Assembly: GCA_030604405.1 (NCBI GenBank)
Contig: JAUVVY010000003.1
Span: forward strand, 62,001-126,000
DNA from: a bacterium
Lineage (GTDB): Bacteria; Armatimonadota; Zipacnadia; Zipacnadales; UBA11051
Direction: 5' to 3'
Length of the DNA: 64,000 nucleotides
Within the stretch, counting starts at the first letter, position 1. Each line of letters begins with the position of its first letter. This document shows positions 1-64,000 of the stretch, piece after piece. Position numbers and translations under genes: made by a program. Under the pieces are notes generated by a model. That model ran no database searches, had not been told where the DNA came from, and was given only the letters and a program-made list of their open reading frames with translations.

Positions 1-2
1 TC

Positions 3-806
3 AAGCAGGTCTTCGCCGATTTTGCCAAGAAAGGCGACCCCGACGGCTTTCTCATCTACGGTTCCGACTGCCCTGACCTCGTGGCGCTTGCAGCCCACTG
101 TCCGGGTGCCGCTCGCAGCTTCGCCCTCGACGATCCCGATGCGTTCTACCGCGCCACTGATATTGCCACTCATAATGGCTGGACAACGGCCACTGTCCTG
201 ATTGACGGACGGCCCGCCGGTATGCTGCGGCTCTCCCTGCCCGGCCGCCACAACGTGGCCAATGCTCTTGCGGCGCTTGGCATGGTGCATACATTCGGTC
301 TGCCGGTCGAAAAGTCTCTGGCAAGTCTCGCCAAGTTCTCCGGCACCTCGCGCCGCTTTGAGCTGCTATACCACCAGGGCAAGCTGCGGATTTACGACGA
401 TTACGCCCACCATCCCACAGAGATCCGGGCTGCTCTGGCCGGCGCGCGCGACGCCTTCGGCGACGTGCACATAACCGCAATCTTCCAGCCACATCGGCCC
501 AGCCGTACCAAATTCCTATTCGACGATTTCGCCAGAGCGTTCTCACAGGCCGATGCCGTGATAATCAACTCGATCTACCTTGCCCGCGAGGAGCCGATTC
601 CTGACTTTTCTGCGGAGTTGCTTGCCGATCGCATTCGCCAGGTCGAGCCGTACAAGCCCGTGCATTACTTCGAGAGCCAGGACGACTTGCTGGCGTTCGT
701 TCACGACCGGATTGACGCCGAGGAATTGATAATGGTCATGGGTGCCGGAGATATTACAGAGGTCGGTCGCACGCTGGCAAGTCGGCTGGCGGACGAACGC
801 GAGTAG
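3..806 (+). CDS. murC: UDP-N-acetylmuramate--L-alanine ligase (MurC), C-terminal part
   Basis: MurC adds L-alanine to UDP-MurNAc in the cytoplasm, the first amino-acid step of peptidoglycan synthesis. The frame is open from base 3, so the start and the ATP-binding GKT loop lie upstream of the window. The visible 267 residues cover part of the central Mur ligase domain and the whole C-terminal domain. Clear family motifs are DDYAHHPTE, then IFQPHRPSRT, then VMGAGDI near the end. The gene stops at 804-806, 48 bases before ftsQ, and continues the murC-ftsQ-ftsA order typical of dcw clusters. murB, which often separates murC and ftsQ, is absent. Assignment is secure. Confidence 0.95.
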   Translation, partial: KQVFADFAKKGDPDGFLIYGSDCPDLVALAAHCPGAARSFALDDPDAFYRATDIATHNGWTTATVLIDGRPAGMLRLSLPGRHNVANALAALGMVHTFGLPVEKSLASLAKFSGTSRRFELLYHQGKLRIYDDYAHHPTEIRAALAGARDAFGDVHITAIFQPHRPSRTKFLFDDFARAFSQADAVIINSIYLAREEPIPDFSAELLADRIRQVEPYKPVHYFESQDDLLAFVHDRIDAEELIMVMGAGDITEVGRTLASRLADERE

Positions 807-853
807 CGAGGTGCGCTGAGATACAACACCACCTTCCGATCGCAAAGCGGGCA

Positions 854-1537
854 ATGCTTCTGAGCATCATCATCGGCGCGGCTGTCGGCATCGCGCTTTC
901 GCCTGTCTGCCGCATACAACAGGTCACCGTCACCGGTCTGACCGAAAGCGTCGTTGCGGAGGTCGCCGCAATAATCAAACTGCCGGCAGCGGCTAACACG
1001 GTTTTCCTGCCGTTGCGCGCGATGTCTGCGGCCGCCGATAGCTGCTACCGTGTCAAGAAGCTCGTCGTCAGCCGGCGCTCACTTCGGAGTATCACGGTCA
1101 CCGTCCATGAGCGCAAGCCCGTTGCGGCTCTGGCATCCGACCACAGCTATACACTCATAGATGACGATGGCATCTGCCTGATCCGTACCGACACACCGGG
1201 CGAGCTGCCTGCGTTCAAGGGTCTGGTTGCTCGCCGGCCCGAGTTAGGGGAAGCGATCCCGCCCGACCGGCTTGTCGTTCTGCTCGCCTGTCTGAAAGGC
1301 GCGCGCGAAGTGGGAATCGAGCAGGGCCTGCGATTTGATTTCTCAAATATACATCTTTGCGTCCTGAAAACCAGCGACGGTGTTGGCGGCAAGCTCGGCG
1401 CCATGCGCGATCTTTACCGCAAGATAGTCCTCTTCGGCCGTCTCCTCGAGGGGCTGCGCACCGAGGGCAAGCGCATCAAATACATAGATGTGCGGATCGA
1501 AAACAACCCTACAATTCGCGAAGAGGACCGCGACTGA
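854..1537 (+). CDS. ftsQ: FtsQ-like cell division protein
   Basis: This 227-residue protein opens with a hydrophobic segment (residues 2-16, LLSIIIGAAVGIALS). A POTRA-like domain follows (about 20-90, starting RIQQVTVTGL and ending near VTVHERKPVAA), and then an FtsQ/DivIB beta domain. FtsQ is a bitopic inner-membrane protein that links early and late divisome proteins. The ATG at 854 leaves almost no cytoplasmic tail. The reading frame is open further upstream (residues IAKRA just before the ATG) but I see no ATG, GTG or TTG there, so the true start may be a rare codon. Position between murC and ftsA supports the call; the sequence itself is divergent. Confidence 0.85.
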   Translation: MLLSIIIGAAVGIALSPVCRIQQVTVTGLTESVVAEVAAIIKLPAAANTVFLPLRAMSAAADSCYRVKKLVVSRRSLRSITVTVHERKPVAALASDHSYTLIDDDGICLIRTDTPGELPAFKGLVARRPELGEAIPPDRLVVLLACLKGAREVGIEQGLRFDFSNIHLCVLKTSDGVGGKLGAMRDLYRKIVLFGRLLEGLRTEGKRIKYIDVRIENNPTIREEDRD

Positions 1538-1649
1538 GCAATCGAGCCATTGCTCTCTGAGGCAGTCGCCCCGACTTTTCCAACCGCACATCCACCAAGC
1601 CACAAGCTGCCAACACGGTCGCCGCAGAAGTGCTCTGGAGAGTACGATA

Positions 1650-2897
1650 TTGGAGACGCCAGCGTGTGTCGCCGGTATTGATATCGGCACAACCAAAATC
1701 TGCACAATTATTGGGCGCTATGCCGGCGCAGAGCCGCTGGAAGTTCTCGGCGTCGGCCTGGTGCCATCCAGAGGCCTGAAGTCGGGCATTGTCGTGGACC
1801 GACAGGATGCCATCAAATGCGTCCGGCAGTCGGTCGAAAAAGCTCAACAGATGGCCAACATGCCCATTCAGGCCGCTTACATCGGCATCAGCGGCGACCA
1901 CACCAGGTCCGCAAACATTGTCGGCCGCGTACATACCGGCCCTGACGCCGAAGTCACCGCCGCCGACGTCGAGCAGGTCAAGCAGAGCGCCATTGATAGC
2001 GTATCATTGCCCGTGGACCGCGAGATCGTCCACACTATCGTCCGCGATTTCTCGATAGACGGCACTTCCGGGGTATCCCGTCCCATCGGAATGGCAGGTA
2101 GCCGCCTGGAGGTGCTGCTTCACGTCGTCACCGGCATGAGCACTGTAATCGCCAACGTCAGGCAATGCTGTGAAGCCGCCGGCATTGAAGTTCAGGCCCA
2201 TATCCTCGAACCGATCGCCACTGCTCGCGCGGTGCTTACCGACGCCGAACGCGACCTCGGCGTCCTGATCATAGACATCGGCGGCGGCACCACCGATGTC
2301 GGAGTGTTCGTGGATAACTCTATCTGCCATACAGCAACCGTCCCGGTTGCCGGCAACCGCATCTCTCGCGACATCGCCCAGGTGCTCCGCGTTAGTGCTG
2401 ACGATGCCGAGGCGCTCAAGTGCCGCTTTGGTGCCGCTCTGTCCGAGCTTGTTTCCGAGGACGATCTTGTCCACGTCACCAAGGCCGACGGTTTCGGCTC
2501 CGACCGCATCCCGCGCCGCCTGATCGCTGAAATCATGCAAGCACGCCTCACCGAGATCTTTGAAGCGGTCAAGAGTGAACTCGCCCGTGCGCCGATCCCC
2601 AAAGCCGGCGGCGTAGTTCTCTCCGGAGGCGGCTGCCAGGCCCCGGGCACGGCCAAGCTCGCCAGCGGTGTGTTCGATGACTTACCCGTACGCACCAGCG
2701 AACCGCGCAACTTGACCGGCCTGGCCCACATAGTCGCCACCCCCGTATATGCCACTGGTGTGGGCCTCGCCATGACCGCCGCCGACGAAGGCGCCAGAGC
2801 CACCGCAAAGCCGCCGCTGGCCGCAACCCCCGCTGACACTCTCTACTCGTGGGCCCGAGAGCTGTGGCAGAAGGTCCTGCAGCACAAGCCCTGGTAG
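1650..2897 (+). CDS. ftsA: Cell division protein FtsA
   Basis: FtsA is the actin-like ATPase that anchors FtsZ to the membrane and recruits the divisome. The 415-residue product has the phosphate-1 loop GIDIGTTK near the start, a 1C/SHS2 region, the phosphate-2 motif IIDIGGGTTDVG, and an adenosine motif GGVVLSGGG. It ends with an amphipathic tail (SWARELWQKVLQHKPW) that fits the membrane-targeting helix. I chose the TTG at 1650 because GGAGAG lies 7 bases upstream and the family begins about ten residues before GIDIGTTK. The frame is open from 1488, but that longer start would overlap ftsQ. No ftsZ follows, which is unusual. Confidence 0.95.
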   Translation: METPACVAGIDIGTTKICTIIGRYAGAEPLEVLGVGLVPSRGLKSGIVVDRQDAIKCVRQSVEKAQQMANMPIQAAYIGISGDHTRSANIVGRVHTGPDAEVTAADVEQVKQSAIDSVSLPVDREIVHTIVRDFSIDGTSGVSRPIGMAGSRLEVLLHVVTGMSTVIANVRQCCEAAGIEVQAHILEPIATARAVLTDAERDLGVLIIDIGGGTTDVGVFVDNSICHTATVPVAGNRISRDIAQVLRVSADDAEALKCRFGAALSELVSEDDLVHVTKADGFGSDRIPRRLIAEIMQARLTEIFEAVKSELARAPIPKAGGVVLSGGGCQAPGTAKLASGVFDDLPVRTSEPRNLTGLAHIVATPVYATGVGLAMTAADEGARATAKPPLAATPADTLYSWARELWQKVLQHKPW

Positions 2898-3056
2898 CAA
2901 TTCGCTGCCGCCCCCGAAACTTTCTGTAGCATCCACTGTCTATGGAATCGAGGACACAATAACCGGCGCAAGTCATACCACCACTTCGCTGTCATGCGCT
3001 GAGAGATCTGGCGGCATGCCTAGATCCGGACGCCGCCAAGGACATGTCACAGTGCA

Positions 3057-4319
3057 ATGACAAACTGCCCTGATGTCTTAGTACTGCAAAGCTACATTGA
3101 CGGCGAGCTGGGTGCCGGCCAGGCCCGGGCAGTGGCTCGACACCTCGAGGAATGCCCCGAATGCCGCCGCACTGTGATGTCCGTGCAGGCTGTCCATTCC
3201 ACCTTGGGCGCTACAGATGCGTCCGCGCCGCCGTCTCGCCTGTTTGCCGACATACAAGCTGCGATCGCCACTGACGGCCACGGGTTAGCCTGCGACCAGG
3301 CCCACGAAATTATCTCGGCCGCTCTCGACGATGAACTCAGCGCCGAACAGGCCGCCAGCCTTGACCTGCACCTGCAAGAATGTGCCGACTGCCGCTACTA
3401 TGCGGAGCGCATGGGCTTAGTGACGGAGCTTCTGCGCGGCTTGGAGCCCGTTGCGGCTGAGCCCGGCCTGCGGGGTAGAGTCGAGGCGGCTGTGGACAAG
3501 GTGGCGGGCTACGCGGGCATCTTCACCGCAGGTTTCCGCCGCAAGTTCGGTGCCGCAGCGGGTCTGGCCGCTGCAGCAGCCATTATGCTGGTGGTGGCAT
3601 TCAACTTCGTGCATATCGCCGGTCCGCCGCAGCCATCGCCAACGTCACCTCCTGAAATCATCGCCAGCATGCCGGCGCCGGCACCACAGCCTGAGCCTAT
3701 TTCAGCGACGCCAACGGAGCCAGAAACTGCCGCAACTCGCCCACCGGCGCTGCGAACTGCTGCCGATACGCCGCCCGCTGCCACAGCCGCCGCTCCTGCG
3801 CCCGAACCCGCCACTCGCACTCACCGACCGCCTCGCGTCACCCCTAGCCCTGCACCGGCCATTTCCGAGCCGCAGCCGGCGCTTCGAGGGCCCGCACAGC
3901 CAGTGAAGGCCGTTACCGTCATGCCGCTGGTGGGTGCGAAGCCGGTCGCCATCGCCCACCGCACTGAAACACCACCGGCTGCGACGGCGCCGCCCGCTGC
4001 CGGGGAGGCTTTAATCCGCACGCCGATCAAGACGGTCGCCATTTCCGAGCCGCAAGCCACTCCGCCGCCGGCTCCTGCTGAAGCTAGCCTTGCCAAGGCC
4101 CGCCCCGGCACACCGACGTCGCTGAGGTCAACTGAGCCTGCACGTGGCTCTGGTGCTATGCGCCTTGCCTCCGCCGGCACCAGTTGGCTGCCGATCAGCG
4201 AGGCTCCCCGCACGGTTTACAAGTCAGCGGCGACCTCACCCGCCTGTCTAGCCAGCGCCAAAGAACGCATCAGCAGGGAAAACAGACGACATCAGACACA
4301 GTGGGCCCGCGTCCCCTGA
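3057..4319 (+). CDS. Membrane protein with two zf-HC2 (anti-sigma-like) zinc fingers
   Basis: The N-terminus carries two consecutive anti-sigma-type zinc-finger modules. The first ends in HLEECPEC (about residues 29-36) and the second in HLQECADC (about 104-111). A single transmembrane helix follows (about 164-180, AAAIMLVVAFNFVHIAG), then about 230 residues that are very rich in Pro, Ala and Thr and probably lie outside the inner membrane. zf-HC2 proteins usually bind an ECF sigma factor encoded next door, but no sigma gene is present here. Its own upstream region has a weak ECF-like pair (GAAAC at 2916, GTCTA at 2938, 17 bases between). The strong terminator at 4365 ends the transcript. The function is inferred only from the zinc fingers. 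Confidence 0.8.
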   Translation: MTNCPDVLVLQSYIDGELGAGQARAVARHLEECPECRRTVMSVQAVHSTLGATDASAPPSRLFADIQAAIATDGHGLACDQAHEIISAALDDELSAEQAASLDLHLQECADCRYYAERMGLVTELLRGLEPVAAEPGLRGRVEAAVDKVAGYAGIFTAGFRRKFGAAAGLAAAAAIMLVVAFNFVHIAGPPQPSPTSPPEIIASMPAPAPQPEPISATPTEPETAATRPPALRTAADTPPAATAAAPAPEPATRTHRPPRVTPSPAPAISEPQPALRGPAQPVKAVTVMPLVGAKPVAIAHRTETPPAATAPPAAGEALIRTPIKTVAISEPQATPPPAPAEASLAKARPGTPTSLRSTEPARGSGAMRLASAGTSWLPISEAPRTVYKSAATSPACLASAKERISRENRRHQTQWARVP

Positions 4320-4364
4320 CATCGTCGTCATAGAATAGGCGATCCCACGACGCAGGTTTTTGCA

Positions 4365-4400
4365 GCCCCGCCGGCGAAATCGGCGGGGCATTGATTTTTT
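4365..4400 (+). terminator. Rho-independent terminator after the zinc-finger gene
   Basis: A perfect 9-bp stem, GCCCCGCCG at 4365-4373 pairing with CGGCGGGGC at 4381-4389, has a 7-base loop. It is followed by ATTGATTTTTT up to 4400. It lies 46 bases after the zinc-finger gene and before the peptidase gene on the same strand. Confidence 0.9.
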
Positions 4401-4454
4401 CGGAAATTTGTTGAGGCATCCCTTGCACAGGCAGACGCCGACGGAGAATATCTT

Positions 4455-5471
4455 ATGACCAAGTTCATACGCTGTCTGATAGCCCATGGCGCACTTGCCA
4501 TATTACTGCTTACTTCCTGCACCAGCGGATCTCAGACCGCAGGCGATGAGCCGCCGCCTCCGGCGCCCACCTATCCACAGTTCGACAAGAATTCGGCTTT
4601 CACATATCTGCGGGCGCAGTGCGATTTCGGTGCCCGCGTGCCTGGCAGCCAGGCTCACCAAGACTGTCTGGCGTGGATCGCGGAGCAGTTGCGCCAGACC
4701 GCTGAGACCGTCATCCTGCAGGAATTCCGTGCGGCCACACCTTTTGGCGGCCCTTACGACTTCACAAACATCATCGCTTACTACCCCGGAGATGCTGAAC
4801 AGCAGCCGGTGATGTTGGGCGCGCACTGGGACTGCCGGCCACACGCCGACGAGGACCCCGATCCGGCCCTGCGCACTGAGCCGGTGATGGGCGCTAATGA
4901 CGGCGCTTCCGGCGTTGCAGTTCTTCTCGAGATCGCCCGCCAGGCCGGCACCAACAGCGACCGCCGCCCCTTCATTCTCGCCTTTTTCGACGCCGAAGAT
5001 TCTGGTAAGCCCGGCGCGGCGGCCTTCGCGCTGGACGGCTGGGCTATCGGTTCGTCATATATGGCCAGGAACATGCCAGCCGAGATCCCCGCCGCGGAAG
5101 CTGTTATCGTAATTGATCTTGTCGGTCAGGATGATGTCCACAATGAGCGTCTGGGCACCCCTAACGGCTCCAACGACTATCTCGATTTCCCGATCGAGCG
5201 CCACTCCATCGAGAGTGCGCCTTTGCTGGTCAACGAGATCTGGACGATCGCCGAACGCGCCGGGCACGACGCCTTCGTTCGCGCCACTCGCGGCTATGTC
5301 ACCGACGATCATCTGCCCTTCATCCAGCAGGGCATACCGGCAATAGACATTATTGATCTGCCGCATCCCGAGTGGCACACGACCGAGGACACCCCGGCCT
5401 GCTGCTCCGCGGACTCCTTGTATCAGGTGGGCGATACTTTGCTGCGATATCTCTATGAGGTGGTAGAGTAA
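4455..5471 (+). CDS. M28-family metallopeptidase / glutaminyl cyclase-like lipoprotein
   Basis: The 338-residue product starts with a lipoprotein signal (LLLTSC, lipid-anchored Cys about residue 22) and then an M28 fold. Zinc-ligand motifs are visible: GAHWDCRP (His/Asp), GANDGASG (bridging Asp), FFDAEDSG (Glu) and the late DHLPFIQQGIPAIDIID segment with its His. The combination of GAHWDCRPHAD with DAEDSG and WAIGS resembles bacterial glutaminyl-peptide cyclotransferases more than general aminopeptidases, so either activity is possible. It would act outside the inner membrane as a lipid-anchored protein. The gene is monocistronic, behind the terminator at 4365, and converges with thiE. Confidence 0.85.
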   Translation: MTKFIRCLIAHGALAILLLTSCTSGSQTAGDEPPPPAPTYPQFDKNSAFTYLRAQCDFGARVPGSQAHQDCLAWIAEQLRQTAETVILQEFRAATPFGGPYDFTNIIAYYPGDAEQQPVMLGAHWDCRPHADEDPDPALRTEPVMGANDGASGVAVLLEIARQAGTNSDRRPFILAFFDAEDSGKPGAAAFALDGWAIGSSYMARNMPAEIPAAEAVIVIDLVGQDDVHNERLGTPNGSNDYLDFPIERHSIESAPLLVNEIWTIAERAGHDAFVRATRGYVTDDHLPFIQQGIPAIDIIDLPHPEWHTTEDTPACCSADSLYQVGDTLLRYLYEVVE

Positions 5472-5496
5472 TTCCCTGAGGCTTGCGGGGTGTTAC

Positions 5497-6132
5497 CTAG
5501 CTCTCCGAGGTAGCTATCGTCGTGACCAGTCGAGCCGTCGCCGCCTGTGGGTCGTCTGCCGAACTGATCGCGGAGACTACTGCATAAAGCGCCACGTTTT
5601 GCGACACAAGTTCCCGAATGTTCGTCTCATTGATTCCGCCTATTGCGCAGACAGGCAGACGCGTGGCTTGTTGCGTCCTGTGCACTGCTTCAACTCCGAC
5701 TGCTGCTTTTTCGGGCTTGGTGGGCGAGCCAAATACCGGGCCGATTGCTACATAGCTTGCCCCTTCGCGCTCTGCAATTGCAACCGACTGCGCATCGGGC
5801 GTCGTCGCGCCCACTATCGCACACGGCCCCAGCAACCTGCGCGCCGTTGCCACCGGCATGTCTTGCTCGCCAACGTGTACGCCATCTGCCTCTGCGGCCA
5901 GCGCCACGTCAGTTCTGTCATTGATAATCAGCGGAACGCTCGCCAGACGTGTGAGCCGCAAGATCCGGACGGCCTCCTCGATCATCTGGCGCGTCGGTTT
6001 GGCCTTTTCCCGGTACTGGATCATTCCGACGCCGCCGCTGATGGCAGCCTCCACCAGCCGCAACAACTCAGCGCTGGGCAGGCCGGCGGGCAGGATGAAG
6101 TAGAGCTTACTTTTCAGGCATGGCAGTGGCAT
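5497..6132 (-). CDS. thiE: Thiamine-phosphate synthase (ThiE)
   Basis: ThiE joins hydroxymethylpyrimidine diphosphate and thiazole phosphate to make thiamine phosphate in the cytoplasm. The 211-residue TIM barrel shows the full motif set in order: MIQYREK, IINDRTDVA, GVHVGEQDMP, IVGATT, YVAIGPVFGSPTK, AIGGI and VVSAI. No other thiamine gene is adjacent, and I see no THI-box (TPP riboswitch) consensus such as CTGAGA in the 120 bases upstream. A terminator of the preceding rpsR gene lies at 6157-6182, so thiE probably has its own promoter or depends on read-through. Confidence 0.95.
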   Translation of the reverse strand: MPLPCLKSKLYFILPAGLPSAELLRLVEAAISGGVGMIQYREKAKPTRQMIEEAVRILRLTRLASVPLIINDRTDVALAAEADGVHVGEQDMPVATARRLLGPCAIVGATTPDAQSVAIAEREGASYVAIGPVFGSPTKPEKAAVGVEAVHRTQQATRLPVCAIGGINETNIRELVSQNVALYAVVSAISSADDPQAATARLVTTIATSES

Positions 6133-6156
6133 ATCTCGACGACCTCACTGATAGCC

Positions 6157-6182
6157 CAAAAGCCGCCCGGCTGGGGCGGCTT
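6157..6182 (-). terminator. Terminator after rpsR
   Basis: On the minus strand, AAGCCGCCC (6182-6174) pairs with GGGCGGCTT (6168-6160) across a 5-base loop, and the stem runs into TTTTGGG. It sits about 70 bases downstream of the rpsR stop and just before thiE. Confidence 0.7.
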
Positions 6183-6199
6183 GGTTTGCACCTCATAGA

Positions 6200-6219
6200 G
6201 GGCGTGGTAAATCACGCCC
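6200..6219. repeat. Short palindromic hairpin GGGCGTG-N6-CACGCCC
   Basis: A 7-bp perfect inverted repeat with loop GTAAAT, flanked on one side by CCTACG. On the other strand it reads GTAGGGGCGTG followed by its complement. This is the same style as the GTAGGTCGGGC palindromes at 10505 and 25242: a fixed GTAG flank followed by self-complementary arms of different sequence. Confidence 0.6.
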
Positions 6220-6252
6220 CTACGAATACGCGGCGGACGCGAGAGCTTGCAC

Positions 6253-6513
6253 TCAGTCCGTCGTGTATGGCAGCAGAGCCATTTCCCGCGCGCGCTTGAT
6301 CGCCTGGGCCATGCGGCTCTGGTGCCGTCGGCAAGTGCCGCTCTGGCGCGCCTTCTTGATCCGCCCGCGTTCATCAGTAAAACTACGCAACAGTTGGATG
6401 TTCTTGTAGTCAATAACGGCTGCGCCCCGTTGGGTACAGAATCTGCAGACCTTCTTCTTTCTAGCCCTACCGTCCCTATCGCCTCTATATCCGCGGTTTC
6501 TCTGTTCTCGCAC
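6253..6513 (-). CDS. rpsR: 30S ribosomal protein bS18
   Basis: bS18 binds 16S rRNA in the platform of the small subunit. The core is unmistakable: RKKKVCRFCTQ, then IDYKNIQLLRSFTDERGRI, then RRHQSRMAQAIKRARE and a C-terminus LLPYT. I chose the GTG at 6513 because GAGAGG lies 11 bases upstream and the resulting 86 residues match the usual length. A second GTG in frame at 6549 would add 12 residues (PAANRREEKIYV) and would sit only about 3 bases after the predicted transcription start, as a leaderless start. The gene is not next to rpsF, ssb or rplI; rplI lies 27 kb away. Confidence 0.93.
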   Translation of the reverse strand: MREQRNRGYRGDRDGRARKKKVCRFCTQRGAAVIDYKNIQLLRSFTDERGRIKKARQSGTCRRHQSRMAQAIKRAREMALLPYTTD

Positions 6514-6558
6514 GTATATTTTTTCCTCTCTTCGATTTGCGGCTGGCACTGCTCGGGA

Positions 6559-6587
6559 ATTATAACAATAAGCGGCCGGTTTATCAA
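6559..6587 (-). promoter_or_regulatory. Sigma-70-type promoter of rpsR
   Basis: On the minus strand, TTGATA (6587-6582) and a perfect TATAAT (6564-6559) are separated by exactly 17 bases. Transcription should start near 6552. The -35 box overlaps the stop codon of the upstream DUF4349 gene, so rpsR is separately expressed. Confidence 0.85.
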
Positions 6588-7513
6588 GATTGCTCTAGCT
6601 GTCGCGCACGGCGGCGGCGCCGTACCCACCAGATCAGAAGCACTATCGGCCCCCAGAATAGCACGCCGGGAATGATCAGATAGATGGTGGCATATACCAG
6701 CCATTCGACGATCCTGCCCAGGGCGTGCCATGCCGTCCGCAGGTGATAGCCGATCTGCCACGGGCCGCGCTCGGCAAGGCCTGCCGGGCCCAGCTCATTG
6801 ATGTACACCTGGATTGTTGAGAGCGACACCTGGTCCTTCAGATAGCGCATCCGCCCCTGCAGTTGCTCGACTTCGCCACGCGCCCGAAAGACCTCGCGCT
6901 GCACCTCCAGGATATCACTGAGCTCGCCCTTCCGCTTCAGCAACGCGAGCAGCGCTTCTTCCTCTGCTTTTTTGTTCGCTATCCGCGCCTCGAGGTCCAC
7001 CCATTCTTCTGTGACGTCCTGCGCATCTTCGCTGTATCTTATGGCTTTGCCGAAGTCCTGGAGTTGCTTGAAGATTTCGGCAAACTTATCCGACGGCACC
7101 CTCACCGTTACCTTCCCACTGCGGCCGCCTTCGTCGTCTTCATAGGCTTCGCGGCCCGATACATATCCGCCGGCGTCCTCAGCCAGCTTTGCGATGTCGT
7201 CCATCGTCTTGCGCAGATCGCTGACTTCCAGAGTCATCTCGCCGGTCTTAATGATCCGCCGGGTTATGTTGGCAGTGGCGGCGGTGGTGGAAATCGCCTG
7301 GGCAACCTCTACATCACCCACTTTATCGGCGGCAACGCTTCTTTCGGCCATCTCGGGGGGCGGTGGAGCACCCGGAGCCGCCGTCTCGCCACCAAAGCTT
7401 GCTTCGAACCTTGCGGTGTCTTTACCCAGTTTGGCGCAGCCGCTCAAGGCCACAAACAGCACCAATGCCGCGGCCACGATCAACACGCCTGTCATCTTTC
7501 TCATTCTTGTCAT
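6584..7513 (-). CDS. DUF4349 domain lipoprotein
   Basis: The product is about 309 residues. It has a lipoprotein signal peptide (MTGVLIVAAALVLFVALSGC), a DUF4349 domain starting RRIIKTGEMTLEVSDL, a coiled-coil stretch (about residues 175-230, WVDLEARIANKKAEEEALLA onward), and a C-terminal transmembrane helix followed by RRRRRARQ. This layout of anchor, coiled coil and second membrane segment is the standard form of the family. Its function is unknown; it is thought to be an envelope protein. I took the ATG at 7513 because the 14 residues gained from the ATG at 7555 would give an unusually long signal-peptide n-region. Confidence 0.85.
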   Translation of the reverse strand: MTRMRKMTGVLIVAAALVLFVALSGCAKLGKDTARFEASFGGETAAPGAPPPPEMAERSVAADKVGDVEVAQAISTTAATANITRRIIKTGEMTLEVSDLRKTMDDIAKLAEDAGGYVSGREAYEDDEGGRSGKVTVRVPSDKFAEIFKQLQDFGKAIRYSEDAQDVTEEWVDLEARIANKKAEEEALLALLKRKGELSDILEVQREVFRARGEVEQLQGRMRYLKDQVSLSTIQVYINELGPAGLAERGPWQIGYHLRTAWHALGRIVEWLVYATIYLIIPGVLFWGPIVLLIWWVRRRRRARQLEQS

Positions 7514-7662
7514 AGTCAGCGCCAGTTGCCGGCTGATCTCCCCTCGGCAATTCATCCTATCGGCCTGATGTACTCTACTGCCCCGAAATATGACACCTCG
7601 GCGGCTCCGATAGTTCCCGCACTCGGCTCAGGTCAACGCCGCTGCGGTGCAGGCCGGTGCGC

Positions 7663-8307
7663 TTAGTGCTCATATCCCAGCTTTCGCCGCAGGGCATAGA
7701 GCTGCTCTAGCTGCTCAGGGGGAACCTCTTGCGCTGAGCCCAATTGTGCCACTACCAGCGCCGTCTTTGCGAAGTGTTCCAATATCTCCATCCGGAAGTA
7801 TGCTTGCTCGAGGTCCGCCCCCAGCGTCAGCGCACCGTGGTTCATCAACAGTATGGCATCATGTTTCGGCAGATGCGGCCGTACTGCAGTCACGACTTCC
7901 TGCGTCCCCGGCGTTGCACACTCGGCTACCGGCACTTCCCGAAATGCCGTCACGGTCTCGACGAGGATATTAACCGGCAGCGGCTGGCCGCTTATCGCGT
8001 AACCCGTCGCCAGCGGCGGGTGGGCATGCACAACAGCGTTAACATCCGCCCGCACTCGGTACGCCTCCAGATGCATCGCCACCTCCGATGAGGCTTCGGC
8101 ATCACCGAGCGCTTCTCCGTCAACAGTCAGCCTGGCCATAATGTCGGGCAGCATGAATCCCTTACTGACGCCGGATGGAGTGCACAGAATTGCCTGGTCA
8201 TCCAGCCGCACACTGATATTGCCATCATTGGCCGCGACCATGCCAAGCTGCCACAGCCGGCGGCCGACCTCACATATCAATTCTCGCAAAGCCTTTTCGT
8301 CGCTCAT
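7663..8307 (-). CDS. Class II aldolase/adducin family protein
   Basis: This 214-residue zinc aldolase belongs to the L-fuculose-phosphate / L-ribulose-phosphate epimerase family. It shows ANDGNIS (substrate-binding loop), TPSGVSKG (phosphate loop), VVHAHPP (two zinc His), MNHGALT, and EILEHFA (third zinc His). Such enzymes cleave sugar phosphates to DHAP and an aldehyde. The exact substrate cannot be read from the sequence. No kinase or isomerase lies beside it, and it is separated from the lipoprotein gene by 60 bases. No clear Shine-Dalgarno sequence precedes the ATG. Confidence 0.9.
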   Translation of the reverse strand: MSDEKALRELICEVGRRLWQLGMVAANDGNISVRLDDQAILCTPSGVSKGFMLPDIMARLTVDGEALGDAEASSEVAMHLEAYRVRADVNAVVHAHPPLATGYAISGQPLPVNILVETVTAFREVPVAECATPGTQEVVTAVRPHLPKHDAILLMNHGALTLGADLEQAYFRMEILEHFAKTALVVAQLGSAQEVPPEQLEQLYALRRKLGYEH

Positions 8308-8367
8308 TGTACAAGACCACTAAAGGCCGAGGCTCATCGCACCCGGCCCGCGATAGTAACGCACTGT

Positions 8368-9651
8368 TTACCTCAGCCGCCGCAGGGTGATCTGCCAGTC
8401 AATGATGTCCACTGCATCTTTCTCGTCTTCGCTGGCCGGCCCCTCCAGCGTGTTCTCACCGGCCCCCTCCTGCACGAACAGCCCGTCGGAATTCCTAATT
8501 GTGCGGAACTCGTTCAGAGAGATGGTAGAATAGTCATTTCCCAGATATCCCAACCCATCATAGACATTCTCGTTGGGCAGCGTGATATTGGGGTCGAAGA
8601 TCAGCTCCGTCGTGGTGATGATGTTGATGCTTACGTTGTTGACATTAGCGCCGAGTTTCGACACATCTATGGTGAACCTGAGCGTGCTGCCACCGGCGGG
8701 GTCCTGGGATTCGTAAGGCGGGCCGATTAGCTCGGCGGTGACCGACCGCTCCAGCTCAATTGTCGCCGTCTCATTGAGCACGAAATCGCCGCACGTTATC
8801 GTCAGTCCCGGTATCGGCGGATTCGCCGTTGCCGTGTCTGAATTGGCGTTGAGACTGGACGTTGTGGTCGTAGTGTAGCTCGGCACGCTCGTGGACACGA
8901 ATGAATTCTGCACTTGCGCCGTGGTCTGCCCGATTGTCAGCGTCTGCGTGCCCGCAGCGGCGGCTGCCAGCGTCAGCTCTATGCCCAGTGCCTGCAGCGA
9001 GTCGGTCTGTAGTGCTACGCCGCCGGCGTTGAGCGCATCTATCTGGGCTTGCTCCTGCGCCGTGAGCGACCGGCTCCCGTCGGCGGCCGCGGTATAGCTC
9101 ACGCCCCCTGCCACCGTCTGGCCGGCGGCGTCCGTCTGTATGGCTATCTCGCCGGCGCTTTGGAAGCCAGTGTTGGTCGCGGCCGTGATCATGCCTGCGC
9201 CGCTGACCGTCACCGCCGCGAGGTCAATCTGCGTTATCGTCAGTTGGTGGATGCCGGCGTCTGTCGAGTCGGGCACTCCTGCTATTGAATCGACGCCACC
9301 TGCTGCCGTCGTCAGACTCGCGACCAGTTGTGCCTTATACAGCTCGTAGCGCCCCTGGTTGTACTCCACATAATGCGTGAACGAGCCGGTTCCCCAGCCG
9401 TTTTCCCAGCGCGGGCCCGCCACCACCGGAAGCGGCCCGTCAAGCCCGTCGTCGCCATCGGCGTCGATGGCCACATAGTAGTAGAAATTGTCCATGACTG
9501 CGCCTGCAAAGCGGATTACAAAATCCAGCACCTTCTCCGGCACCACGGGAGGCTGCTCCTCGCCGCCGCGCGCACAGCCCGGCAGCAGCATCGCCGCCGC
9601 GCCGGCAAGTATCATCAGGCACACGATTAGCAGCCCTCGGCTCGTTTTCAC
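8368..9651 (-). CDS. Large secreted lipoprotein of unknown function
   Basis: The reading frame is open further upstream, but the true start is the GTG at 9651, which overlaps the stop of the PHP gene by four bases (GTGA). From there the 427-residue product begins with a signal peptide and lipobox (LLPGC, Cys about residue 23). The first half contains an acidic DADGDDGLDG segment and the WENGWGTGSFTHYVEYNQG region. The middle is rich in Thr, Ala and Ser, and the C-terminal half looks like beta-sandwich sequence. I recognise no named family. The overlap suggests co-translation with the PHP-domain enzyme. Confidence 0.75.
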   Translation of the reverse strand: MKTSRGLLIVCLMILAGAAAMLLPGCARGGEEQPPVVPEKVLDFVIRFAGAVMDNFYYYVAIDADGDDGLDGPLPVVAGPRWENGWGTGSFTHYVEYNQGRYELYKAQLVASLTTAAGGVDSIAGVPDSTDAGIHQLTITQIDLAAVTVSGAGMITAATNTGFQSAGEIAIQTDAAGQTVAGGVSYTAAADGSRSLTAQEQAQIDALNAGGVALQTDSLQALGIELTLAAAAAGTQTLTIGQTTAQVQNSFVSTSVPSYTTTTTSSLNANSDTATANPPIPGLTITCGDFVLNETATIELERSVTAELIGPPYESQDPAGGSTLRFTIDVSKLGANVNNVSINIITTTELIFDPNITLPNENVYDGLGYLGNDYSTISLNEFRTIRNSDGLFVQEGAGENTLEGPASEDEKDAVDIIDWQITLRRLR

Positions 9652-10313
9652 AGCTTGATCCCAATCTTGACCAGCAGTTTTTGCGGGTTCTCGATCAGCA
9701 CCTGCTCCATCTGTTGCTCGTTGAGACCTGCCCCGGCGGCGACGGTGACGGCGAGAGCTTCGGTCAGCAGGTCCCCTGGCGAATGGGCATCGGTATTCAC
9801 CAGCATCGCGGCTCCGGCCTGCTGTGCGACTTTGGCCACCAGGCCATTGCCCAGACAATGCCCCTGCCGCGCCGTGAGCTCCAGGAATATTTCGTTTTCG
9901 GCCGCCGCTTCTGCCGCTTCTATGGTAATCAGACCCGGGTGGGCCAGTAAGTCCACGTCCGAACACCGGCAGGCCGCAAGGTTGGTCCCCGGCGGCACCG
10001 GCTCCACCGGCGACTCGCCATGCACCACCACATACTGCGCCCCGAGTTGCTTCGCCTCAGCGGCCAGTTGGGGGATCGAATCAGGCGGCACATGGGTAAG
10101 CTCGACGCCCACCAGGGCCACAAAACCCCAGTGCTCGCGCGCCAGCTCGCAGTCGGCGCCCACTTCTTTGATTACCCGCGCCATCGTACTGGCGCTGACA
10201 TGATCGCTGATCCCCAGGGCCCGGTAGCTGTTGGCGATGGCGCGCCGGATCAGTTCCATCGGCAGCAGTTCCCCGTCACTCAGTGTGGTGTGGGTATGAA
10301 AGTCAAATAGCAT
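9648..10313 (-). CDS. PHP-domain metal-dependent phosphoesterase
   Basis: The 221-residue product has the complete PHP metal-ligand set: HTHTTLSDGE at the very start, ISDH, GVELTH, VVHGES, AHPG and NTDAH. This fits the compact histidinol-phosphatase-like or DNA-polymerase-type PHP phosphoesterases, which hydrolyse phosphate esters with a trinuclear metal site. Without other domains the substrate is unknown. It is the first gene of a pair with the lipoprotein at 8368-9651. Upstream lies the repeat unit at 10351-10675, so any promoter is in the short stretch before it or inside that unit. Confidence 0.85.
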   Translation of the reverse strand: MLFDFHTHTTLSDGELLPMELIRRAIANSYRALGISDHVSASTMARVIKEVGADCELAREHWGFVALVGVELTHVPPDSIPQLAAEAKQLGAQYVVVHGESPVEPVPPGTNLAACRCSDVDLLAHPGLITIEAAEAAAENEIFLELTARQGHCLGNGLVAKVAQQAGAAMLVNTDAHSPGDLLTEALAVTVAAGAGLNEQQMEQVLIENPQKLLVKIGIKL

Positions 10314-10430
10314 CGCCGCTTATCATCTCCGTGTTGTTTAGCCATGCAGCTCGGGCTTCTACTGTAGTCATGCAAATTTCTGGTCTGCGGCCCGCGCATC
10401 TGTGATTAAGGCGACGGTGGTGTGACGGGC

Positions 10431-10490
10431 CGTGGGCCGGATGGCCGTGAGTTTGCAGGCAAACTCCCCGCCATGCGGCCCCTCCGAAAG
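10431..10490 (-). repeat. GGAGGGGCCG hairpin element, copy 1
   Basis: The outer arms GGGCCGGATGG (10434-10444) and CCATGCGGCCC (10471-10481) pair at 10 of 11 positions. The inner arms GAGTTTGC (10449-10456) and GCAAACTC (10459-10466) pair perfectly. Read on the minus strand the element starts CTTTCGGAGGGGCCG and ends CCGGCCCACG, as in copy 4. Confidence 0.75.
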
Positions 10491-10504
10491 ACAACGGCAA
10501 CAGA

Positions 10505-10523
10505 GTCGGGCAGGATGCCCGAC
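10505..10523. repeat. GTCGGGC palindrome
   Basis: GTCGGGC (10505-10511) and GCCCGAC (10517-10523) form a perfect 7-bp stem around AGGAT, followed by CTAC. The same stem with a different loop occurs at 25242-25260. Confidence 0.7.
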
Positions 10524-10584
10524 CTACGCGCCAAAGGGTACAGACGTTGCATTTCGGCTTGTTCGCCATAGCTTCAGCGAAGGC

Positions 10585-10640
10585 GGGAGGGGCCGCATAC
10601 GAGGCGGAAGCGCAGCTTCCGCCGAGAATCCGGCCCAGCC
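10585..10640 (+). repeat. GGAGGGGCCG hairpin element, copy 2
   Basis: GGGCCG (10590-10595) pairs with CGGCCC (10631-10636). Inside, GGCGGAAGC (10603-10611) pairs perfectly with GCTTCCGCC (10615-10623) around the loop GCA. Confidence 0.75.
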
Positions 10641-10680
10641 GCTGCTAGAATCTGCATAACTACACTCCCAGCCCACTCAT

Positions 10681-11655
10681 TCATTCTTTACCAATCAGCC
10701 ACAGGACCGCATTTCCGAGAAGCTGTTTGAATTCGCCGGCGACTCGCCCGTCAGCGGCCACCAGCATCCCGCCGTCCAGCACAAAAACCCGCCCGTTCTG
10801 ACTCAATTGCGCCGAGGCCACAGCCTCATTGCCCACACTGACCAGCTCCCAGTCGTCAAAGCCCCAAATGCTGAGGCCCTGAGGCAACCGTTGCAGGCGC
10901 ACCAGCTTGGTCAGGGGCTGGTCCGCCACCTCGGCAGCGCCACCGGGCCGCGTCATTCGCGCGGCAAGGCCGAACTCGGCCAGAATTCGGTTGAACGGTG
11001 GCATCCGTCGCTGGTGCCGGCCGTTGAGGTTAGCGATCGCCAGCAATGCCCCACCCGTGCGTACGTGATTGGCCACCGCCTGCGCTTCGGCATGTGAGAA
11101 CTCCCGGTGTGAGCCGATAACCAGAAGCGACCGTGCGGTTGGCATCCGCGACACCAGCGGCTCCGGCTCGCGCTCGGGGCGGTACCTGATCTGCCGCAGC
11201 CTGAGGCCTGCGCCCTCAACTACCTCGCGCACAATTGCCCCGATCTCCGGCCAGTCGTCGTCCTGGGCGCCGAGGTCACACAGCGCCGTACTGGACAACT
11301 GCACCGACAACTGCGGGATAGTACGCATTTCTGCTGGCGCGGGCACCTGCGGACCAGTCGGGCTGGCGGCGCCTTCACCGGCAAAATCCGCCGGCTGCTT
11401 GAGCTGTGGCGGCATCGGCTCTTTGGTAGGCTTCTTGTCGAAGAAGCGATCCCGCTCGGAGCGGGAGGCCCGCTGTGGCTGTGCGCCGCCGTAGGTCTTC
11501 TCCGCCGTCTCGCCGCCCGCTTGCGCCAGCATCACGATCCCGCTCGCCGCCTGGTGGCGGACCGCCGGCCCAGCCGCAGCCGCACTGATTACCAGCAATC
11601 CAAGCACCGCGCCAAACAGTGCCCGCACGGCAGCCAATCTAGGCAGCTCGGACAT
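10681..11655 (-). CDS. Secreted DUF4350/GATase-like protein
   Basis: The 324-residue product has an N-terminal signal peptide (about residues 8-30). A low-complexity linker follows (about 45-105, with PTKEPMPPQLKQPAD). The C-terminal domain of about 210 residues resembles class I glutamine-amidotransferase-like folds used by DUF4350/DUF4159 proteins: SLLVIGSHREFSHAEAQAV, VRTGGALLAIANL and NRILAEFGLAARM. No catalytic Cys is visible in the expected nucleophile turn, so a binding rather than an enzymatic role is likely. AGGAGGG lies 8 bases before the ATG at 11655. It is probably exported, and its neighbours do not reveal its role. Confidence 0.6.
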   Translation of the reverse strand: MSELPRLAAVRALFGAVLGLLVISAAAAGPAVRHQAASGIVMLAQAGGETAEKTYGGAQPQRASRSERDRFFDKKPTKEPMPPQLKQPADFAGEGAASPTGPQVPAPAEMRTIPQLSVQLSSTALCDLGAQDDDWPEIGAIVREVVEGAGLRLRQIRYRPEREPEPLVSRMPTARSLLVIGSHREFSHAEAQAVANHVRTGGALLAIANLNGRHQRRMPPFNRILAEFGLAARMTRPGGAAEVADQPLTKLVRLQRLPQGLSIWGFDDWELVSVGNEAVASAQLSQNGRVFVLDGGMLVAADGRVAGEFKQLLGNAVLWLIGKE

Positions 11656-11710
11656 CCATATCCCTCCTGCTGGCTGGCTCTGTCGCCAAAACGCTGTGCG
11701 GCAATGCCCC

Positions 11711-12718
11711 TTACTGTGACACTTTCACCGGCGCGCCACTTTCCAGCGACTGATGTATCGCCCTGGCCAGAACCACTGCTGCCTTCGCATCCTGCGCGCT
11801 GATGAGGAATTCCTTATCATCTATTATACAACGGGCGAAATGCTCAAGCTGGTATTTGAGCGCCCCGCCCTGCTGCCCGGTGTAAATCGGCCCGTACGCG
11901 ATGTCCGGCCGCCAGGACCGCTCCGTCCCGGACACCTCCAGGGGCTCACTGTCCCCGGCTCGCACCGCCACGCGCCCCTTCGTGCCAACCACTTCGAGGC
12001 GGGCGTCCAGAGTATTGGGCTGCCCCTCGGGCACCACCCAGCAGGTCTCCAGGCAGCCGACCGCATCGTTTTCGTATTTCAGAAGTGTAAAGATGCTATC
12101 ATCTGCGCCTTCTTCTGTCAGCACCTTGCGACAGCTTTCCGCATACACTCTCACGGCCTCGCAGCCGATATACCAGCGCATTATGTCCAGGTCGTGCACG
12201 CCCAGGAAGTACGCCACCGATGTGCGCGGGCCGATGCGCCGGCCTGAGGCCAGTACATTGTTGCGCCGCCCGTAGATCTGCACAATGTCGCCCACCCGGC
12301 CCTCATCTATCGCTGCCTTCGCCACCTGGTAGCGGGGATCGAAGCGCACCACATGCCCCACCATCAGCCGCACGCCGTTGCTTTCCGCGGCGGCGATTAT
12401 CGCATCGCAGTCGGCCACGTCTGTAGCCAGCGGCTTCTCCACCAGCACGTGTTTTCCCGCTTCAGCCGCGACGGTGCACGGCTCGAGATGCGCCTGGTCA
12501 TCGGTACACACGCTGACTATATTCACACCCGCAGCATCTATCGCTGCCTCCAGGCTGGAGGCGGCGAGGCAGCCGTACTCGGCGGCCATCTCCTGCGCCT
12601 TTTCGGGAATGATATCATAGACAGCCACCAGCCGGGTCTGCGGCAATTCCGCCCAGATACGCCCGTGCCGCTCACCCATCATACCCAGACCGATTACCGC
12701 TGCTCCCAATTCTGCCAT
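11711..12718 (-). CDS. Gfo/Idh/MocA-family NAD(P)-dependent oxidoreductase
   Basis: The N-terminal Rossmann fold shows AVIGLGMMGERHGRIW. The family signature HVLVEKPLATDV (catalytic Lys) lies near residue 97. The C-terminal half has the GVHDLDIMRW motif with its conserved His. These enzymes oxidise or reduce sugars, inositols and their derivatives with NAD(P). The substrate cannot be assigned. I took the ATG at 12718 because AAGAGG lies 8 bases upstream; a GTG at 12727 is in frame but has no spacing for that site. The gene lies 12 bases after the M42 peptidase and is probably co-transcribed with it. Confidence 0.92.
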   Translation of the reverse strand: MAELGAAVIGLGMMGERHGRIWAELPQTRLVAVYDIIPEKAQEMAAEYGCLAASSLEAAIDAAGVNIVSVCTDDQAHLEPCTVAAEAGKHVLVEKPLATDVADCDAIIAAAESNGVRLMVGHVVRFDPRYQVAKAAIDEGRVGDIVQIYGRRNNVLASGRRIGPRTSVAYFLGVHDLDIMRWYIGCEAVRVYAESCRKVLTEEGADDSIFTLLKYENDAVGCLETCWVVPEGQPNTLDARLEVVGTKGRVAVRAGDSEPLEVSGTERSWRPDIAYGPIYTGQQGGALKYQLEHFARCIIDDKEFLISAQDAKAAVVLARAIHQSLESGAPVKVSQ

Positions 12719-12730
12719 ATCAGGCACCTC

Positions 12731-13777
12731 TTATTTGTGCGGGTTGGTAAAATGCTCAAACAGCACTGTAACGCAGTTTTCCAGCGCGGCAAGTGGCGAC
12801 ACTTCGTAGCCGTGCGTATTCTCGGTGGGAAAGCACAGACATGCCGGCCGTCCCACCAGCCCCGCTGCGGCACTGAGGCTGGCGTCACTGCCGAAGCTGC
12901 GTATCACCGCGCGCTGGCACTCGATATCTTGACGCTTGCCGGCGGCTATCAGTTCCCGCGACAGCGCCGGATCGTAGTGATACGAGCCATCCTTGAACAG
13001 CACTACCGGCTGCTCGTTCATCTCAGTCGGGTACTCCTCGGCCACTGGCCCTACTTCGATGGCGATGAAATCATTTGGCTGCAGCGTGTGGCTGATGTAC
13101 TTGCCGCCGGAGACTCCGCCCTCCTCGGCTGCGGTCGCCGCCACATACAGGTCATGCAACGGCGGGTTGTCATGGAACTGGCGGGCCAGCAGCAGCAGCA
13201 CAACCACCCCGGCCTTGTCATCCAGCCCATATCCGCCGACGTATTCATCGTGCAGATACATCGGCTGCTTGCGGCTGCGCGCCACGCAGGCCCTGTCGCC
13301 CACGCCAGCGCCGCGCTCGGCCAGCTCTTCGGCATTCAACTTACAATCCAGATACACCATATCCCATGTCAACAGTCCGGTCTTGGCCTTATGAATCCGG
13401 CTGGACAGGTCCGACGAATGTGTCGAGCCGATGTGCAGGATGCCCGGGATGACGTCATTTTCCGTAATCAGGTCGAACGGGCCCTCGCCGTATTTCGCCG
13501 GCCGTATCCCGCCGATCGGCTCCAGCCACATCTTCCCATCCTCATCTATCTTACGCACCACCAGCGAGTTCTCGTCCTTGTGGGCAGAGACTAATGCCGT
13601 CGGCCCGGCTTCGCGCCCGTCGAACTTGATGTAGATGTTGCCGTGCGGATCGTGGTGGACTTCGTCGGCGCACTGCCCCAGTTCCGCCCGCACGATCTCG
13701 TTCATCTCGTGCTCCCAGCCCCCGGGAGCGTGCGTCACCAGGACCTGATCGAGTAGAGTCTTCAGTTCTGCTCGCAT
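12731..13777 (-). CDS. M42-family aminopeptidase (glutamyl aminopeptidase/endoglucanase-like)
   Basis: The 348-residue cytoplasmic metallopeptidase has SAHKDE (first zinc His), GGYGLDDKAG (bridging Asp), AATAAEEGGVSGG (catalytic Glu pair), AIEVGPV and ENTHGYEV (last zinc His). M42 enzymes form large tetrahedral complexes that trim N-terminal residues from peptides; some were first misnamed cellulases. GAAAGG sits 8 bases before the start. Upstream is the third copy of the small WWxRLLG-coding repeat at 13869-13911. It is followed closely by the Gfo/Idh gene at 11711. Confidence 0.92.
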   Translation of the reverse strand: MRAELKTLLDQVLVTHAPGGWEHEMNEIVRAELGQCADEVHHDPHGNIYIKFDGREAGPTALVSAHKDENSLVVRKIDEDGKMWLEPIGGIRPAKYGEGPFDLITENDVIPGILHIGSTHSSDLSSRIHKAKTGLLTWDMVYLDCKLNAEELAERGAGVGDRACVARSRKQPMYLHDEYVGGYGLDDKAGVVVLLLLARQFHDNPPLHDLYVAATAAEEGGVSGGKYISHTLQPNDFIAIEVGPVAEEYPTEMNEQPVVLFKDGSYHYDPALSRELIAAGKRQDIECQRAVIRSFGSDASLSAAAGLVGRPACLCFPTENTHGYEVSPLAALENCVTVLFEHFTNPHK

Positions 13778-13868
13778 CGCTATACCTTTCTGTGGCTATT
13801 GGCCCGGATTCCCCATATCAATCACCGAATTCAAGCAAGAAACGTACTCACCTGCCCCAGCATCCCTC

Positions 13869-13911
13869 CTTGCCCAACAGCCGGTGCCACCAGTGCCGCT
13901 TCTCTGGCGGG
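13869..13911 (-). repeat. 43-bp direct repeat encoding an EKRxWWxRLLGK tail, copy A
   Basis: Read on the minus strand it encodes PPEKRHWWHRLLGKE in a frame that is open for only a short distance and stops soon after. The 43 bases match 14509-14551 with about four differences. It lies between the 179-residue gene and the M42 gene. Confidence 0.7.
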
Positions 13912-13940
13912 TCATTGGACTGCTTCGCTGCCTGGCGGGG

Positions 13941-14480
13941 TCAGGCGTCGGGTATATAAAAAACGCCGAGCTCCTCGAAGATTACCTTGCCATTCTTATC
14001 CCTGCCTTTCCACGGGCCTTGCGGCGTATGGCGGGCGCTACGGATGCTGAGTGCCACATTTCCCTTCTCGTCGCAAATGTCAGCGCGAGATATCTCGAGT
14101 CCGAAAGCCACTTGGTAATGGAGCCCCATCATACCTAGCAATGCTTCAACAGCCTTCTGCTCGTGATCCTCAGGCGCCTTCTTCCTCTTCTCCTCCTGAC
14201 TCATTGCTTCTGCCCCCAGAAACTCATCGTGTGCTTGCGCCTGGAAGATTGTGTTGCCCTCCCCGCCACGGATAGTATGCGACACATCAATATCTATTTC
14301 AGTTAGCCTGCTTCTCCGATGGCGGTGGCTATAGATGCCGGGTCCCACTTTTCCCGTCGCGTCACAGATGTCAAGTGTCAGTATCTGCAGGTTCATTCCG
14401 GAGGTCGACTTGTTACAGTACCCGCACATAGCTATCAATGCGTCAACGGCCTCCCGTTCATAATCCTCAAGACTCTTCAT
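13941..14480 (-). CDS. Hypothetical protein made of two related repeats
   Basis: I do not recognise a family. The 179 residues contain an internal duplication. EDYEREAVDALIAMCGYC, followed by LDICDATGKVGPGIYS, is echoed by EDHEQKAVEALLGMMGLHY, followed by ADICDEKGNVALSIRS. A short linker of about 25 charged residues (MSQEEKRKKAPED) joins the halves. There is no signal peptide or membrane segment, so it is probably cytoplasmic. The start at 14480 has AAAGGGG about 9 bases upstream and lies inside the end of a short reading frame that encodes the WWQRLLGK tail, which suggests translational coupling. It follows a membrane protein gene and may work with it. Confidence 0.65.
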   Translation of the reverse strand: MKSLEDYEREAVDALIAMCGYCNKSTSGMNLQILTLDICDATGKVGPGIYSHRHRRSRLTEIDIDVSHTIRGGEGNTIFQAQAHDEFLGAEAMSQEEKRKKAPEDHEQKAVEALLGMMGLHYQVAFGLEISRADICDEKGNVALSIRSARHTPQGPWKGRDKNGKVIFEELGVFYIPDA

Positions 14481-14508
14481 GCCCGTCGCCCCTTTCAGTC
14501 TTTTTGGT

Positions 14509-14551
14509 CTTGCCCAACAGCCGCTGCCACCAGCGCCGCTTCTCTGGTGGG
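14509..14551 (-). repeat. 43-bp direct repeat encoding an EKRRWWQRLLGK tail, copy B
   Basis: Read on the minus strand it encodes APPEKRRWWQRLLGK and continues to TERGDGHEES before a stop that overlaps the start of the 179-residue gene. It is nearly identical to 13869-13911, 640 bases away. A more diverged relative, encoding EKARPWWQRLIGRE, lies at about 15398-15450. Confidence 0.7.
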
Positions 14552-14587
14552 GCTGGCAGCAGGGCCTTCGGCAGGTTGGCGCCCTGG

Positions 14588-15394
14588 CTACCCTGGACTA
14601 GGTTTTGCTTTATCCCAGTTGGTACACCATTGGTTGTCGTCGTCGTTCCAGAATACCTTAACGATACTGTGCCAACGCACGAAGTTCGAATCATACCATC
14701 GGAGTGTAAGTTCGTACATACGCCGGTCGTTCTTTGGTTCCAGCTCCGGGGCCGGGAAACAGAAAAAGCTGTGGCCTTTGTGGTACAAACACCGCTCGCG
14801 CCAAAGCTGTATCGCTTCTGGTCCGCTTGCCTTCCCAAGGTCCTTTGCGTCACCGCACTCTTCTTTCATGTGTTCGTAAGGCTGCCGCTCGCCGATCTCC
14901 TCCTTCTGGGGGGTGATATCCTTATACTGGTCCTCCATCCACTCGTCACTGACACTGGCGTCTATATTGACAGCCGGCCAATCACCCACGTTGACGAGGT
15001 CGAAGGTAAGCCATTTCGTACACGGACCATCACTGTCGGGCGAGAAAGACTTGATAGGTTCCAATATAAACAGGATAGCTTTACCTGCTAGTAATTGCGT
15101 CGCCTTGACCTGTTCTTTAGCGTGCCACGCATAACAAGCGGCAGTCACGAAAGCAAGCAGCAGGAATACCGCTTGCATCTGATCGGGCAACCATATTGCA
15201 GGCAAAACCAATATCCAGAACACGAACAGAACGGGCCCTATTTGGTCCACGATCGCTTCGAAATACCCCTCCTGCTCGGCAGTTTGGCTGAATTGTGTGA
15301 TAGAGTCTTCAATTGTTGTCATTAGACAAGCGTATCTCGCCATCAAATAAGCGGCAAGTAGGAGCAACGTCAAAACTACTGCTACCCAAACCAT
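14588..15394 (-). CDS. Membrane protein of unknown function
   Basis: The 268-residue product has an N-terminal transmembrane helix (MVWVAVVLTLLLLAAYL). Two more hydrophobic segments form a hairpin at about residues 50-90 (IGPVLFVFWILVLPAIWL and AVFLLLAFVTAACYAW). A soluble C-terminal part of about 160 residues has a likely beta-sandwich (WLTFDLVNVGDWPAVNI, YELTLRWYDSNFVRW). I recognise no named domain. The ATG at 15394 was chosen because GGGAGG lies 8 bases upstream. That site sits inside the end of a short frame coding the WWQRLIGRE tail. The gene pairs with the duplicated-repeat protein downstream. Confidence 0.65.
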   Translation of the reverse strand: MVWVAVVLTLLLLAAYLMARYACLMTTIEDSITQFSQTAEQEGYFEAIVDQIGPVLFVFWILVLPAIWLPDQMQAVFLLLAFVTAACYAWHAKEQVKATQLLAGKAILFILEPIKSFSPDSDGPCTKWLTFDLVNVGDWPAVNIDASVSDEWMEDQYKDITPQKEEIGERQPYEHMKEECGDAKDLGKASGPEAIQLWRERCLYHKGHSFFCFPAPELEPKNDRRMYELTLRWYDSNFVRWHSIVKVFWNDDDNQWCTNWDKAKPSPG

Positions 15395-15478
15395 CACTAT
15401 TCCCTCCCTATTAGCCGCTGCCACCACGGCCTTGCCTTCTCTGCGGCCTTCTCCGCCAGCGGTATGACAGATCCGGGA

Positions 15479-16510
15479 TTAGAGATCCACCGGCTCGCCC
15501 TTTTCAGCCGACTCCACCATCGCCACCAGCGCCTTCGTAATCATCAGGCCGTCGTGGCCGGTAATCAGCGGCTCCCGTCCAAGCAGCACCGAGTTGATGA
15601 AGTGCTTGATGGCCTGATTGACGAACCCGACCGGCTCGCCCATCACGTCGCCGGTCAAAATGCCCTTATTCAACTGCTTTCCGTTGGTGGCCAGCACGAA
15701 GTCGGGCAGGGCGGCGTCAATACTGACATAACCGTCCGTGCACACCAGCTCGAACTTCGAGTCCACAGGCGTCGGCATTGTCTCCGGCATGATCCAGCAG
15801 CTTTCGAAGTTGCCGACACAGCCATTTTCAAACTCCACGGTGGCCTGGTAGAAATCCGGGGTGTCAATGCCCATGCTTTTCAGCTTCACGCTGCGGCACA
15901 CCGCGTTGACGCGCTTGGCCTCCGACTTGAAGTACCACCGTGCGATGTCGTAGCGGTGGCATATCAGCCAGAACGGCAGGCGCGTCTCGCCGGACCATGA
16001 GAGCATCTGCGTGGGCACAAAGAGCGTGTTATTCAGCCGCGCGTAGCAGTACAGCGGGTCCCCCAGCTCTCCGGCGTCGAGGGCCTCTTTGGTCTGCGCG
16101 AATGAGTGCATCCAGCGGTTGCTCCAGTTGACCATCAGCGTCTTTCCGGCGGCTTTCTGCGCGGCCACAATCGCCTCGGCGTCCTCGACGGATGTTGCCA
16201 TCGGCTTTTCGACCAGCACGTGCTTGCCGGCGGTAAATGCGTCCTCGCAGACCTGCCGGTGCAGGTGGTCGGGCAGCACTACTGACACCGCCTCGATCTC
16301 GTCGAGGGCCAGCAGGTCGTGGTAATCCTCGAACACGTCACGGGCGGCGTACTTGGCCGCCATCGTCCGGGCGCGCGGCACATTCAAGTCGGCTATCGCG
16401 ATCAGCTTGGCATTGTTGGCCGCCGAGACGCATTTGATGTGATTTTCGCCGTGGGTTCCGGCACCGATGACACCATACTTCAGCGTACCGTCGGCATATA
16501 CTTTGGCCAT
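15479..16510 (-). CDS. Gfo/Idh/MocA-family oxidoreductase (second)
   Basis: This 343-residue NAD(P)-dependent dehydrogenase has the Rossmann motif GVIGAGTHGENHI, the catalytic HVLVEKPMATSV near residue 100, and the C-terminal substrate domain with CHRYDIARWYF. It shares the ESCW and CCWVVPE/CWIMPE-type segment with the dehydrogenase at 11711, so the two are related paralogues, perhaps for different sugar acids or inositols. It is transcribed away from miaB, with a 212-base divergent gap that should hold both promoters. The substrate is unknown. Confidence 0.92.
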   Translation of the reverse strand: MAKVYADGTLKYGVIGAGTHGENHIKCVSAANNAKLIAIADLNVPRARTMAAKYAARDVFEDYHDLLALDEIEAVSVVLPDHLHRQVCEDAFTAGKHVLVEKPMATSVEDAEAIVAAQKAAGKTLMVNWSNRWMHSFAQTKEALDAGELGDPLYCYARLNNTLFVPTQMLSWSGETRLPFWLICHRYDIARWYFKSEAKRVNAVCRSVKLKSMGIDTPDFYQATVEFENGCVGNFESCWIMPETMPTPVDSKFELVCTDGYVSIDAALPDFVLATNGKQLNKGILTGDVMGEPVGFVNQAIKHFINSVLLGREPLITGHDGLMITKALVAMVESAEKGEPVDL

Positions 16511-16686
16511 TTCGATTCCATCTTTTTGTGTTGACTATCCGGACGCCGCACAATCTGCCGGGCGGCTTCTGCCCGCGCCGAATCGGCGGGCGCACGATGC
16601 ACTCCGCTCACACCGCGCTGTAGTCGCGTCTAGCTACTTCGCCTTGATTGCGCACCCTACCTCCTGCGCACGCTTCGCGTCTGTAG

Positions 16687-16715
16687 TTGAACCCTATCTC
16701 TCGCGGTGCTATAAT
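16687..16715 (+). promoter_or_regulatory. Sigma-70-type promoter of miaB
   Basis: TTGAAC (16687-16692) and a perfect TATAAT (16710-16715) are separated by exactly 17 bases. The predicted start of transcription, near 16722, falls on or just before the miaB ATG at 16723, which implies a leaderless mRNA. Confidence 0.85.
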
Positions 16716-16722
16716 CGCAAAC

Positions 16723-18054
16723 ATGAACCCGAAGACTTACTATATCGTGACGCTGGGCTGCCAGATGAACGAACGCGACTCCCAGACCATCGCCGGCATC
16801 CTCGATGGTCTCGACTTCTATCCTGCCGATAGCCCGGAGGAAGCCCGCATACTGATCATCAACACCTGCTCAGTTCGCCAGAAGCCGGATGAGAAAGCAT
16901 TTTCCCGTCTTGGAGAGTGGCGTTTGCTCAAGGAGCAGGACCCCGACCGCATCATCGCCGTTTGCGGCTGCACGAGTCAAGTGGCTACTGAAGAGGTGTG
17001 CCGGCGCGTCCCGTATGCCGACATTGTCATGGGGCCGCGCAGCCTCGGCCACTTCCGCGACGCAGTTCTGCAGCGCCTGGAGGCCCCTGCCAGGCAGCCC
17101 GCCGTATTCACTGACAACGCCGAACTCATCCCTGAGGCGCTTCCCGCCCGCCGCTCTCGGGGCGTCTCCGCATTCGTCAACATCACCTACGGCTGTGACA
17201 ACTACTGCGCCTACTGTGTCGTGCCGTATGCCAGGGGCCCTGAGGTCAGCCGCGTCCCTGCGGAGATCATCGCCGAGTCCCGCGGTGTCCTGGCTGATGG
17301 CTACAAAGAGATCACCTTGCTGGGCCAGAACGTCAACAGCTACGGACGCGACTTGCAGCCGCCGATGGAGTTTGCCAAATTACTGCTCGAAGTCGGCACC
17401 ATATATGGTCTCGAGCGCCTGCGGTTCACCACTTCGCACCCGAAGGACCTCTCCGACCGGGTCCTGGAAATCATGGCCACAGTGCCCACCATCTGCGAAC
17501 ACCTGCACCTGCCTGTTCAGGCCGGCGATGACGAGGTCCTCGGGCGCATGGGCCGCGGCTACACCTACAAGCTCTTCGCCCGGATCATCGCCAGCGCCCG
17601 CGAGTACATGCCTAGCATTTCGATTAGCACCGATCTCATGGTCGGCTTCCCGGGCGAGACCGAGGCGCAGTTTCAAAACACGCTGAAAGCCGTCGAGCAA
17701 ATCCGCTTCGACCAGGCGTTCATGTTCAAGTACAACGACCGCCCGGGCACCAGGGCTGCTGAGATGCCAGACAAGGTGCCCGAGGATGAAAAGCAGCGCC
17801 GACTACTCGAGCTGGTCGGCCTGCAAAACGAGATCGGCCGTGACCTCAATCAGGCCACCGTCGGCAGCGTATTCGAGGTGCTCGTCGAAGGGCCAGACCC
17901 CAAGTCCGCAGGCTGCATGCGTGGCCGCAGCCGCCAGAACAAAATCATGATCTTCCCGGGTTCAGACGGCCTGGCCGGCAAACTCGTTGAGGTCCGCGCC
18001 ACCGAGGGCTTCTTGTGGGGCCACAAGGCCGAACTTGTCCGGATCGTTGAGTGA
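16723..18054 (+). CDS. miaB: tRNA-2-methylthio-N6-dimethylallyladenosine synthase (MiaB)
   Basis: MiaB is a radical-SAM methylthiotransferase that modifies A37 of tRNAs reading U-starting codons. The 443 residues have an N-terminal cluster domain (VTLGCQMNERDSQ, NTCSVRQKPDEKAF). The radical-SAM motif GCDNYCAYCVVPYARG follows at about residues 156-171, then LGQNVNSYG, and a C-terminal TRAM domain (VLVEGPDPKSAGCMRGRSRQN). An in-frame ATG exists at 16687 but lies in the -35 box. The ATG at 16723, right behind the predicted transcription start, gives the normal N-terminus MNPKTYYIVTLGCQMN. Confidence 0.97.
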   Translation: MNPKTYYIVTLGCQMNERDSQTIAGILDGLDFYPADSPEEARILIINTCSVRQKPDEKAFSRLGEWRLLKEQDPDRIIAVCGCTSQVATEEVCRRVPYADIVMGPRSLGHFRDAVLQRLEAPARQPAVFTDNAELIPEALPARRSRGVSAFVNITYGCDNYCAYCVVPYARGPEVSRVPAEIIAESRGVLADGYKEITLLGQNVNSYGRDLQPPMEFAKLLLEVGTIYGLERLRFTTSHPKDLSDRVLEIMATVPTICEHLHLPVQAGDDEVLGRMGRGYTYKLFARIIASAREYMPSISISTDLMVGFPGETEAQFQNTLKAVEQIRFDQAFMFKYNDRPGTRAAEMPDKVPEDEKQRRLLELVGLQNEIGRDLNQATVGSVFEVLVEGPDPKSAGCMRGRSRQNKIMIFPGSDGLAGKLVEVRATEGFLWGHKAELVRIVE

Positions 18055-18143
18055 CCACCAGTCGCCCACCTGCAGGTACATCCCCTTACCTCCGCGAACT
18101 CTACGTGGGCACAGCTTTCGCAAACAGACTCCGGTGAGCACAC

Positions 18144-19406
18144 ATGCGTTTTGCACCAGGCGGCAGCGGCAACACAGTTGGCGCTGAGGCCCGTGAGATA
18201 CCCGTAATGCTTGAAACTGATGTGCTCGTGTGCGGCGGCGGGCCGGCCGGCACTGCTGCCGCCATAGCGGCGGGCCGGCTGGGCGCCAGGGTCACCATCA
18301 TCGAGCGCTACAACCACTTGGGCGGCCTGGCAACTGGCGGGCTTGTCATCGCACTGCCATCGCTTGCCGACCAGGGCCGCCCCATCGTCGCAGGTATCGG
18401 CCTGCAGATGCGCGATGCGATGATCGAAACCGGCGAGGCCGTGATGCGCGGTCGTGCCGATTCGTGCTATTTCGACCCCGAGGCGCTCAAGTACCTGAGC
18501 CTGAAGCTGTGTCTCGAGGCCGGCGTTGACATCCTCCACCACGCCTGGCTGTCTGATGCCATAGTCGAGGGACAGACCGTACGCGGGGCCGTGTTTGAGA
18601 CCAAGGCGGGGACTGCCGCCGCGCTGGCCAATCTGGTAGTTGATGCCACCGGGGACGGCGATATCTTTGCCTGGGCCGGGTGTGGGTTCGAGAGGTCCGA
18701 CCAGTCCATCGGCCTCGATTTCCGCATCGGCGGCGTGGATGTCGCGAAATGGCAGACTGCGCGGGAAAACACCCCTGACGAATGTGCTGACATCATGCAT
18801 GACATCCACCAGCTTTGCGACTGGGGCGGGCCATTTGAACTCGGCGCGGTGCTGACTGCCGAGGGTGTGGTGTGGGGCAACAACGGGCTGCGTGTAGCCG
18901 ATGCGCTCGACCCCCGCGAGCTTTCCAAAATAGACATCCAGGCCCGCCTGAAAATCCGCAAGGCCCTGGAACTCCTGCGCAAGCGCATGCCCGGCTTTGC
19001 CAACGCCTGGTTAATAGACACCGCTTCACAGGTCGGGGTACGCCGTTCCCGCCGCCTCGCCGGAGTTTATACATTTACCCAGGACGATGTCGCTCAGCAC
19101 GATTTCCGCCATCCGCAGGTTGTCGGGCGTGGCAATGACTTCAGGCGCGAGGGCATCGCCTACGATATTCCTTATGGTGTGCTGGTACCGCAGGAAATGG
19201 ACGGTCTGCTTACCTGCGGCCGCTGCGTTTCCTGCGATGATGAAGCTTTGGAGCCGGTGCGCGTCATCCAGGTCTGCTGGGTTACGGGCCAGGCGGCCGG
19301 CACTGCCGCAGCGCTGGCGGCACAGGCCGGCGTGTCGCCGCGCGATCTGCCTATCGCCGATTTGCAGGAGACACTCCGCGGCCAGGGCGTCGCCTTTGCT
19401 GATTGA
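18144..19406 (+). CDS. FAD-dependent oxidoreductase
   Basis: The 420-residue flavoprotein has a dinucleotide-binding motif VLVCGGGPAGTAAAIAAGR near the N-terminus, a second FAD motif VVDATGDGDIFAWAGC, and a C-terminal GRCVSCDDEALEPVRV and TGQAAGTAAALAA segment. It belongs to the broad FAD_oxidored family, whose members are often found beside sugar-isomerase and Gfo/Idh genes and are often annotated only generically. I kept the ATG at 18144, since relatives carry a REIPV-type stretch before the FAD motif; an ATG at 18207 is the alternative. It is followed 68 bases later by a sugar isomerase gene, suggesting a small catabolic operon. Confidence 0.9.
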   Translation: MRFAPGGSGNTVGAEAREIPVMLETDVLVCGGGPAGTAAAIAAGRLGARVTIIERYNHLGGLATGGLVIALPSLADQGRPIVAGIGLQMRDAMIETGEAVMRGRADSCYFDPEALKYLSLKLCLEAGVDILHHAWLSDAIVEGQTVRGAVFETKAGTAAALANLVVDATGDGDIFAWAGCGFERSDQSIGLDFRIGGVDVAKWQTARENTPDECADIMHDIHQLCDWGGPFELGAVLTAEGVVWGNNGLRVADALDPRELSKIDIQARLKIRKALELLRKRMPGFANAWLIDTASQVGVRRSRRLAGVYTFTQDDVAQHDFRHPQVVGRGNDFRREGIAYDIPYGVLVPQEMDGLLTCGRCVSCDDEALEPVRVIQVCWVTGQAAGTAAALAAQAGVSPRDLPIADLQETLRGQGVAFAD

Positions 19407-19474
19407 ATTACCTGCAACAGGACTTCGCCATCAGGAGCGGATTTCATCAACACATATTCGTAAAGGAGCGAACA

Positions 19475-20314
19475 ATGAAGCTGTCCACAATGCTCTTTCC
19501 GTTTCACAACGACCTCAAAGAGGGCTCACTTTCGGCTTTGGACCTCGTCGAGCGATTGTACGCCGTCGGGGTGCGCGCGCTCGAACCGATGCTGCGCTGT
19601 GCCGAGGATGATCCGCGCATCTGGGACCAGTTGCAGGCCGCCGCTGCCGATTTTGAGATGTCATACTCTTGCGTTGACGCCGGTGCCAATCTCATCGGCG
19701 AAAACGATGCCGACCGCGCCGAGGCACTGGCTACGGTGGCGCTGGGAGTCGAAATGTGTGCCGAACTCGACTGCCCGCTCCTGCTTGTCCCGGGCAGTCG
19801 CCCTGCCCCTGGCATGAGCAATGAAGAGGGGCGAAAGATATACTCTGAAATGCTGGCCAAAGCCGCACGGGCCACGGCCGATTCGGGAGTCACGCTCAAC
19901 ATCGAGGACTTCGGGATGTCTCCTGAGTTCGCGTGCCATTCATCCCACGTGCTGGAGGTCGTCACAGGCGCAGGCCCGGAGATCAAGGTCACATGGGACA
20001 ATGGCAATTTCCTGCTGGCGGATGAGTTGCCTGCCGACGCTTACCAGCCGCTGCGCAGCCGCATCGTCCATGTCCACATCAAGGACTGGCTGTCGGCTCC
20101 GGCCGACAGCGACCAGGGCATTGTCGCGCCCTCCGGCAAGCGTTGGGTTGGCGCTCATATTGGCCATGGCGAGGCGCAGGTAAGAGAGAGCCTGGAGCTT
20201 CTCCATGCCGACGGCTACGACGGGTGGATATCGCTGGAAGTCGGCGTCGAGCCGGCACTTGAGGCTGCGATCATCGGCGCCAACTACTGCAGCGGAGTCT
20301 GGAATTCGCTGTAA
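19475..20314 (+). CDS. Sugar phosphate isomerase/epimerase family TIM barrel
   Basis: The 279-residue protein is an AP-endonuclease-2-type TIM barrel (xylose isomerase-like superfamily). Probable metal ligands are the Glu of NIEDFG, the Asp of WDNGN, the His of VHVHIKDW and the Glu of SLEVGVE. Members isomerise or epimerise keto-sugars or inositol derivatives. The frame is open from 19403, but the ATG at 19475 has AAAGGAG 6-7 bases upstream and begins at the usual MKLSTMLFPF strand. It probably shares a transcript with the FAD oxidoreductase and converges with rsmE only 15 bases away. Confidence 0.88.
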   Translation: MKLSTMLFPFHNDLKEGSLSALDLVERLYAVGVRALEPMLRCAEDDPRIWDQLQAAAADFEMSYSCVDAGANLIGENDADRAEALATVALGVEMCAELDCPLLLVPGSRPAPGMSNEEGRKIYSEMLAKAARATADSGVTLNIEDFGMSPEFACHSSHVLEVVTGAGPEIKVTWDNGNFLLADELPADAYQPLRSRIVHVHIKDWLSAPADSDQGIVAPSGKRWVGAHIGHGEAQVRESLELLHADGYDGWISLEVGVEPALEAAIIGANYCSGVWNSL

Positions 20315-20329
20315 GCCACTACCAGCTCT

Positions 20330-21091
20330 CTACTCCAGCTCCCCGCACTCATACATTACAATCGCGCACACTGCAATAGCGGCGGTCTCCGTGCGCAGTA
20401 TGCGGCTGCCAAGGCCCACTGAAACCAGACCGGCTTGCGCAGCCATCTCCGCTTCCTGCTCGGTAAAGCCGCCTTCCGATCCGACGAACGCGGCCAGCCT
20501 CGGCTGCAACTTCAGCTTCGCCATCGCCTCCGCAAGGCTGCTGTGACCTCCGCCGGCTACGCCTTCATCGAAGAACAATCCCGGGCTGTCCGAGGCTTCC
20601 CAGTCCGCCAGAGCCTCGGCGAATCCGACCGGCTCAGTCACCTGCGGCGCAGTCGCGCGCATGCACTGCCGCGACGCCTCTTGCACGATTTTTTCCCAGC
20701 GCTGCAGCTTGCCCTCGGCCCGCTTCGCATCGAGCTGCACCACGCTTCGCGCTGTCACAACTGGCACGATTCTGCTGACACCTAACTCGGTACACTTTTG
20801 CAGTATCAGCGGGAAGCGCTTGCCCCTGGGCAGTCCTTGATAGAGCGTCAACTCCACAGCCGGCTGCTGGCGGGCTTCTGCCTGCTCCAGCACCTGCCCG
20901 GTCAGCACTCTGTCGCCTACCTGCGTAATCTCTGCCAGGTACTCGGTCCCGGTTTCCGGATCAATAGCATGGAATCTCTTCCCGACACCACGCCGCAGCA
21001 CCACGCTGAGGTGGTGGAAGGCATCGCCCCTTACCTCAATTCGCCCGCCGTCAATTGCGCCTGACTCAACCAGAATCCGCGGCACAGCCAT
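20330..21091 (-). CDS. rsmE: 16S rRNA (uracil-1498-N3)-methyltransferase RsmE
   Basis: RsmE methylates U1498 of 16S rRNA using S-adenosylmethionine. The product has an N-terminal PUA-like part (IEVRGDAFHHLSVVLRR) and a SPOUT domain with KCTELGVSRIVPV, VGSEGGFTEQE and LGSRILRTETA, where the trefoil knot binds the cofactor. The ATG at 21091 gives the usual MAVPRILVES start; a GTG at 21112 is also in frame. It is the last gene of the rpoZ-dnaJ-prmA-rsmE run, 24 bases after prmA. Confidence 0.95.
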   Translation of the reverse strand: MAVPRILVESGAIDGGRIEVRGDAFHHLSVVLRRGVGKRFHAIDPETGTEYLAEITQVGDRVLTGQVLEQAEARQQPAVELTLYQGLPRGKRFPLILQKCTELGVSRIVPVVTARSVVQLDAKRAEGKLQRWEKIVQEASRQCMRATAPQVTEPVGFAEALADWEASDSPGLFFDEGVAGGGHSSLAEAMAKLKLQPRLAAFVGSEGGFTEQEAEMAAQAGLVSVGLGSRILRTETAAIAVCAIVMYECGELE

Positions 21092-21115
21092 CTCATCAAC
21101 CCATCTTATCACGCA

Positions 21116-22015
21116 TTATGAAAGCTTTGCTGCCTGCTTCGCTGTCACCCAGCACCACCATTCGTCTTCGCCATATCTGTCGGCGATCTCCAGCTTCGCT
21201 GCCGCAATTGCCTCGGCCATATCGTTATCGGACCGGTCGGTGAATCCGGAGATTATGTAATATCCGCCGGGCTTGAGCAGCGTGGCAGCATCGCCCGCCT
21301 GCCCCGCCACCACCTGCCCGGTGACATTGGCCACTATCAGATCGCGCGGCCCGTTTGCGCCTGCCGGGCTCTCACCAAGCCGCGCCTCGCACCGTTCGGC
21401 CACATCGTTTTTCACGACGTTCTCAGCGGTCACCTTTATGCACACCGGATCGTTGTCTATGGCCAGCACGCTGTTGGCTCCCAGCTTGCAGGCGGTGATG
21501 GTCAAGATGCCCGACCCGCAGCCGAAGTCTATGACATCGTCGCCGGGCCGCAGGTAATTCTCCAGCGCCACCATGCACATCTGGCTGGTCGCATGCGCAC
21601 CGGTGCCGAAGGCCATGCCGGGATCAATGCGGATGATAATATCGTCAGGCCGGGGCTTGAGAGGGCTTTTGGGGTCGGGCCACGATAGCCACGAGGGCAG
21701 GATCACCAGCCGTTTGCCGACTCGTATCGGCCGGTAGTGTTCCTTCCACGCCTCCGCCCAGTCCAGCTCATCAACCCAGTCGGCCTCCAGCGCCACTCTG
21801 GCCGGCTCAACGAGTTCCAGAGGGATGCGCCGCAGTCCGGCCTCCAACTCCGCCTGTGCCCTTTCGACATCTGCTGCCTCGGAGGTGTACGCCTGATGGA
21901 CCAGCCCGGCGCGGGTGGTGACGATACTGAGGCCACCGCACAGTTGCTGCAGGATCGCGCTTACGGCTTCGGAAGCCTGTGGCGGGGCAGTTACTGAAAA
22001 CCGTCGCCAGCGCAT
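21116..22015 (-). CDS. prmA: Ribosomal protein L11 methyltransferase PrmA
   Basis: PrmA trimethylates ribosomal protein L11. The 299 residues have the N-terminal substrate-recognition part and the linker WKEHYRPIRVGKRLVILPSW. The methyltransferase domain shows DPGMAFGTGAHATSQMC, VIDFGCGSGIL, AIDNDPVC and LIVANV (catalytic N). In many homologues the second motif reads GTGTHPTT; here it is GTGAHATS, a modest change. AGAGGTG precedes the ATG. The gene sits between dnaJ and rsmE, the classical order. Confidence 0.95.
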   Translation of the reverse strand: MRWRRFSVTAPPQASEAVSAILQQLCGGLSIVTTRAGLVHQAYTSEAADVERAQAELEAGLRRIPLELVEPARVALEADWVDELDWAEAWKEHYRPIRVGKRLVILPSWLSWPDPKSPLKPRPDDIIIRIDPGMAFGTGAHATSQMCMVALENYLRPGDDVIDFGCGSGILTITACKLGANSVLAIDNDPVCIKVTAENVVKNDVAERCEARLGESPAGANGPRDLIVANVTGQVVAGQAGDAATLLKPGGYYIISGFTDRSDNDMAEAIAAAKLEIADRYGEDEWWCWVTAKQAAKLS

Positions 22016-22087
22016 CCCGCGTCACCTCTGGATTGGACTTGGGTCAACACTGTTGCTTGCGTGTGGCGGCAGGTTCGTTGAGGTGGG

Positions 22088-23179
22088 TTACTCTCCGCCG
22101 AAGGCCTTCCTTACGCGGTCGAAGATGCCGGAGCCGGCAGGTGGATTCAATTCGGTGCCCTCTTCGCGGGCTAGTTCCTGCAGCAGCTCTAGCTGTCGGT
22201 CCGTCAGTTCAGTAGGGGTGTTGACCCGCACCGAGATCACCTCATCCCCGCGCCGGCCATTGCGCAGAGACGGCAGTCCCTTGCCGCGCAGCCGCAGCTC
22301 CTCGCCGGACTGGATACCGGCTGGTATCTCGAGTTCTTCGTTGCCCTCCAGTGTTGGGACGGTGACGGTGTCGCCCAGCGCCGCCTGGGCGAAGCTGATG
22401 TCCAGAGGCATGTACAAGTGGTTGCCATGCCTGGTAAATACTTCATGGTCGGCGATGTTGACCCGCACGTACAGATTCCCGGGAGGCCCGCCGTCTGCGC
22501 TCACATCGCCCATCCCCGCGTATTCCAGGTGCTGGCCGTCCCCGATGCCTCGCGGAATCTCTACTCTAAGTTGCTCGGTCGTCCGTGCCACGCCGCTCCC
22601 GCCGCAGTCCGGACATGGGTCATCAATAATCTCGCCGGTGCCTCCGCAGTCGGGGCAGTTTATGATCGTCACCATGCTGCCCAGTATGGTTTCTTGCCGC
22701 TGACGCACCTGACCGTGGCCGCCGCATGTGGGGCAGGTAACCGGTCCACTTCCCGCCGACGCTCCGCTGCCCTTACAGGCCTCACATGGGGCCATACGCT
22801 GATACGCCAGGTCACGCTCGGCGCCGGTGAGTACCTCCTCCAGTTCGATATCCACCTGTTGCTCCAGGTCACGGCCAGGGCTGGCCCAGCGCCCACGACC
22901 CATATTACTGAAGCCAAACGCCTGGTTGAAAATGTCGAAGATACTGCCCAGGCCGCCGTCAAAGCCGAAATCAAAAACGCCGCCTGCATCGTAGCGGCGA
23001 CGTTTCTGCGAGTCGGAGAGCACGGCATAGGCCTCGCTGATCTGTTTGAATCTCTCAGTTGCCTCCGCCGAGCCGCCGTTGACGTCAGGGTGGTAGCGCC
23101 GGGCGAGCCGCCGGTAAGCTTGTTTGATCTCCTGGCCGTCGGCGTCGCGGCTGACGCCGAGCACTTCGTAGTAGTCCAT
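22088..23179 (-). CDS. dnaJ: Chaperone protein DnaJ
   Basis: DnaJ is the Hsp40 co-chaperone of DnaK. The 363-residue product is a type I protein. It has a J domain with RRYHPDVNG (HPD triad at about residues 31-33), a short FDFGFDGG linker, and a cysteine-rich zinc domain with four repeats (CEACKGSG, CPTCGGHG, CPDCGGTG, CPDCGGSG). The C-terminal substrate domain ends EIPAGIQSGEELRLRGKG. GAAAGG lies 4 bases before the start. It lies 45 bases downstream of rpoZ; dnaK and grpE are not in the window. Confidence 0.97.
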   Translation of the reverse strand: MDYYEVLGVSRDADGQEIKQAYRRLARRYHPDVNGGSAEATERFKQISEAYAVLSDSQKRRRYDAGGVFDFGFDGGLGSIFDIFNQAFGFSNMGRGRWASPGRDLEQQVDIELEEVLTGAERDLAYQRMAPCEACKGSGASAGSGPVTCPTCGGHGQVRQRQETILGSMVTIINCPDCGGTGEIIDDPCPDCGGSGVARTTEQLRVEIPRGIGDGQHLEYAGMGDVSADGGPPGNLYVRVNIADHEVFTRHGNHLYMPLDISFAQAALGDTVTVPTLEGNEELEIPAGIQSGEELRLRGKGLPSLRNGRRGDEVISVRVNTPTELTDRQLELLQELAREEGTELNPPAGSGIFDRVRKAFGGE

Positions 23180-23224
23180 GAGACCTTTCAGTCATGCCTC
23201 CTGCTGCGCCCGGTGCCCAGGCCG

Positions 23225-23545
23225 CTAGTCTTCTTCCTCTTCGTCCTCGTCATCTTCTTCCTCATCTGCCTCGGCAGCAATATCATCAACGGCTGCGCTC
23301 GGAAGCTGGGCGCTATCATCGCTGGCTTCCTCTTGCTCGTCTTCCGGCGGCGGGGGATCTTCTATCTGCACGTGCCCGGCGGCGATCTCGTACAGCGCGA
23401 TCGTGGTGGGGTTATTGCTCTCGATCTCCACACATGGCTTGGCCCCGGCCTTGAGCTGGCAAGCGCGTTTGGCTACTGCGACAACTATGGCGTATCTGTT
23501 TCCTATGCGGTCCACTAAATCCTCAATCGGAAATGGCCGTTCCAC
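23225..23545 (-). CDS. rpoZ: DNA-directed RNA polymerase omega subunit with acidic tail
   Basis: The first 60 residues match the omega subunit: IEDLVDRIGNRYAIVVAVAKRA (helices that wrap the beta-prime C-terminus), then NPTTIALYEIAAGHVQI. Omega helps assemble and stabilise RNA polymerase. After that comes a strongly acidic tail of about 45 residues, rich in Asp and Glu (ending EEEDDEDEEEED), which most omega proteins lack. The start is a GTG with GGAG 7 bases upstream. A near-perfect palindrome lies about 80 bases upstream at 23621-23642. The gene leads the dnaJ-prmA-rsmE operon. Confidence 0.85.
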   Translation of the reverse strand: MERPFPIEDLVDRIGNRYAIVVAVAKRACQLKAGAKPCVEIESNNPTTIALYEIAAGHVQIEDPPPPEDEQEEASDDSAQLPSAAVDDIAAEADEEEDDEDEEEED

Positions 23546-23936
23546 CTGGTATCTCCAATCCTCGCCACAGGCCCGGCTGGCGACACTTGCCAGAATCTAC
23601 CCAGGCAAGCAAAAAGAGCGAGACAATTGTACGTACAATCGTCCCGCGCCGGTACGGTCCGCGGACATACTCCAATGCGTCCCCGCGGAGCGACATGGCA
23701 GGTTATCTCAGTAGTTTACGGCCGGTCACTAAGCATCGGCCGCCCTTATCTGCTTTCGTGGGTTTGTATGATACACTATGAGGCGCTTCCTGTCAATTGC
23801 TTTCTCAGATGCATCTCTCACGTACCCGCAAGCATCTTCCCGCAACTGATTGTGGCCAAGGGAGGTCTGAAGACCTGTAATGGCGAAGTAGTGTATAGGT
23901 TACTGACTTTTAGGCACATACGACAGGAGCCAAACA
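23546..23936. other. 391-base divergent intergenic region
   Basis: No convincing gene is present. It separates rpoZ (minus) from the aldo/keto reductase (plus) and should hold both promoters. Visible structure includes a 5-bp inverted repeat TTGCC/GGCAA near 23586-23608 and the palindrome at 23621-23642. A TATGAT at about 23767 is a possible -10 box for the reductase, but I find no well-spaced -35 partner. Confidence 0.6.
23621..23642. promoter_or_regulatory. 22-bp near-perfect palindrome, candidate operator
   Basis: The 14-bp core ATTGTACGTACAAT (23625-23638) is a perfect palindrome. It extends by GAC and GTC on the two sides with one mismatched pair. Dimeric regulators bind such sites. It could control rpoZ (80 bases away), the aldo/keto reductase, or both. 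Confidence 0.4.
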
Positions 23937-25028
23937 ATGGCCAATACCAAAGATTTTCGTGGCATGACGTGTCGCAGGCTCAGTAATTCCGGACTGTGGG
24001 TCTCAGAAGTCGGCTTGGGGCTTTGGAAATGGGGCTACCCGGAATACGACAAATCGCGCGTCGGCGAATACCTCGGCTTCCAGATCCTCGACCGCGCGCT
24101 GGAGCTGGGGGTCTTCCACTGGGACACAGCCAATTCCTACAACGCCGGCGCCGCCAACTCCGAGCGCCTGCTGGGCAGCTACTTCTCAAAGCGGCCGCAG
24201 ACCGTGCGCGACCAGGTGATGCTCGCCACCAAGATCAGCAACAACTCCCGCGAGGAATACGAACTCGGCCCATATCCGAAAAACCCCGACAGATTCACAC
24301 CCAACCAGAGCGGTGGCTCGCGCCTGTACATCATGAACGAGGTCGAGCGCTGCCTGCAGAGAATGTGCGTGGACTGCATTGACCTGCTCTATCTGCACAG
24401 CCCGGATACCTGGGACGACTCCGGGGAGTGGATCACGCCGCTGGAAGAGACCTGGTCAACCATGGATGACCTCGTTACCCAGGGCAAGGTCCGCTACCTG
24501 GCGGTATCTAACCACAGCGCCGCACAGGCCCAGCAGGTCATAGATGTCCTCGACCAGGTCGGCAAGGATGCCTCGCGTAACATCATCGCCATCGAGAACT
24601 GCTACAGCCTGGCCGAGCGCTCCAATGTCGCATCGGATGATGAAGGCGACGAGCAGGCCTTCCTGGACTTCTGCAAGAAGCGCAACCTCAGCATCGTGCC
24701 CTTCTTCCCGCTGGCTTGCGGCCTCTTGACCGGCCGCTACACCAAGCGAAATCTGGACACGATCGAGGGCCGGCTGACCACTGAGGCCATTGGGCCCCGT
24801 TTCCTGACCGATGAGCGGCTCAAGCTCGCCGGCAGAGTCGCCCGCATGGCCAAGGAGAAGGGCTGTTCGCCGGCCCAGCTTGCCATCGCCTGGTTGCTCA
24901 AGCGCCCGCAGGTCGCCTCTGTCATCGCCGGCGTCACCAAGATGGAGCATCTGGAGAACAACGTCGGCGCAATCAATGTCAAGCTGTCCCACGACGCGAT
25001 GGCAAAGCTGGACAAAGCCAGCAGCTAG
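23937..25028 (+). CDS. Aldo/keto reductase
   Basis: The 363-residue TIM-barrel oxidoreductase has the catalytic tetrad in context: Asp and Tyr in HWDTANSYNAG, Lys in LATKISN and His in LYLHSPD. The C-terminal NADP-binding part includes FPLACGLLTGRY and SVIAGVTKMEHLENN. Such enzymes reduce carbonyls or oxidise sugar alcohols with NADP(H). The substrate is not evident. ACAGGAG precedes the ATG by about 7 bases. It is monocistronic; downstream lie only repeats. Confidence 0.92.
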   Translation: MANTKDFRGMTCRRLSNSGLWVSEVGLGLWKWGYPEYDKSRVGEYLGFQILDRALELGVFHWDTANSYNAGAANSERLLGSYFSKRPQTVRDQVMLATKISNNSREEYELGPYPKNPDRFTPNQSGGSRLYIMNEVERCLQRMCVDCIDLLYLHSPDTWDDSGEWITPLEETWSTMDDLVTQGKVRYLAVSNHSAAQAQQVIDVLDQVGKDASRNIIAIENCYSLAERSNVASDDEGDEQAFLDFCKKRNLSIVPFFPLACGLLTGRYTKRNLDTIEGRLTTEAIGPRFLTDERLKLAGRVARMAKEKGCSPAQLAIAWLLKRPQVASVIAGVTKMEHLENNVGAINVKLSHDAMAKLDKASS

Positions 25029-25087
25029 GCAGGACAGATCATCATCGCGCGGAAAGAATAACAGATCACGTGGGGCGGGCCTCACAA

Positions 25088-25255
25088 GTGCTACGGGGTG
25101 GGCCGGGCTTCACAAATATTGTCGCGTAGATCGGGCTTCACAAGTGCCACGGCGTGGGCCGGGCTTCACGAATATTGTCGCGTAGATCGGGCTTCACAAG
25201 TGCTACGGCGTGAGCCGGGCGTCACGAATATTGTCGCGTAGGTCGGGCTTCCAGC
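25088..25255. repeat. Three tandem 56-bp repeats
   Basis: Units run 25088-25143, 25144-25199 and 25200-25255. Each contains a CGTGGGCCGGGCTTCAC segment, an AATATTGTCGCGTAG segment and a TCGGGCTTCACAAG segment, with a few substitutions. A partial unit precedes them. The last unit grades into the palindrome at 25242-25260. There are no spacers, so this is not a CRISPR array. Confidence 0.85.
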
Positions 25256-25260
25256 CCGAC
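25242..25260. repeat. GTCGGGC palindrome, second copy
   Basis: GTCGGGCT (25242-25249) pairs with AGCCCGAC (25253-25260) around TCC. It is preceded by GTAG, as in the complement of 10505-10527. Confidence 0.7.
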
Positions 25261-25269
25261 ACCGAATCC

Positions 25270-25297
25270 GTGAGGCCCGCTCATCAGCGGGCCTCAC
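25270..25297. repeat. 11-bp perfect hairpin
   Basis: GTGAGGCCCGC (25270-25280) pairs with GCGGGCCTCAC (25287-25297) around TCATCA. There is no T-tract, so termination is uncertain. The remaining 265 bases up to the next gene show nothing recognisable. Confidence 0.7.
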
Positions 25298-25562
25298 GCT
25301 TATTCAGGACTTTGCGAAGATCGGCCCTACGAACGCGGGAGTAGCGCCAATCCACTGCCGCCCACGCCTTCTGCTCCGGAGACGGTTGCGCATTAGTACA
25401 TCCGCGTCCCCTCCGCCTCGGACGCACGTGCCGGGACAGCCCCCTCTGGCTGAGACTATAATGGGAATCGACTTAAGTGAACGGAACAACAGCAATTCGC
25501 AGACCGTCTATAACCTCAACTGGGAATGTCGATCATAAGTCTGTCCAGGGGGCGATCCGCCG

Positions 25563-26936
25563 ATGTGCCGGACAAGCCTGAAGATGTCCTCCGTCATAGG
25601 TTTTGCCTTGTTGCTGGGCGCCTTCCAGGCCCAAGCGCGGCTAATTAGCCCTTATCATCCGCGGCGCATAGCTGACGAAGCGGAGGTCATCGTCGTCGGT
25701 GAGGTTATAGAACTCACCTGTGCTGGCGCAGTGCCCGCCGAGCAGACCAAGTGGCGTACGCCTCTGGCGGACATGCGCGCGCGGGTCAGGGTTTTGCGGT
25801 GCTACCCGGGCGCAGAAGAGACGAAACTGGCCGCAGGAGATACTATCAGTGTCCCCTATCTGGCGCTCCAGCCGCAAACCAGCCCCATGCTCAACGGGCC
25901 CTCGTTCCCCAGCCTTTCCGTTGGCGACGTCTTCGCTTTTCCCTTGTGCCGAGCGAACGGCGAAGCAAACGTGCGCTGGGAACTGTTGGACGAGGAGGAC
26001 CACGGACTTCTCGTGCCTTGCGTCAAGCCGGTGATAGAGGCGCCGCGGGGTACGGGTGTGGCTTTTCTGCTGGCGGAACTGGCCGGGACTTTCGCCAGAG
26101 GACAATACCAGGACCTCATCAAAGCAGGGCGCTACGTAGGCTGGCCCCCGTATGCTGACCCCCATCTCGCTCGCGCTGTGTACAACCGCGTGGCCCAACA
26201 GGTGGCCGACGACGAGGCCCGCTGGGTGAATATCTTCGTAGCCACCTACTGCGCAATGGGCTCGCCACGACCGAGTATCGGCGAACTCCTGCAAGGGTAC
26301 ACCGGTTCCAACCCCCAAGCGATACTATCAACGATGGCACTCGCCCACATTCCTGACGAGGGCCGCGATGACCGCATACTGGCGACCGCTATCGAGCACG
26401 CTGATGTTCACCGGTGGGGAACCGGCGTGATGCTGTCGCAAAACTATCCCCGGCTTGCCGCGGCTCTGCCCCTGACGAGAGAAACACCGGAGGCTGTCAA
26501 AGGACTTCGATTGAAGCTGTCGACACACAGAACGAGGTATCCCGTAGGATCTGAGTGCAGACTCGAGATTGAACTCAAGAATGTGTCTGACCGTTATTTT
26601 CGGATTTGGGTGCCGCACCACAGATTCGACATCAAACTGGATGAGATCGATCGAGATGGTAGGTCGGTAAGCCACAACGTGCCGCATCGCGTAGGCGTGC
26701 ACGATTCGGCTGTATGGGTCGATGATATTGTGAATCTCACTTCGGGGATGTCGCTTTCTCTGCCTCGCCATTTCGGCAGGAATATTCCCGGGACTGTGAG
26801 CTATACTGTGACGTATAGCAATAAGAAAGCATCCTTGAGGCCCGAATGGTATTCCGCCAAGATTGGCGACATTTGGACCGGAACCGTTACCTCAAACACT
26901 GTCACCGTCGAGTTCTACGATGACAATCAACAGTGA
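25563..26936 (+). CDS. Exported protein of unknown function
   Basis: The 457-residue product has a signal peptide (about residues 8-26, MSSVIGFALLLGAFQAQA). A beta-rich segment follows (EAEVIVVGEVIELTC, ARVRVLRCYPG, GDVFAFPLC), reminiscent of small OB or Ig-like folds found after signal peptides. The centre is helical (about 170-300). The C-terminal domain starts LRLKLSTHRTRYPVGSECRLEIELKNVSD and looks Ig-like, of the kind seen in BsuPI/DUF4139-type accessory domains. I recognise no enzyme motif. AGGGGG lies 10 bases before the ATG. It stands alone, between repeats upstream and a convergent TPR gene downstream. Confidence 0.7.
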   Translation: MCRTSLKMSSVIGFALLLGAFQAQARLISPYHPRRIADEAEVIVVGEVIELTCAGAVPAEQTKWRTPLADMRARVRVLRCYPGAEETKLAAGDTISVPYLALQPQTSPMLNGPSFPSLSVGDVFAFPLCRANGEANVRWELLDEEDHGLLVPCVKPVIEAPRGTGVAFLLAELAGTFARGQYQDLIKAGRYVGWPPYADPHLARAVYNRVAQQVADDEARWVNIFVATYCAMGSPRPSIGELLQGYTGSNPQAILSTMALAHIPDEGRDDRILATAIEHADVHRWGTGVMLSQNYPRLAAALPLTRETPEAVKGLRLKLSTHRTRYPVGSECRLEIELKNVSDRYFRIWVPHHRFDIKLDEIDRDGRSVSHNVPHRVGVHDSAVWVDDIVNLTSGMSLSLPRHFGRNIPGTVSYTVTYSNKKASLRPEWYSAKIGDIWTGTVTSNTVTVEFYDDNQQ

Positions 26937-27088
26937 TTTCGTGGGAGGGCATTCGCGGGCTGGAAGCTTAGGCCGCGCTACGCGTCTTGAGAGGATCGAG
27001 TGTGTCGCGAGCATGCTAAAGAGTGCTTTCCGTGCAAGAGCACACACCTCGCCCTACCAGAAATGAGCACCTGTAATATTACGCGGAC

Positions 27089-29557
27089 TCACACCGCCAG
27101 CCGCTGGAGGCGCTGATTCAACCTCAATAGCTTCTGACGGGCTCGCAAGGCTACTTGCAGATCAGGGTGCGTCGCTTCTAACTGCCACTGTCCGCGGTCC
27201 ATTACCGGCTCCACGACGTAAACCAGCCCGCCCATGACCGGAGGCAGCTTTTGCATGTACTGCGCGATCCTGACTGGCCGCAGTGCCGCGCCGACATCAT
27301 GGAATGTCGCCCTGGCGCTCTGGTCGGTTTGCATGACCTGCATCATGCGGGCGTACTGGCGCTCGGCCCATGCGTCACCCGCCACGCGCATCAACTGCCA
27401 GTGACTCAAGGCGGCATCCATATCGTCAGCCCTGTTGCGCAGCATGTGGGCCAGACCGATGTTGCTGTGGAGCACAGGGCTCTGAGGGTCAATGTGCAGT
27501 GCCTGTGTGAAGTAGTGAATAGCAGTGGAGAGCATTCGCTGCGCATTTTGCATCGTTGTCTTAGTTGCAGCCGATTCGCCCGCAGAACGCCCCGCCTGCG
27601 CCTGGTTATATAGATCCTGTCCCTGGGCGGCGTAAACCAACGCCAGGCTGTTGTTGGCATCCACGCTTGTCTCCAGTTGTACCAGCCGGCGCAGAGCCTT
27701 CATGGCATCGTCTATCTGTCCCAGCTTGTAGCAAACCATCCCCAGGTTGTTGAAAACATCGGGATCCGCGGAGGTGTGGGCAGCCGCCTTCTCCAGGTGA
27801 GTCCGAGCGCGCCTCAATAGGCGCCGGGCTTCGGGAATCAGCTCATCCCGACCCAGGCCGCGCTCTTCCTGGACCCTCATGCCGGCGGCGGCGAAGGCAG
27901 TCCCTGTGCATAGATGAGTGCCAAAGTCTTCGGGCAACAGCCGCGCCGCCTCCTCGAAATGCTGAGCGGCGATGTCGGGCTCGCCGGCCAGGTAGTAAGC
28001 GAGGCCGAGGTTGAAGCGCGCTTCGGCTACAATGCCCTCTTTGTGAGCCAGGTTTTGCTCAAATGCCTGTGTACTGGCCCTCAGCGCGCTGTGGAACATG
28101 TCCTGTTCTGTGGGGTTCATATCCCGCTTGTGACGCTCCAGAGCGACCATCAACTGCGTCACACCGAGGTCAAACAGCAGGTGGACGTCATCCTGGCGAT
28201 CGTCTTCCAGGGCTTTGAGGATGGCAAGTGCCTCCTCCAATCGGCCGACAGCCACCGCGGCACGGGCGGCATTGACGGTGCCGACCATGCTCTGGGACGC
28301 GACCTGCAAAACGCGCTGGAAATACTCGTCGGCCTGCTCGTAGTTGCCCAGCCGCCACTCAATGGCCCCCAGACTGGTCAGTGCGTCCGCATTATCGGGC
28401 CTGTCGCCGACGGCCATTTCCGCGTATTCCTTGGCCCGTGCGTACTCCCCCGTCGCCTCCCAGGCCACGGCCGCGTTGTGCCACCCCACGGCCACCAGAG
28501 GGTCTTCAGCGGGCACGTCATGAAACAACTCGATCGCCTCTTCCTCGTCCCCCTGGTGGATCTGCACGCATCCCTCGTTGATTGCCGCACCTGCGTGGCG
28601 TGCGTCTAGTCGCCTGGCCCGTTTCAGGACCTTTTCAGCCACACCGTAATTGCCCTGGACAGCCAGCAAACCCCCGAGGTTGCTGAGGATGTCGGGGGCG
28701 ACGGGCGCCAACTGGGCAGCGGCGGCCAGACCGATGACCGCGCTCTGCGGATCATTCTCGTCAAATGCCAGCACTCCCAGGTTCGCCTGCGCATAGGGGT
28801 ACAGTGGCTGTTCGGCCAGCGCCAGGTGCAGGTAGTCCCTTGCCTCTGCCGCGTTGCCAAGCTGCATCTGCCGCACGGCCATGTTGTTGAGGGCCCGCGC
28901 GCCGGCACTTTGCAGCACCTCTTGTAGCGAGGCCGGCAACTCGGCATCAGTTGGCATGTCCGCCAGCAGTGTGGCAAGGTTGGCCAACGTCACGGGCTCA
29001 TCAGGCTGCTGGGCCAGGGCATCCGCCAGCGCCTCAGCCGCCTGGTGCCACTGGCCCCGCTCCGCCTCGGCGGCGGCCAGGGCGTTGAGCAGTTGCCCAT
29101 TCGAGTCCCCCTCAGAGCGTGCCTGTGTCAGGCAGTTGACTGCCTCTTCGGTGGCACCGCGCAGATAGTGAGCGACGCCCAGGTCGGTAAGTTCCTGCGG
29201 CTCAGAGCTATTCAACAGCAGCCGCCGGGCCCGCTCCGCGCGCTGGTTGAGCAACGCACGCCAGTGATTCGCTACAGTGCTATACCACTCCCTGAGCAGG
29301 AAGTGGAACGCGAACCGTGGAATGGCAATTGCCAGGTATCCCAGGGCTGCACCACCCAGGCCGCCGATGCCAAGAATAAGCCACGCCATCTCTGTGGAAA
29401 CGCCCCTGGCATATAAGACGCCGAGGCCCGCGCCGATCAACACGCCTACTGCCGTCATCAGTAGCCTGCTCCGACTGCGCGGCAACACTGCTCGCATCGT
29501 CCCGCCCGACACAGCTTTTGCAGACCCCTGGGGGGCCGTGTCAGCGTTTGTGCTCAT
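27089..29557 (-). CDS. Large tetratricopeptide-repeat membrane protein
   Basis: The 822-residue protein has two N-terminal transmembrane helices (about residues 33-50 and 57-78, LLMTAVGVLIGAGLGVLYA and LILGIGGLGGAALGYLAIAI). More than fifteen TPR-like helical repeats follow; typical examples are LGAIEWRLGNYEQADEYFQR, AALGYLA-free NNLGMVCYKLGQIDDAMKA, and LHSNIGLAHMLRNRADDMDAA. TPR arrays bind partner proteins, and here the array would face the cytoplasm or periplasm depending on topology, which I cannot tell. GAGGG precedes the ATG at 29557. It has no operon partner: its downstream neighbour is convergent and an 840-base gap lies upstream. Confidence 0.85.
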   Translation of the reverse strand: MSTNADTAPQGSAKAVSGGTMRAVLPRSRSRLLMTAVGVLIGAGLGVLYARGVSTEMAWLILGIGGLGGAALGYLAIAIPRFAFHFLLREWYSTVANHWRALLNQRAERARRLLLNSSEPQELTDLGVAHYLRGATEEAVNCLTQARSEGDSNGQLLNALAAAEAERGQWHQAAEALADALAQQPDEPVTLANLATLLADMPTDAELPASLQEVLQSAGARALNNMAVRQMQLGNAAEARDYLHLALAEQPLYPYAQANLGVLAFDENDPQSAVIGLAAAAQLAPVAPDILSNLGGLLAVQGNYGVAEKVLKRARRLDARHAGAAINEGCVQIHQGDEEEAIELFHDVPAEDPLVAVGWHNAAVAWEATGEYARAKEYAEMAVGDRPDNADALTSLGAIEWRLGNYEQADEYFQRVLQVASQSMVGTVNAARAAVAVGRLEEALAILKALEDDRQDDVHLLFDLGVTQLMVALERHKRDMNPTEQDMFHSALRASTQAFEQNLAHKEGIVAEARFNLGLAYYLAGEPDIAAQHFEEAARLLPEDFGTHLCTGTAFAAAGMRVQEERGLGRDELIPEARRLLRRARTHLEKAAAHTSADPDVFNNLGMVCYKLGQIDDAMKALRRLVQLETSVDANNSLALVYAAQGQDLYNQAQAGRSAGESAATKTTMQNAQRMLSTAIHYFTQALHIDPQSPVLHSNIGLAHMLRNRADDMDAALSHWQLMRVAGDAWAERQYARMMQVMQTDQSARATFHDVGAALRPVRIAQYMQKLPPVMGGLVYVVEPVMDRGQWQLEATHPDLQVALRARQKLLRLNQRLQRLAV

Positions 29558-30112
29558 CCACCCTCACCCTCTTCATCTCGGGGAAAACCTTGGCCGCCTC
29601 AACACCAATACGGCTCAATTCATGTACGACTCCTGATTCATTCTACCCACTTCCACGGTCAGCTACTCTCTTTCATGCATCTGTTGCGCGAAGCTTAAGT
29701 TCACCAACACTGACGATCTGGCGAAATGGCCCTCTACCAGCGAGATCCCAGCCCGCAGACAAGCCGTCTAGTAGCTTTCTGGTTTGCCGGCAAAGTAGAG
29801 AATCACATTATGCAAAAGCCCTGTAGTATCAGGACGCGCTGGCTTCGCCGACATCTGCTCTGCCCTGTTCGCGATTCTGATAGCGAGTCTCACGCCAATC
29901 AGCACGCCGCTTGCCGAACGCCTGATGCGTACTGCAGTCGGTCGCAGTGGCAGGCGATGAGGCTGGTTCGTATCCTCCTGAGCGCGCGTTGCACGGCCGC
30001 AAATCATACTGTGGCAACAGGTCTTTGGGCCTCACAGCGGGGTCACTGTAAGGTCTCGCGCGGACATGTTTGGGCGGCTGTTGGAGGGGATTTGGGGCGC
30101 TCAGAGGCCAGC
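29558..30112. other. Non-coding stretch upstream of the mla block
   Basis: I see no credible gene on either strand. The open frames here lack normal composition and ribosome sites. No tRNA cloverleaf or repeat was recognised. It holds the upstream region of the TPR gene and ends at the consensus promoter at 30113. Confidence 0.55.
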
Positions 30113-30141
30113 TTGACACCCCCTTTTTCGTACTATATAAT
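30113..30141 (+). promoter_or_regulatory. Consensus sigma-70 promoter of the mla-pur block
   Basis: A perfect TTGACA (30113-30118) and a perfect TATAAT (30136-30141) are exactly 17 bases apart, the strongest promoter sequence in the window. Transcription should begin near 30148, leaving a leader of about 250 bases before mlaE. Confidence 0.92.
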
Positions 30142-30147
30142 GACCGT

Positions 30148-30401
30148 GGACTCGGGCTGCAAGACCTGCGCGGAGGGTCTTGGTGACCCGGCGGGTCGTC
30201 TGTTTGCGGGTAAGTCGTAGCTTTCAATCTCCAGGTCTTCGAAGACGCCGCAACTGTTGCAGCAACCCACCTGGCTTATCCCTGTGCCTCTAAGGCGTTC
30301 ACTTGCCTATTAGGCGATCAGCCGCGTGCCAAGCAAGCGGCCACGTATGAGTGTTGAGTGCCGCGTAGGAGCGGAGGACCTATGCTACGCGGCGGGCGGC
30401 T
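30148..30401 (+). ncRNA. Long structured 5' leader (candidate cis-regulatory RNA)
   Basis: The leader contains a 7-bp hairpin CAAGACC/GGTCTTG (about 30160-30182), then GACCC-GGC-GGGTC, the palindromes GTCTTCGAAGAC and GCAACTGTTGC, and two small matching hairpins, GCCTCTAAGGC and GCCTATTAGGC. A GTG at 30147 opens a 24-codon frame with a CKTC motif that ends at 30220. It matches no riboswitch class or 6S RNA that I can recognise. A separate small RNA is an alternative. Confidence 0.4.
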
Positions 30402-31241
30402 ATGCGGAAATTGGCGCTGCAACGATTATTGTGGTGGCAGACTACCCTAGCCGGTGGGGAGCAAGATAATTTGTTTGCTTGGGTCGGACGCGGTCTAATT
30501 GATTTGTTGCGGTTCCTCGGGGCCACCTTCGTTCTCAACAACCGCGTGCTAGCGGGGATCGCGAGGGGCCGCGTCGAGTATGGAACAACCCTCACTCAGA
30601 TGGCCCATGTCGGGGTGAACTCCCTGCCCATCGTAGCGGTTACCATGCTTTTCTCGGGCATGGTTTTCGCCTACCATACGGCCACGCGGGCCAGCAAGCT
30701 GGGAGTGGCCAGCCTGCTCGGATGGCTGGTTGCGGAGACCATCTGCCGCGAGCTGGGGCCGGTGCTTAGCTCGATCGTAATATCGGCGCGGGCCGGCTCG
30801 GCGATGACGGCAGAGCTGGGCACGATGAAGGTGACCGAGCAGATAGACGCCCTGCGCGCCACGGCTGTCAACCCAATTGACTACCTGGTCGTGCCCCGCT
30901 ATCTGGCATGCCTATTCATGGTCCCGATATTGGCCTTGATCGGAGACACCGTCGGGGTGATGGGCGGCTACCTGCTGGCGGTGCTGATGCCTGAAATCAA
31001 CCAGCAGGCTTATCTGGCCAACATCCCCGGCCGCCTGGAGCTATGGACCGTTGTCGCTGGCATCATAAAGGCAGTGGGATTTGCCGTAATCATCGCTATA
31101 GTAAGCTGCTACGAAGGCCTGAGCTGTAGGATGGCCTCGGTGGAGGTCGGGAAGGCGACGACCCGGTCGGTCGTATATTGTATAATGCTGATATATGCAG
31201 CTAATCTGATCCTGACAACGATACTGTTTGCACCACGATGA
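30402..31241 (+). CDS. mlaE: MlaE-family ABC transporter permease
   Basis: MlaE-type permeases form the inner-membrane channel of MCE systems that move phospholipids between the two membranes. The 279-residue product shows the family core: FSGMVFAYHTATRASKLG, RELGPVLSSIVISARAGSAMTAELGTMKVTEQIDAL, and several hydrophobic helices up to the C-terminus. The start is uncertain. The ATG at 30402 has a poor ribosome site. A strong GGAGG sits before another ATG at 30382 that is out of frame and opens a 22-codon frame ending at about 30448. A TTG at about 30471, with GGGGAG upstream, is a further alternative. It overlaps mlaF by four bases. Confidence 0.92.
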   Translation: MRKLALQRLLWWQTTLAGGEQDNLFAWVGRGLIDLLRFLGATFVLNNRVLAGIARGRVEYGTTLTQMAHVGVNSLPIVAVTMLFSGMVFAYHTATRASKLGVASLLGWLVAETICRELGPVLSSIVISARAGSAMTAELGTMKVTEQIDALRATAVNPIDYLVVPRYLACLFMVPILALIGDTVGVMGGYLLAVLMPEINQQAYLANIPGRLELWTVVAGIIKAVGFAVIIAIVSCYEGLSCRMASVEVGKATTRSVVYCIMLIYAANLILTTILFAPR

Positions 31242-32050
31242 CAGAAGCGATCGCTGTTCAGAACGAGGAAGTAATCGTCCGCGTGGAAGACCTCTGCTAC
31301 GAGGTTGGCGGCAGTGTGATTCTTACCAACATTAGCTTCGAGGTGTACACCGGCGAGGTCTTCGGCATCATGGGGATGTCCGGCTCCGGTAAGAGTACTC
31401 TGTTGCGTTGCCTGATGGGATTAGTAGAGGCCGCCTCAGGCATTATTGAGATTGACGGGGAGAACATAGCCGGCAAGACCGAGGACGAACTCAACAGCGT
31501 GAGGGCGAAGATGGGGATGTGCTTTCAACAGGCGGCGCTATTTGACTCCATGACGGTGGCCGACAACATCGGCTTTGGGCTGAAGCGTCGCACAAAGCTG
31601 ACACGCCAGGAGATCGCGGAGCGAGTGGAGGAACATCTTGAGATCGTTGGCCTCAGCGGCTTCGGCCGTTACATGCCATCGGCCCTTTCCGGGGGCATGA
31701 AAAAGCGTGTCGGGGTAGCGCGAGCCTTGATCATGCACCCGAAGATCATCCTCTACGATGAGCCGACCAGTGGGCTCGACCCTATCATTGCGGGCCAAAT
31801 CAACGGCCTGATTCTGCACCTGCGCGATCAGTTCGAAACCACGTCCATAGTAGTGACCCACGAGGTGGACCGGCTGTTTGCCATTGCCGACCGCGTACTG
31901 ATGCTTGATCAACACACTGTTGCGGCCTGCGACACGCCGTCCAACCTCCTGCGCTCGGATAATGCGAAGCTCAGGCAGTTCATTGCGGGCGACATGCAGG
32001 GCCCGATGGATGCGGGCACCCTGACGCCTGAGACCGCGGCTACCGAATGA
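31238..32050 (+). CDS. mlaF: MlaF-family ABC transporter ATP-binding protein
   Basis: This ATPase powers the MlaE permease. In the 270 residues the Walker A GMSGSGKST is at about 46-54. The Q-loop is in GMCFQQAALFD, the ABC signature is LSGGMKKR, Walker B is IILYDEPTSGLD, and the switch His is in VVTHEVD. The LSGGMKKR signature and the FD after the Q-loop are typical of Mla/Mce ATPases. The ATG overlaps the mlaE stop (ATGA), a sign of translational coupling. A short acidic tail follows residue 245. Confidence 0.95.
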   Translation: MTEAIAVQNEEVIVRVEDLCYEVGGSVILTNISFEVYTGEVFGIMGMSGSGKSTLLRCLMGLVEAASGIIEIDGENIAGKTEDELNSVRAKMGMCFQQAALFDSMTVADNIGFGLKRRTKLTRQEIAERVEEHLEIVGLSGFGRYMPSALSGGMKKRVGVARALIMHPKIILYDEPTSGLDPIIAGQINGLILHLRDQFETTSIVVTHEVDRLFAIADRVLMLDQHTVAACDTPSNLLRSDNAKLRQFIAGDMQGPMDAGTLTPETAATE

Positions 32051-32062
32051 GGTGAAGGGCAA

Positions 32063-33661
32063 TTGCAAAATGAAGCCAAGGTCGGCGCCTTCTTCCTTGC
32101 CGCAATAGTCCTGGGCACCGTGGTGTTCTTTTTCCTGGGCGACTACGCGGGCCGCTGGGCGAGCGTCACAGTCACAGCACATTTCAAAGACATGGCCGGG
32201 TTACAATCGGGTGCCGACGTGCGGCTAAGCGGCGTGCGTGTCGGGCGTGTCTTGAATGTCTTCCTCGAGGAGGACGCCCGCTTTCCAGGCAGGCCGGCGC
32301 AGGCAATCATGGCCATTGACCGTGATGTGATGTTGTTTAAGGACGACAAGTTTTTCGTGGACCAGGGCGCGCTGCTCGGCGACAAGTACATATCAATTGT
32401 CAGAACCGAGAAGACGCAAAAGAAGCGGCTGGCCGACGGGGAACACCTGCCCGGTGCCGGGCTGGCGGGCCTCAGCGGCCTGGCGCAGGAGGCCCAGGAC
32501 CTGGTAGCGAGCGCCAAGAAAACGCTCTATAACATCGAGGAAACCTTCGCCGGACCCGAGCGCAAGCAACAAGTTGACCAGATCATCACTAGCGTGATTT
32601 CGCTTACCGCGCGTGCTGACCTGGTCTCTGTTGAGACTCTCAAATTCGCACAGAATCTGGCCCAGATGTCCGTACAGACGCGTCCCGAGCTAACTGAGAT
32701 GTCACGCAACCTTGCCGCCGCCTCCCGATCCCTGCATACCACCGCGCAAATGGTACAGCAGGCAATAGCGACCTCACCGGTGCCCGCCAACGCTGCCAGG
32801 GCTTCTGATAGCCTCGCCCAGGCCACCGAAGACGTCAGGGCAATGACGGAGAACCTGGCCAAGACCTTGGCCGACCCGGCCACCAGCGCACGATTTGAGG
32901 ACGCTATCATCAGCCTGAGTGCTGCCAGCGAGAACCTCGCGAGTCTCACCGACAAGGCCAATCGGCTGATCAGCGACGAGCAAGGCATCGGCGAGGACCT
33001 CAAGGAAACGATGGCCCATTTGCGGCAGGCCACCGGCGATCTCGCCGACACCAGCGCACACATGAAGGAGCTCCTGACCGATCCGCAAATGACAGAGGAC
33101 TTCAAGGTCTCAGTCGCGAAAACCAGGGAGACACTTGAAGAGGCCGCGAGCATCGGCGAAAAGGCCTCCAGCTCGCTGGACCGCGTTGACGGGACGATGG
33201 ACCGGATCAGCGACGCACTTGCATCGGTGCGCCCCAGCCACATGGAGACACATGTAGCCGTCGAGGGTGCGACGGACCGGGGCACCCGTGCGGACTTCAA
33301 CGCAGACCTGTACTACCGCCTCCGCACCGGCGACTTCTGGCGCATCGGAGTGTATGACGTTGGTCGTGGCGAGCGCCTCAACCTGCAAAGGTCCATACCG
33401 CTTTCCGACTCCGCCAGTCTGCGGATGGGGATTTTCGCAGGCAAGCCGGGGCTTAGTTACGACAGATTGCTTAGCGACAGGCTGCGATTGCAGGCGGATC
33501 TGTGGAATCCCGACGCAGAGCGCTTCGATCTGCGGCTGCACTACCGCCTGCGGCCTGGACTCGACCTGACCCTCGGCGGATACGAAATCTTTTCTGGCAC
33601 CGAGCCTCTCATCGGCCTCCGCTACTATCTCAGCGAGTCGGAGGCGCTACCGCACGAATAA
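32063..33661 (+). CDS. mlaD: MlaD/MCE-domain protein with long helical and beta-rich C-terminal regions
   Basis: MCE proteins carry lipids across the periplasm. The 532-residue protein has one N-terminal membrane helix (FFLAAIVLGTVVFFFLG), then an MCE domain (about 33-110, SVTVTAHFKDMAGLQSGADV to LLGDKYISIV). About 270 residues of predicted coiled coil with repeated LAxxTxxL-type helices follow. The C-terminal 125 residues are rich in alternating beta strands (DLYYRLRTGDFWRIGVYDVG, LRMGIFAGKPGLSYDRL, LRLHYRLRPGLDLTLGGYEI). That end resembles a small beta barrel and might contact the outer membrane. Start is TTG at 32063 with GAAGGG upstream. It completes the mlaEFD set; mlaA, B and C are not here. 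Confidence 0.9.
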   Translation: MQNEAKVGAFFLAAIVLGTVVFFFLGDYAGRWASVTVTAHFKDMAGLQSGADVRLSGVRVGRVLNVFLEEDARFPGRPAQAIMAIDRDVMLFKDDKFFVDQGALLGDKYISIVRTEKTQKKRLADGEHLPGAGLAGLSGLAQEAQDLVASAKKTLYNIEETFAGPERKQQVDQIITSVISLTARADLVSVETLKFAQNLAQMSVQTRPELTEMSRNLAAASRSLHTTAQMVQQAIATSPVPANAARASDSLAQATEDVRAMTENLAKTLADPATSARFEDAIISLSAASENLASLTDKANRLISDEQGIGEDLKETMAHLRQATGDLADTSAHMKELLTDPQMTEDFKVSVAKTRETLEEAASIGEKASSSLDRVDGTMDRISDALASVRPSHMETHVAVEGATDRGTRADFNADLYYRLRTGDFWRIGVYDVGRGERLNLQRSIPLSDSASLRMGIFAGKPGLSYDRLLSDRLRLQADLWNPDAERFDLRLHYRLRPGLDLTLGGYEIFSGTEPLIGLRYYLSESEALPHE

Positions 33662-33709
33662 CAGCCGCTTGTTTTGTCGCATTTCTCAATACCTCAGGAG
33701 GAGACTTTG

Positions 33710-34300
33710 ATGCGAATTATATTTCTGCAGGACGTGGAGCGAGTAGGCCACGAGGGCGATGTTGTGGAGGTGGCCGACGGTTATGCGCGCAATTATCTGA
33801 TCCCGCGTGGCCTGGCCGTGAAGGCGTCCAGAGGCGCGCTAAGGGAGCTGGAGCAGCGCCGTGGCGCTATCGAGCACCGCGATGATGAGAAGCGGGTGAA
33901 TGCCGCCAATCTGGCCCGCGATCTCGGCGACAATACGATCATCGTCAAGGCCACTGTCGGCGAGGGCGAGCGACTCCATGGCCAGGTTACCGCCCAACAA
34001 ATCGCCGATGCTGCTTTCGAGCAACTCGGCCTCGAGATTGACCGCCGCGACATCGAAATCCCCGAGCCGATCAGGCACCTCGGCAACTACCTCATCAGTG
34101 CGCGGCTGTATAAGGACGTACGCGCAGAGCTGCCCGTATCGGTCGTCGCGGACGGCGAGGCCAAGCCCGAAGAAGACGCCGCCGAAGAAACCGAACCCGG
34201 GGCTGAAACGGAAGCTGAGGCAGAAGTTGAAATCACAGACGAGGCTGGGGAAGCTGGCGATCGAGCCGAAGACGAAGCGGCCGATGAAGAAGCGCAATAG
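33710..34300 (+). CDS. rplI: 50S ribosomal protein bL9 with acidic C-terminal extension
   Basis: bL9 binds 23S rRNA at the base of the L1 stalk. The N-terminal domain is canonical: MRIIFLQDVERVGHEGDVVEVADGYARNYLIPRGLA. The linker helix and the C-terminal domain (LHGQVTAQQIADA, IRHLGNYLISARLYKDVRAELPVSVV) follow to about residue 147. The protein then continues for about 48 residues of mostly Glu, Ala, Asp and Thr, absent from most bL9. CAGGAGGAG precedes the ATG at 33710, a strong site. It lies in the mla-rplI-dnaB run, away from rpsR. Confidence 0.96.
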   Translation: MRIIFLQDVERVGHEGDVVEVADGYARNYLIPRGLAVKASRGALRELEQRRGAIEHRDDEKRVNAANLARDLGDNTIIVKATVGEGERLHGQVTAQQIADAAFEQLGLEIDRRDIEIPEPIRHLGNYLISARLYKDVRAELPVSVVADGEAKPEEDAAEETEPGAETEAEAEVEITDEAGEAGDRAEDEAADEEAQ

Positions 34301-34362
34301 TGTGGCAGCAAGCCCGGCGACGATGCCCGAGCGTCGTCGCGCGACAAGGAGGGGCATTGGTA

Positions 34363-35787
34363 GTGGGTGACACTGATAGACAGGGCTTCTCAGGAGACTC
34401 ATCGGACCGCCTGCCTCCGCAGGATCTGGATGCCGAGCAGGCTACTTTGGGCGCGATGCTGGTGGCGGAGGAAGCGGCCAGCCTGACCTTCAGTATTGTC
34501 GAGGCGGCGGATTTCTACCGAGAAGCGCACCGTCTCATCTGTGCTGCGATGAAACAGGTCGCCGACCGCAATGAGCCGGTGGACCTCATAACCGTCAGCG
34601 CCGAATTGCGTCGCAACGGGCAGTTGGAGGAAGTCGGCGGCGGGGAGTATCTGACTGCGCTGATGAACGAGGTGCCCACTGCCGCCCATGTCACCCGCTA
34701 CGCCGCCATTGTGGCCGAAAAGTCGGTGCTGCGGAAACTGATGACCGCCGGCAGCGAGATACAGGCGATGGCTTATGAGAACCCCGATGACGTGGGCGAG
34801 CTCCTGGACCGTGCTGAAACGAAGATATTCAACCTCGCGCAGCGCCGGGTCAGAGGCGATTTCACCCCGATTGGGCCGCTGTTGGCTGAGACTTATGACA
34901 AGCTGGACGAGGTTTATCGCAAGCCGGGACAGATCTCCGGCATCTCCACCGGGCTCAAGGGCTTCGACGATCTCACGCACGGCCTGCAGAACGGCGATCT
35001 GATAATCATCGCGGGCCGGCCCTCGATGGGTAAGACCTCTCTTGCCATCAATAACCTGGCTGTCCAGGCCGCCATCCACGAGCAGGTGCCTGTTGGCATA
35101 TTCAGCCTCGAGATGTCGAAGATGATGCTGACCGAATCGATGCTTTGCAGCCTGGCCCGGGTTAACTCCTGGCGGCTGCGCAGGGGACTTATTGATGACG
35201 AGGACTGGAAGAAGATCGGTCATGCGCTGTCCTTTCTTCCGAATGCGCCGATCCATGTTGATGATACCCCGGGTCTGCCGATACTCGAGCTGCGCTCCAA
35301 GGCGCGCCGGCTCAAGTCACAGGTGGACGTCGGGCTGATAATCATTGATTACCTCCAGCTAGTCGGCGGGGAGACCGCACGAGGTTACGAGAACCGGCAC
35401 CAGGAGGTCTCCAACGTAGCGCGGGCCCTCAAGGGCATGGCCAGAGAACTGGACATCCCCGTCGTCGCACTCTCACAGTTGAGCCGGCGCGTCGAACAGC
35501 GCGAGGATAAGCGACCAATACTTTCGGACTTGGCCGAAAGCGGCTCCATCGAGGCAGAGGCCGATCTGGTTAGCTTCCTGTACCGCGAGGCCTACTACCA
35601 GGGCCGCGACCGTGCACGAGATAGCGCCCTCGAAGACGAGACACCCGAACAACGCACTGCAAGAATGGACGAACCGGATGAGGCTGAAATCATCATCTCC
35701 AAACACCGCAACGGCCCGGTGGGCGAGGTAACGCTGATGTTTGACAAAAAATACCGCGTTTTCTGTGACATAGACAGCCACAGATGA
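34363..35787 (+). CDS. dnaB: Replicative DNA helicase DnaB
   Basis: DnaB is the hexameric helicase that unwinds DNA at the replication fork. The product has the N-terminal collar domain (LPPQDLDAEQATLGAMLV), a linker helix, and the RecA-like motor. In the motor are GRPSMGKTS (Walker A, about residue 220), FSLEMSK, VGLIIIDYLQLV (Walker B), and SQLSRRVEQR with SDLAESGSIEAEADLV. The GTG at 34363 is preceded by AAGGAGG at 10 bases; a TTG at 34357 is an alternative. The usual rplI-dnaB order holds, and purD follows 14 bases later. Confidence 0.97.
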   Translation: MGDTDRQGFSGDSSDRLPPQDLDAEQATLGAMLVAEEAASLTFSIVEAADFYREAHRLICAAMKQVADRNEPVDLITVSAELRRNGQLEEVGGGEYLTALMNEVPTAAHVTRYAAIVAEKSVLRKLMTAGSEIQAMAYENPDDVGELLDRAETKIFNLAQRRVRGDFTPIGPLLAETYDKLDEVYRKPGQISGISTGLKGFDDLTHGLQNGDLIIIAGRPSMGKTSLAINNLAVQAAIHEQVPVGIFSLEMSKMMLTESMLCSLARVNSWRLRRGLIDDEDWKKIGHALSFLPNAPIHVDDTPGLPILELRSKARRLKSQVDVGLIIIDYLQLVGGETARGYENRHQEVSNVARALKGMARELDIPVVALSQLSRRVEQREDKRPILSDLAESGSIEAEADLVSFLYREAYYQGRDRARDSALEDETPEQRTARMDEPDEAEIIISKHRNGPVGEVTLMFDKKYRVFCDIDSHR

Positions 35788-35801
35788 GCAGGTGAGGCTT
35801 G

Positions 35802-37085
35802 ATGAACGTATTCCTGGTTGGCGGCGGCGGCCGTGAGCACACACTGGCAGACGCCATCAGCCGCAGTCCGCTTCTCACCGGTCTCTACTGCGCACCGGGC
35901 AATGCCGGCATCGCACAGGTGGCCGAGTGTGTGGATATCGGCGCCGAGGACCTCGACGACCTCCATAGCTTCGCCGCCGAAAACGACATTGACCTGACCG
36001 TGGTCGGACCCGAACGCCCGCTGATAAGAGGCCTGGCCGACCGCCTGCGTGCCGACGGGATGCTGGTTTATGGTCCCAGTGCAGCGGCCGCACGCCTCGA
36101 GGGCTCCAAAGCCTTCACCAATGAAATACTGAAAAAGTACAACCTGACCTCGAAGAGCTTTGTGGTCCTTGATGACCCCGATGAGGCCAAGGCCTATATC
36201 CGCGAGCACGGCGCGCCTATAGTGGTGAAAGCCGACGGCGACGCACTCGGCAAGGGCGTAAACGTGTGCAGCAGTCTCGGGGAAGCCGAAAATGCTGTTG
36301 ACGCGATCATGGTGCGTCGCGACTTCGGGGCCGCGGGTGACCGAGTTGTTATCGAGGAATGCCTATTCGGCGAAGAGTGTACCATCAAAGTCTTCACCGA
36401 CGGCACCGCGGTGCTACCCATGGTCCCTTCCCAGGACCACAAACGGATCGGCGAGGGCGACACCGGCCCCAATACCGGCGGCATGGGCTGTTACTCGCCG
36501 GTGCCTGCGGTAGATGATGCCTTGCAGGAGCGGATTGTCAACACCATAGTGGCCCCGACAGTCGAAGCAATGGCCGAAGAGGGCTCGCCCTACAGTGGCA
36601 CGCTATACGCTGGGTGTATCCTGACCGACGACGGTCCTGAGCTTATCGAATACAACTGTCGCTTCGGAGACCCGGAGGCCCAGGTGGTCATCCCACGGCT
36701 GGAGACCGACCTGCTGGAAGTGCTGGTGGCGACGGCACAAGGCAGCCTGGACACCATTCAACTCGACTGGTCGGACCGGGCCGCAGCGTGTGTGGTGGTC
36801 GCCTCCGAGGGCTACCCGGGCAGCTACGAGAAGGGCAAGAAGATCATCGGCCTCGACGAGGCCGAGGCCGATGAGCTGGTGAAGGTATATCACGCCGGCA
36901 CCGCTGTCCAGGACGGCGAGTACTACACAGCCAGCGGGCGCGTGCTGAGTGTCACGGCGCTGGGTTCTGACTACGATGATGCTTTCGACCGCGCGTATGC
37001 GGCGATAGAAAAGATCCATTTCGAGGGCATGTACTGCCGCACAGATATCGGCTGGCGTGCCCGCAGCGGCTTTGGCAGCCGGTGA
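35802..37085 (+). CDS. purD: Phosphoribosylamine--glycine ligase (PurD)
   Basis: PurD makes glycinamide ribonucleotide from phosphoribosylamine, glycine and ATP, an early step of purine synthesis. The 427-residue protein has the N-terminal [16 protein letters not shown] loop. The ATP-grasp core includes [45 protein letters not shown] and [11 protein letters not shown], and a C-terminal [18 protein letters not shown] domain follows. AGGTGAGG precedes the ATG at 35802. It starts the purD-E-F-M set. Confidence 0.97.
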
Positions 37086-37099
37086 ACGGAGGTGTCGCC

Positions 37100-37588
37100 T
37101 TGGCTCAGGTAGCGGTGCTCATGGGCAGCGATTCGGATTTGCCGGTAATGCGCAAGGCGCTGGACGTGCTGGCCGAGTTCGGCATCGGCTATGAGGTGAG
37201 TGTCGCCTCCGCGCACCGCACGCCAGACAAGGTGGCCGAATTTGCCCGCAGCGCAGCGGACCGGGGCATCGTCGTCATCATCGCCGGAGCCGGCATGGCC
37301 GCGGCACTGCCAGGTGTCGTGGCGGCACACACTCCGCTGCCGGTGATTGGCGTCCCGCTTTCGGGATCGGCGCTGGACGGGGCCGACGCCCTCTACTCGA
37401 TAGTCCAGATGCCCCCCGGTGTGCCGGTGGCCACGGTCGGGATAGACGCGGCCGGCAACGCCGCGCTGCTGGCAGCGCAGATACTCGCCCTCAACAACAG
37501 CGCGCTGGCGGAGAAGCTTACCGAGTATCGCAGACAGATGGCAGCCAGTGTTGAGCAGAGCTCGCAGGAAGTGCAGGAAGAACTGTAG
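37100..37588 (+). CDS. purE: N5-carboxyaminoimidazole ribonucleotide mutase (PurE)
   Basis: Class I PurE moves the carboxyl group of N5-CAIR to give CAIR. The product has [10 protein letters not shown] at the N-terminus, [13 protein letters not shown] (catalytic His) and [28 protein letters not shown] chose the TTG at 37100, since GGAGG lies 7 bases upstream and it begins [17 protein letters not shown] at 37082, overlapping the purD stop by four bases, is in frame but adds six residues not usual in the family. purK, the partner enzyme that makes N5-CAIR, is not in the window. Confidence 0.96.
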
Positions 37589-37622
37589 CTGAGTGGATGC
37601 AAGCATCGGGAAGCGTGGAGTG

Positions 37623-39149
37623 ATGAACTTTATGGACGATGAATACTCGGTCAATTTGCGAGCCGTTTCGTGTCAAGCCGCCCCGTGTGCCGGATGTCGG
37701 CTCCAGTGGGGTGACGCGTGCGGAGTGTTCGGGATTTACGCCCCGGGTGAAGACGTCTCCCGCATCACTTATTTCGCCCTCTACGCGTTGCAACATCGCG
37801 GCCAGGAAAGCGCCGGCATAGCGGCATGGCATCCACTGGAGGGCATGCAGCAGCACAAAGGCATGGGTCTGGCGTTCCAGGTCTTCTCCGAGGATAACCT
37901 GCGTGAGTTGCAGGGCGATGTGGCAATTGGCCATGTGCGTTACTCGACCACCGGCAACAGCGGCATAGAGAACGCGCAGCCGATGTTCGGGGAGGCCAGG
38001 TTCGGCCCGTTCGCGCTGGGTCATAATGGGAATCTGGTCAACACTCACACGTTGCGTGAAGAGTTGGGAAGCCAGGGAGGCGAGGTCCCCGGCACCAGCG
38101 ACACAGCCGTGATGGCCGAGCTGATTTCGCGTTCGGGCGCCGACACGCTCGAAGAGGCCATCATCGAGATGATGGATGTCATCCAGGGCGCTTACTCGCT
38201 GGTATTTCTCGCGCCTGACAAAGTCATTGCGGTCCGTGACCCGCATGGGGTGCGACCGCTGTGTATCGGTCGCCTTAATGCTGACAACTGGGTCGTCGCC
38301 TCGGAGACATGCGCCTTGCACGTTATCGGTGCCGATTTCGTGCGCGAAGTCGAGCCAGGTGAGATGGTTACGATTGATGCCGACGGGCTTGCACCCACGC
38401 AGGTTATCGAGCCGACCCGCAAGGCCTGCTGCATCTTTGAGTTCATCTACTTCGCACGGCCCGACAGCCATATCTACGGGCGCTCGGTCTATATGTCCCG
38501 CCAGCGCATGGGGCATCTGTTGGCCCAGCAGGCCCCGGTGGAAGCTGATCTGGTCATCCCGGTGCCCGAAAGCGGCATCCCCCATTCCATGGGTTATGCC
38601 CAGGTGTCCAGAATCCCCTACGGTGAGGGCTTCATCAAGAACCGCTACATCCACCGCACCTTCATCGCTCCCGACCAGCGCCTGCGCGAACTCGGCGTGA
38701 AGATGAAGCTGACGCCGCTTAAGGAGGCCGTAAGCGGCAAGCGGCTGGTAGTGGTTGATGATTCGATCGTGCGCGGCACCACCACCGGACCCGAGATTCA
38801 ACTTCTGCGTGATGCGGGCGCGCGGGAGATTCATCTGCGCATTAACTGCCCTCCCATCAAGTATGGGTGCTTTTACGGTGTTGATACTTCAGCAGGACGC
38901 CAGGAGCTAATCGCCGCCCGCCTGTCTGTAGAGCAGATCAGAGACCATCTCGGCGCCGATACCTTGGAATACCTGAATATGAAGAACCTGATTGCCGCCG
39001 TGGGACTTCCAAAGAACAACTTCTGCACCGCATGCTTTGACAATCAATACCCGATACCGATCCCCAAAGAACTCAAAGCTGCCAAATCCGGCTCCCCGCC
39101 GCTCGAAGACAGCAAAGAAGCCAGGACCGAGCAGGTCCCTGGCAGTTGA
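37623..39149 (+). CDS. purF: Amidophosphoribosyltransferase (PurF), Fe-S type
   Basis: PurF makes phosphoribosylamine from PRPP and glutamine, the first committed purine step. The catalytic Cys lies in GDACGVFG at residue 33, after a propeptide that must be cleaved to free it. The glutaminase domain (YALQHRGQESAGIA) is followed by the PRTase domain with VVDDSIVRGTTT. Cysteines in NCPPIKYGCFYGVD and NFCTACFDNQYP match the four-iron cluster sites of the Bacillus-type enzyme. The 32-residue propeptide is longer than in Bacillus and contains three more cysteines (17, 22 and 25). ATG at 37623 was chosen; a GTG at 37593 and an ATG at 37632 are alternatives. Confidence 0.96.
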   Translation: MNFMDDEYSVNLRAVSCQAAPCAGCRLQWGDACGVFGIYAPGEDVSRITYFALYALQHRGQESAGIAAWHPLEGMQQHKGMGLAFQVFSEDNLRELQGDVAIGHVRYSTTGNSGIENAQPMFGEARFGPFALGHNGNLVNTHTLREELGSQGGEVPGTSDTAVMAELISRSGADTLEEAIIEMMDVIQGAYSLVFLAPDKVIAVRDPHGVRPLCIGRLNADNWVVASETCALHVIGADFVREVEPGEMVTIDADGLAPTQVIEPTRKACCIFEFIYFARPDSHIYGRSVYMSRQRMGHLLAQQAPVEADLVIPVPESGIPHSMGYAQVSRIPYGEGFIKNRYIHRTFIAPDQRLRELGVKMKLTPLKEAVSGKRLVVVDDSIVRGTTTGPEIQLLRDAGAREIHLRINCPPIKYGCFYGVDTSAGRQELIAARLSVEQIRDHLGADTLEYLNMKNLIAAVGLPKNNFCTACFDNQYPIPIPKELKAAKSGSPPLEDSKEARTEQVPGS

Positions 39150-39167
39150 TATTGAGGTGCAACTGTT

Positions 39168-40208
39168 ATGAATAAGAAGAAGACCACCTACGCAGACGCG
39201 GGAGTCGATATCGAGGCTGCTGAAAAGACACTGAAGTCCGTCAAGAGTGCCATCGAGGGCACATATACCGATGCGGTCATATCCGGCCTGGCCGACTTTG
39301 GCGGCATGTTTGGCCTCGGAGCGGAGTATGACGACCCCGTCCTCGTTTCAGGCGCTGACAGCGTAGGCACAAAGTTGAAAATTGCCTTCGCCCTGGACAA
39401 GCACGACACTGTCGGCCAGGACGTAGTTGCCATGAACGTAGATGATATCGTCTGCATGGGTGCCACGCCGCTGTTCTTCCTCGACTACCTCGGAATAGGC
39501 AAGCTGAAGCCCCAAGTCGCTGCATCCGTTATCGAGGGCGTTGCCACAGCATGTAAGAAGGCCGGCTGTGTGCTTCTCGGCGGAGAGACCGCTGAGTTAC
39601 CCGGCCTCTACGCAGAGGGCGAATACGACCTGGTCGGCTTTGCTGTGGGAATTGTCGAAAGGTCGCGGATAGTTGACGGCTCCGCGATTGAGCTGGGCGA
39701 CATAGTCGTGGGGCTGGCCTCATCCGGTCTCCACAGCAACGGCTATTCACTGGTGCGCAAGGTGTTGCTGGAAATGGCCGGCTATAAGCTGGAGCAACAC
39801 CTGGACGAGCTGGGAGGCACGCTGGGTGAGGAGCTGCTGCGCCCCACACAGCTCTACTGCCAGGATCTGGTGCCGCTGTTTCAGCACGGCCCTCTCCCCC
39901 ACGCCATGGCACATATCACGGGCGGCGGCTGGCATGATAACATCGCGCGTCTGATGCCGCAGGGCATGATGGCGGCGCTGGACAGCAAGGCGCTGACTGC
40001 TCCGCCGATCTTCGACCTCGTGCAAACCGCGGGCAACGTGGCGATCGAAGAGATGTACCGCACCTTCAACATGGGCATGGGCATGGCGATCGTACTGGCT
40101 GCGGATGACGCAGATGGCTGGATGCAGAGTCTCAATGCGGCCGGGCACGAATCTTTCGTGGTAGGTGAAATAATCGCCGGCGAGGAGCCTGTACGCATTG
40201 GCTTCTAA
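39168..40208 (+). CDS. purM: Phosphoribosylformylglycinamidine cyclo-ligase (PurM)
   Basis: PurM closes the imidazole ring to give aminoimidazole ribonucleotide, using ATP. The 346-residue protein shows MNKKKTTYADAGVDI at the start, the glycine-rich ATP site LVSGADSVGTKLK, MNVDDIVCMGATPLFFLDY, and LGGETAELPGLYAEGEYDLVGFAVG. The C-terminal half has HITGGGWHDNIARLMP. TTGAGGTG precedes the ATG. It closes the purine run; other pur genes (purK, purL, purQ, purN, purH) are elsewhere. Confidence 0.97.
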   Translation: MNKKKTTYADAGVDIEAAEKTLKSVKSAIEGTYTDAVISGLADFGGMFGLGAEYDDPVLVSGADSVGTKLKIAFALDKHDTVGQDVVAMNVDDIVCMGATPLFFLDYLGIGKLKPQVAASVIEGVATACKKAGCVLLGGETAELPGLYAEGEYDLVGFAVGIVERSRIVDGSAIELGDIVVGLASSGLHSNGYSLVRKVLLEMAGYKLEQHLDELGGTLGEELLRPTQLYCQDLVPLFQHGPLPHAMAHITGGGWHDNIARLMPQGMMAALDSKALTAPPIFDLVQTAGNVAIEEMYRTFNMGMGMAIVLAADDADGWMQSLNAAGHESFVVGEIIAGEEPVRIGF

Positions 40209-40262
40209 TCATACACGGCGGTGCTTGCCGCCGACAGTCCGAGCCTTGAGGCGGTGGCTAAT

Positions 40263-41915
40263 ATGGAACTCTTGATGCTGAATGGCGACATGGAAGGCAC
40301 TCGCTTTCTGCTGGAGAAGGCCAATATCACCGTGGGCCGCAAGTCTGACAACGACATCTGCATGCCGCTGGACCCCCGCATATCGCGCTTTCATGCACAA
40401 TTGACCCGACGCGATGATAGCGCTTGGATTATCGAGGACCTCGAAAGCTCCAACGGCACCTTTGTCGGGCAGCGCCGCATCCACGCCCCGACCCTCCTAC
40501 GACTCAATGATCGCTTCCGCATGGGCCGAACCTGGATGGTGCTGCAAGATGAACAAGTTGACACTCCCCAGACGCAGGTGGTCGAGGCGGTGCAACTGGC
40601 TGATGCGGAGGCGCATCCTTCTGCGATCGACAATGTTGTCTATTCGGTGGCTGCCGACCATTATGCAGAGACCGAACGGGACGTAACGCAGCCGCGTGAA
40701 TACCTGCAGGCGTATCGCCAGGTAAGTCGCGCCCTCAGCTCCACTCTTGACGTTGACGAGCTCTGCAATGTGATCATGGACGCCGTAATGGAGTGTCTGC
40801 CTGCCGAGCGCGCGTTCTTGCTGCTGCTGGACCGCGACAGCGGCGAACTGATCCCCAAGATCGCCCGCCAGCGTCTCGACACTGAAGACACTGACGAGAC
40901 CATCACCATCTCCCGCCACATGGTAGATAGGGCCATCAATGAACGCGCCACAATCCTCACCCACGACGCGATGACCGATGAGCGGTTCCAGGAGCTGGCC
41001 AGCGTGCGCGATTTCAAAATCCGCTCCGTGCTCTGCGCGCCGCTGGTGCATCAAGAAAACGTCATGGGTGTCATCTACCTCGACACCACATCGGCCACCC
41101 ACGTCTTCGCCGAACAGGATGTGGACCTGCTTGCCAGTGTGGCCAGCCAGGCCTCGGTGGCTATAGAAAACGCCTCGCTGTTCACCGATCTACGCAACGC
41201 CTATGACACTCTGAAGGCGGCTCAGCAGCAGCTTGTGCACTCCGAAAAACTTTCCACCATCGGCGCGCTGGCTGCTACCGTGGCCCACGACATGATCAAT
41301 ATTGTAACCCCGATGCAGTGGCTGATTGACCTCATGCTCCGAGATGCCGGCGTTGACGCCGAATCTGAGGAAGCGGTGCGAAGACAGACAAAGCGCCTCA
41401 GCGCCCTGGCCGAAAGGCTCATGTCGTTCTCGCAGTTCGAGGAGCTCGACCTGCAGCCGATGTCTATCAATGACATAGTGGCCAGCACGCTTTCGCTTAT
41501 CAACACCGAATTCACACACCAGGGCGTGAAGCTGGACACCGAGCTGTCTGAAGCACTGCCTGAGGTGATGATTGACGAAAGCCAGATGGATCGGGTGTTT
41601 TTGAACCTCTGCATGAATGCGCTGGAGGCCATGGAGGAAACCGAGGACCCGCGCCTGATTATCAGGTCTTACCAGGACCAGGACGAGGTGGTCGTGAGTT
41701 TCACCGACAATGGCCCGGGGCTCCCCGCCGACATGGAGCAAGACATCTTCGAACCATTCTACACTACCAAGGAAGCGGGAACCGGGCTGGGGCTGTTTTC
41801 CTGCCGACGCATTGTCCAAGCCGATCACGACGGCGTCATAGAATACGAATCAGAACCAGACCAGGCTACCACCTTTACCGTGCGCCTCCCGGCGATCGAA
41901 TCCTCAGACGCCTAG
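40263..41915 (+). CDS. Soluble FHA-GAF histidine kinase
   Basis: The 550-residue sensor kinase has an N-terminal FHA domain (GRKSDND, SRFH and SSNGTFVGQ, which would bind phosphothreonine). A GAF domain follows (about 160-310, ADHYAETERD region to SQASVAIENASLF). The kinase core has the phosphoacceptor His in ATVAHDM at about residue 342, the N box FLNLCMNALEAM, DNGPGL, EPFYTTKEAGTGLGLF and a final VRLPA. There is no transmembrane segment, so it would sense cytoplasmic signals. No response regulator lies nearby. It follows purM by 54 bases with a GAGGCGGTGG ribosome-site region, perhaps by read-through. Confidence 0.9.
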   Translation: MELLMLNGDMEGTRFLLEKANITVGRKSDNDICMPLDPRISRFHAQLTRRDDSAWIIEDLESSNGTFVGQRRIHAPTLLRLNDRFRMGRTWMVLQDEQVDTPQTQVVEAVQLADAEAHPSAIDNVVYSVAADHYAETERDVTQPREYLQAYRQVSRALSSTLDVDELCNVIMDAVMECLPAERAFLLLLDRDSGELIPKIARQRLDTEDTDETITISRHMVDRAINERATILTHDAMTDERFQELASVRDFKIRSVLCAPLVHQENVMGVIYLDTTSATHVFAEQDVDLLASVASQASVAIENASLFTDLRNAYDTLKAAQQQLVHSEKLSTIGALAATVAHDMINIVTPMQWLIDLMLRDAGVDAESEEAVRRQTKRLSALAERLMSFSQFEELDLQPMSINDIVASTLSLINTEFTHQGVKLDTELSEALPEVMIDESQMDRVFLNLCMNALEAMEETEDPRLIIRSYQDQDEVVVSFTDNGPGLPADMEQDIFEPFYTTKEAGTGLGLFSCRRIVQADHDGVIEYESEPDQATTFTVRLPAIESSDA

Positions 41916-41952
41916 CTTGCGGGCCGTGGCATTTCCCAGGGCGATTGTCCCA

Positions 41953-43212
41953 TTAGCCTTCCGGCCCGACCAGCGGAGTCGGGAACAACTCAATTTGCGG
42001 CACAGCCGGGCTTACGCTTGGCGGCTGGACTGCGGCGGCGAAATAAGACTTTATCCCCTCAAATATCCCCTGGCCTGCTTTGTGCAGAAACAGCGGGGTC
42101 CTCAGGTTCTGCTCTTCCTGCGGATTACTGACAAAAGCACATTCCACCAGCACCCGAGGGCAATCGGTCTCCCTCATCACGTAGAACCGCTGCCAGCCGA
42201 CGAACCGGTCCCTGGTGCCGAGGGCCGCCACGACTGCCTCCTGAATTGTCACCGCCGGCAGGTAGCTCATCGGCGTCCAGTAATAGATCTCGGTGCCGTA
42301 GGCATTGGCCGCATTCCCGCTACCCACCGCGTTGTTGTGGACGCTGACGAACAGATCGGCCTGCGCAGCCTTACTGGCGGCCACCCGGGCCTCGAGTTCC
42401 ACGCCTCTCGAGCCTCCCGGGCCGACGGCGACATCTCTCTCCCGCGTCATGAATACCTCGGCACCGGCGCTCAGTAGCTCCTGCCTCAGCACCATGCTTA
42501 TCGCCAGGTTGGCGTCCTTTTCGCACAACCCGGTGGGGCCGACAGCACCGCTGTCAGGCCCGCCGTGCCCCGGGTCAATGGCAACGCGCTTGCCTGCCAC
42601 CGAGGCGCTGGCAAAAGGCGCTTTGATGTCCACGATCAGATGGCCGCTGCTGGAGAAGTAAGCGAAATATCCGGTCTGGTGGGCGTTTGTCAGGTCGAGG
42701 GTGATCTCGGTCCAGTCGGAGGCGAGCTGCTGCGGAGGCAATGGCCGCACCCCGACGGTGCCCGGGAACTGGCGCATCGCCTCCTGCGCCGCTGCACAGC
42801 GGAACAGGTCCACCTTCAACTGGGCGGGGAATACCGACTGCCGAATCCGGAACGGCACTCGGTCAGTCAGATAGAATAGTACGCGGGTTACGCCGCCCTG
42901 GGCGCTCACCGACATGTCCGTCAGCCGTGCCCTATCGAGGGTGACGCCGCTATCGAGTTCACGAATATTGGAGGCGTCAATCCAGCCGTCGAGGACCTGA
43001 CACAGAGCGACCTTGTACCATGAACCCTCGCGACCGATAGCCCAGAGCTTCACACCGACAGGCAGCACCGTCACGCGCGCAAATTCCTTGCTGGGACCGG
43101 AGCGGATGGGACTTTTGCGACTGGTGGTAATGACGGCGCGCGAGGCGCATAGCGGGATACTGCAAAACAGCACCAGTGCAGCAACGGTCAGGAGCGTCTG
43201 CATTCTTGGCAC
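41953..43212 (-). CDS. N-acetylmuramoyl-L-alanine amidase (Amidase_3)
   Basis: This is a secreted peptidoglycan hydrolase that splits the MurNAc-L-Ala bond. The protein has a signal peptide (LLTVAALVLFCSIPLCA) and an SH3-like domain (SPIRSGPSKEFARVTVLPVG, KVALCQVLDGWIDASNI). An AMIN-like segment follows, and then the zinc amidase domain with AIDPGHGGPDSGAVG (His), EKDANL (Glu), LFVSVHNNA (second His) and LVECAFVSNPQEE (catalytic Glu). I chose the GTG at 43212, with AAAGG 8 bases upstream; a GTG at 43221 and an ATG at 43203 are alternatives. It converges with the histidine kinase. Confidence 0.92.
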   Translation of the reverse strand: MPRMQTLLTVAALVLFCSIPLCASRAVITTSRKSPIRSGPSKEFARVTVLPVGVKLWAIGREGSWYKVALCQVLDGWIDASNIRELDSGVTLDRARLTDMSVSAQGGVTRVLFYLTDRVPFRIRQSVFPAQLKVDLFRCAAAQEAMRQFPGTVGVRPLPPQQLASDWTEITLDLTNAHQTGYFAYFSSSGHLIVDIKAPFASASVAGKRVAIDPGHGGPDSGAVGPTGLCEKDANLAISMVLRQELLSAGAEVFMTRERDVAVGPGGSRGVELEARVAASKAAQADLFVSVHNNAVGSGNAANAYGTEIYYWTPMSYLPAVTIQEAVVAALGTRDRFVGWQRFYVMRETDCPRVLVECAFVSNPQEEQNLRTPLFLHKAGQGIFEGIKSYFAAAVQPPSVSPAVPQIELFPTPLVGPEG

Positions 43213-43280
43213 AGCTATCACCTTTCAGCCCAGGCCGGCTTTGGCGAGTGCGGCATCATGGCCCGGCTCTCGGCTATGAT

Positions 43281-43318
43281 AACACAAAACGCCCGCTGCT
43301 GGAATCCCAACAGCGGGC
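43281..43318 (-). terminator. Terminator after the small periplasmic protein gene
   Basis: Read on the minus strand, GCCCGCTG and CAGCGGGC form an 8-bp stem with a 12-base loop and run into GTTTTGTGTT. It lies between the stop of the gene at 43382 and the amidase start. Confidence 0.75.
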
Positions 43319-43381
43319 ATATTACCTGCTTACGCGCTCCGCAGCTAATGCTGTAGCGGGTGCGCTCTCTGCTTCGACGCA

Positions 43382-44014
43382 CTACTGTTGCTCAGCGTGC
43401 GTCCGCTTCGGCCCGAAGCGCGGCAGGGTGCGTTTGGAGCCAGGACGCATTGGCGGCGGGCCGAAAGACCGGCCCAGCTTGTGCTCCCTGCTCTGGCCAT
43501 GTACCCCCGGAGAGGCGCCGCCGGAAACTGCCGATTGCACCGCACAGGTGATCCGGCGACCGCTGTCAACGACCCCCATGATCATCAGGGCCGCCATCTT
43601 CAGCGGGTCATCATCTGCGCCGATGTCGGAAATCAGCTTCTCCTGCAGCTCAGCATACTCCGAGTCAAATTCGGCCTTTGCCTTCAGGTACTTCTCGGCC
43701 GCCTGGCGTTTGAATTCGGCGTCCTCTGCCTCTGACGTCAGCGCCACGGCCAACTCCGTCAGTGACAGGCGCACGTCATTCTGCAGCTTGTGGATCTGGT
43801 GTTTGGTCACGAAGATGGTCTTGAGGTGTTCGGGCGTAAAGCCCACGCCCTCCGCGAAGTCCAGCCTTGCCTTCAGGTCCTGCTGCGCGAGAACCTTGCC
43901 CAGGTCAGCAGGCTGCTCGCCGCTCTCGCTGCTGCCTTCCTCCGCATAGCCTATGCAACTCAAAGCCAGCGCCAGCACTACCATACTGACCAGAACTCTC
44001 AGCGTGCTGTTCAT
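43382..44014 (-). CDS. Small secreted Spy/CpxP-like helical protein
   Basis: The product is 210 residues with a signal peptide (VLVSMVVLALALSCIGYA). About 130 mostly helical residues follow, including KTIFVTKHQIHKLQNDVRLSLTELAVALTS and QAAEKYLKAKAEFDSEYAELQEKL. This looks like Spy/CpxP-type periplasmic chaperone or metal-sensor proteins, though the LTxxQ motifs are weak. The last 55 residues are basic and Gly/Pro rich (HKLGRSFGPPPMRPGSK). The ATG at 44014 has AAAGGGGG about 6 bases upstream. It is monocistronic, with its own terminator at 43281. Assignment is tentative. Confidence 0.6.
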   Translation of the reverse strand: MNSTLRVLVSMVVLALALSCIGYAEEGSSESGEQPADLGKVLAQQDLKARLDFAEGVGFTPEHLKTIFVTKHQIHKLQNDVRLSLTELAVALTSEAEDAEFKRQAAEKYLKAKAEFDSEYAELQEKLISDIGADDDPLKMAALMIMGVVDSGRRITCAVQSAVSGGASPGVHGQSREHKLGRSFGPPPMRPGSKRTLPRFGPKRTHAEQQ

Positions 44015-44096
44015 CTTTATCCCCCTTTTGAGTAACGGCAGACACGTATGGCTTGGTATCATATATTGTACTCTTCCCGTCTATTATCGTTGCTTT

Positions 44097-44160
44097 TAGG
44101 AGGGGCCGAATAGGGTGGATTTCGCGCAGCGAAATCCGGGTTCCCTATCCGGCCCAGCCT
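44097..44160 (+). repeat. GGAGGGGCCG hairpin element, copy 3
   Basis: Outer arms GGGCCGAATAGGG (44103-44115) and CCCTATCCGGCCC (44143-44155) pair at 12 of 13 positions. Inner arms GGATTTCGC (44117-44125) and GCGAAATCC (44129-44137) pair perfectly around GCA. It lies in the gap before the enolase-superfamily gene. Confidence 0.8.
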
Positions 44161-44294
44161 ACGTTGAGTGTGTCCTTCGTCGCCTGCGCTGGGCAGGAGA
44201 AACCCAAGCCGATTGCGAAATTACACACACAACTGAATGATACCTCAGCTACAGAGCTTCAAAACCAAAAACTGACGCAAAGAAGGAGTTCCTC

Positions 44295-45662
44295 ATGGAC
44301 TCGGACATCCGTATCAAGGCGGTAGAGACAGATTATCGTCACGAAAAGGCCCGCACCCCGCTGAAATTCGGGGCTGTCGTAGTCGCGGAAGTCACCTACT
44401 GCACCGTCAAGGCCACTGTTGAGAACGGCAAAGGCGATGTTGCTGACGGTTATGGCGGCATCTTCCTGATGGACTTCTGGGGCTGGCCGGACCCGAACCT
44501 CGCCCACGAAGCCAAAGCAGCAGCGATGCTGCAGATTACCGAACAGTACTGCGACCTTGTGCGCTCCTACGCTGATGCTGCCCATCCGGTCGAGATATTC
44601 TACGATCTGGAGCACGACCTGCGCCAGGCCAATCTTGATGTGTGTGCCGATCGTGACCTCTCACCGGCCCAGCCATTTCTCGGGGCATTGGTCTGCGCTT
44701 CGCCGGTGGATGCGGCGCTGCACGATGCCTTTGGCGTGGTCAATGGGATAGATACCTACAACGGCTACGGGCCGGATTTCATGTGCGACCTGAGCCGCTG
44801 GCTGGGGCCGGATTTCAAGAGCAAGTATGTCGCCGATTACATCCGTGACGCGTATCTGCCACAAATCCCCATCTTCCACCTCGTCGGCGGGCTGGACAAG
44901 CTAACCGAGGCCGAGGTTGACGACGCCGACCCGCAGGACGGTCTGCCCAACTCGCTCGAGGCCTGGATCCGCCGCGACGGGATGTACTGCCTCAAGGTCA
45001 AGCTGCGCGGCAATGACCTCGACTGGGATATCGCCCGCACCATTGCCGTCCATGACATCGGCCGCCGCGAGTTGGACAAACTCGGCATGCCAGAACTCCA
45101 TCTGACCGCCGATACCAACGAGCAGTGTGAGACTCCCGACTACATCATCGAGATGCTGCACCAGGTCAGAGAGCGGTCGCCCCAATGTTACGACCGCATC
45201 CTGTACATCGAGCAGCCCACCGAGCGCGACCTCACCGCCCAGCGCCACGACATGCGCAAACTGGCACAACTCAAACCCGTCATAGTCGACGAGAGCCTCA
45301 CCGACCTGGAATCGTTCGATCTGGCGATCGAGCTGGGTTGGTCGGGAATTGCGCTGAAGAGCTGCAAGTGTCAGTCTTCGGACATGATCATGGCGGCGAA
45401 GGCGAAGGACCTCGGAATTGGCTACAGCGTGCAGGATTTGACCAACCCCTCGCTGGCGCTGGTTCATTCCGTCGGCCTGGGCGCCAGGCTCTACACGATC
45501 ATGGGCGTTGAGGCCAACAGCCGCCAGTTCTTCCCCGCCTCGACTTTGCCCCAAGAGCAGCGAGTCCACAGCGACATCTTCCAGGTCCGCCGCGGAGACG
45601 CCGCCACCGCAAGCCTCCAGGGGCCCGGCCTCGGATACCAGATGGACAAGATACTGCAGTAA
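44295..45662 (+). CDS. Enolase-superfamily (mandelate racemase/muconate lactonizing-type) enzyme
   Basis: The 455-residue protein fits an enolase-superfamily dehydratase or epimerase. Probable functional residues are the Lys of CLKVKLRGND, the metal Asp of LTADTNEQ, the Glu of LYIEQPTERDL, the acidic residue of VIVDESLTDLESFD, and the Lys pair of GIALKSCKCQS. Such enzymes abstract the alpha proton of acid sugars or dipeptides. The substrate is unknown; sugar-acid dehydration would suit the other carbohydrate genes. AAGAAGGAG precedes the ATG. It is monocistronic. Confidence 0.85.
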   Translation: MDSDIRIKAVETDYRHEKARTPLKFGAVVVAEVTYCTVKATVENGKGDVADGYGGIFLMDFWGWPDPNLAHEAKAAAMLQITEQYCDLVRSYADAAHPVEIFYDLEHDLRQANLDVCADRDLSPAQPFLGALVCASPVDAALHDAFGVVNGIDTYNGYGPDFMCDLSRWLGPDFKSKYVADYIRDAYLPQIPIFHLVGGLDKLTEAEVDDADPQDGLPNSLEAWIRRDGMYCLKVKLRGNDLDWDIARTIAVHDIGRRELDKLGMPELHLTADTNEQCETPDYIIEMLHQVRERSPQCYDRILYIEQPTERDLTAQRHDMRKLAQLKPVIVDESLTDLESFDLAIELGWSGIALKSCKCQSSDMIMAAKAKDLGIGYSVQDLTNPSLALVHSVGLGARLYTIMGVEANSRQFFPASTLPQEQRVHSDIFQVRRGDAATASLQGPGLGYQMDKILQ

Positions 45663-45839
45663 CAGGGCATGGTTTTCAAGGTGCGCTAGAATTGTGGCCA
45701 CCTGTTTCCTCAGACGAGGCAGGCCGCCATTTTATTCCTCCGCACCAAAATATTTTCCAGAGCATTAGACAAAAACACAGGCCAGAACCACACTACACAT
45801 AAACGAACACTTGCACGGCGTGCCGAGAGGAGCTTCCGC

Positions 45840-47045
45840 ATGGGCCTTTACCGCTATAGTGCTGCGGACGGGGACACGGTCAGGAGCGGCGAAGTCGCTG
45901 CCGCCAGTCTGCCGCAGGCGATCAAGAGCCTGCAGACCCGCGGCGTCAATCCAACAGAGCTGGCCGAGGCCCGCCGCGACGAGCCAATATGGGGACGGCT
46001 TGGCAACATCGAGCGGATATGGCTATACCGACACCTCGCCGATCTGCTCGAATCCGGCGTGACCCTGGCCGGCGCACTGGATGTACTGGCACAGGACGCG
46101 CCGGCCTCGGCCGATGCCGCCCGCCTCCGCACCATGAGTCAGCTCGTAGCCAGCCGGGGACTGACGATAGCCGAGGCGATGGAGCAGTATCCCCGACTGT
46201 TCGGCAACTACGGGATTGCGATAGTGCGAACCGCCGAAGCGGCCAACCGCCTCCCTCAGAGCCTGCGCATGATAGCGACTTATCTCGAAAGCAGTGGCCG
46301 CATCAACGAGCGCCTGTGGATACCGGCGGTCTATCCGGTCATCTTGCTCATGGTCATGATAGGCATCAATGGCTTTCTTACCACCTTTATCGTCCCCAAG
46401 TTCATGGACCTTTTCTCCGAGCTGGGCATGACCCACGACCGATTGCCGCTCCCGACGCAGATTACTATTGCCATAAGCAATGTCTTGCCCCCGATTACCT
46501 GGACCCTACTGATATTGCTGCTGTTGCTGGCCGGGCTGTACTTCTTCACCCGCAAGTCCAAGCGCGTGCAGCTCGATCTGGCCATCTGGTCCTTGTGGCT
46601 GCCCATTTTCGGTCGTCTTAATCGCGACTGTGCCACCGCACGCATTTTGGGCATGTTGTCTCTGGCGATAGATGCAGGGATGCCGCTGGACGAAGCTCTT
46701 GAGGCCTCGGGGCCGGCCGCCTCAAATGAACTGATGAGCCTGGCGATGCGGCGAGCCGCCGACCGCGCCCGCCGGGGACATTCTGCCGCCGAGGCCATCA
46801 GCGCCGCCCGCATCCTGCCACCCGCCCTGCTGTGGCATGTGCAGACGGCTGAACGCGCCGGCAACCTTCCCGAAGCCTGCCGCAAGCTATCGCAGTCGTA
46901 TCTCGAACGCGCCCAGATGCACACGTCATACATCGCCGCCACTCTCGAACCGCTGCTGATTATTTTTGTCGGCCTATGTGTTGGCACTATCGGCTACAGC
47001 ATATTCCTGCCGCTGGTCAGTATCATCGGGGAGTTGTCGTCATAA
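45840..47045 (+). CDS. gspF: Type II secretion/type IV pilus assembly platform protein (GspF-like)
   Basis: The GspF/PilC-type inner-membrane platform turns ATPase motion into pseudopilus growth. The 401-residue protein has a short N-terminal part (MGLYRYSAADGDTVRSGEV, typical of the family) and two T2SSF domains, each ending in membrane helices (about residues 160-180, PAVYPVILLMVMIGINGFLT; 220-240; and a C-terminal one, PLLIIFVGLCVGTIGYSIF). GAGAGGAG precedes the ATG. It is the first gene of an operon leading to E and the pseudopilins; the more usual order is E before F. Confidence 0.93.
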   Translation: MGLYRYSAADGDTVRSGEVAAASLPQAIKSLQTRGVNPTELAEARRDEPIWGRLGNIERIWLYRHLADLLESGVTLAGALDVLAQDAPASADAARLRTMSQLVASRGLTIAEAMEQYPRLFGNYGIAIVRTAEAANRLPQSLRMIATYLESSGRINERLWIPAVYPVILLMVMIGINGFLTTFIVPKFMDLFSELGMTHDRLPLPTQITIAISNVLPPITWTLLILLLLLAGLYFFTRKSKRVQLDLAIWSLWLPIFGRLNRDCATARILGMLSLAIDAGMPLDEALEASGPAASNELMSLAMRRAADRARRGHSAAEAISAARILPPALLWHVQTAERAGNLPEACRKLSQSYLERAQMHTSYIAATLEPLLIIFVGLCVGTIGYSIFLPLVSIIGELSS

Positions 47046-47095
47046 GCCAGACTGCCGTCATCAGTTTTTTCGCCTGCTGAAAAGGGGAACTTGAT

Positions 47096-48613
47096 ATGTG
47101 GTTATTCGAGCCGCTGACTGGAGAGCAGATAGTTACAGGAGATGACGCCCAGTTACACTTGTCGCCGCAGGGCCTCGCGCTCAGCCGCGCCGGTAACGTC
47201 GCCGCAGACGTCTCATCGGCGGTGGCCGACTACCAGGAACTCTCTGAAGTCAGCATGAGAGGCGGCCGGCGAGTGCGATTACAGCTCAACTTCACTGACG
47301 GCCGCAGGCCCTGGATGTTGCGTGGAGTGCCCAGGCCACACGGGCAGTGGGCCCTTTACACCATCGAGGGCTACCAGAAGCTGCTGGCCTGGGCCTCAAC
47401 CGACGAGGCCACCACGCCCCTGGGATTTGACGCCATTGCCCAGTGTACCAAACAGTATGCTGACGACCTGCCGCTGCTGGGTAATCTCCTGCTCGCACAG
47501 GCCATCACCCACGCTGCCAGCGACATGGACCTCGAGCCTGCCGGAGACATATATGGGCTCCGCTACCGCATTGATGGCGGCGTATTCCCTGTGGCAAAGC
47601 TGCCTGCGGCCACTGCCGAGCGCCTGGTGCGGATGCTGAAAAACCAGGCCCGCCTGCAGGCCCATCGCTCGGACGTCACCCAGGAGGGGCGTATCCGCCT
47701 GCACCCGGCAGCCGGCCCGGTTGACCTGCGGCTGACGGTGATGCCCGGTGTCGCCGGCGAGAAGGTCAACGTGCGCCTGCTCAATCCCGCCACCCAACTC
47801 TTCGGCCTCGACCAGCTTGGCATGACACAGCAGCAGGCCGCACAGATGAAGGCCCTATTCGCCAGGCCCACCGGTGCGGTCTTGTTGTGCGGCCCCGGCG
47901 GCGCAGGCAAGACGACGACTATCTACGCCGCACTCTCCTATCTGGCCGCCCAGGACGCCACACGCACAATCGCCACCATCGAAAACCCCGTCGAGTTCGA
48001 CCTCGACGGCATCGCCCAGACGCAGGTCGGGCCGCAGCTCGACTTTTCCGCGGCCCTGTCCGTGCTGCTGCGCCAGGACCCGGGAGTGGTCATGGTCGGC
48101 GAAATCCGCGACCCGCAAACAGCACAGATCGCAATGCGCGCCGGCATGACCGGACAGTTGCTGCTGACCACTGTCCACGCCGGCGGCCCCGAGCTGGTGA
48201 TACCGCGGCTGCTGGACCTGGATGTCGAGCCCTACATGGTCAGCTCCGCACTGGCTGCTATTGTGTCGCAGCGCCTGGTGCGCAAGGTCTGCTCGGCCTG
48301 CGCGGGTGCTTACCAGCCCACGCCCGAGCAGATGGCCGCGCTCGGCCTGTCCTCAGCCGACCTTAGCGGCGCCAATCTCCAGACCGGCGGCGGCTGCCCG
48401 GCCTGTCACAACACCGGCTACAGCGGCCGCACCGCCATATTCGACACTGCGCTGATTGACGAGCACATCCGCAGCCTGATCATGGCCCGCGACATGCAGG
48501 CACTGCGGGCCAGGCTCACCAGTGACGGCCTCCGCGCCGCGGCCATCGAGAAGGTCAAGGCCGGCGTGACCGATATCGCCGAGGCCATCCGTGTAGTGGG
48601 GGCTGCACAATGA
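47096..48613 (+). CDS. gspE: Type II secretion/type IV pilus assembly ATPase (GspE-like)
   Basis: The 505-residue AAA-type ATPase drives pseudopilin assembly. Walker A is GPGGAGKTTT (about residue 264), where most relatives have GPTGSGKSTT. The Asp box reads ATIENPVEFD, where ED is normal. Walker B is VVMVGEIRD and the His box is LLTTVHAGG, where HTN is usual. The C-terminal zinc module has CSAC (about 397) and CPACHNTGYSGR (about 433). The N-terminal 100 residues are not clearly a GspE_N domain. AAAAGGGG precedes the ATG. The altered boxes suggest a divergent but probably active subfamily. Confidence 0.92.
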   Translation: MWLFEPLTGEQIVTGDDAQLHLSPQGLALSRAGNVAADVSSAVADYQELSEVSMRGGRRVRLQLNFTDGRRPWMLRGVPRPHGQWALYTIEGYQKLLAWASTDEATTPLGFDAIAQCTKQYADDLPLLGNLLLAQAITHAASDMDLEPAGDIYGLRYRIDGGVFPVAKLPAATAERLVRMLKNQARLQAHRSDVTQEGRIRLHPAAGPVDLRLTVMPGVAGEKVNVRLLNPATQLFGLDQLGMTQQQAAQMKALFARPTGAVLLCGPGGAGKTTTIYAALSYLAAQDATRTIATIENPVEFDLDGIAQTQVGPQLDFSAALSVLLRQDPGVVMVGEIRDPQTAQIAMRAGMTGQLLLTTVHAGGPELVIPRLLDLDVEPYMVSSALAAIVSQRLVRKVCSACAGAYQPTPEQMAALGLSSADLSGANLQTGGGCPACHNTGYSGRTAIFDTALIDEHIRSLIMARDMQALRARLTSDGLRAAAIEKVKAGVTDIAEAIRVVGAAQ

Positions 48614-48876
48614 TCAGCCGCACCGGAACCTTCGGCTATTATGCCGTCCTTGTGATCGCCTACTACCTGATGATCTTCGTAGTGGCGGGGATTATCACGC
48701 TGCCGTTTTCGCTGCTGGTCGTGATCACCGGCGGCGGCTGCCTGGCGTTTGCAGGCGTTGCTGGGCAGATAGCCGTCGTATACCTTATCGTTCTGGGGCT
48801 TCTCGGCTACTGGATTTACTACCTGCCGACCCCGCTGGACAGCGAAGTTGCCTTTCCGGAGACTGAGCACAAATGA
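48610..48876 (+). CDS. Small membrane protein with PLDSEVAFPETE tail (first)
   Basis: The 88-residue product has three hydrophobic stretches (VLVIAYYLMIFVVAGIITL, LLVVITGGGCLAFAGVAGQIA, IAVVYLIVLGLLGYWIYY). It ends in an acidic, probably cytoplasmic or periplasmic tail, PLDSEVAFPETEHK. It overlaps gspE by four bases (ATGA), as do the next genes, so it is translated with the machine. No known family is recognised. Its tail is shared with the next protein. It may replace the missing GspL/M-type assembly partners, but that is only an inference. Confidence 0.75.
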   Translation: MISRTGTFGYYAVLVIAYYLMIFVVAGIITLPFSLLVVITGGGCLAFAGVAGQIAVVYLIVLGLLGYWIYYLPTPLDSEVAFPETEHK

Positions 48877-48881
48877 GACGC
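48832..48881 (+). repeat. 50-bp direct repeat, left copy
   Basis: It spans the last 14 codons of the 88-residue gene and the start of the next (CCGCTGGACAGC to AAATGAGACGC). It matches 49182-49231 with two differences, exactly 350 bases away. Confidence 0.9.
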
Positions 48882-49226
48882 CCAGCTACATTGCGGAGGC
48901 TTAGGACAGCATTGACTGGATCAATGGCGACATTCACGCTCTCGCGCGAAGCGTTGCTGCGTGCTTTTCCCACATTCCATCGTTACGCCAAGGCTGCGGT
49001 CTCCGCCGATGGTTTGCTCATCATCGCCTTCGTGCTCTTTGTGCCGGCACTCGCGCTACTCATGGTGCTGTTCACCTTCGCAGGCACAGCATGGACCTCT
49101 TTTCCGCTAGTTGCACTCATCGCAATCATTCAGTTAGATATCCTGACGCGTCTGGGCTACCTGGTATATTACAGACCAGTGCCGCTGGACAGCGAAGTTG
49201 CCTTTCCGGAGACTGAAGACAAATGA
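48873..49226 (+). CDS. Small membrane protein with PLDSEVAFPETE tail (second)
   Basis: The 117-residue product has a basic N-terminus (MRRPATLRRLRTAL) and two membrane helices (GLLIIAFVLFVPALALLMVLF and FPLVALIAIIQLDILTRLGYLVYY). Its PVPLDSEVAFPETEDK end is nearly identical to the tail of the previous protein, while the rest is unrelated. It overlaps its neighbours by four bases on both sides. The gene lies between 50-bp direct repeats, so it may have entered or could be lost by recombination without disturbing the operon. Function unknown. Confidence 0.75.
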   Translation: MRRPATLRRLRTALTGSMATFTLSREALLRAFPTFHRYAKAAVSADGLLIIAFVLFVPALALLMVLFTFAGTAWTSFPLVALIAIIQLDILTRLGYLVYYRPVPLDSEVAFPETEDK

Positions 49227-49231
49227 GACGC
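49182..49231 (+). repeat. 50-bp direct repeat, right copy
   Basis: The second copy of the sequence at 48832-48881. It spans the end of the 117-residue gene and the first codons of the first pseudopilin gene. Confidence 0.9.
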
Positions 49232-49609
49232 GGAGCGACATTGATTTCGACACTTGTGGGCATCGGCTTTCTGTCCGTCACGCTGGCCGGAGTGGTGCAG
49301 TTGTACTCGCTCGCCAGCATGGCCGTGAGCGTTGCCGACAGCCGCACCATCGCACTGATGGCCGCCGAGACCCGGATCGAAACAGCGCAGGCCCACGGCT
49401 ACACCGGCCTGCCGGCTATCGGGCAGTATCCCCTGGATGACGCGATGCTGGCGCCGCTGCCGGGCGCGTCGGGAACGATCACGGTCGCCCAGGGACCTCA
49501 GCCCCAAAGCCGTACTGTCAGTGTCAGGATAAGCTGGCGCCAGCGGCCCGGCCGGCAGCTCTCCACCGTCCGCCTCTCTCGCATCATCGCCGCAGGGGGG
49601 ATGAGCTGA
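49223..49609 (+). CDS. Pseudopilin, GspI-like
   Basis: The 128-residue protein has a type IV prepilin start: a short basic leader (MRRG), the cleavage glycine, then ATLISTLVGIGFLSVTLAGV, a hydrophobic helix. Position 5 of the mature form, usually Glu, is Ser here. The C-terminal domain is small and has no cysteine pair. Its order before a GspJ-like and a GspK-like pseudopilin suggests a GspI-type tip subunit. It overlaps the upstream gene by four bases and the next by one. Confidence 0.8.
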   Translation: MRRGATLISTLVGIGFLSVTLAGVVQLYSLASMAVSVADSRTIALMAAETRIETAQAHGYTGLPAIGQYPLDDAMLAPLPGASGTITVAQGPQPQSRTVSVRISWRQRPGRQLSTVRLSRIIAAGGMS

Positions 49610-50040
49610 TGAACCGACGCGGCGTAACGCTGATAGAGCTCATGGTCGCCCTCGCGGTATTCACCCTCCTGCTTTCCCTGGTGTTGCGGGCCTTTCTGCT
49701 CAGCGACCGGATGATCTTGCGCAGCGAGGCGAAGCTCAAGCAGACCTTGGGCCGCGTGGCCTTGCAGGCCCAGTTGCGCAGCGACATCTGGGGCGCGGCG
49801 CAGTTCCACAGCGGGCCGGCCGATGATGTGGCCGAGTTCATCATGCCCGATGAGACCAGAGCGATCTACAGCGCCGCCGCAGGCAAGACCTCCCGGACCC
49901 ACCAGGGCCACGAAACGCTCTACCAGGGCACCGTCACCTTTTCGCAAGGCGAGGACGGCCTCATAGCGGTGCTCGGATACGATACCACCGAATGGGGATT
50001 TGCAGCGAAGATGCGCAATTGGGCAGGTGAGGCCGAATGA
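49609..50040 (+). CDS. Pseudopilin, GspJ-like
   Basis: The 143-residue product has leader MNRRG and mature start VTLIELMVALAVFTLLLSLV, with the conserved Glu at position 5. The body (SDRMILRSEAKLKQTLGRVAL, LRSDIWGAAQFHS) matches the layout of GspJ-type minor pseudopilins, including the long N-terminal helix that ends near residue 60. It begins on the last base of the previous stop codon (TGATG). Confidence 0.85.
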   Translation: MNRRGVTLIELMVALAVFTLLLSLVLRAFLLSDRMILRSEAKLKQTLGRVALQAQLRSDIWGAAQFHSGPADDVAEFIMPDETRAIYSAAAGKTSRTHQGHETLYQGTVTFSQGEDGLIAVLGYDTTEWGFAAKMRNWAGEAE

Positions 50041-50498
50041 GACGCAACTCCCGCCGGGGTGCAGGCCTGCTCTTGGCCGTCGTATTGCTATGCACGGCGG
50101 CGCTATTCGGCATGGCCACTTATCTGGCAACCGTGGCCGTCGGCGCCGCCCGCGTGCAGCACCAGCGCGACACCGTCCAGTGCGTCTATGCGGCCGAAAG
50201 CGGCATCGAGCTGGCGATGGCCCGGGCTAACCGTGGCGACATTCCCGCCCAGCCGATTACCGGAAGCGTTGGCACCGCCTTTTTCACTACCCAGGTCCGC
50301 CAGGCTGATGGCAAGCTCGTCATGGTCTCCGACGGAACCCAACAGCGCCCCGGACGCGCCGATCTCGTCCGCCGCATCGAGGTACAATGTCAACGCTCCG
50401 GCGGCAGCTATTTCGTGACCAATTGGCAGCCCCTGCCACCGCCGGAGACGACCACTATTGAGCCCGCACCCATCTCCCCGCAGGAGGAGAACCGATGA
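50037..50498 (+). CDS. Pseudopilin, GspK/PilX-like
   Basis: The 153-residue protein starts RRNSRRG followed by AGLLLAVVLLCTAALFGMATY and lacks Glu at mature position 5, as GspK proteins do. The phrase YAAESGIELAMARANRG is typical of PilX/GspK proteins. Normal GspK is much larger (over 300 residues) because of an inserted domain, so this is a reduced version. It ends in Pro-rich PPPETTTIEPAPISPQEENR. It overlaps both neighbours by four bases. Confidence 0.8.
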   Translation: MRRNSRRGAGLLLAVVLLCTAALFGMATYLATVAVGAARVQHQRDTVQCVYAAESGIELAMARANRGDIPAQPITGSVGTAFFTTQVRQADGKLVMVSDGTQQRPGRADLVRRIEVQCQRSGGSYFVTNWQPLPPPETTTIEPAPISPQEENR

Positions 50499-51055
50499 CC
50501 AGCCGCCGCGGCTTCGTCTATATGGACATCTTCTGCACCATCGTCATCATGGCGCTCATCTATTCCATGATGCTGTTCACCTGGACACGCTCGCTTGACA
50601 GAGCCCGCCGCACCGTCTGCTTGCAGAATATGAAGGAAATCAGCGTGGCACTGCGGGCCTATGCCCTCGACTACGGCGGCGCTTTCCCGGCGCAGCAAAA
50701 CGGCCTGACCGCACTTTGCGACCAGTATGCCGCCGACCGCGGCATCCTGCTCTGCCCTCAAGTGGATCATTGGAGGAAACAGCATCCTGACGCCACGCCA
50801 CCGTCACGGCTCGATGACCGTCCGGACCTGCCGGTGGATTACGTCTATCGCGGCGGATTTTACAGTGACGATCTGCCCTCACTGGCGCTGGCGATGGACT
50901 ACTCAACCCGGCAGCATCGGGGCGGCGCCAATGTGCTGTATCTCGACGGCCGTGCGCAATGGCAACCGTTCGCGGAAGCCGACGCCGACACCGCGCAACT
51001 GCTCAACTCAGGCGCGCTTGACGTGCTGCCGCCTTTGAGGGGACCGGTCAAATGA
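50495..51055 (+). CDS. Pseudopilin-like protein with Asp at position 5
   Basis: The 186-residue product has leader MTSRRG and mature start FVYMDIFCTIVIMALIYSMM, where Asp replaces the usual Glu at position 5. After a short linker (TVCLQNMKEISVALRAYALDYG, typical of DUF1559/Armatimonadota pseudopilins) it carries the RGGANVLYLDGRAQW segment of H-x9-DG pseudopilins. Cysteines in TVCLQN and ILLCPQ are shared with its neighbours. It overlaps both flanking genes by four bases. Confidence 0.85.
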   Translation: MTSRRGFVYMDIFCTIVIMALIYSMMLFTWTRSLDRARRTVCLQNMKEISVALRAYALDYGGAFPAQQNGLTALCDQYAADRGILLCPQVDHWRKQHPDATPPSRLDDRPDLPVDYVYRGGFYSDDLPSLALAMDYSTRQHRGGANVLYLDGRAQWQPFAEADADTAQLLNSGALDVLPPLRGPVK

Positions 51056-51585
51056 AGCGCGGCTTCATACTCATCGAATTCGTCACTGCGATAGCGATAA
51101 TCGCCATCCTGGCCGCGATTCTGTTTCCCGTTTTCGGGCGGGCCAGAGAAAAGGCTCGCCAGATGAGCTGCCTGCAGAACCTGCTCAACGTTGGTATCAG
51201 CCTGCGCCATTACGCCGCCGATTATCACGGTCATTTCCCGCCCACCGACAATGACCTCTCGCCCTTGCTCTACCAGTACTTGCCCGAGGAACGGGCCCTG
51301 GACTGCTCCACCGTAACTCAGGACTTTGACGGCAAGGCCGGCGACTATTCCTACAAGGGCGGCTACCAGGACGACGACCCGGGCGACCTGATACTGATGA
51401 GTGACCGCGCGCCCCACGTGCATAATGAGGGCAACAACTGCCTCTTCATTGACGGACACGCCAAGTGGCTGAAGTACAGCAACTTCGTGAAGGGCTATCC
51501 CGCGATGCCGGGGATGAAAGAGCAAGAGCCACAAGCAACAGAGGCATGCGAACCTCCGCCAGGTGGTGGAAAATGCTGCCAATAG
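51052..51585 (+). CDS. Pseudopilin (H-x9-DG type)
   Basis: The 177-residue protein has leader MKRG and a classic helix FILIEFVTAIAIIAILAAI, with Glu at position 5. LFPVFGRAREKARQMSC follows, the hallmark phrase of this group. The body has AADYHGHFPPTDNDLSPLL and the closing HNEGNNCLFIDGHAKW. The tail is Cys/Pro rich (ACEPPPGGGKCCQ). After it the run of overlapping genes is broken by 400 bases of repeats. Confidence 0.88.
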   Translation: MKRGFILIEFVTAIAIIAILAAILFPVFGRAREKARQMSCLQNLLNVGISLRHYAADYHGHFPPTDNDLSPLLYQYLPEERALDCSTVTQDFDGKAGDYSYKGGYQDDDPGDLILMSDRAPHVHNEGNNCLFIDGHAKWLKYSNFVKGYPAMPGMKEQEPQATEACEPPPGGGKCCQ

Positions 51586-51659
51586 AGGCCATTTCAAGAT
51601 GCCGCCAACGCGCTGATAGTCCTGAGCTTGCCGAAGGGCAGCCTGTGGGCCGTTGTCGT

Positions 51660-51725
51660 CGCCTTTCGGAGGGGCCGAATGGGTGGCCTGAGCGAAGCGA
51701 AGGACGGGCCCCATCCGGCCCACGG
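51660..51725 (+). repeat. GGAGGGGCCG hairpin element, copy 4
   Basis: Outer arms GGGCCGAATGGG (51672-51683) and CCCCATCCGGCCC (51709-51721) pair over most of their length. The inner part, near CCTGAGCGAAGCGAAGG, is only weakly self-complementary. Confidence 0.7.
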
Positions 51726-51770
51726 CCTCCCTCATCACGTAGCTCAACGCCCCTTGCCCGATTCCGTTGC

Positions 51771-51835
51771 CTTTCGGAGGGGCCTGCCGAGCGGTGCGGA
51801 TGCGTGGCATCCGCGCTGGGAGACTGGCCCGCCGG
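51771..51835 (+). repeat. GGAGGGGCC hairpin element, copy 5 (degenerate)
   Basis: It starts CTTTCGGAGGGGCC like the others. The inner arms GCGGATGC (51796-51803) and GCATCCGC (51807-51814) pair perfectly around GTG. The outer 3' arm is degenerate. Confidence 0.6.
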
Positions 51836-51986
51836 CCTTGCTCATCGCGTGGCACAGGCTTTCTCAAATATCATCCGCGTGGCACAGGCTTTCCCCTTCG
51901 ACGTTGCTCAGGGCCCTGAGCTTGCCGAAGGGCAGCCTGTGCGCCCTCGCCGTTGCAGTTTTCCCCTCTCCCTCCGGGAGAGGGGA

Positions 51987-52790
51987 ATGAAAGGGGTGAG
52001 GGCTGCCGCCGCCGGCCTCTGCATGGCTGACCTCCTCCTCACGATAGCCATCATCGCTATCCTGGCGGCCATTCTGTTCCCGGTTTTCGCCCGTGCACGC
52101 GAAAAGGCGCGCAGCGCGACCTGTGTCGGCAACCTTGTCAACATCGGCCTGGCCTTGCGTACCTACGCCGCCGACAACGACATGGCCTACCCGCCGCGCG
52201 ACAACGACCTCAAGCCCCTGTGGCCGGTGTACTGGAGTCACTCACGCGAGGCAGCCTACTTCTCGTGTCCGAGCATCTCGAGCAAGGGCATAAGGATGGG
52301 GGCCATGCCGGGCGATGAGCCGGAAGAGGTATGGGAGCCGCCACCGCCGCCGCCTGCGCCACGCTCCTTGATGGAGGGACCGCCGCCGCCACCACCGCCC
52401 GATCCGACATCCATGGAGACAACGCCTGCTCCGCCAGGCCGTCTTCCGGGCGGGGCGGAAATCGTCTTCTGCCAGCCACCGCCGCCTCCACCAGCGCCTG
52501 GACAGGAGATGCCTCCCTCGGAGATGCCGCCTGGTCCGATGATGGGACCGCCGCCTGGGGGACCGCCGCAGCCTGACCCGGATGATCCCTCTGCCACCTG
52601 CTATTTCTATGTCAGCGGTTATCGCTACGACCAGTTCACCCGCCGCATGCCCATCTCCGGCGACCTGGGTCCCGACCGCCATCACGGGCGCGGCAATGTC
52701 TTGTTCACCGACGGGTCGGCAAAATCGTGGACGCCGGCGGACTATCGCCGAGCCGGCCTGGACCGCTACGTATGGATGGACGGGGACTGA
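51987..52790 (+). CDS. Pseudopilin with a long proline-rich insert
   Basis: The 267-residue protein has a hydrophobic start, LCMADLLLTIAIIAILAAI (Asp at position 5), then LFPVFARAREKARSATC. A central stretch (about residues 105-195) is dominated by Pro, Gly, Met and Glu (such as PPPPPPPDP, PPGPMMGPPPGGPP). It ends in GRGNVLFTDGSAKSW. The ATG at 51987, the GGGAGAGGGG before it and the first leader residues MKGV all lie in an intergenic inverted repeat, so its original start appears replaced. The frame is open far upstream, but that part is repeat sequence. It overlaps the next gene by one base. Confidence 0.85.
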   Translation: MKGVRAAAAGLCMADLLLTIAIIAILAAILFPVFARAREKARSATCVGNLVNIGLALRTYAADNDMAYPPRDNDLKPLWPVYWSHSREAAYFSCPSISSKGIRMGAMPGDEPEEVWEPPPPPPAPRSLMEGPPPPPPPDPTSMETTPAPPGRLPGGAEIVFCQPPPPPPAPGQEMPPSEMPPGPMMGPPPGGPPQPDPDDPSATCYFYVSGYRYDQFTRRMPISGDLGPDRHHGRGNVLFTDGSAKSWTPADYRRAGLDRYVWMDGD

Positions 52791-53362
52791 TGATGACAAG
52801 GCCGCCAAACAAGGGCTTCAGCGCATTAGAGTTCGCCATGGTCATGCTCCTATTCATGACCTTCACGGGTCTGGTGATGCTTTATGGCCGCGGCGCGCGG
52901 GGCAAGGCGCGTGAGAGCAACTGCCTGAGCAACGTCAAGCAGATGGCCATTGCATCGGCAGTGTATGCCTCTGACAACGATGGCTTTTACCCACGAGCCG
53001 AGCCTGTCGTAGCGATCATGCCCTATACGAAGAATTACCAGGTCTTCCGCTGCCCTGCCGCACCAAAAAAGCCCCAACCCGAACCGCAAGAAGAGCCTTA
53101 CTGCGAGACAGTGGAAGACTGCACGCCATGTTGCGGCCTGCCTGCAACCCGGGTCCCGCCTCATCAAGTTGACTACCTCTTTGTACCCGGACTGTGCGCC
53201 GATGACCGCCCGGATACCATGCTCGCCTACGACGATGCCCCGGACCGGCACACCAGCAAATCGTTCAACATGGTACGCCTCGACGGATCGGCAAGGAGGC
53301 TGCCGGCCGCACAGTGGCCCGGACCGCCCGAGCAAATAAAGGAGGCTCCTGATGAAGAATAG
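52790..53362 (+). CDS. Pseudopilin-like protein
   Basis: The 190-residue product starts MMTRPPNKG, then FSALEFAMVMLLFMTFTGLV with Glu at position 5. It shows ARESNCLSNVKQMAIASAVYASDNDGFYPR, the usual post-helix sequence of H-x9-DG pseudopilins, then a Pro/Glu/Cys-rich insert (APKKPQPEPQEEPYCET, CTPCC), and ends with NMVRLDGSARRL. Its ATG overlaps the previous stop (TGATG); the ATG three bases later is an alternative. Confidence 0.85.
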   Translation: MMTRPPNKGFSALEFAMVMLLFMTFTGLVMLYGRGARGKARESNCLSNVKQMAIASAVYASDNDGFYPRAEPVVAIMPYTKNYQVFRCPAAPKKPQPEPQEEPYCETVEDCTPCCGLPATRVPPHQVDYLFVPGLCADDRPDTMLAYDDAPDRHTSKSFNMVRLDGSARRLPAAQWPGPPEQIKEAPDEE

Positions 53363-53876
53363 AGCCGGTTTTACGCTGATAGAACTGCTGGTGGTCATCG
53401 CGATAATCGCGATAATGGCCGCCACGCTGATGCCTTCGTACTCCACGACCAACGATCGCAGCCGGGTGGCGGAGTGCGATTCCAACATGACCGCCATCTA
53501 CCTCGGCATCCAGATGTGGGTCGAGGACCATGGCAGCCGCCCCGAGAGCCTGCAGCAGCTTTACGAGAAGGGCTATGTCAGCGATGACTCGATGCTGCGG
53601 TGTTGCAAGACGGGGGCGGAGTATCACTACAATGCCAAGGCCGGCAAGGCGGAGATGCTCTGCGCGTGCGTAGATCCGGACACCGAAGCCGGCAAGCGCC
53701 CGCACTCTTTCAGGCAGTCTTATGTGGCGCTCCTCGGCGGCGGCAAGCTGGTCGAGATTGGCCGCAAGACCGGCTCACTGCCGGATTACGGCGTCAAGCC
53801 TGAGCCGGCCCTGCCACCCGATGACGCCGGCGGGCCTGGTATGCCAGCGCCTCCTGGCCCACCTCCACCTCCATAG
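53352..53876 (+). CDS. Pseudopilin, major-type
   Basis: The 174-residue protein has the most canonical prepilin start of the set: leader MKNRAG, then FTLIELLVVIAIIAIMAATL with Glu at position 5. It may be the main subunit. The body has AECDSNMTAIYLGIQMWVEDHG and a CCKTG/LCACVD cysteine pair. It ends in a Gly/Pro tail (GMPAPPGPPPPP). AAAGGAGG precedes the ATG, which overlaps the end of the previous gene by 11 bases. It is the last gene of the operon. Confidence 0.9.
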   Translation: MKNRAGFTLIELLVVIAIIAIMAATLMPSYSTTNDRSRVAECDSNMTAIYLGIQMWVEDHGSRPESLQQLYEKGYVSDDSMLRCCKTGAEYHYNAKAGKAEMLCACVDPDTEAGKRPHSFRQSYVALLGGGKLVEIGRKTGSLPDYGVKPEPALPPDDAGGPGMPAPPGPPPPP

Positions 53877-54226
53877 CCCTGCCCACCGTAATTCTGGGGA
53901 CACCATAAAATATCCCAAAAAAATCCCCTGTAAATCTGGTAAAACACCTCGCTCAGAGAGACTCTATCTAGTGGGGGACATTGTTTTCGGTGCATCCTCG
54001 CTGCCTGCGATCCGGCACAACCTATTGGCTGACCCAATAGAAAAAAATTCGGCTTCTACTCTGCCATTTTAGTTGCTGGCAACTAAAGTAGATTTGCTCC
54101 CCTCTAGCAACAAATGCAGTAGTATCAGGGCCTCCTGGCGTTGGCGGAGTTTTGCTCCCCTGGAGCAAATCGCCGATTTGACCCCCCTCAGCAACCCCTT
54201 GCTGAGGGGGGTCACTTTCAGAATTA
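53877..54226. other. 350-base gap with several hairpins
   Basis: No gene. Hairpins seen are TTTAGTTGC/GCAACTAAA (about 54068-54087), TTTGCTCC/GGAGCAAA (about 54161-54179), and a 15-bp perfect stem at 54180-54213. A TTGCTCCCCTCTAGCAA segment near 54096 resembles the middle hairpin. It lies between two convergent operons. Confidence 0.7.
54180..54213. terminator. 15-bp perfect hairpin between convergent operons
   Basis: GACCCCCCTCAGCAA (54180-54194) pairs perfectly with TTGCTGAGGGGGGTC (54199-54213) around CCCC. It is strong enough to end transcription from the heparinase side or the pseudopilin side, but a long T-tract is missing on both sides, so the role is inferred. Confidence 0.5.
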
Positions 54227-57064
54227 TCACGGCTTCATTTCGACCCACGCAGAGTTGAGGATGAATACGTGGTCGCACTCGATTACCGGATAGTCGCGCA
54301 CTGTGATCGAGTCCGGCGTCGTTGACTCGACTTCGTATCCCGTATCGCCCGCCAGGATGTACGCGCCGGCGGCTGCCACGTTCTCAGGGACCGGGTCCTC
54401 CAGGTGGTATGTGCGGCCCTCAACGGCAGCTACTTTGAGAGCGATGGTCGCTTGAGGCAGGTTGATTTGCGTCGAGCCGCAGCTCAATTGCGTTCCATCG
54501 AGCAGATACGCCTGCACCACCTCGCCATCGGGTGACAGCGAGACGAAGCCGAAATGACCGCTCATGGTCACCGGCCCGTAACGGTGCTCATCTTCATCAG
54601 GACACGATATGATATAGTCGGTGCGGTCAGCCAATTCAACGACCACGGCCAGAGCATCGGTCTCGTCTTCGAGCTCCAGCAGGCGAGCGGATTTCACCGG
54701 CGAGGCCTCGCCCTGGTACGGCACCATGATGGCGGCATAGTCGCTCTTGAGGCTGTCTTGGCCGGCGGCTTCGGCAGTGCGCTCGGCGAATACCTGCTGG
54801 ATGGGCGGGGCGTTGATTTCACTGCCCCGATCACTGCGCCAGCCGGGCGCATCGGCTACCAGCAGACGATGAATCGGACTCACCACCGTCAGGTCCATAT
54901 TGATGTTATTGTATTGCCAGGTAACGGTGAATGGTCCGGTTGGGGTGCTGCCACGGAGGTTGCTCAGCCACTTGATCTCGTCGCCGACCGGCTGCGGCGG
55001 CGGAGCCGTGAGGTCAACCAGCTCGCCGTTGCATTGGAACCCGTACTGGTGCAGCTTGCCGCCGTTGACGCGGAAGAAGTCCACATTGTACGTCCCGCCG
55101 CCGGGGAGTTGCACCAGCGCGCAGGTCCGCTGGTAGCGGTCGCACTGGTCATAGGCATTCGCGCGGGCTTGCGTGACTTCGATGCCCGGGGCCACACCGA
55201 ACAGCTCGAGAGTTGAGTGGCGATTCTGCCTTTGCTGGTTCGCACCGTCCACAGTTACGATGTTGTGAGAGAGCGTGCTCCCGGTCCAGGCGTTGCGGGG
55301 ATCGTCCCAGATGTAGCCGCGGTCGGAGGCTATCTCCTGACCGAAGGCGTAGTAGAGGATGCCCAGGGTGTCCTGGTGGCGGTGACCGTGATAGGCGTAG
55401 GCATTGAGATAAAGGCCGTGTTGGCCGAATGGGTCGCCGCCACGCATGACGCTCACGTGCCATCCTGGGAACCACTCGGAATGTAGCGGCAGAGCCGCTT
55501 CGGCATCGGCTTTCATGTCCGGGTCGCGGTACCATAGCGCGTACTCGCTGCCGACCTCGGACAACTTTGCCCTCTGCACCGTTTCCAGCAGGCCGGCGTA
55601 GTCCGAGCTGTAGCGGTCGGCGAGGATTTCTACGTAAACGGTGCTCAAGCCGGCGCCGTTGTGAGTGTCACCGACGCAGGGATAGCGCTTGTGCGGCCCA
55701 AGCATCCGCACCATGCTCTCCAGGGCCAGTCGGTAACGCCCGATGTGCTCGAAGGGGTTGAAGTTATCGAAGCGTTCCCCTTCCTCAGGCTCGTAACCCT
55801 CGGGGTCGGAGTAGCCCAGCAGTATGTCGGGTATGTCGCGCAGCATGCCCAGGTGCATTGCTGAATACGAAGGCGACTCCTTGCAGAAGCCGTCGAAGTG
55901 AAAGCAGCCGTCTATCAGCTTCTGGAAGCCTTCGAGGGCGCGGCGTGCGCCTTCGGGGCGGCCGAACATAATTCCTGTGGCGGCACTCAGTGCGCGGCCA
56001 CGACCGCTCTTGTTGTTGATGGCTTTCCAATGCTCGCTATCCGTGGTGCCGGCCAGGATCAGATCATCAACGATCCGCTTGTCCATCTCCGCGGTCATCA
56101 CCGGGCCGCCGTCCTCATTCTTTGCGTCGCGAATCAGGTCATAGGCGACGGTGCAACTGAGTATGTAACCGCCGTCGCTGCCGCTGCAGCCGAAGCGGCC
56201 CGCGCCCCAGAAGCCATTGCATAGCCTGGCGTGGTCCTCGAACTGGTGGCGGTTGAAGGGGTCAATGATGATCTCCTTGGCGAACTTGCCGCCGCCACCG
56301 TGCTTGCCCAGGTTGGCAGCGGCTTCCGCCGGCGGGCAGTCGGCATAGGTGCCGTTATACGAATGCAACAGCCAGTTGGGGTAACAGCGCGCGGCGCGGT
56401 CCAGGATCCAGGCGCACCGCTCGGCATACTTGACCTCACCGGTGACGGCGTAAAGCTTCGCCAGCGGCAGAATCTTGCCCATACACCAGCCGGACTTATT
56501 CGACCTGATAATGCCGCTCCAGCTTGAGTGCACCGGCCAGGAAACCCACTTGAAAGCATACTTGTTGGGCGCTTCATCCGGGTGCGCCCGCTCCGCCTCG
56601 GTCTCATAATAAGTGAAGGTCTGACCCATCTTCGGGCACGTCATCGAGCCGGTTTCCGGGTAGTCGGGGTTGGGATAGACCGTGCCGCAGTACTTGCAGG
56701 TCAGCTTCTCGGGCTCCTCGACCTTCCACCTGTAAAGGCCACATTCGCCCATCGAGGACTGCTTGCCGACACAGACCGGGCAGTTCTGGCCGTACCCTGG
56801 CCAGTTGGTCAGTTCGGAGATCGTGTCCTCGAAGAACTGTCGGTCCTGCTCCATGGCGTAGGCGACGGAGTTTTCCCAGCTCTTCACGAGGTCCTGTGCC
56901 CACTTATAGCGCTTCACATTCTCGCGGGCGTTTTCGATATCAGCGGCCTTGTAGAGCGTGCAAGGCTCGGCGAAGCCAACCGATAATTGGGCCAGCGCCA
57001 GCAGTACCATGAGTCCGCACAGGCCGCGATACAACCAGCCGTCGAAGCACGTGAGGTCAGACAT
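54227..57064 (-). CDS. Heparinase II/III-like polysaccharide lyase with zinc ribbon (first paralogue)
   Basis: The 945-residue protein has a signal peptide (LMVLLALAQLSVGFAEP) and an alpha-helical toroid with a CPVC/CKYC zinc-binding insert (Cys 95, 98, 123, 126). The C-terminal beta domain has HGHRHQDTLGILYYAFGQEI at about residue 558. The His-rich HGHRHQD segment matches the metal or catalytic site of heparinase II/III and alginate-lyase relatives, so beta-elimination of uronic-acid polysaccharides is likely; the polymer is unknown. It is exported. The neighbouring gene at 57257 is a clear tandem duplicate, including the stretch before the start. No ABC importer or regulator is near. Confidence 0.8.
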   Translation of the reverse strand: MSDLTCFDGWLYRGLCGLMVLLALAQLSVGFAEPCTLYKAADIENARENVKRYKWAQDLVKSWENSVAYAMEQDRQFFEDTISELTNWPGYGQNCPVCVGKQSSMGECGLYRWKVEEPEKLTCKYCGTVYPNPDYPETGSMTCPKMGQTFTYYETEAERAHPDEAPNKYAFKWVSWPVHSSWSGIIRSNKSGWCMGKILPLAKLYAVTGEVKYAERCAWILDRAARCYPNWLLHSYNGTYADCPPAEAAANLGKHGGGGKFAKEIIIDPFNRHQFEDHARLCNGFWGAGRFGCSGSDGGYILSCTVAYDLIRDAKNEDGGPVMTAEMDKRIVDDLILAGTTDSEHWKAINNKSGRGRALSAATGIMFGRPEGARRALEGFQKLIDGCFHFDGFCKESPSYSAMHLGMLRDIPDILLGYSDPEGYEPEEGERFDNFNPFEHIGRYRLALESMVRMLGPHKRYPCVGDTHNGAGLSTVYVEILADRYSSDYAGLLETVQRAKLSEVGSEYALWYRDPDMKADAEAALPLHSEWFPGWHVSVMRGGDPFGQHGLYLNAYAYHGHRHQDTLGILYYAFGQEIASDRGYIWDDPRNAWTGSTLSHNIVTVDGANQQRQNRHSTLELFGVAPGIEVTQARANAYDQCDRYQRTCALVQLPGGGTYNVDFFRVNGGKLHQYGFQCNGELVDLTAPPPQPVGDEIKWLSNLRGSTPTGPFTVTWQYNNINMDLTVVSPIHRLLVADAPGWRSDRGSEINAPPIQQVFAERTAEAAGQDSLKSDYAAIMVPYQGEASPVKSARLLELEDETDALAVVVELADRTDYIISCPDEDEHRYGPVTMSGHFGFVSLSPDGEVVQAYLLDGTQLSCGSTQINLPQATIALKVAAVEGRTYHLEDPVPENVAAAGAYILAGDTGYEVESTTPDSITVRDYPVIECDHVFILNSAWVEMKP

Positions 57065-57256
57065 GTCTTTCGCCTCCGAGACGCGTATTTGGGCCGCCGG
57101 TCGAGGGATATTTCTCCGTGGGGCGCTACTTACCTTTGAGCAGTGAAAACTATATCGCGGCGGGCTGCGGGCGGTCTAACGTCTCCGAACGACAATGCAA
57201 CGGCAACGCGTGCCCGCGCGCTTGCTCAGCTTTGCGCGCTTCCAGGGGCACAGCGC

Positions 57257-60169
57257 TCAGGAATCCAGGCTCAGCCAGACCGCGTGCAGTATGGTCACCT
57301 CATCGCAAGCGATGACCGGATAGTCGCGAACAGTGATCGAATCCGCTGTGGTCGACTCTATCTCGAAACCGGTGCGGGGCGCTTCCCCAGCCAGCAGATA
57401 CGAACCACTTGCGGCCAGTCCGGGAGGCAGTGGCTCGGCAAGATGAAAGGTCCTGTCAGCCGTCGAGCGTACCTGCAGCGTGGTATTGGGCCTTGCCAGG
57501 TCAAGCTGCATCTCCTCGCACTCCAGACTGGAGCCGTTCAGCAGGTATGCCTGGACAACGCGGCCCTCAGCGTCAACCGATACGAACGCAAACTGCCCGG
57601 TCACCGTTACTGGGCCGCACGACCGCTGCTGCTGATCCATACTCGAGATGATGTAGTCAGTGCGCCCGCTGAACTCGACCTCGATCGCCATGGCGCCGGT
57701 GTCCCCGTCGTTGACGAGCAGCCGCGCTCCGATCACCGGTGATGCGGTGGTTGTGTATGGCACCATCACAGCAGCATACTGGGTCGCCAATGTCGCATCG
57801 GGACCACTGGCACGGTTTTCGGCCAGTATCTGTTGGATCGGCGGCTTCTTCAGATCAGCACTGCTACCCCGTCGCCAGCCCGGGGCGTCGGCAATGATAA
57901 TGCGTTCCACGCTGTCCTGCGTGTTGAGCAGCCTCAGATCGAGGCTGACGTCGCGGGCCTGCCAGGTGAAAGTATATGGCACTTCCGGCGTGACGGCTTG
58001 TGTGTTACTGAGCCATTTGCTCCACGCGGGGGCCATTTCCACCGGGTGCGGGGCCGGCTGTGCAGGCTCAAACTTCACCAGCGAACCGTTGCAGTGGAAG
58101 CTGTACTGATGGCTCTCACCGCCTTCGACCCTGAAGAAATCAACAACATAGGTCTGCTTGTCGGGTGTCTCTATCAGTGCACAGGTGCGGCGGTACTCGT
58201 CGCACTGGGGGTAGGCTTGGACCCCGGAGGCTTGAACCATCTCAATGCCGGGGGCAACGCCGAATAGCTCCAGATTCGATCCGCAATCACGACTGGCCTG
58301 GCTTTGCTCATCCACCACCACGAGGATGTGCGAGAGTGTGTCTCGGACCCAGCGTTGGCCGGAGCGGCCATCCCGCAGTAACTGCCCACTGCCGGAGAAA
58401 TAACCCCTGTCGGAGGCCAGCTCTTCACCGAAAGCATAGTAGCTTAGACTCAGGATATCCACGTGCCGATGCCCGGTCTTGTTGGTCCACCGGTTCTCAT
58501 TGCCGTTGAGGTACAGGGCTGTATCGTTGGCGTCCCGGCCTCCGCGCAATACTCCCACATGCCATCCCGGGAACCATTCGCTGCACAACGGCAGGCCTAC
58601 CTGGCCCTCGGCCTGCAGGTCAGGCGAGCGGTACCACAGCGAATACTCGGCCCCCTTGTCAGACAAGCTGGCGCCCTGAATGGACTCAAGCAGACCGGCA
58701 TACTGGCCACCGGAGCGCGCAGCCAGGACCTCGGCGTAGATGGCGCTGAGGCCGGTGTTATAGACGGTGTCACCGATGACCGGCAGATGTCTCCCCGGAG
58801 CCAGCATCCTCGCCATGGACTGCAGCGCCAGATCGAAGCGCCCTTCTGCGAACGGGTTGAATTCCTCAATGCGCTCGCCCTCTTCCGGCTGGTAACCAGG
58901 CGGGTCACTGTAGCCGTACAGCAAGTCAGGCAGCTCTCTCATGTTCCCGAGGTTGTGGGCTGCATAGGCCGGCGACTCTGTGTAGAAGCCATCAAAATGG
59001 TAGCGGCTATCCATGATTTCATTGAAGCCATCCAGCGCGCGGTGGACCCTCTCGGGCTGTTTTAGCAGCAGCCCGACCGCGGCACTCAATGAGAAAGTCG
59101 CCACCCCCTTGTTGCTGACCGAATCCCAGCACTCCATATCCGTACATCCTGCCGCAATCAGGTTGTCCTCTATGCGGCGCTCCATCTCAGCATCCACAAC
59201 CCGCCTGCCATCAGGATATTGCGCGTCGCGGATCAGATCATAAGCTATTGTCATGTTGAGTAATGGTCCTGCATCGCTGCCCTTGCCGTGGGGACTGAGC
59301 CGGCCGGCTCCCCAGAAACCATTGTACAATTTGGAGTAGTCCTCATACTGATTCAAACCGTAAGCATGGCGAATCGCGTCCGGGGCGAAACGACCACCGC
59401 CTCCATGTTCGCCCATGTTAGCCGCCACCTCCGCCGGCGGCCGGTCAGCGACACTGCCATCGTAGGAGTGATAGAGGTAATTCGGATACACGCGCGCGAG
59501 CCGATCCAGTATCCACGCGACCCGCTCAGCATAGCCGACCTCACCGGTCAGTGCATAGAGCTTGCCCAGAGTCAGCAACTGCCCCCACGCCCAGCGGACC
59601 CTGGCGTATCGAATCATGCCACTGAAGCTGGTCATGACGGGACGCGTCCCAAGCCACTTGAGTGCATGCTGGTTGCGTTCAGCGGGATTGGCAAGCTCCT
59701 CAGGGGTCTGGTAGTAGGTAAAAGTCTGACCCATCTGCGGGCACTCCAGCACCCCGGTCTCTGGATACTCGTCATTGGGGTACACGGTGCCGCAGCGAGA
59801 ACAGGTAAGCTGATCCGGCGCACTGAGACTCCAGCCGAAGAGCCCGGTTTGGCCCATTTCCGACTGCTTGCCCACACACGCCGGGCAGTTCTGGCCGTAG
59901 AAACTTGCGGGGGTAAGCTCCGGGATCAGCTCCTCGAAAAACTCCCGGTCTTGCTGCATGGCGAACTCGGCCCCGCTCTTCCAGCTTCTCACGAGCCCCT
60001 GCGCCCATCCGTAGCGCTTGACGTTTTCGCGGGCGTTTTCGACGTCGGGGGCCTTGTAGAGCGTGCAAGGCTCAGCGAAGCCAACTGATAGCCGCGCCGC
60101 CGCCAGCAGTATCATGAATCCGCACAGGCCCCGATACAACCAGCCGTCAAAGCACGTAAGGTCAGACAT
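57257..60169 (-). CDS. Heparinase II/III-like polysaccharide lyase with zinc ribbon (second paralogue)
   Basis: The 970-residue protein is closely related along its whole length to the protein at 54227-57064. It has the same signal-peptide start (MSDLTCFDGWLYRGLCG), CPACVGKQ/CSRCGTVYPN zinc ribbon, HGGGGRFA, GFWGAGRL, and TGHRHVDILSLSYYAFGEEL at about residue 570. GGAGG lies just before the ATG at 60169. An earlier ATG at 60193 is in frame, but its counterpart in the first paralogue is ACG, so the shared start is preferred. The first His-box reads TGHRHVD here and HGHRHQD there, so the two may differ in substrate. About 100 bases upstream are also conserved between copies. Confidence 0.8.
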   Translation of the reverse strand: MSDLTCFDGWLYRGLCGFMILLAAARLSVGFAEPCTLYKAPDVENARENVKRYGWAQGLVRSWKSGAEFAMQQDREFFEELIPELTPASFYGQNCPACVGKQSEMGQTGLFGWSLSAPDQLTCSRCGTVYPNDEYPETGVLECPQMGQTFTYYQTPEELANPAERNQHALKWLGTRPVMTSFSGMIRYARVRWAWGQLLTLGKLYALTGEVGYAERVAWILDRLARVYPNYLYHSYDGSVADRPPAEVAANMGEHGGGGRFAPDAIRHAYGLNQYEDYSKLYNGFWGAGRLSPHGKGSDAGPLLNMTIAYDLIRDAQYPDGRRVVDAEMERRIEDNLIAAGCTDMECWDSVSNKGVATFSLSAAVGLLLKQPERVHRALDGFNEIMDSRYHFDGFYTESPAYAAHNLGNMRELPDLLYGYSDPPGYQPEEGERIEEFNPFAEGRFDLALQSMARMLAPGRHLPVIGDTVYNTGLSAIYAEVLAARSGGQYAGLLESIQGASLSDKGAEYSLWYRSPDLQAEGQVGLPLCSEWFPGWHVGVLRGGRDANDTALYLNGNENRWTNKTGHRHVDILSLSYYAFGEELASDRGYFSGSGQLLRDGRSGQRWVRDTLSHILVVVDEQSQASRDCGSNLELFGVAPGIEMVQASGVQAYPQCDEYRRTCALIETPDKQTYVVDFFRVEGGESHQYSFHCNGSLVKFEPAQPAPHPVEMAPAWSKWLSNTQAVTPEVPYTFTWQARDVSLDLRLLNTQDSVERIIIADAPGWRRGSSADLKKPPIQQILAENRASGPDATLATQYAAVMVPYTTTASPVIGARLLVNDGDTGAMAIEVEFSGRTDYIISSMDQQQRSCGPVTVTGQFAFVSVDAEGRVVQAYLLNGSSLECEEMQLDLARPNTTLQVRSTADRTFHLAEPLPPGLAASGSYLLAGEAPRTGFEIESTTADSITVRDYPVIACDEVTILHAVWLSLDS

Positions 60170-60354
60170 GCCTTTCGCCTCCGAGACGCGCATTTGGACC
60201 GCTATTCGAGGGATACTTCTTCGTGGGGCGCTACTTACCTTTGAGGAGTGAAAACTATGTCGTGTCGGGCTGGAAACAGTAGTTATGCAGATTTCTAGTC
60301 ACAAAAGGGATTTGGAGCTTTGCAGGGGCCTCCCATTGCACATTGCCCTGCTGT

Positions 60355-60412
60355 TGGAAGGGCCGTGTCGAGTTGCGGTCGTCGGCGACGACCGCAAGGA
60401 GGCCGGCCCACG
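60355..60412 (+). repeat. GGAGGGGCCG-type hairpin element, copy 6
   Basis: Outer arms GGGCCG (60360-60365) and CGGCCC (60404-60409) pair. The inner palindrome is the longest of the family: TTGCGGTCGTCG (60373-60384) pairs perfectly with CGACGACCGCAA (60386-60397). Confidence 0.75.
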
Positions 60413-60462
60413 CAGGACGCTATCCTGGCGAGATCTCCACACCGAAACGGCCAACGACAACG

Positions 60463-60517
60463 GCTGGGCCAGCCTTGTGAGCTCTGCAAAGCAAAGCTCA
60501 CTGCGACAGGCCCTTCC
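60463..60517 (-). repeat. GGAGGGGCCG-type hairpin element, copy 7
   Basis: Read on the minus strand it begins GGAAGGGCCTGTCGC and ends GGCCCAGCC. The inner arms GTGAGCT (60477-60483) and AGCTCAC (60495-60501) pair perfectly. Confidence 0.6.
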
Positions 60518-60657
60518 ATTATGACTAACGACGCGACGCCGCCACCATATGGCTTGAGTTGCCCAAAATTCGCATAACTACAGTAGAAAGCCCGACCCAC
60601 GCGATAATAATAGGGAAGCCCGGTCCACACGATTGAGATGGAATACGGGCAAAACGA

Positions 60658-60978
60658 TCAGGCGAGCTGGGTGCCGTGGAGCTTGAATGCCGCGAAGCCG
60701 GGGCGCTTGCGGTAGTTGTCCGCAATGATCTGCTCGGCCCTGCTAACTACCTCGTCGGCGACAGCATCGTCGGGGAGAGCGACCAGTATGATGCAGTTGC
60801 CGCCGGGCCAGATGTCGGAATCCTCGCGGCGACCGCTGCGACCCAGACCTGAGATGCCGCTCAAGCCGGTGTGCCCCGGCACGCCCATCTCGTCCAGCAA
60901 CGCCACCACACGCCTGGAGAACTCGGTCTCGCAGATCATTAGCAGAAAGCAGATGCGTGCCTCTTCGGTGTCAGACAT
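60658..60978 (-). CDS. PII-like small protein beside an RND pump
   Basis: The 106-residue protein has the fold signature of PII-related regulators: EARICFLLMICETEFSRRVVALLDEMGVPG, then TGLSGISGLGRSGRRE, and a late RAEQIIADNY helix. The GLGRSGRREDSDIWPGGN stretch matches small PII-like proteins encoded with RND-type metal or drug efflux pumps. Those are thought to sense a ligand and adjust the pump; that role is inferred. It lacks the T-loop Tyr of classical GlnB. The ATG at 60978 is preceded by GGAGG and GGAAGG. It follows the pump gene on the same strand by 63 bases. Confidence 0.75.
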   Translation of the reverse strand: MSDTEEARICFLLMICETEFSRRVVALLDEMGVPGHTGLSGISGLGRSGRREDSDIWPGGNCIILVALPDDAVADEVVSRAEQIIADNYRKRPGFAAFKLHGTQLA

Positions 60979-61041
60979 TGTGCCCTTCCTCCCCGCCAAT
61001 TAAGGAGTGACCTTTGTGTTGCTGTGCTGCTTCGTCGCTCG

Positions 61042-63999
61042 CTAGGTCGCGTCGGGCTGCTTGCCAAAGAGCCTGTAAACGAAGGCAACGACATCATCGG
61101 TGATGCTGTAGGCGACGGGCACGACGAACAGCGTCAATAGCGTCGAGGTCGCCAAGCCGCCAATGACAGCGATCGCCAGCGCCTGCCAGAACTCGCTGCC
61201 GGCACCAAGACTCAGCGCCACCGGCGTCATGGCGATGATCGTCGTCGTCGTCGTCATCACGATCGGGCGTAAACGCATCGCACCAGCCTCGACTATGCCC
61301 TCGCGCCCGCCGATTCCGCGCTTTCGCAGAAGCACGATCAATTGCACAACCAGAATCGCATTGCTCACAACCATGCCGGTCAGCATCAGGACCCCGAGGA
61401 AGACCATGATGCTGAAGTAGGTGCCGGTGAGAAGCAAAGCGCCGAAGACGCCGACCAGCTCCAGGGGGATCGCCAGCATGATGACGAAGGGGTGAATGAG
61501 GGATTCGAACTGCGAGGCAAGGATGATGTATATCAGCATCAGGCCGAGCAGAAAAGCGACCCCCATGCCGGCGTATGACTCGCGGCGCTCCTCCTCGGTG
61601 CCGCCGAATTCGTAGCTGTAGTCCGCGGGGAGTTGCATTTGCTCCATGATGGGGTCCACGTCATCCACTACCGCCTTCAGATCGCGGTCGCTGATGGTGG
61701 CGTTTATCGAAATGGAGCGTCGGCGATCATCGCGCACTATCTGCGTGGGCCCCTGCGTCAAGTTGATGGAGGCGATGTTGGCAAGGGGTATCAGGACATC
61801 TTCAGGGCCGGGGATGCTGATCTGTTTGATGTCCTGGATCCAATCGCGATCCGCCTCGGCGGCGCGGATGGTGATGTCGTATTCGTCGCCACGCTCGCGG
61901 AACTTGGTGAGCTCGCGAGTCCCATACACCTGTGCCTGTATGGTGTGGGCGATGCCAGCAGGGGTAAGCCCGAGGCGGCCGGCCTTCTGGCGGTCTATGA
62001 CGATTTGATACTCGGGGCTGCCCGGCTCCCAGTCCAAGTCTGTCTCGCTAATGCCCGGGACTGCGATGAGCCTGGTCCTGGCCTCCTGGCCCAGCTTGCT
62101 AAGTATATCGAGATCATCGCCAACGATAGTCACCACCAGGTCTCCCCCGGCGCCAGGCGGCCCCATAGTCTCGCGGAAGCGAACCACAACATCCGGGATC
62201 TGGGCAACCTTTTGCCTCAAGTAATCCTCGACGTCCCAGATGGTGCGTTGGCGCTGCTTGAGGTCCACCAGCGAGACGGCAAAGTTGGCGGTGCGCGTGC
62301 CGCTGGTACCGCCGAATATCCTGCCTATCGCGCCAGCGGATTGACCGACCGTCACCCCCATGTGCTTAAGCTCGGGGATGTCGTTTATGACCGTCTCAAG
62401 CTCCGCTGCCAGTTGGTTGGTACGGTCCAGTGAGGAGCCCAGCGGCGCCTCCATCCCCAACGCTATTTGTCCACTGTCGAGTGCCGGGAAGAACGAGAAG
62501 CCGGCCAGTCTCATCATCAGCAGACTGGCGATGAAGATTTCGGCGGCGAGTATCATCACGATTGCGCGGCGACGCAAAGCCCATGAGGCGGCGCGCCGGT
62601 AGAGCCGCTCCAGACCGTCGAAGCCGGCCTTCCAGATATCCAGCACCCGCGCGACTGGCCCTCTTGGGCCCGGCTGCTGCGCTCTGCCGATGACTGTCTG
62701 GGTAAGCAGCCGGGAGGCGAGCATCGGCACTACTGTCACCGCCACGACCAGGGATGAGAACAAGCCGAACATCACGACCAGAGACATGGGGGAAAAGATG
62801 GCACCCACCATGCCGCCGATTACCAGCAGCGGGAGGAACACGCACATATCTGTGAAGGTGGCCGCGGCGATGGCCATTGCCAGCTCGCGGGTGCCTGAGA
62901 CCGCTGCGTCTATGACCGGTTCGCCGCGTTCCAAGTGCCGGAATATGTTCTCCAGAACCACCACCGAATCGTCAACTATACGCCCGATCGCCAGCACCAA
63001 TCCGCCCATCGTAATGATATTGAGGGTCATGCCGCTGAAGTACATGAAAGCAAAGGTTGCCAGCACTGAAAGCGGAATTGATACCGCCACTACCAGCGTG
63101 CCTCGAACGGTGGAGAGAAAGAGGAAAATGATGATAACTGCCAGGGCCGCGCCCTGAATCGCCACCGAGTAGAGATTGTGAAGCGAATCCCTGATGAAAT
63201 CAGCCTGGTCTGAGGTGACCTTCAACTCAACGCCAGGTGGAAGCTTTTCCGGAAGCCTCGCCAACGCCTCGTGCACCGCGTCAGAGACCTTAACAGTGTT
63301 GCCGCCCGATTCCTTGCGCACCGACAAACTCACTGACGGCCGGCCGTTGTAGCGGGCGTAGCTGCGCACCTCCTTGTGGGTGTCCCTTACTGTCGCGATG
63401 TCGCGCAGGTGCACCGGCCTGCCTGCTTCGGTGCTGACCACTACCTCTTTGATCTGGTCAACGGTGTCGAACTCGCCGATGGTGCGGATGGCAAACTCGC
63501 GGGGGCCCTCGGTGACGAAGCCGGCCGGAATGTTGAGATTCTCGCGCTGCAGTGCCTGCTCTACCGTCCGCACGTCCAAGTTGTAGGCGGCGAGGCGCTG
63601 CCAGTCAATCTCGACGAGGATCTCGCGCTGCAGGCCACCGTAGATATCCGCTGCCGCCACGCCCGGGATCTTCTCCAGCTCGGGTTTGATCTCATCTTCG
63701 GCAAGCTTGCGCAACTTGCGCATATCATCAATGCCGGTTGCGTCAATTGTGACCACCGGTATCAGAACATGCGGGTTGATCCTGAGGATAAGCGGTCGGC
63801 CCGCAGCATCGGGCAAGGCGTCGGCGACCGAGTCAACCTTTTCCCGGATGTTGAAGGCCGCCCACTCCATGTCCTGGCCCCACTCGAAATCAATGGTGAC
63901 CACCGAGAGGCCTTCCTGCGAGACCGACCTGATACCCTTGTAGTTTTCAACGGTCGCCACCGCCTCCTCGATCCGCTTGGTGACGAACTCCTCCATTTC
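61042..63999 (-). CDS. RND-family efflux pump permease, 5' end outside window
   Basis: This is a resistance-nodulation-division inner-membrane pump (AcrB/MdtC/CusA superfamily). The visible 985 residues start inside the first porter subdomain (MEEFVTKRIEEAVATVENYKG, about 60 residues into the usual protein) and run to the C-terminus. The proton-relay Asp pair is visible in GRIVDDSVVVLENIF, and long hydrophobic blocks mark both transmembrane halves (ALAVIIIFLFLSTVRGTLVV; LPLLVIGGMVGAIFSP). The start and the first membrane helix are missing from the window. The substrate is unknown; the neighbouring PII-like gene fits metal or drug efflux. The partner membrane-fusion gene would lie upstream, beyond 64,000. 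Confidence 0.92.
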   Translation of the reverse strand, partial: EMEEFVTKRIEEAVATVENYKGIRSVSQEGLSVVTIDFEWGQDMEWAAFNIREKVDSVADALPDAAGRPLILRINPHVLIPVVTIDATGIDDMRKLRKLAEDEIKPELEKIPGVAAADIYGGLQREILVEIDWQRLAAYNLDVRTVEQALQRENLNIPAGFVTEGPREFAIRTIGEFDTVDQIKEVVVSTEAGRPVHLRDIATVRDTHKEVRSYARYNGRPSVSLSVRKESGGNTVKVSDAVHEALARLPEKLPPGVELKVTSDQADFIRDSLHNLYSVAIQGAALAVIIIFLFLSTVRGTLVVAVSIPLSVLATFAFMYFSGMTLNIITMGGLVLAIGRIVDDSVVVLENIFRHLERGEPVIDAAVSGTRELAMAIAAATFTDMCVFLPLLVIGGMVGAIFSPMSLVVMFGLFSSLVVAVTVVPMLASRLLTQTVIGRAQQPGPRGPVARVLDIWKAGFDGLERLYRRAASWALRRRAIVMILAAEIFIASLLMMRLAGFSFFPALDSGQIALGMEAPLGSSLDRTNQLAAELETVINDIPELKHMGVTVGQSAGAIGRIFGGTSGTRTANFAVSLVDLKQRQRTIWDVEDYLRQKVAQIPDVVVRFRETMGPPGAGGDLVVTIVGDDLDILSKLGQEARTRLIAVPGISETDLDWEPGSPEYQIVIDRQKAGRLGLTPAGIAHTIQAQVYGTRELTKFRERGDEYDITIRAAEADRDWIQDIKQISIPGPEDVLIPLANIASINLTQGPTQIVRDDRRRSISINATISDRDLKAVVDDVDPIMEQMQLPADYSYEFGGTEEERRESYAGMGVAFLLGLMLIYIILASQFESLIHPFVIMLAIPLELVGVFGALLLTGTYFSIMVFLGVLMLTGMVVSNAILVVQLIVLLRKRGIGGREGIVEAGAMRLRPIVMTTTTTIIAMTPVALSLGAGSEFWQALAIAVIGGLATSTLLTLFVVPVAYSITDDVVAFVYRLFGKQPDAT

Positions 64000-64000
64000 C

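Follow-up and report, generated by a model that had tools for sequence, protein, structure and literature searches.

The window analysed here (64,000 nt of contig JAUVVY010000003.1) contains three short repeats, R1–R3, within a segment of 1.7 kb that separates two conserved genes and carries two poorly conserved ones, A and B. On the reading that we prefer, to which a probability of about 0.5 is given, the repeats are C-terminal tails, two of them cut from A and B and the third left by a gene that has been lost. The features of the region are as follows, with positions counted from the first letter of the window.

12731–13777, minus strand: right neighbour, M42 aminopeptidase gene
13778–15478, no strand assigned: insertion of 1.7 kb (1,701 nt) between the Gfo/Idh and M42 genes, containing the repeats, A and B
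13869–13911, minus strand: R1, tail repeat, peptide SNDPPEKRHWWHRLLGKEGCWGR and then a stop; frame of gene B, behind the TGA of B
13941–14480, minus strand: gene B, 179 aa, internally repeated by eye, without convincing relative
14509–14551, minus strand: R2, tail repeat, peptide PPEKRRWWQRLLGK; +1 frame of gene A
14588–15394, minus strand: gene A, 268 aa, with a hydrophobic N-terminus and distantly related genes in a few genomes
15401–15450, minus strand: R3, diverged tail repeat, peptide EKAAEKARPWWQRLIGRE and then a stop; +1 frame of the Gfo/Idh gene
15479–16510, minus strand: left neighbour, Gfo/Idh/MocA oxidoreductase gene, conserved C-terminus intact

The insertion at the Gfo/Idh–M42 junction

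The same gap is short in all three congeneric loci examined, at 21 nt (G001), 19 nt (G003) and 45 nt (G004), and contains neither a gene nor a tail; for a fourth congener (G002) the search gave only a distant paralogue of the Gfo/Idh gene. Set against these short gaps, the 1,701 nt found here represent an insertion that, of the genomes examined, this one alone has. The junction was compared at 10 loci of other genomes (L006–L014 and L053), further orthologues and fragments being left out. Six of these loci (G001, G003, G004, G005, G016 and G020) have a gap of 19–45 nt. The remaining four (G006, G010, G015 and G019) have other DNA between the Gfo/Idh and M42 genes; in the translations inspected, it lacks the tail. 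The junction has thus accepted other DNA elsewhere too, and the Gfo/Idh–M42 gap is a permissive junction across genomes of the order. The gap DNA at L008, L010, L011 and L014 includes, in G006, a HELGH frame and, in G010 and G019, frames that resemble lipoproteins.

The M42 gene (12734–13777) is 72.5% identical at the DNA level to its counterpart in G001, whereas the flanking genes reach 92.7% and 88.1%, and its last 100–200 nt are about 85% identical. Recombination may have replaced one copy, either here or in G001. That M42 arrived with the insertion was considered on account of this unusual identity and was rejected, as the G001 copy could equally be the odd one.

Position, frame and coding character of the repeats

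R1 and R2 form a direct repeat of 43 nt with 93% DNA identity, and R3 shares 74% identity with R1 over 31 nt. All three lie on the same strand, with spacings of 640 and 894 nt. The pattern TGGTGGNNNMGNYTNNTNGG (WWxR..G) has three matches in the 4.37 Mb genome, all of them at this locus, and its backwards version, used as a control, has two. When one mismatch is allowed the window contains four matches compared with a shuffle mean of 0.32, and at least four were obtained in 0 of 100 shuffles. A 36-nt pattern of R1 and R2, with up to three mismatches, gave no copies beyond these two in 41 genomes of the order.

Each repeat stands in a close relation to its neighbouring genes. A single in-frame TGA separates R1 from gene B, the open frame of R2 runs to 14467 and so overlaps the start of gene B by 14 nt, and the R3 stop is located 2 nt before the ATG of gene A (15394). 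A GGGAGG within the last codons of R3 forms a plausible ribosome site for gene A. The first-pass annotation had described three peptide-coding repeats at these places, two of them ending at the next gene, and in this it is borne out, the ribosome site that it gave to one of them being plausible. Its statement that none has a clear start of its own applies to R1 and R3, whose open frames contain no ATG, GTG or TTG upstream of WW, but the R2 frame contains three, all within gene A. Similarly, R2 and R3 are out of frame with the preceding gene, as it had claimed for every repeat, but R1 is in the frame of B. It had further suggested that the repeats may be translated as tiny modules to which the downstream gene is coupled, for which the ends of R3 and R2 at the start of that gene would speak; because two of the three repeats have no start codon this is left unsupported, and with R1 also ending 70 nt short of the next ATG it is considered most improbable.

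A codon-use model was derived from 28 long frames in the window; on average, true frames score 0.29 bits/codon with it and wrong frames −0.44. R2 reaches 0.21 bits/codon in the tail frame, and none of 882 wrong-frame chunks of long frames was both open and at or above 0.2 bits/codon. In sliding windows the best codon-use frame changes from that of A to +1 exactly at the stop of A. The tail-frame scores of R1 (−0.03) and R3 (−0.12 bits/codon) are intermediate between those of coding and non-coding DNA, and one of the other frames of R3 has a slightly higher score than the tail frame (0.00 vs −0.12 bits/codon). The 24-nt cores of R2 and R3 differ by five changes, with equal preservation of the peptide in 0.3% of random draws (66–80% in the two other frames), a figure that flatters the peptide constraint since the block was chosen after the motif was seen. 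The corresponding value for the cores of R1 and R3 is 0.9%, and those of R1 and R2 differ at a single position and give no signal of peptide constraint. Where R2 and R3 differ in length they do so, judged by eye, by multiples of three. The tails do not stand out in hydrophobic moment (percentile 49–87).

The switch of frame at exactly the stop of A, and the position of R1 in frame behind a single TGA, would also be expected if A and B were whole, tailed genes in which one false base shifts A and another creates the TGA of B. The genome is a draft of 96 contigs, but such an assembly or sequencing error needs two separate mistakes within 700 nt while the flanking genes are intact, and it leaves R3 unexplained, as R3 follows an intact conserved gene end; this explanation is judged unlikely. 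The frames of R1 and R2, and the two tails without a start of their own, likewise fit a programmed recoding in which a +1 shift at the TAG of A and readthrough of the TGA of B place the same tail on part of the products. The stop contexts are three different ones, the Gfo/Idh gene has the same end in relatives without a tail, and R1 shows no peptide constraint, all of which make recoding very unlikely.

The motif of the tails is also found at protein ends in other organisms. A scan of 84,980 genomes gave eight loci with EKxxWWQRL[LF]G, in six of which the motif lies 0–5 residues before the stop. RNase E accounts for two of the six C-terminal carriers and a DUF1694 protein for one; two more are similar proteins of Elusimicrobia that belong to no Pfam family, and the last is a short euryarchaeal frame. 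The motif is internal at the remaining two loci, which encode one kind of protein. The viral contigs searched did not contain it. The recurrence of a tail-like end at the C-termini of unrelated proteins favours the repeats being gene ends, although a common origin does not follow from it. Alphaproteobacterial RNase E proteins at L047 and L049 terminate exactly in EKKSWWQRLLG. Closer to the window, G006, which belongs to the same family, contains a 131-aa frame that ends in PPKPQKKGWWQRLFGRD behind an RNase E/G-like frame (named by eye), and relatives of this tail gene in the order amount to weak matches alone outside G006. The pattern TGGTGGCANMGNYTNNTNGG is matched in 19 of 291 genomes of the phylum, and none of the 17 contexts outside G000 and G006 clearly shows a gene that terminates in this tail; the closest case (L033) is a 103-aa open frame, a candidate gene, in which the match stands 13 residues ahead of the stop.

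Taken together, the frame switch at the stop of A, the preserved peptide of R2 and R3 and the C-terminal position of the motif in six of eight matches indicate that the repeats were probably coding. The low codon scores of R1 and R3, and the pair R1/R2 with its lack of constraint, would suit a non-coding repeat in which the peptide is an accident. The codon score of R2, the constraint on the R2/R3 peptide and the occurrence of the motif at C-termini elsewhere all speak against this. In addition, the repeats match no RNA family in Rfam at E ≤ 1, no hairpin common to all copies was seen, and their folding is not unusual (z-scores of 1.4, 1.6 and 1.4 for R1, −0.5 and 0.7 for R2, and −1.45 and −0.3 for R3). 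A non-coding repeat is therefore regarded as quite improbable.

Genes A and B and the possible origin of the tails

A two-row profile of gene A finds matches in 6 of the 291 genomes of the phylum, its own included. The relatives extend about 20 aa past the position of the A stop; those in G008, G018 and G036 match the C-terminal part of gene A and end without the repeat tail. Gene B is matched in three of the 291 genomes at E ≤ 0.01, namely its own and two with weak matches, one of which has an internal stop. No A- or B-like protein bearing the tail was found in the 291 genomes. Searches for gene A in phages and for gene B in plasmids and viral contigs returned none, and scans of both against Defence, NCBIfam, PHROG and Pfam gave nothing convincing. 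Structure models of the two proteins alone are poor, with a mean pLDDT of 45 for A and 36 for B.

Several further details of these genes were observed. Gene B (13941–14480) resembles, by eye, two tandem copies of one domain, marked by EDYEREAVDALI.. and EDHEQKAVEALL.. respectively. In G018 and G008 (L017 and L021) the relative of gene A is followed immediately by a frame that resembles, by eye, a DNA methyltransferase. G037, G038 and another place in G018 share a different N-terminal membrane part, which contains MRRYRD..WWTTIL.

If the repeats are detached tails, the 1.7 kb segment would consist of poorly conserved genes inserted into a conserved operon, and R1–R3 would be the 3′ coding ends of genes belonging to the insertion. 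R2 would be the former end of gene A, detached by a +1 shift at its TAG, and R1 the former end of gene B, now located behind its TGA. R3 would be the leftover of an otherwise vanished gene that formerly preceded A. The copies may share one origin, a short 3′ end having been duplicated or recombined. In life the tail may have formed a cationic, tryptophan-rich C-terminal end, perhaps in contact with the membrane, although this membrane role is a guess. At present the tails are probably mere spacer DNA, with R3 also providing the putative ribosome site for A.

We infer from the arrangement of the locus that A and B once bore tails and that a third gene was lost, as we do the way in which the 3′ end was copied and the role of the tail. 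The absence of the insertion from G001, G003 and G004 and the continuation of the A relatives past the position of its stop support the detached tails; against them, the relatives of A are without this tail, and A and B may simply end at their own stops. The pattern is probably debris of gene ends. The suggestion in the first-pass annotation that the repeats are C-terminal remnants is thus upheld in part, by the codon use of R2, the preserved R2/R3 peptide and the placing of the motif, but the lost, repeatedly duplicated whole gene that it proposed was not found in the relatives examined, and neither was a full-length gene with this tail in the same arrangement.

The cassette array that it also mentioned survives as a general picture only, its integron version having failed. 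In a gain of cassettes, whether site-specific or driven by homology, genes would enter at the repeat and each leave one more copy, in the manner of elements that enter at the 3′ ends of genes. The presence of n + 1 repeats for n genes (three and two), all on one strand, the poor conservation of both A and B, and the likeness of R1 and R2 beside an older R3 are in keeping with it. On the other side, no recombinase was seen by eye within the insertion, the nearest tyrosine recombinase found lies about 73 kb away on the contig, R1 and R2 have no further copies in the 41 genomes of the order, and the attC version fails, which leaves cassette gain improbable. A short tail-coding 3′ end acting as a landing site, at which successive genes enter and each copy the tail, so that it is added by shift or readthrough to unrelated newcomers, is scarcely credible.

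On the reading as detached tails, the locus shows a conserved operon junction taking up new genes and leaving coding scraps. Apart from one puzzling detail this is the usual turnover of genomes, and its interest is modest unless the repeat is an entry site or translation of the tails continues. Should the repeat be an entry point, it would offer a small system in which the gain of genes at 3′ ends can be tested; as matters stand, it is chiefly a warning against taking such tails for genes.

Comparison with known systems

Integron arrays without an integrase (CALIN) share with this locus short genes on one strand with a repeat after each, and GTTGGGC in R1 and R2 fits the GTTRRRY core, R3 having AATAGGG; GTTRRRY occurs 59 times in the window. 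CALIN arrays lack an integrase by definition. As described in PMC3053210, attC sites have an inverse core RYYYAAC 57–141 nt from GTTRRRY with a palindrome between them. A search of the whole window for the two cores 47–140 nt apart listed 25889 and 44945, and none at the repeats. Six recombinases of the genome, from six of its eight PF00589 places (all but the two weakest), scored 62–142 bits with the integron integrase model TIGR02249 compared with a cut-off of 265. Unlike a CALIN, therefore, the repeats have no RYYYAAC partner and no unusual folding, and the genome has no integron integrase above the cut-off among those scanned; attC sites were rejected despite the GTTGGGC in two copies.

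The tails presumably resemble the membrane-targeting sequence of MinD in being short, cationic and hydrophobic C-terminal ends, a likeness in the pattern of residues. They differ from this C-terminal helix, as it is presented in PMC6803595, in being detached from their genes and in having a hydrophobic moment that is not outstanding.

Gene remnants in conserved operons provide the third comparison. There, too, genes of poor conservation and 3′ fragments stand between two conserved genes and are absent in close relatives, as the segment is at three of three congeneric loci examined. Coding-like stretches with a broken frame or no start are also present here, R2 through its codon use and frame switch and R1 and R3 through their missing starts, and an intact homologue of the fragment was not found among the 291 genomes of the phylum. 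Unlike such remnants, the fragments at this locus all copy a single 3′ end, which follows each of three genes once.
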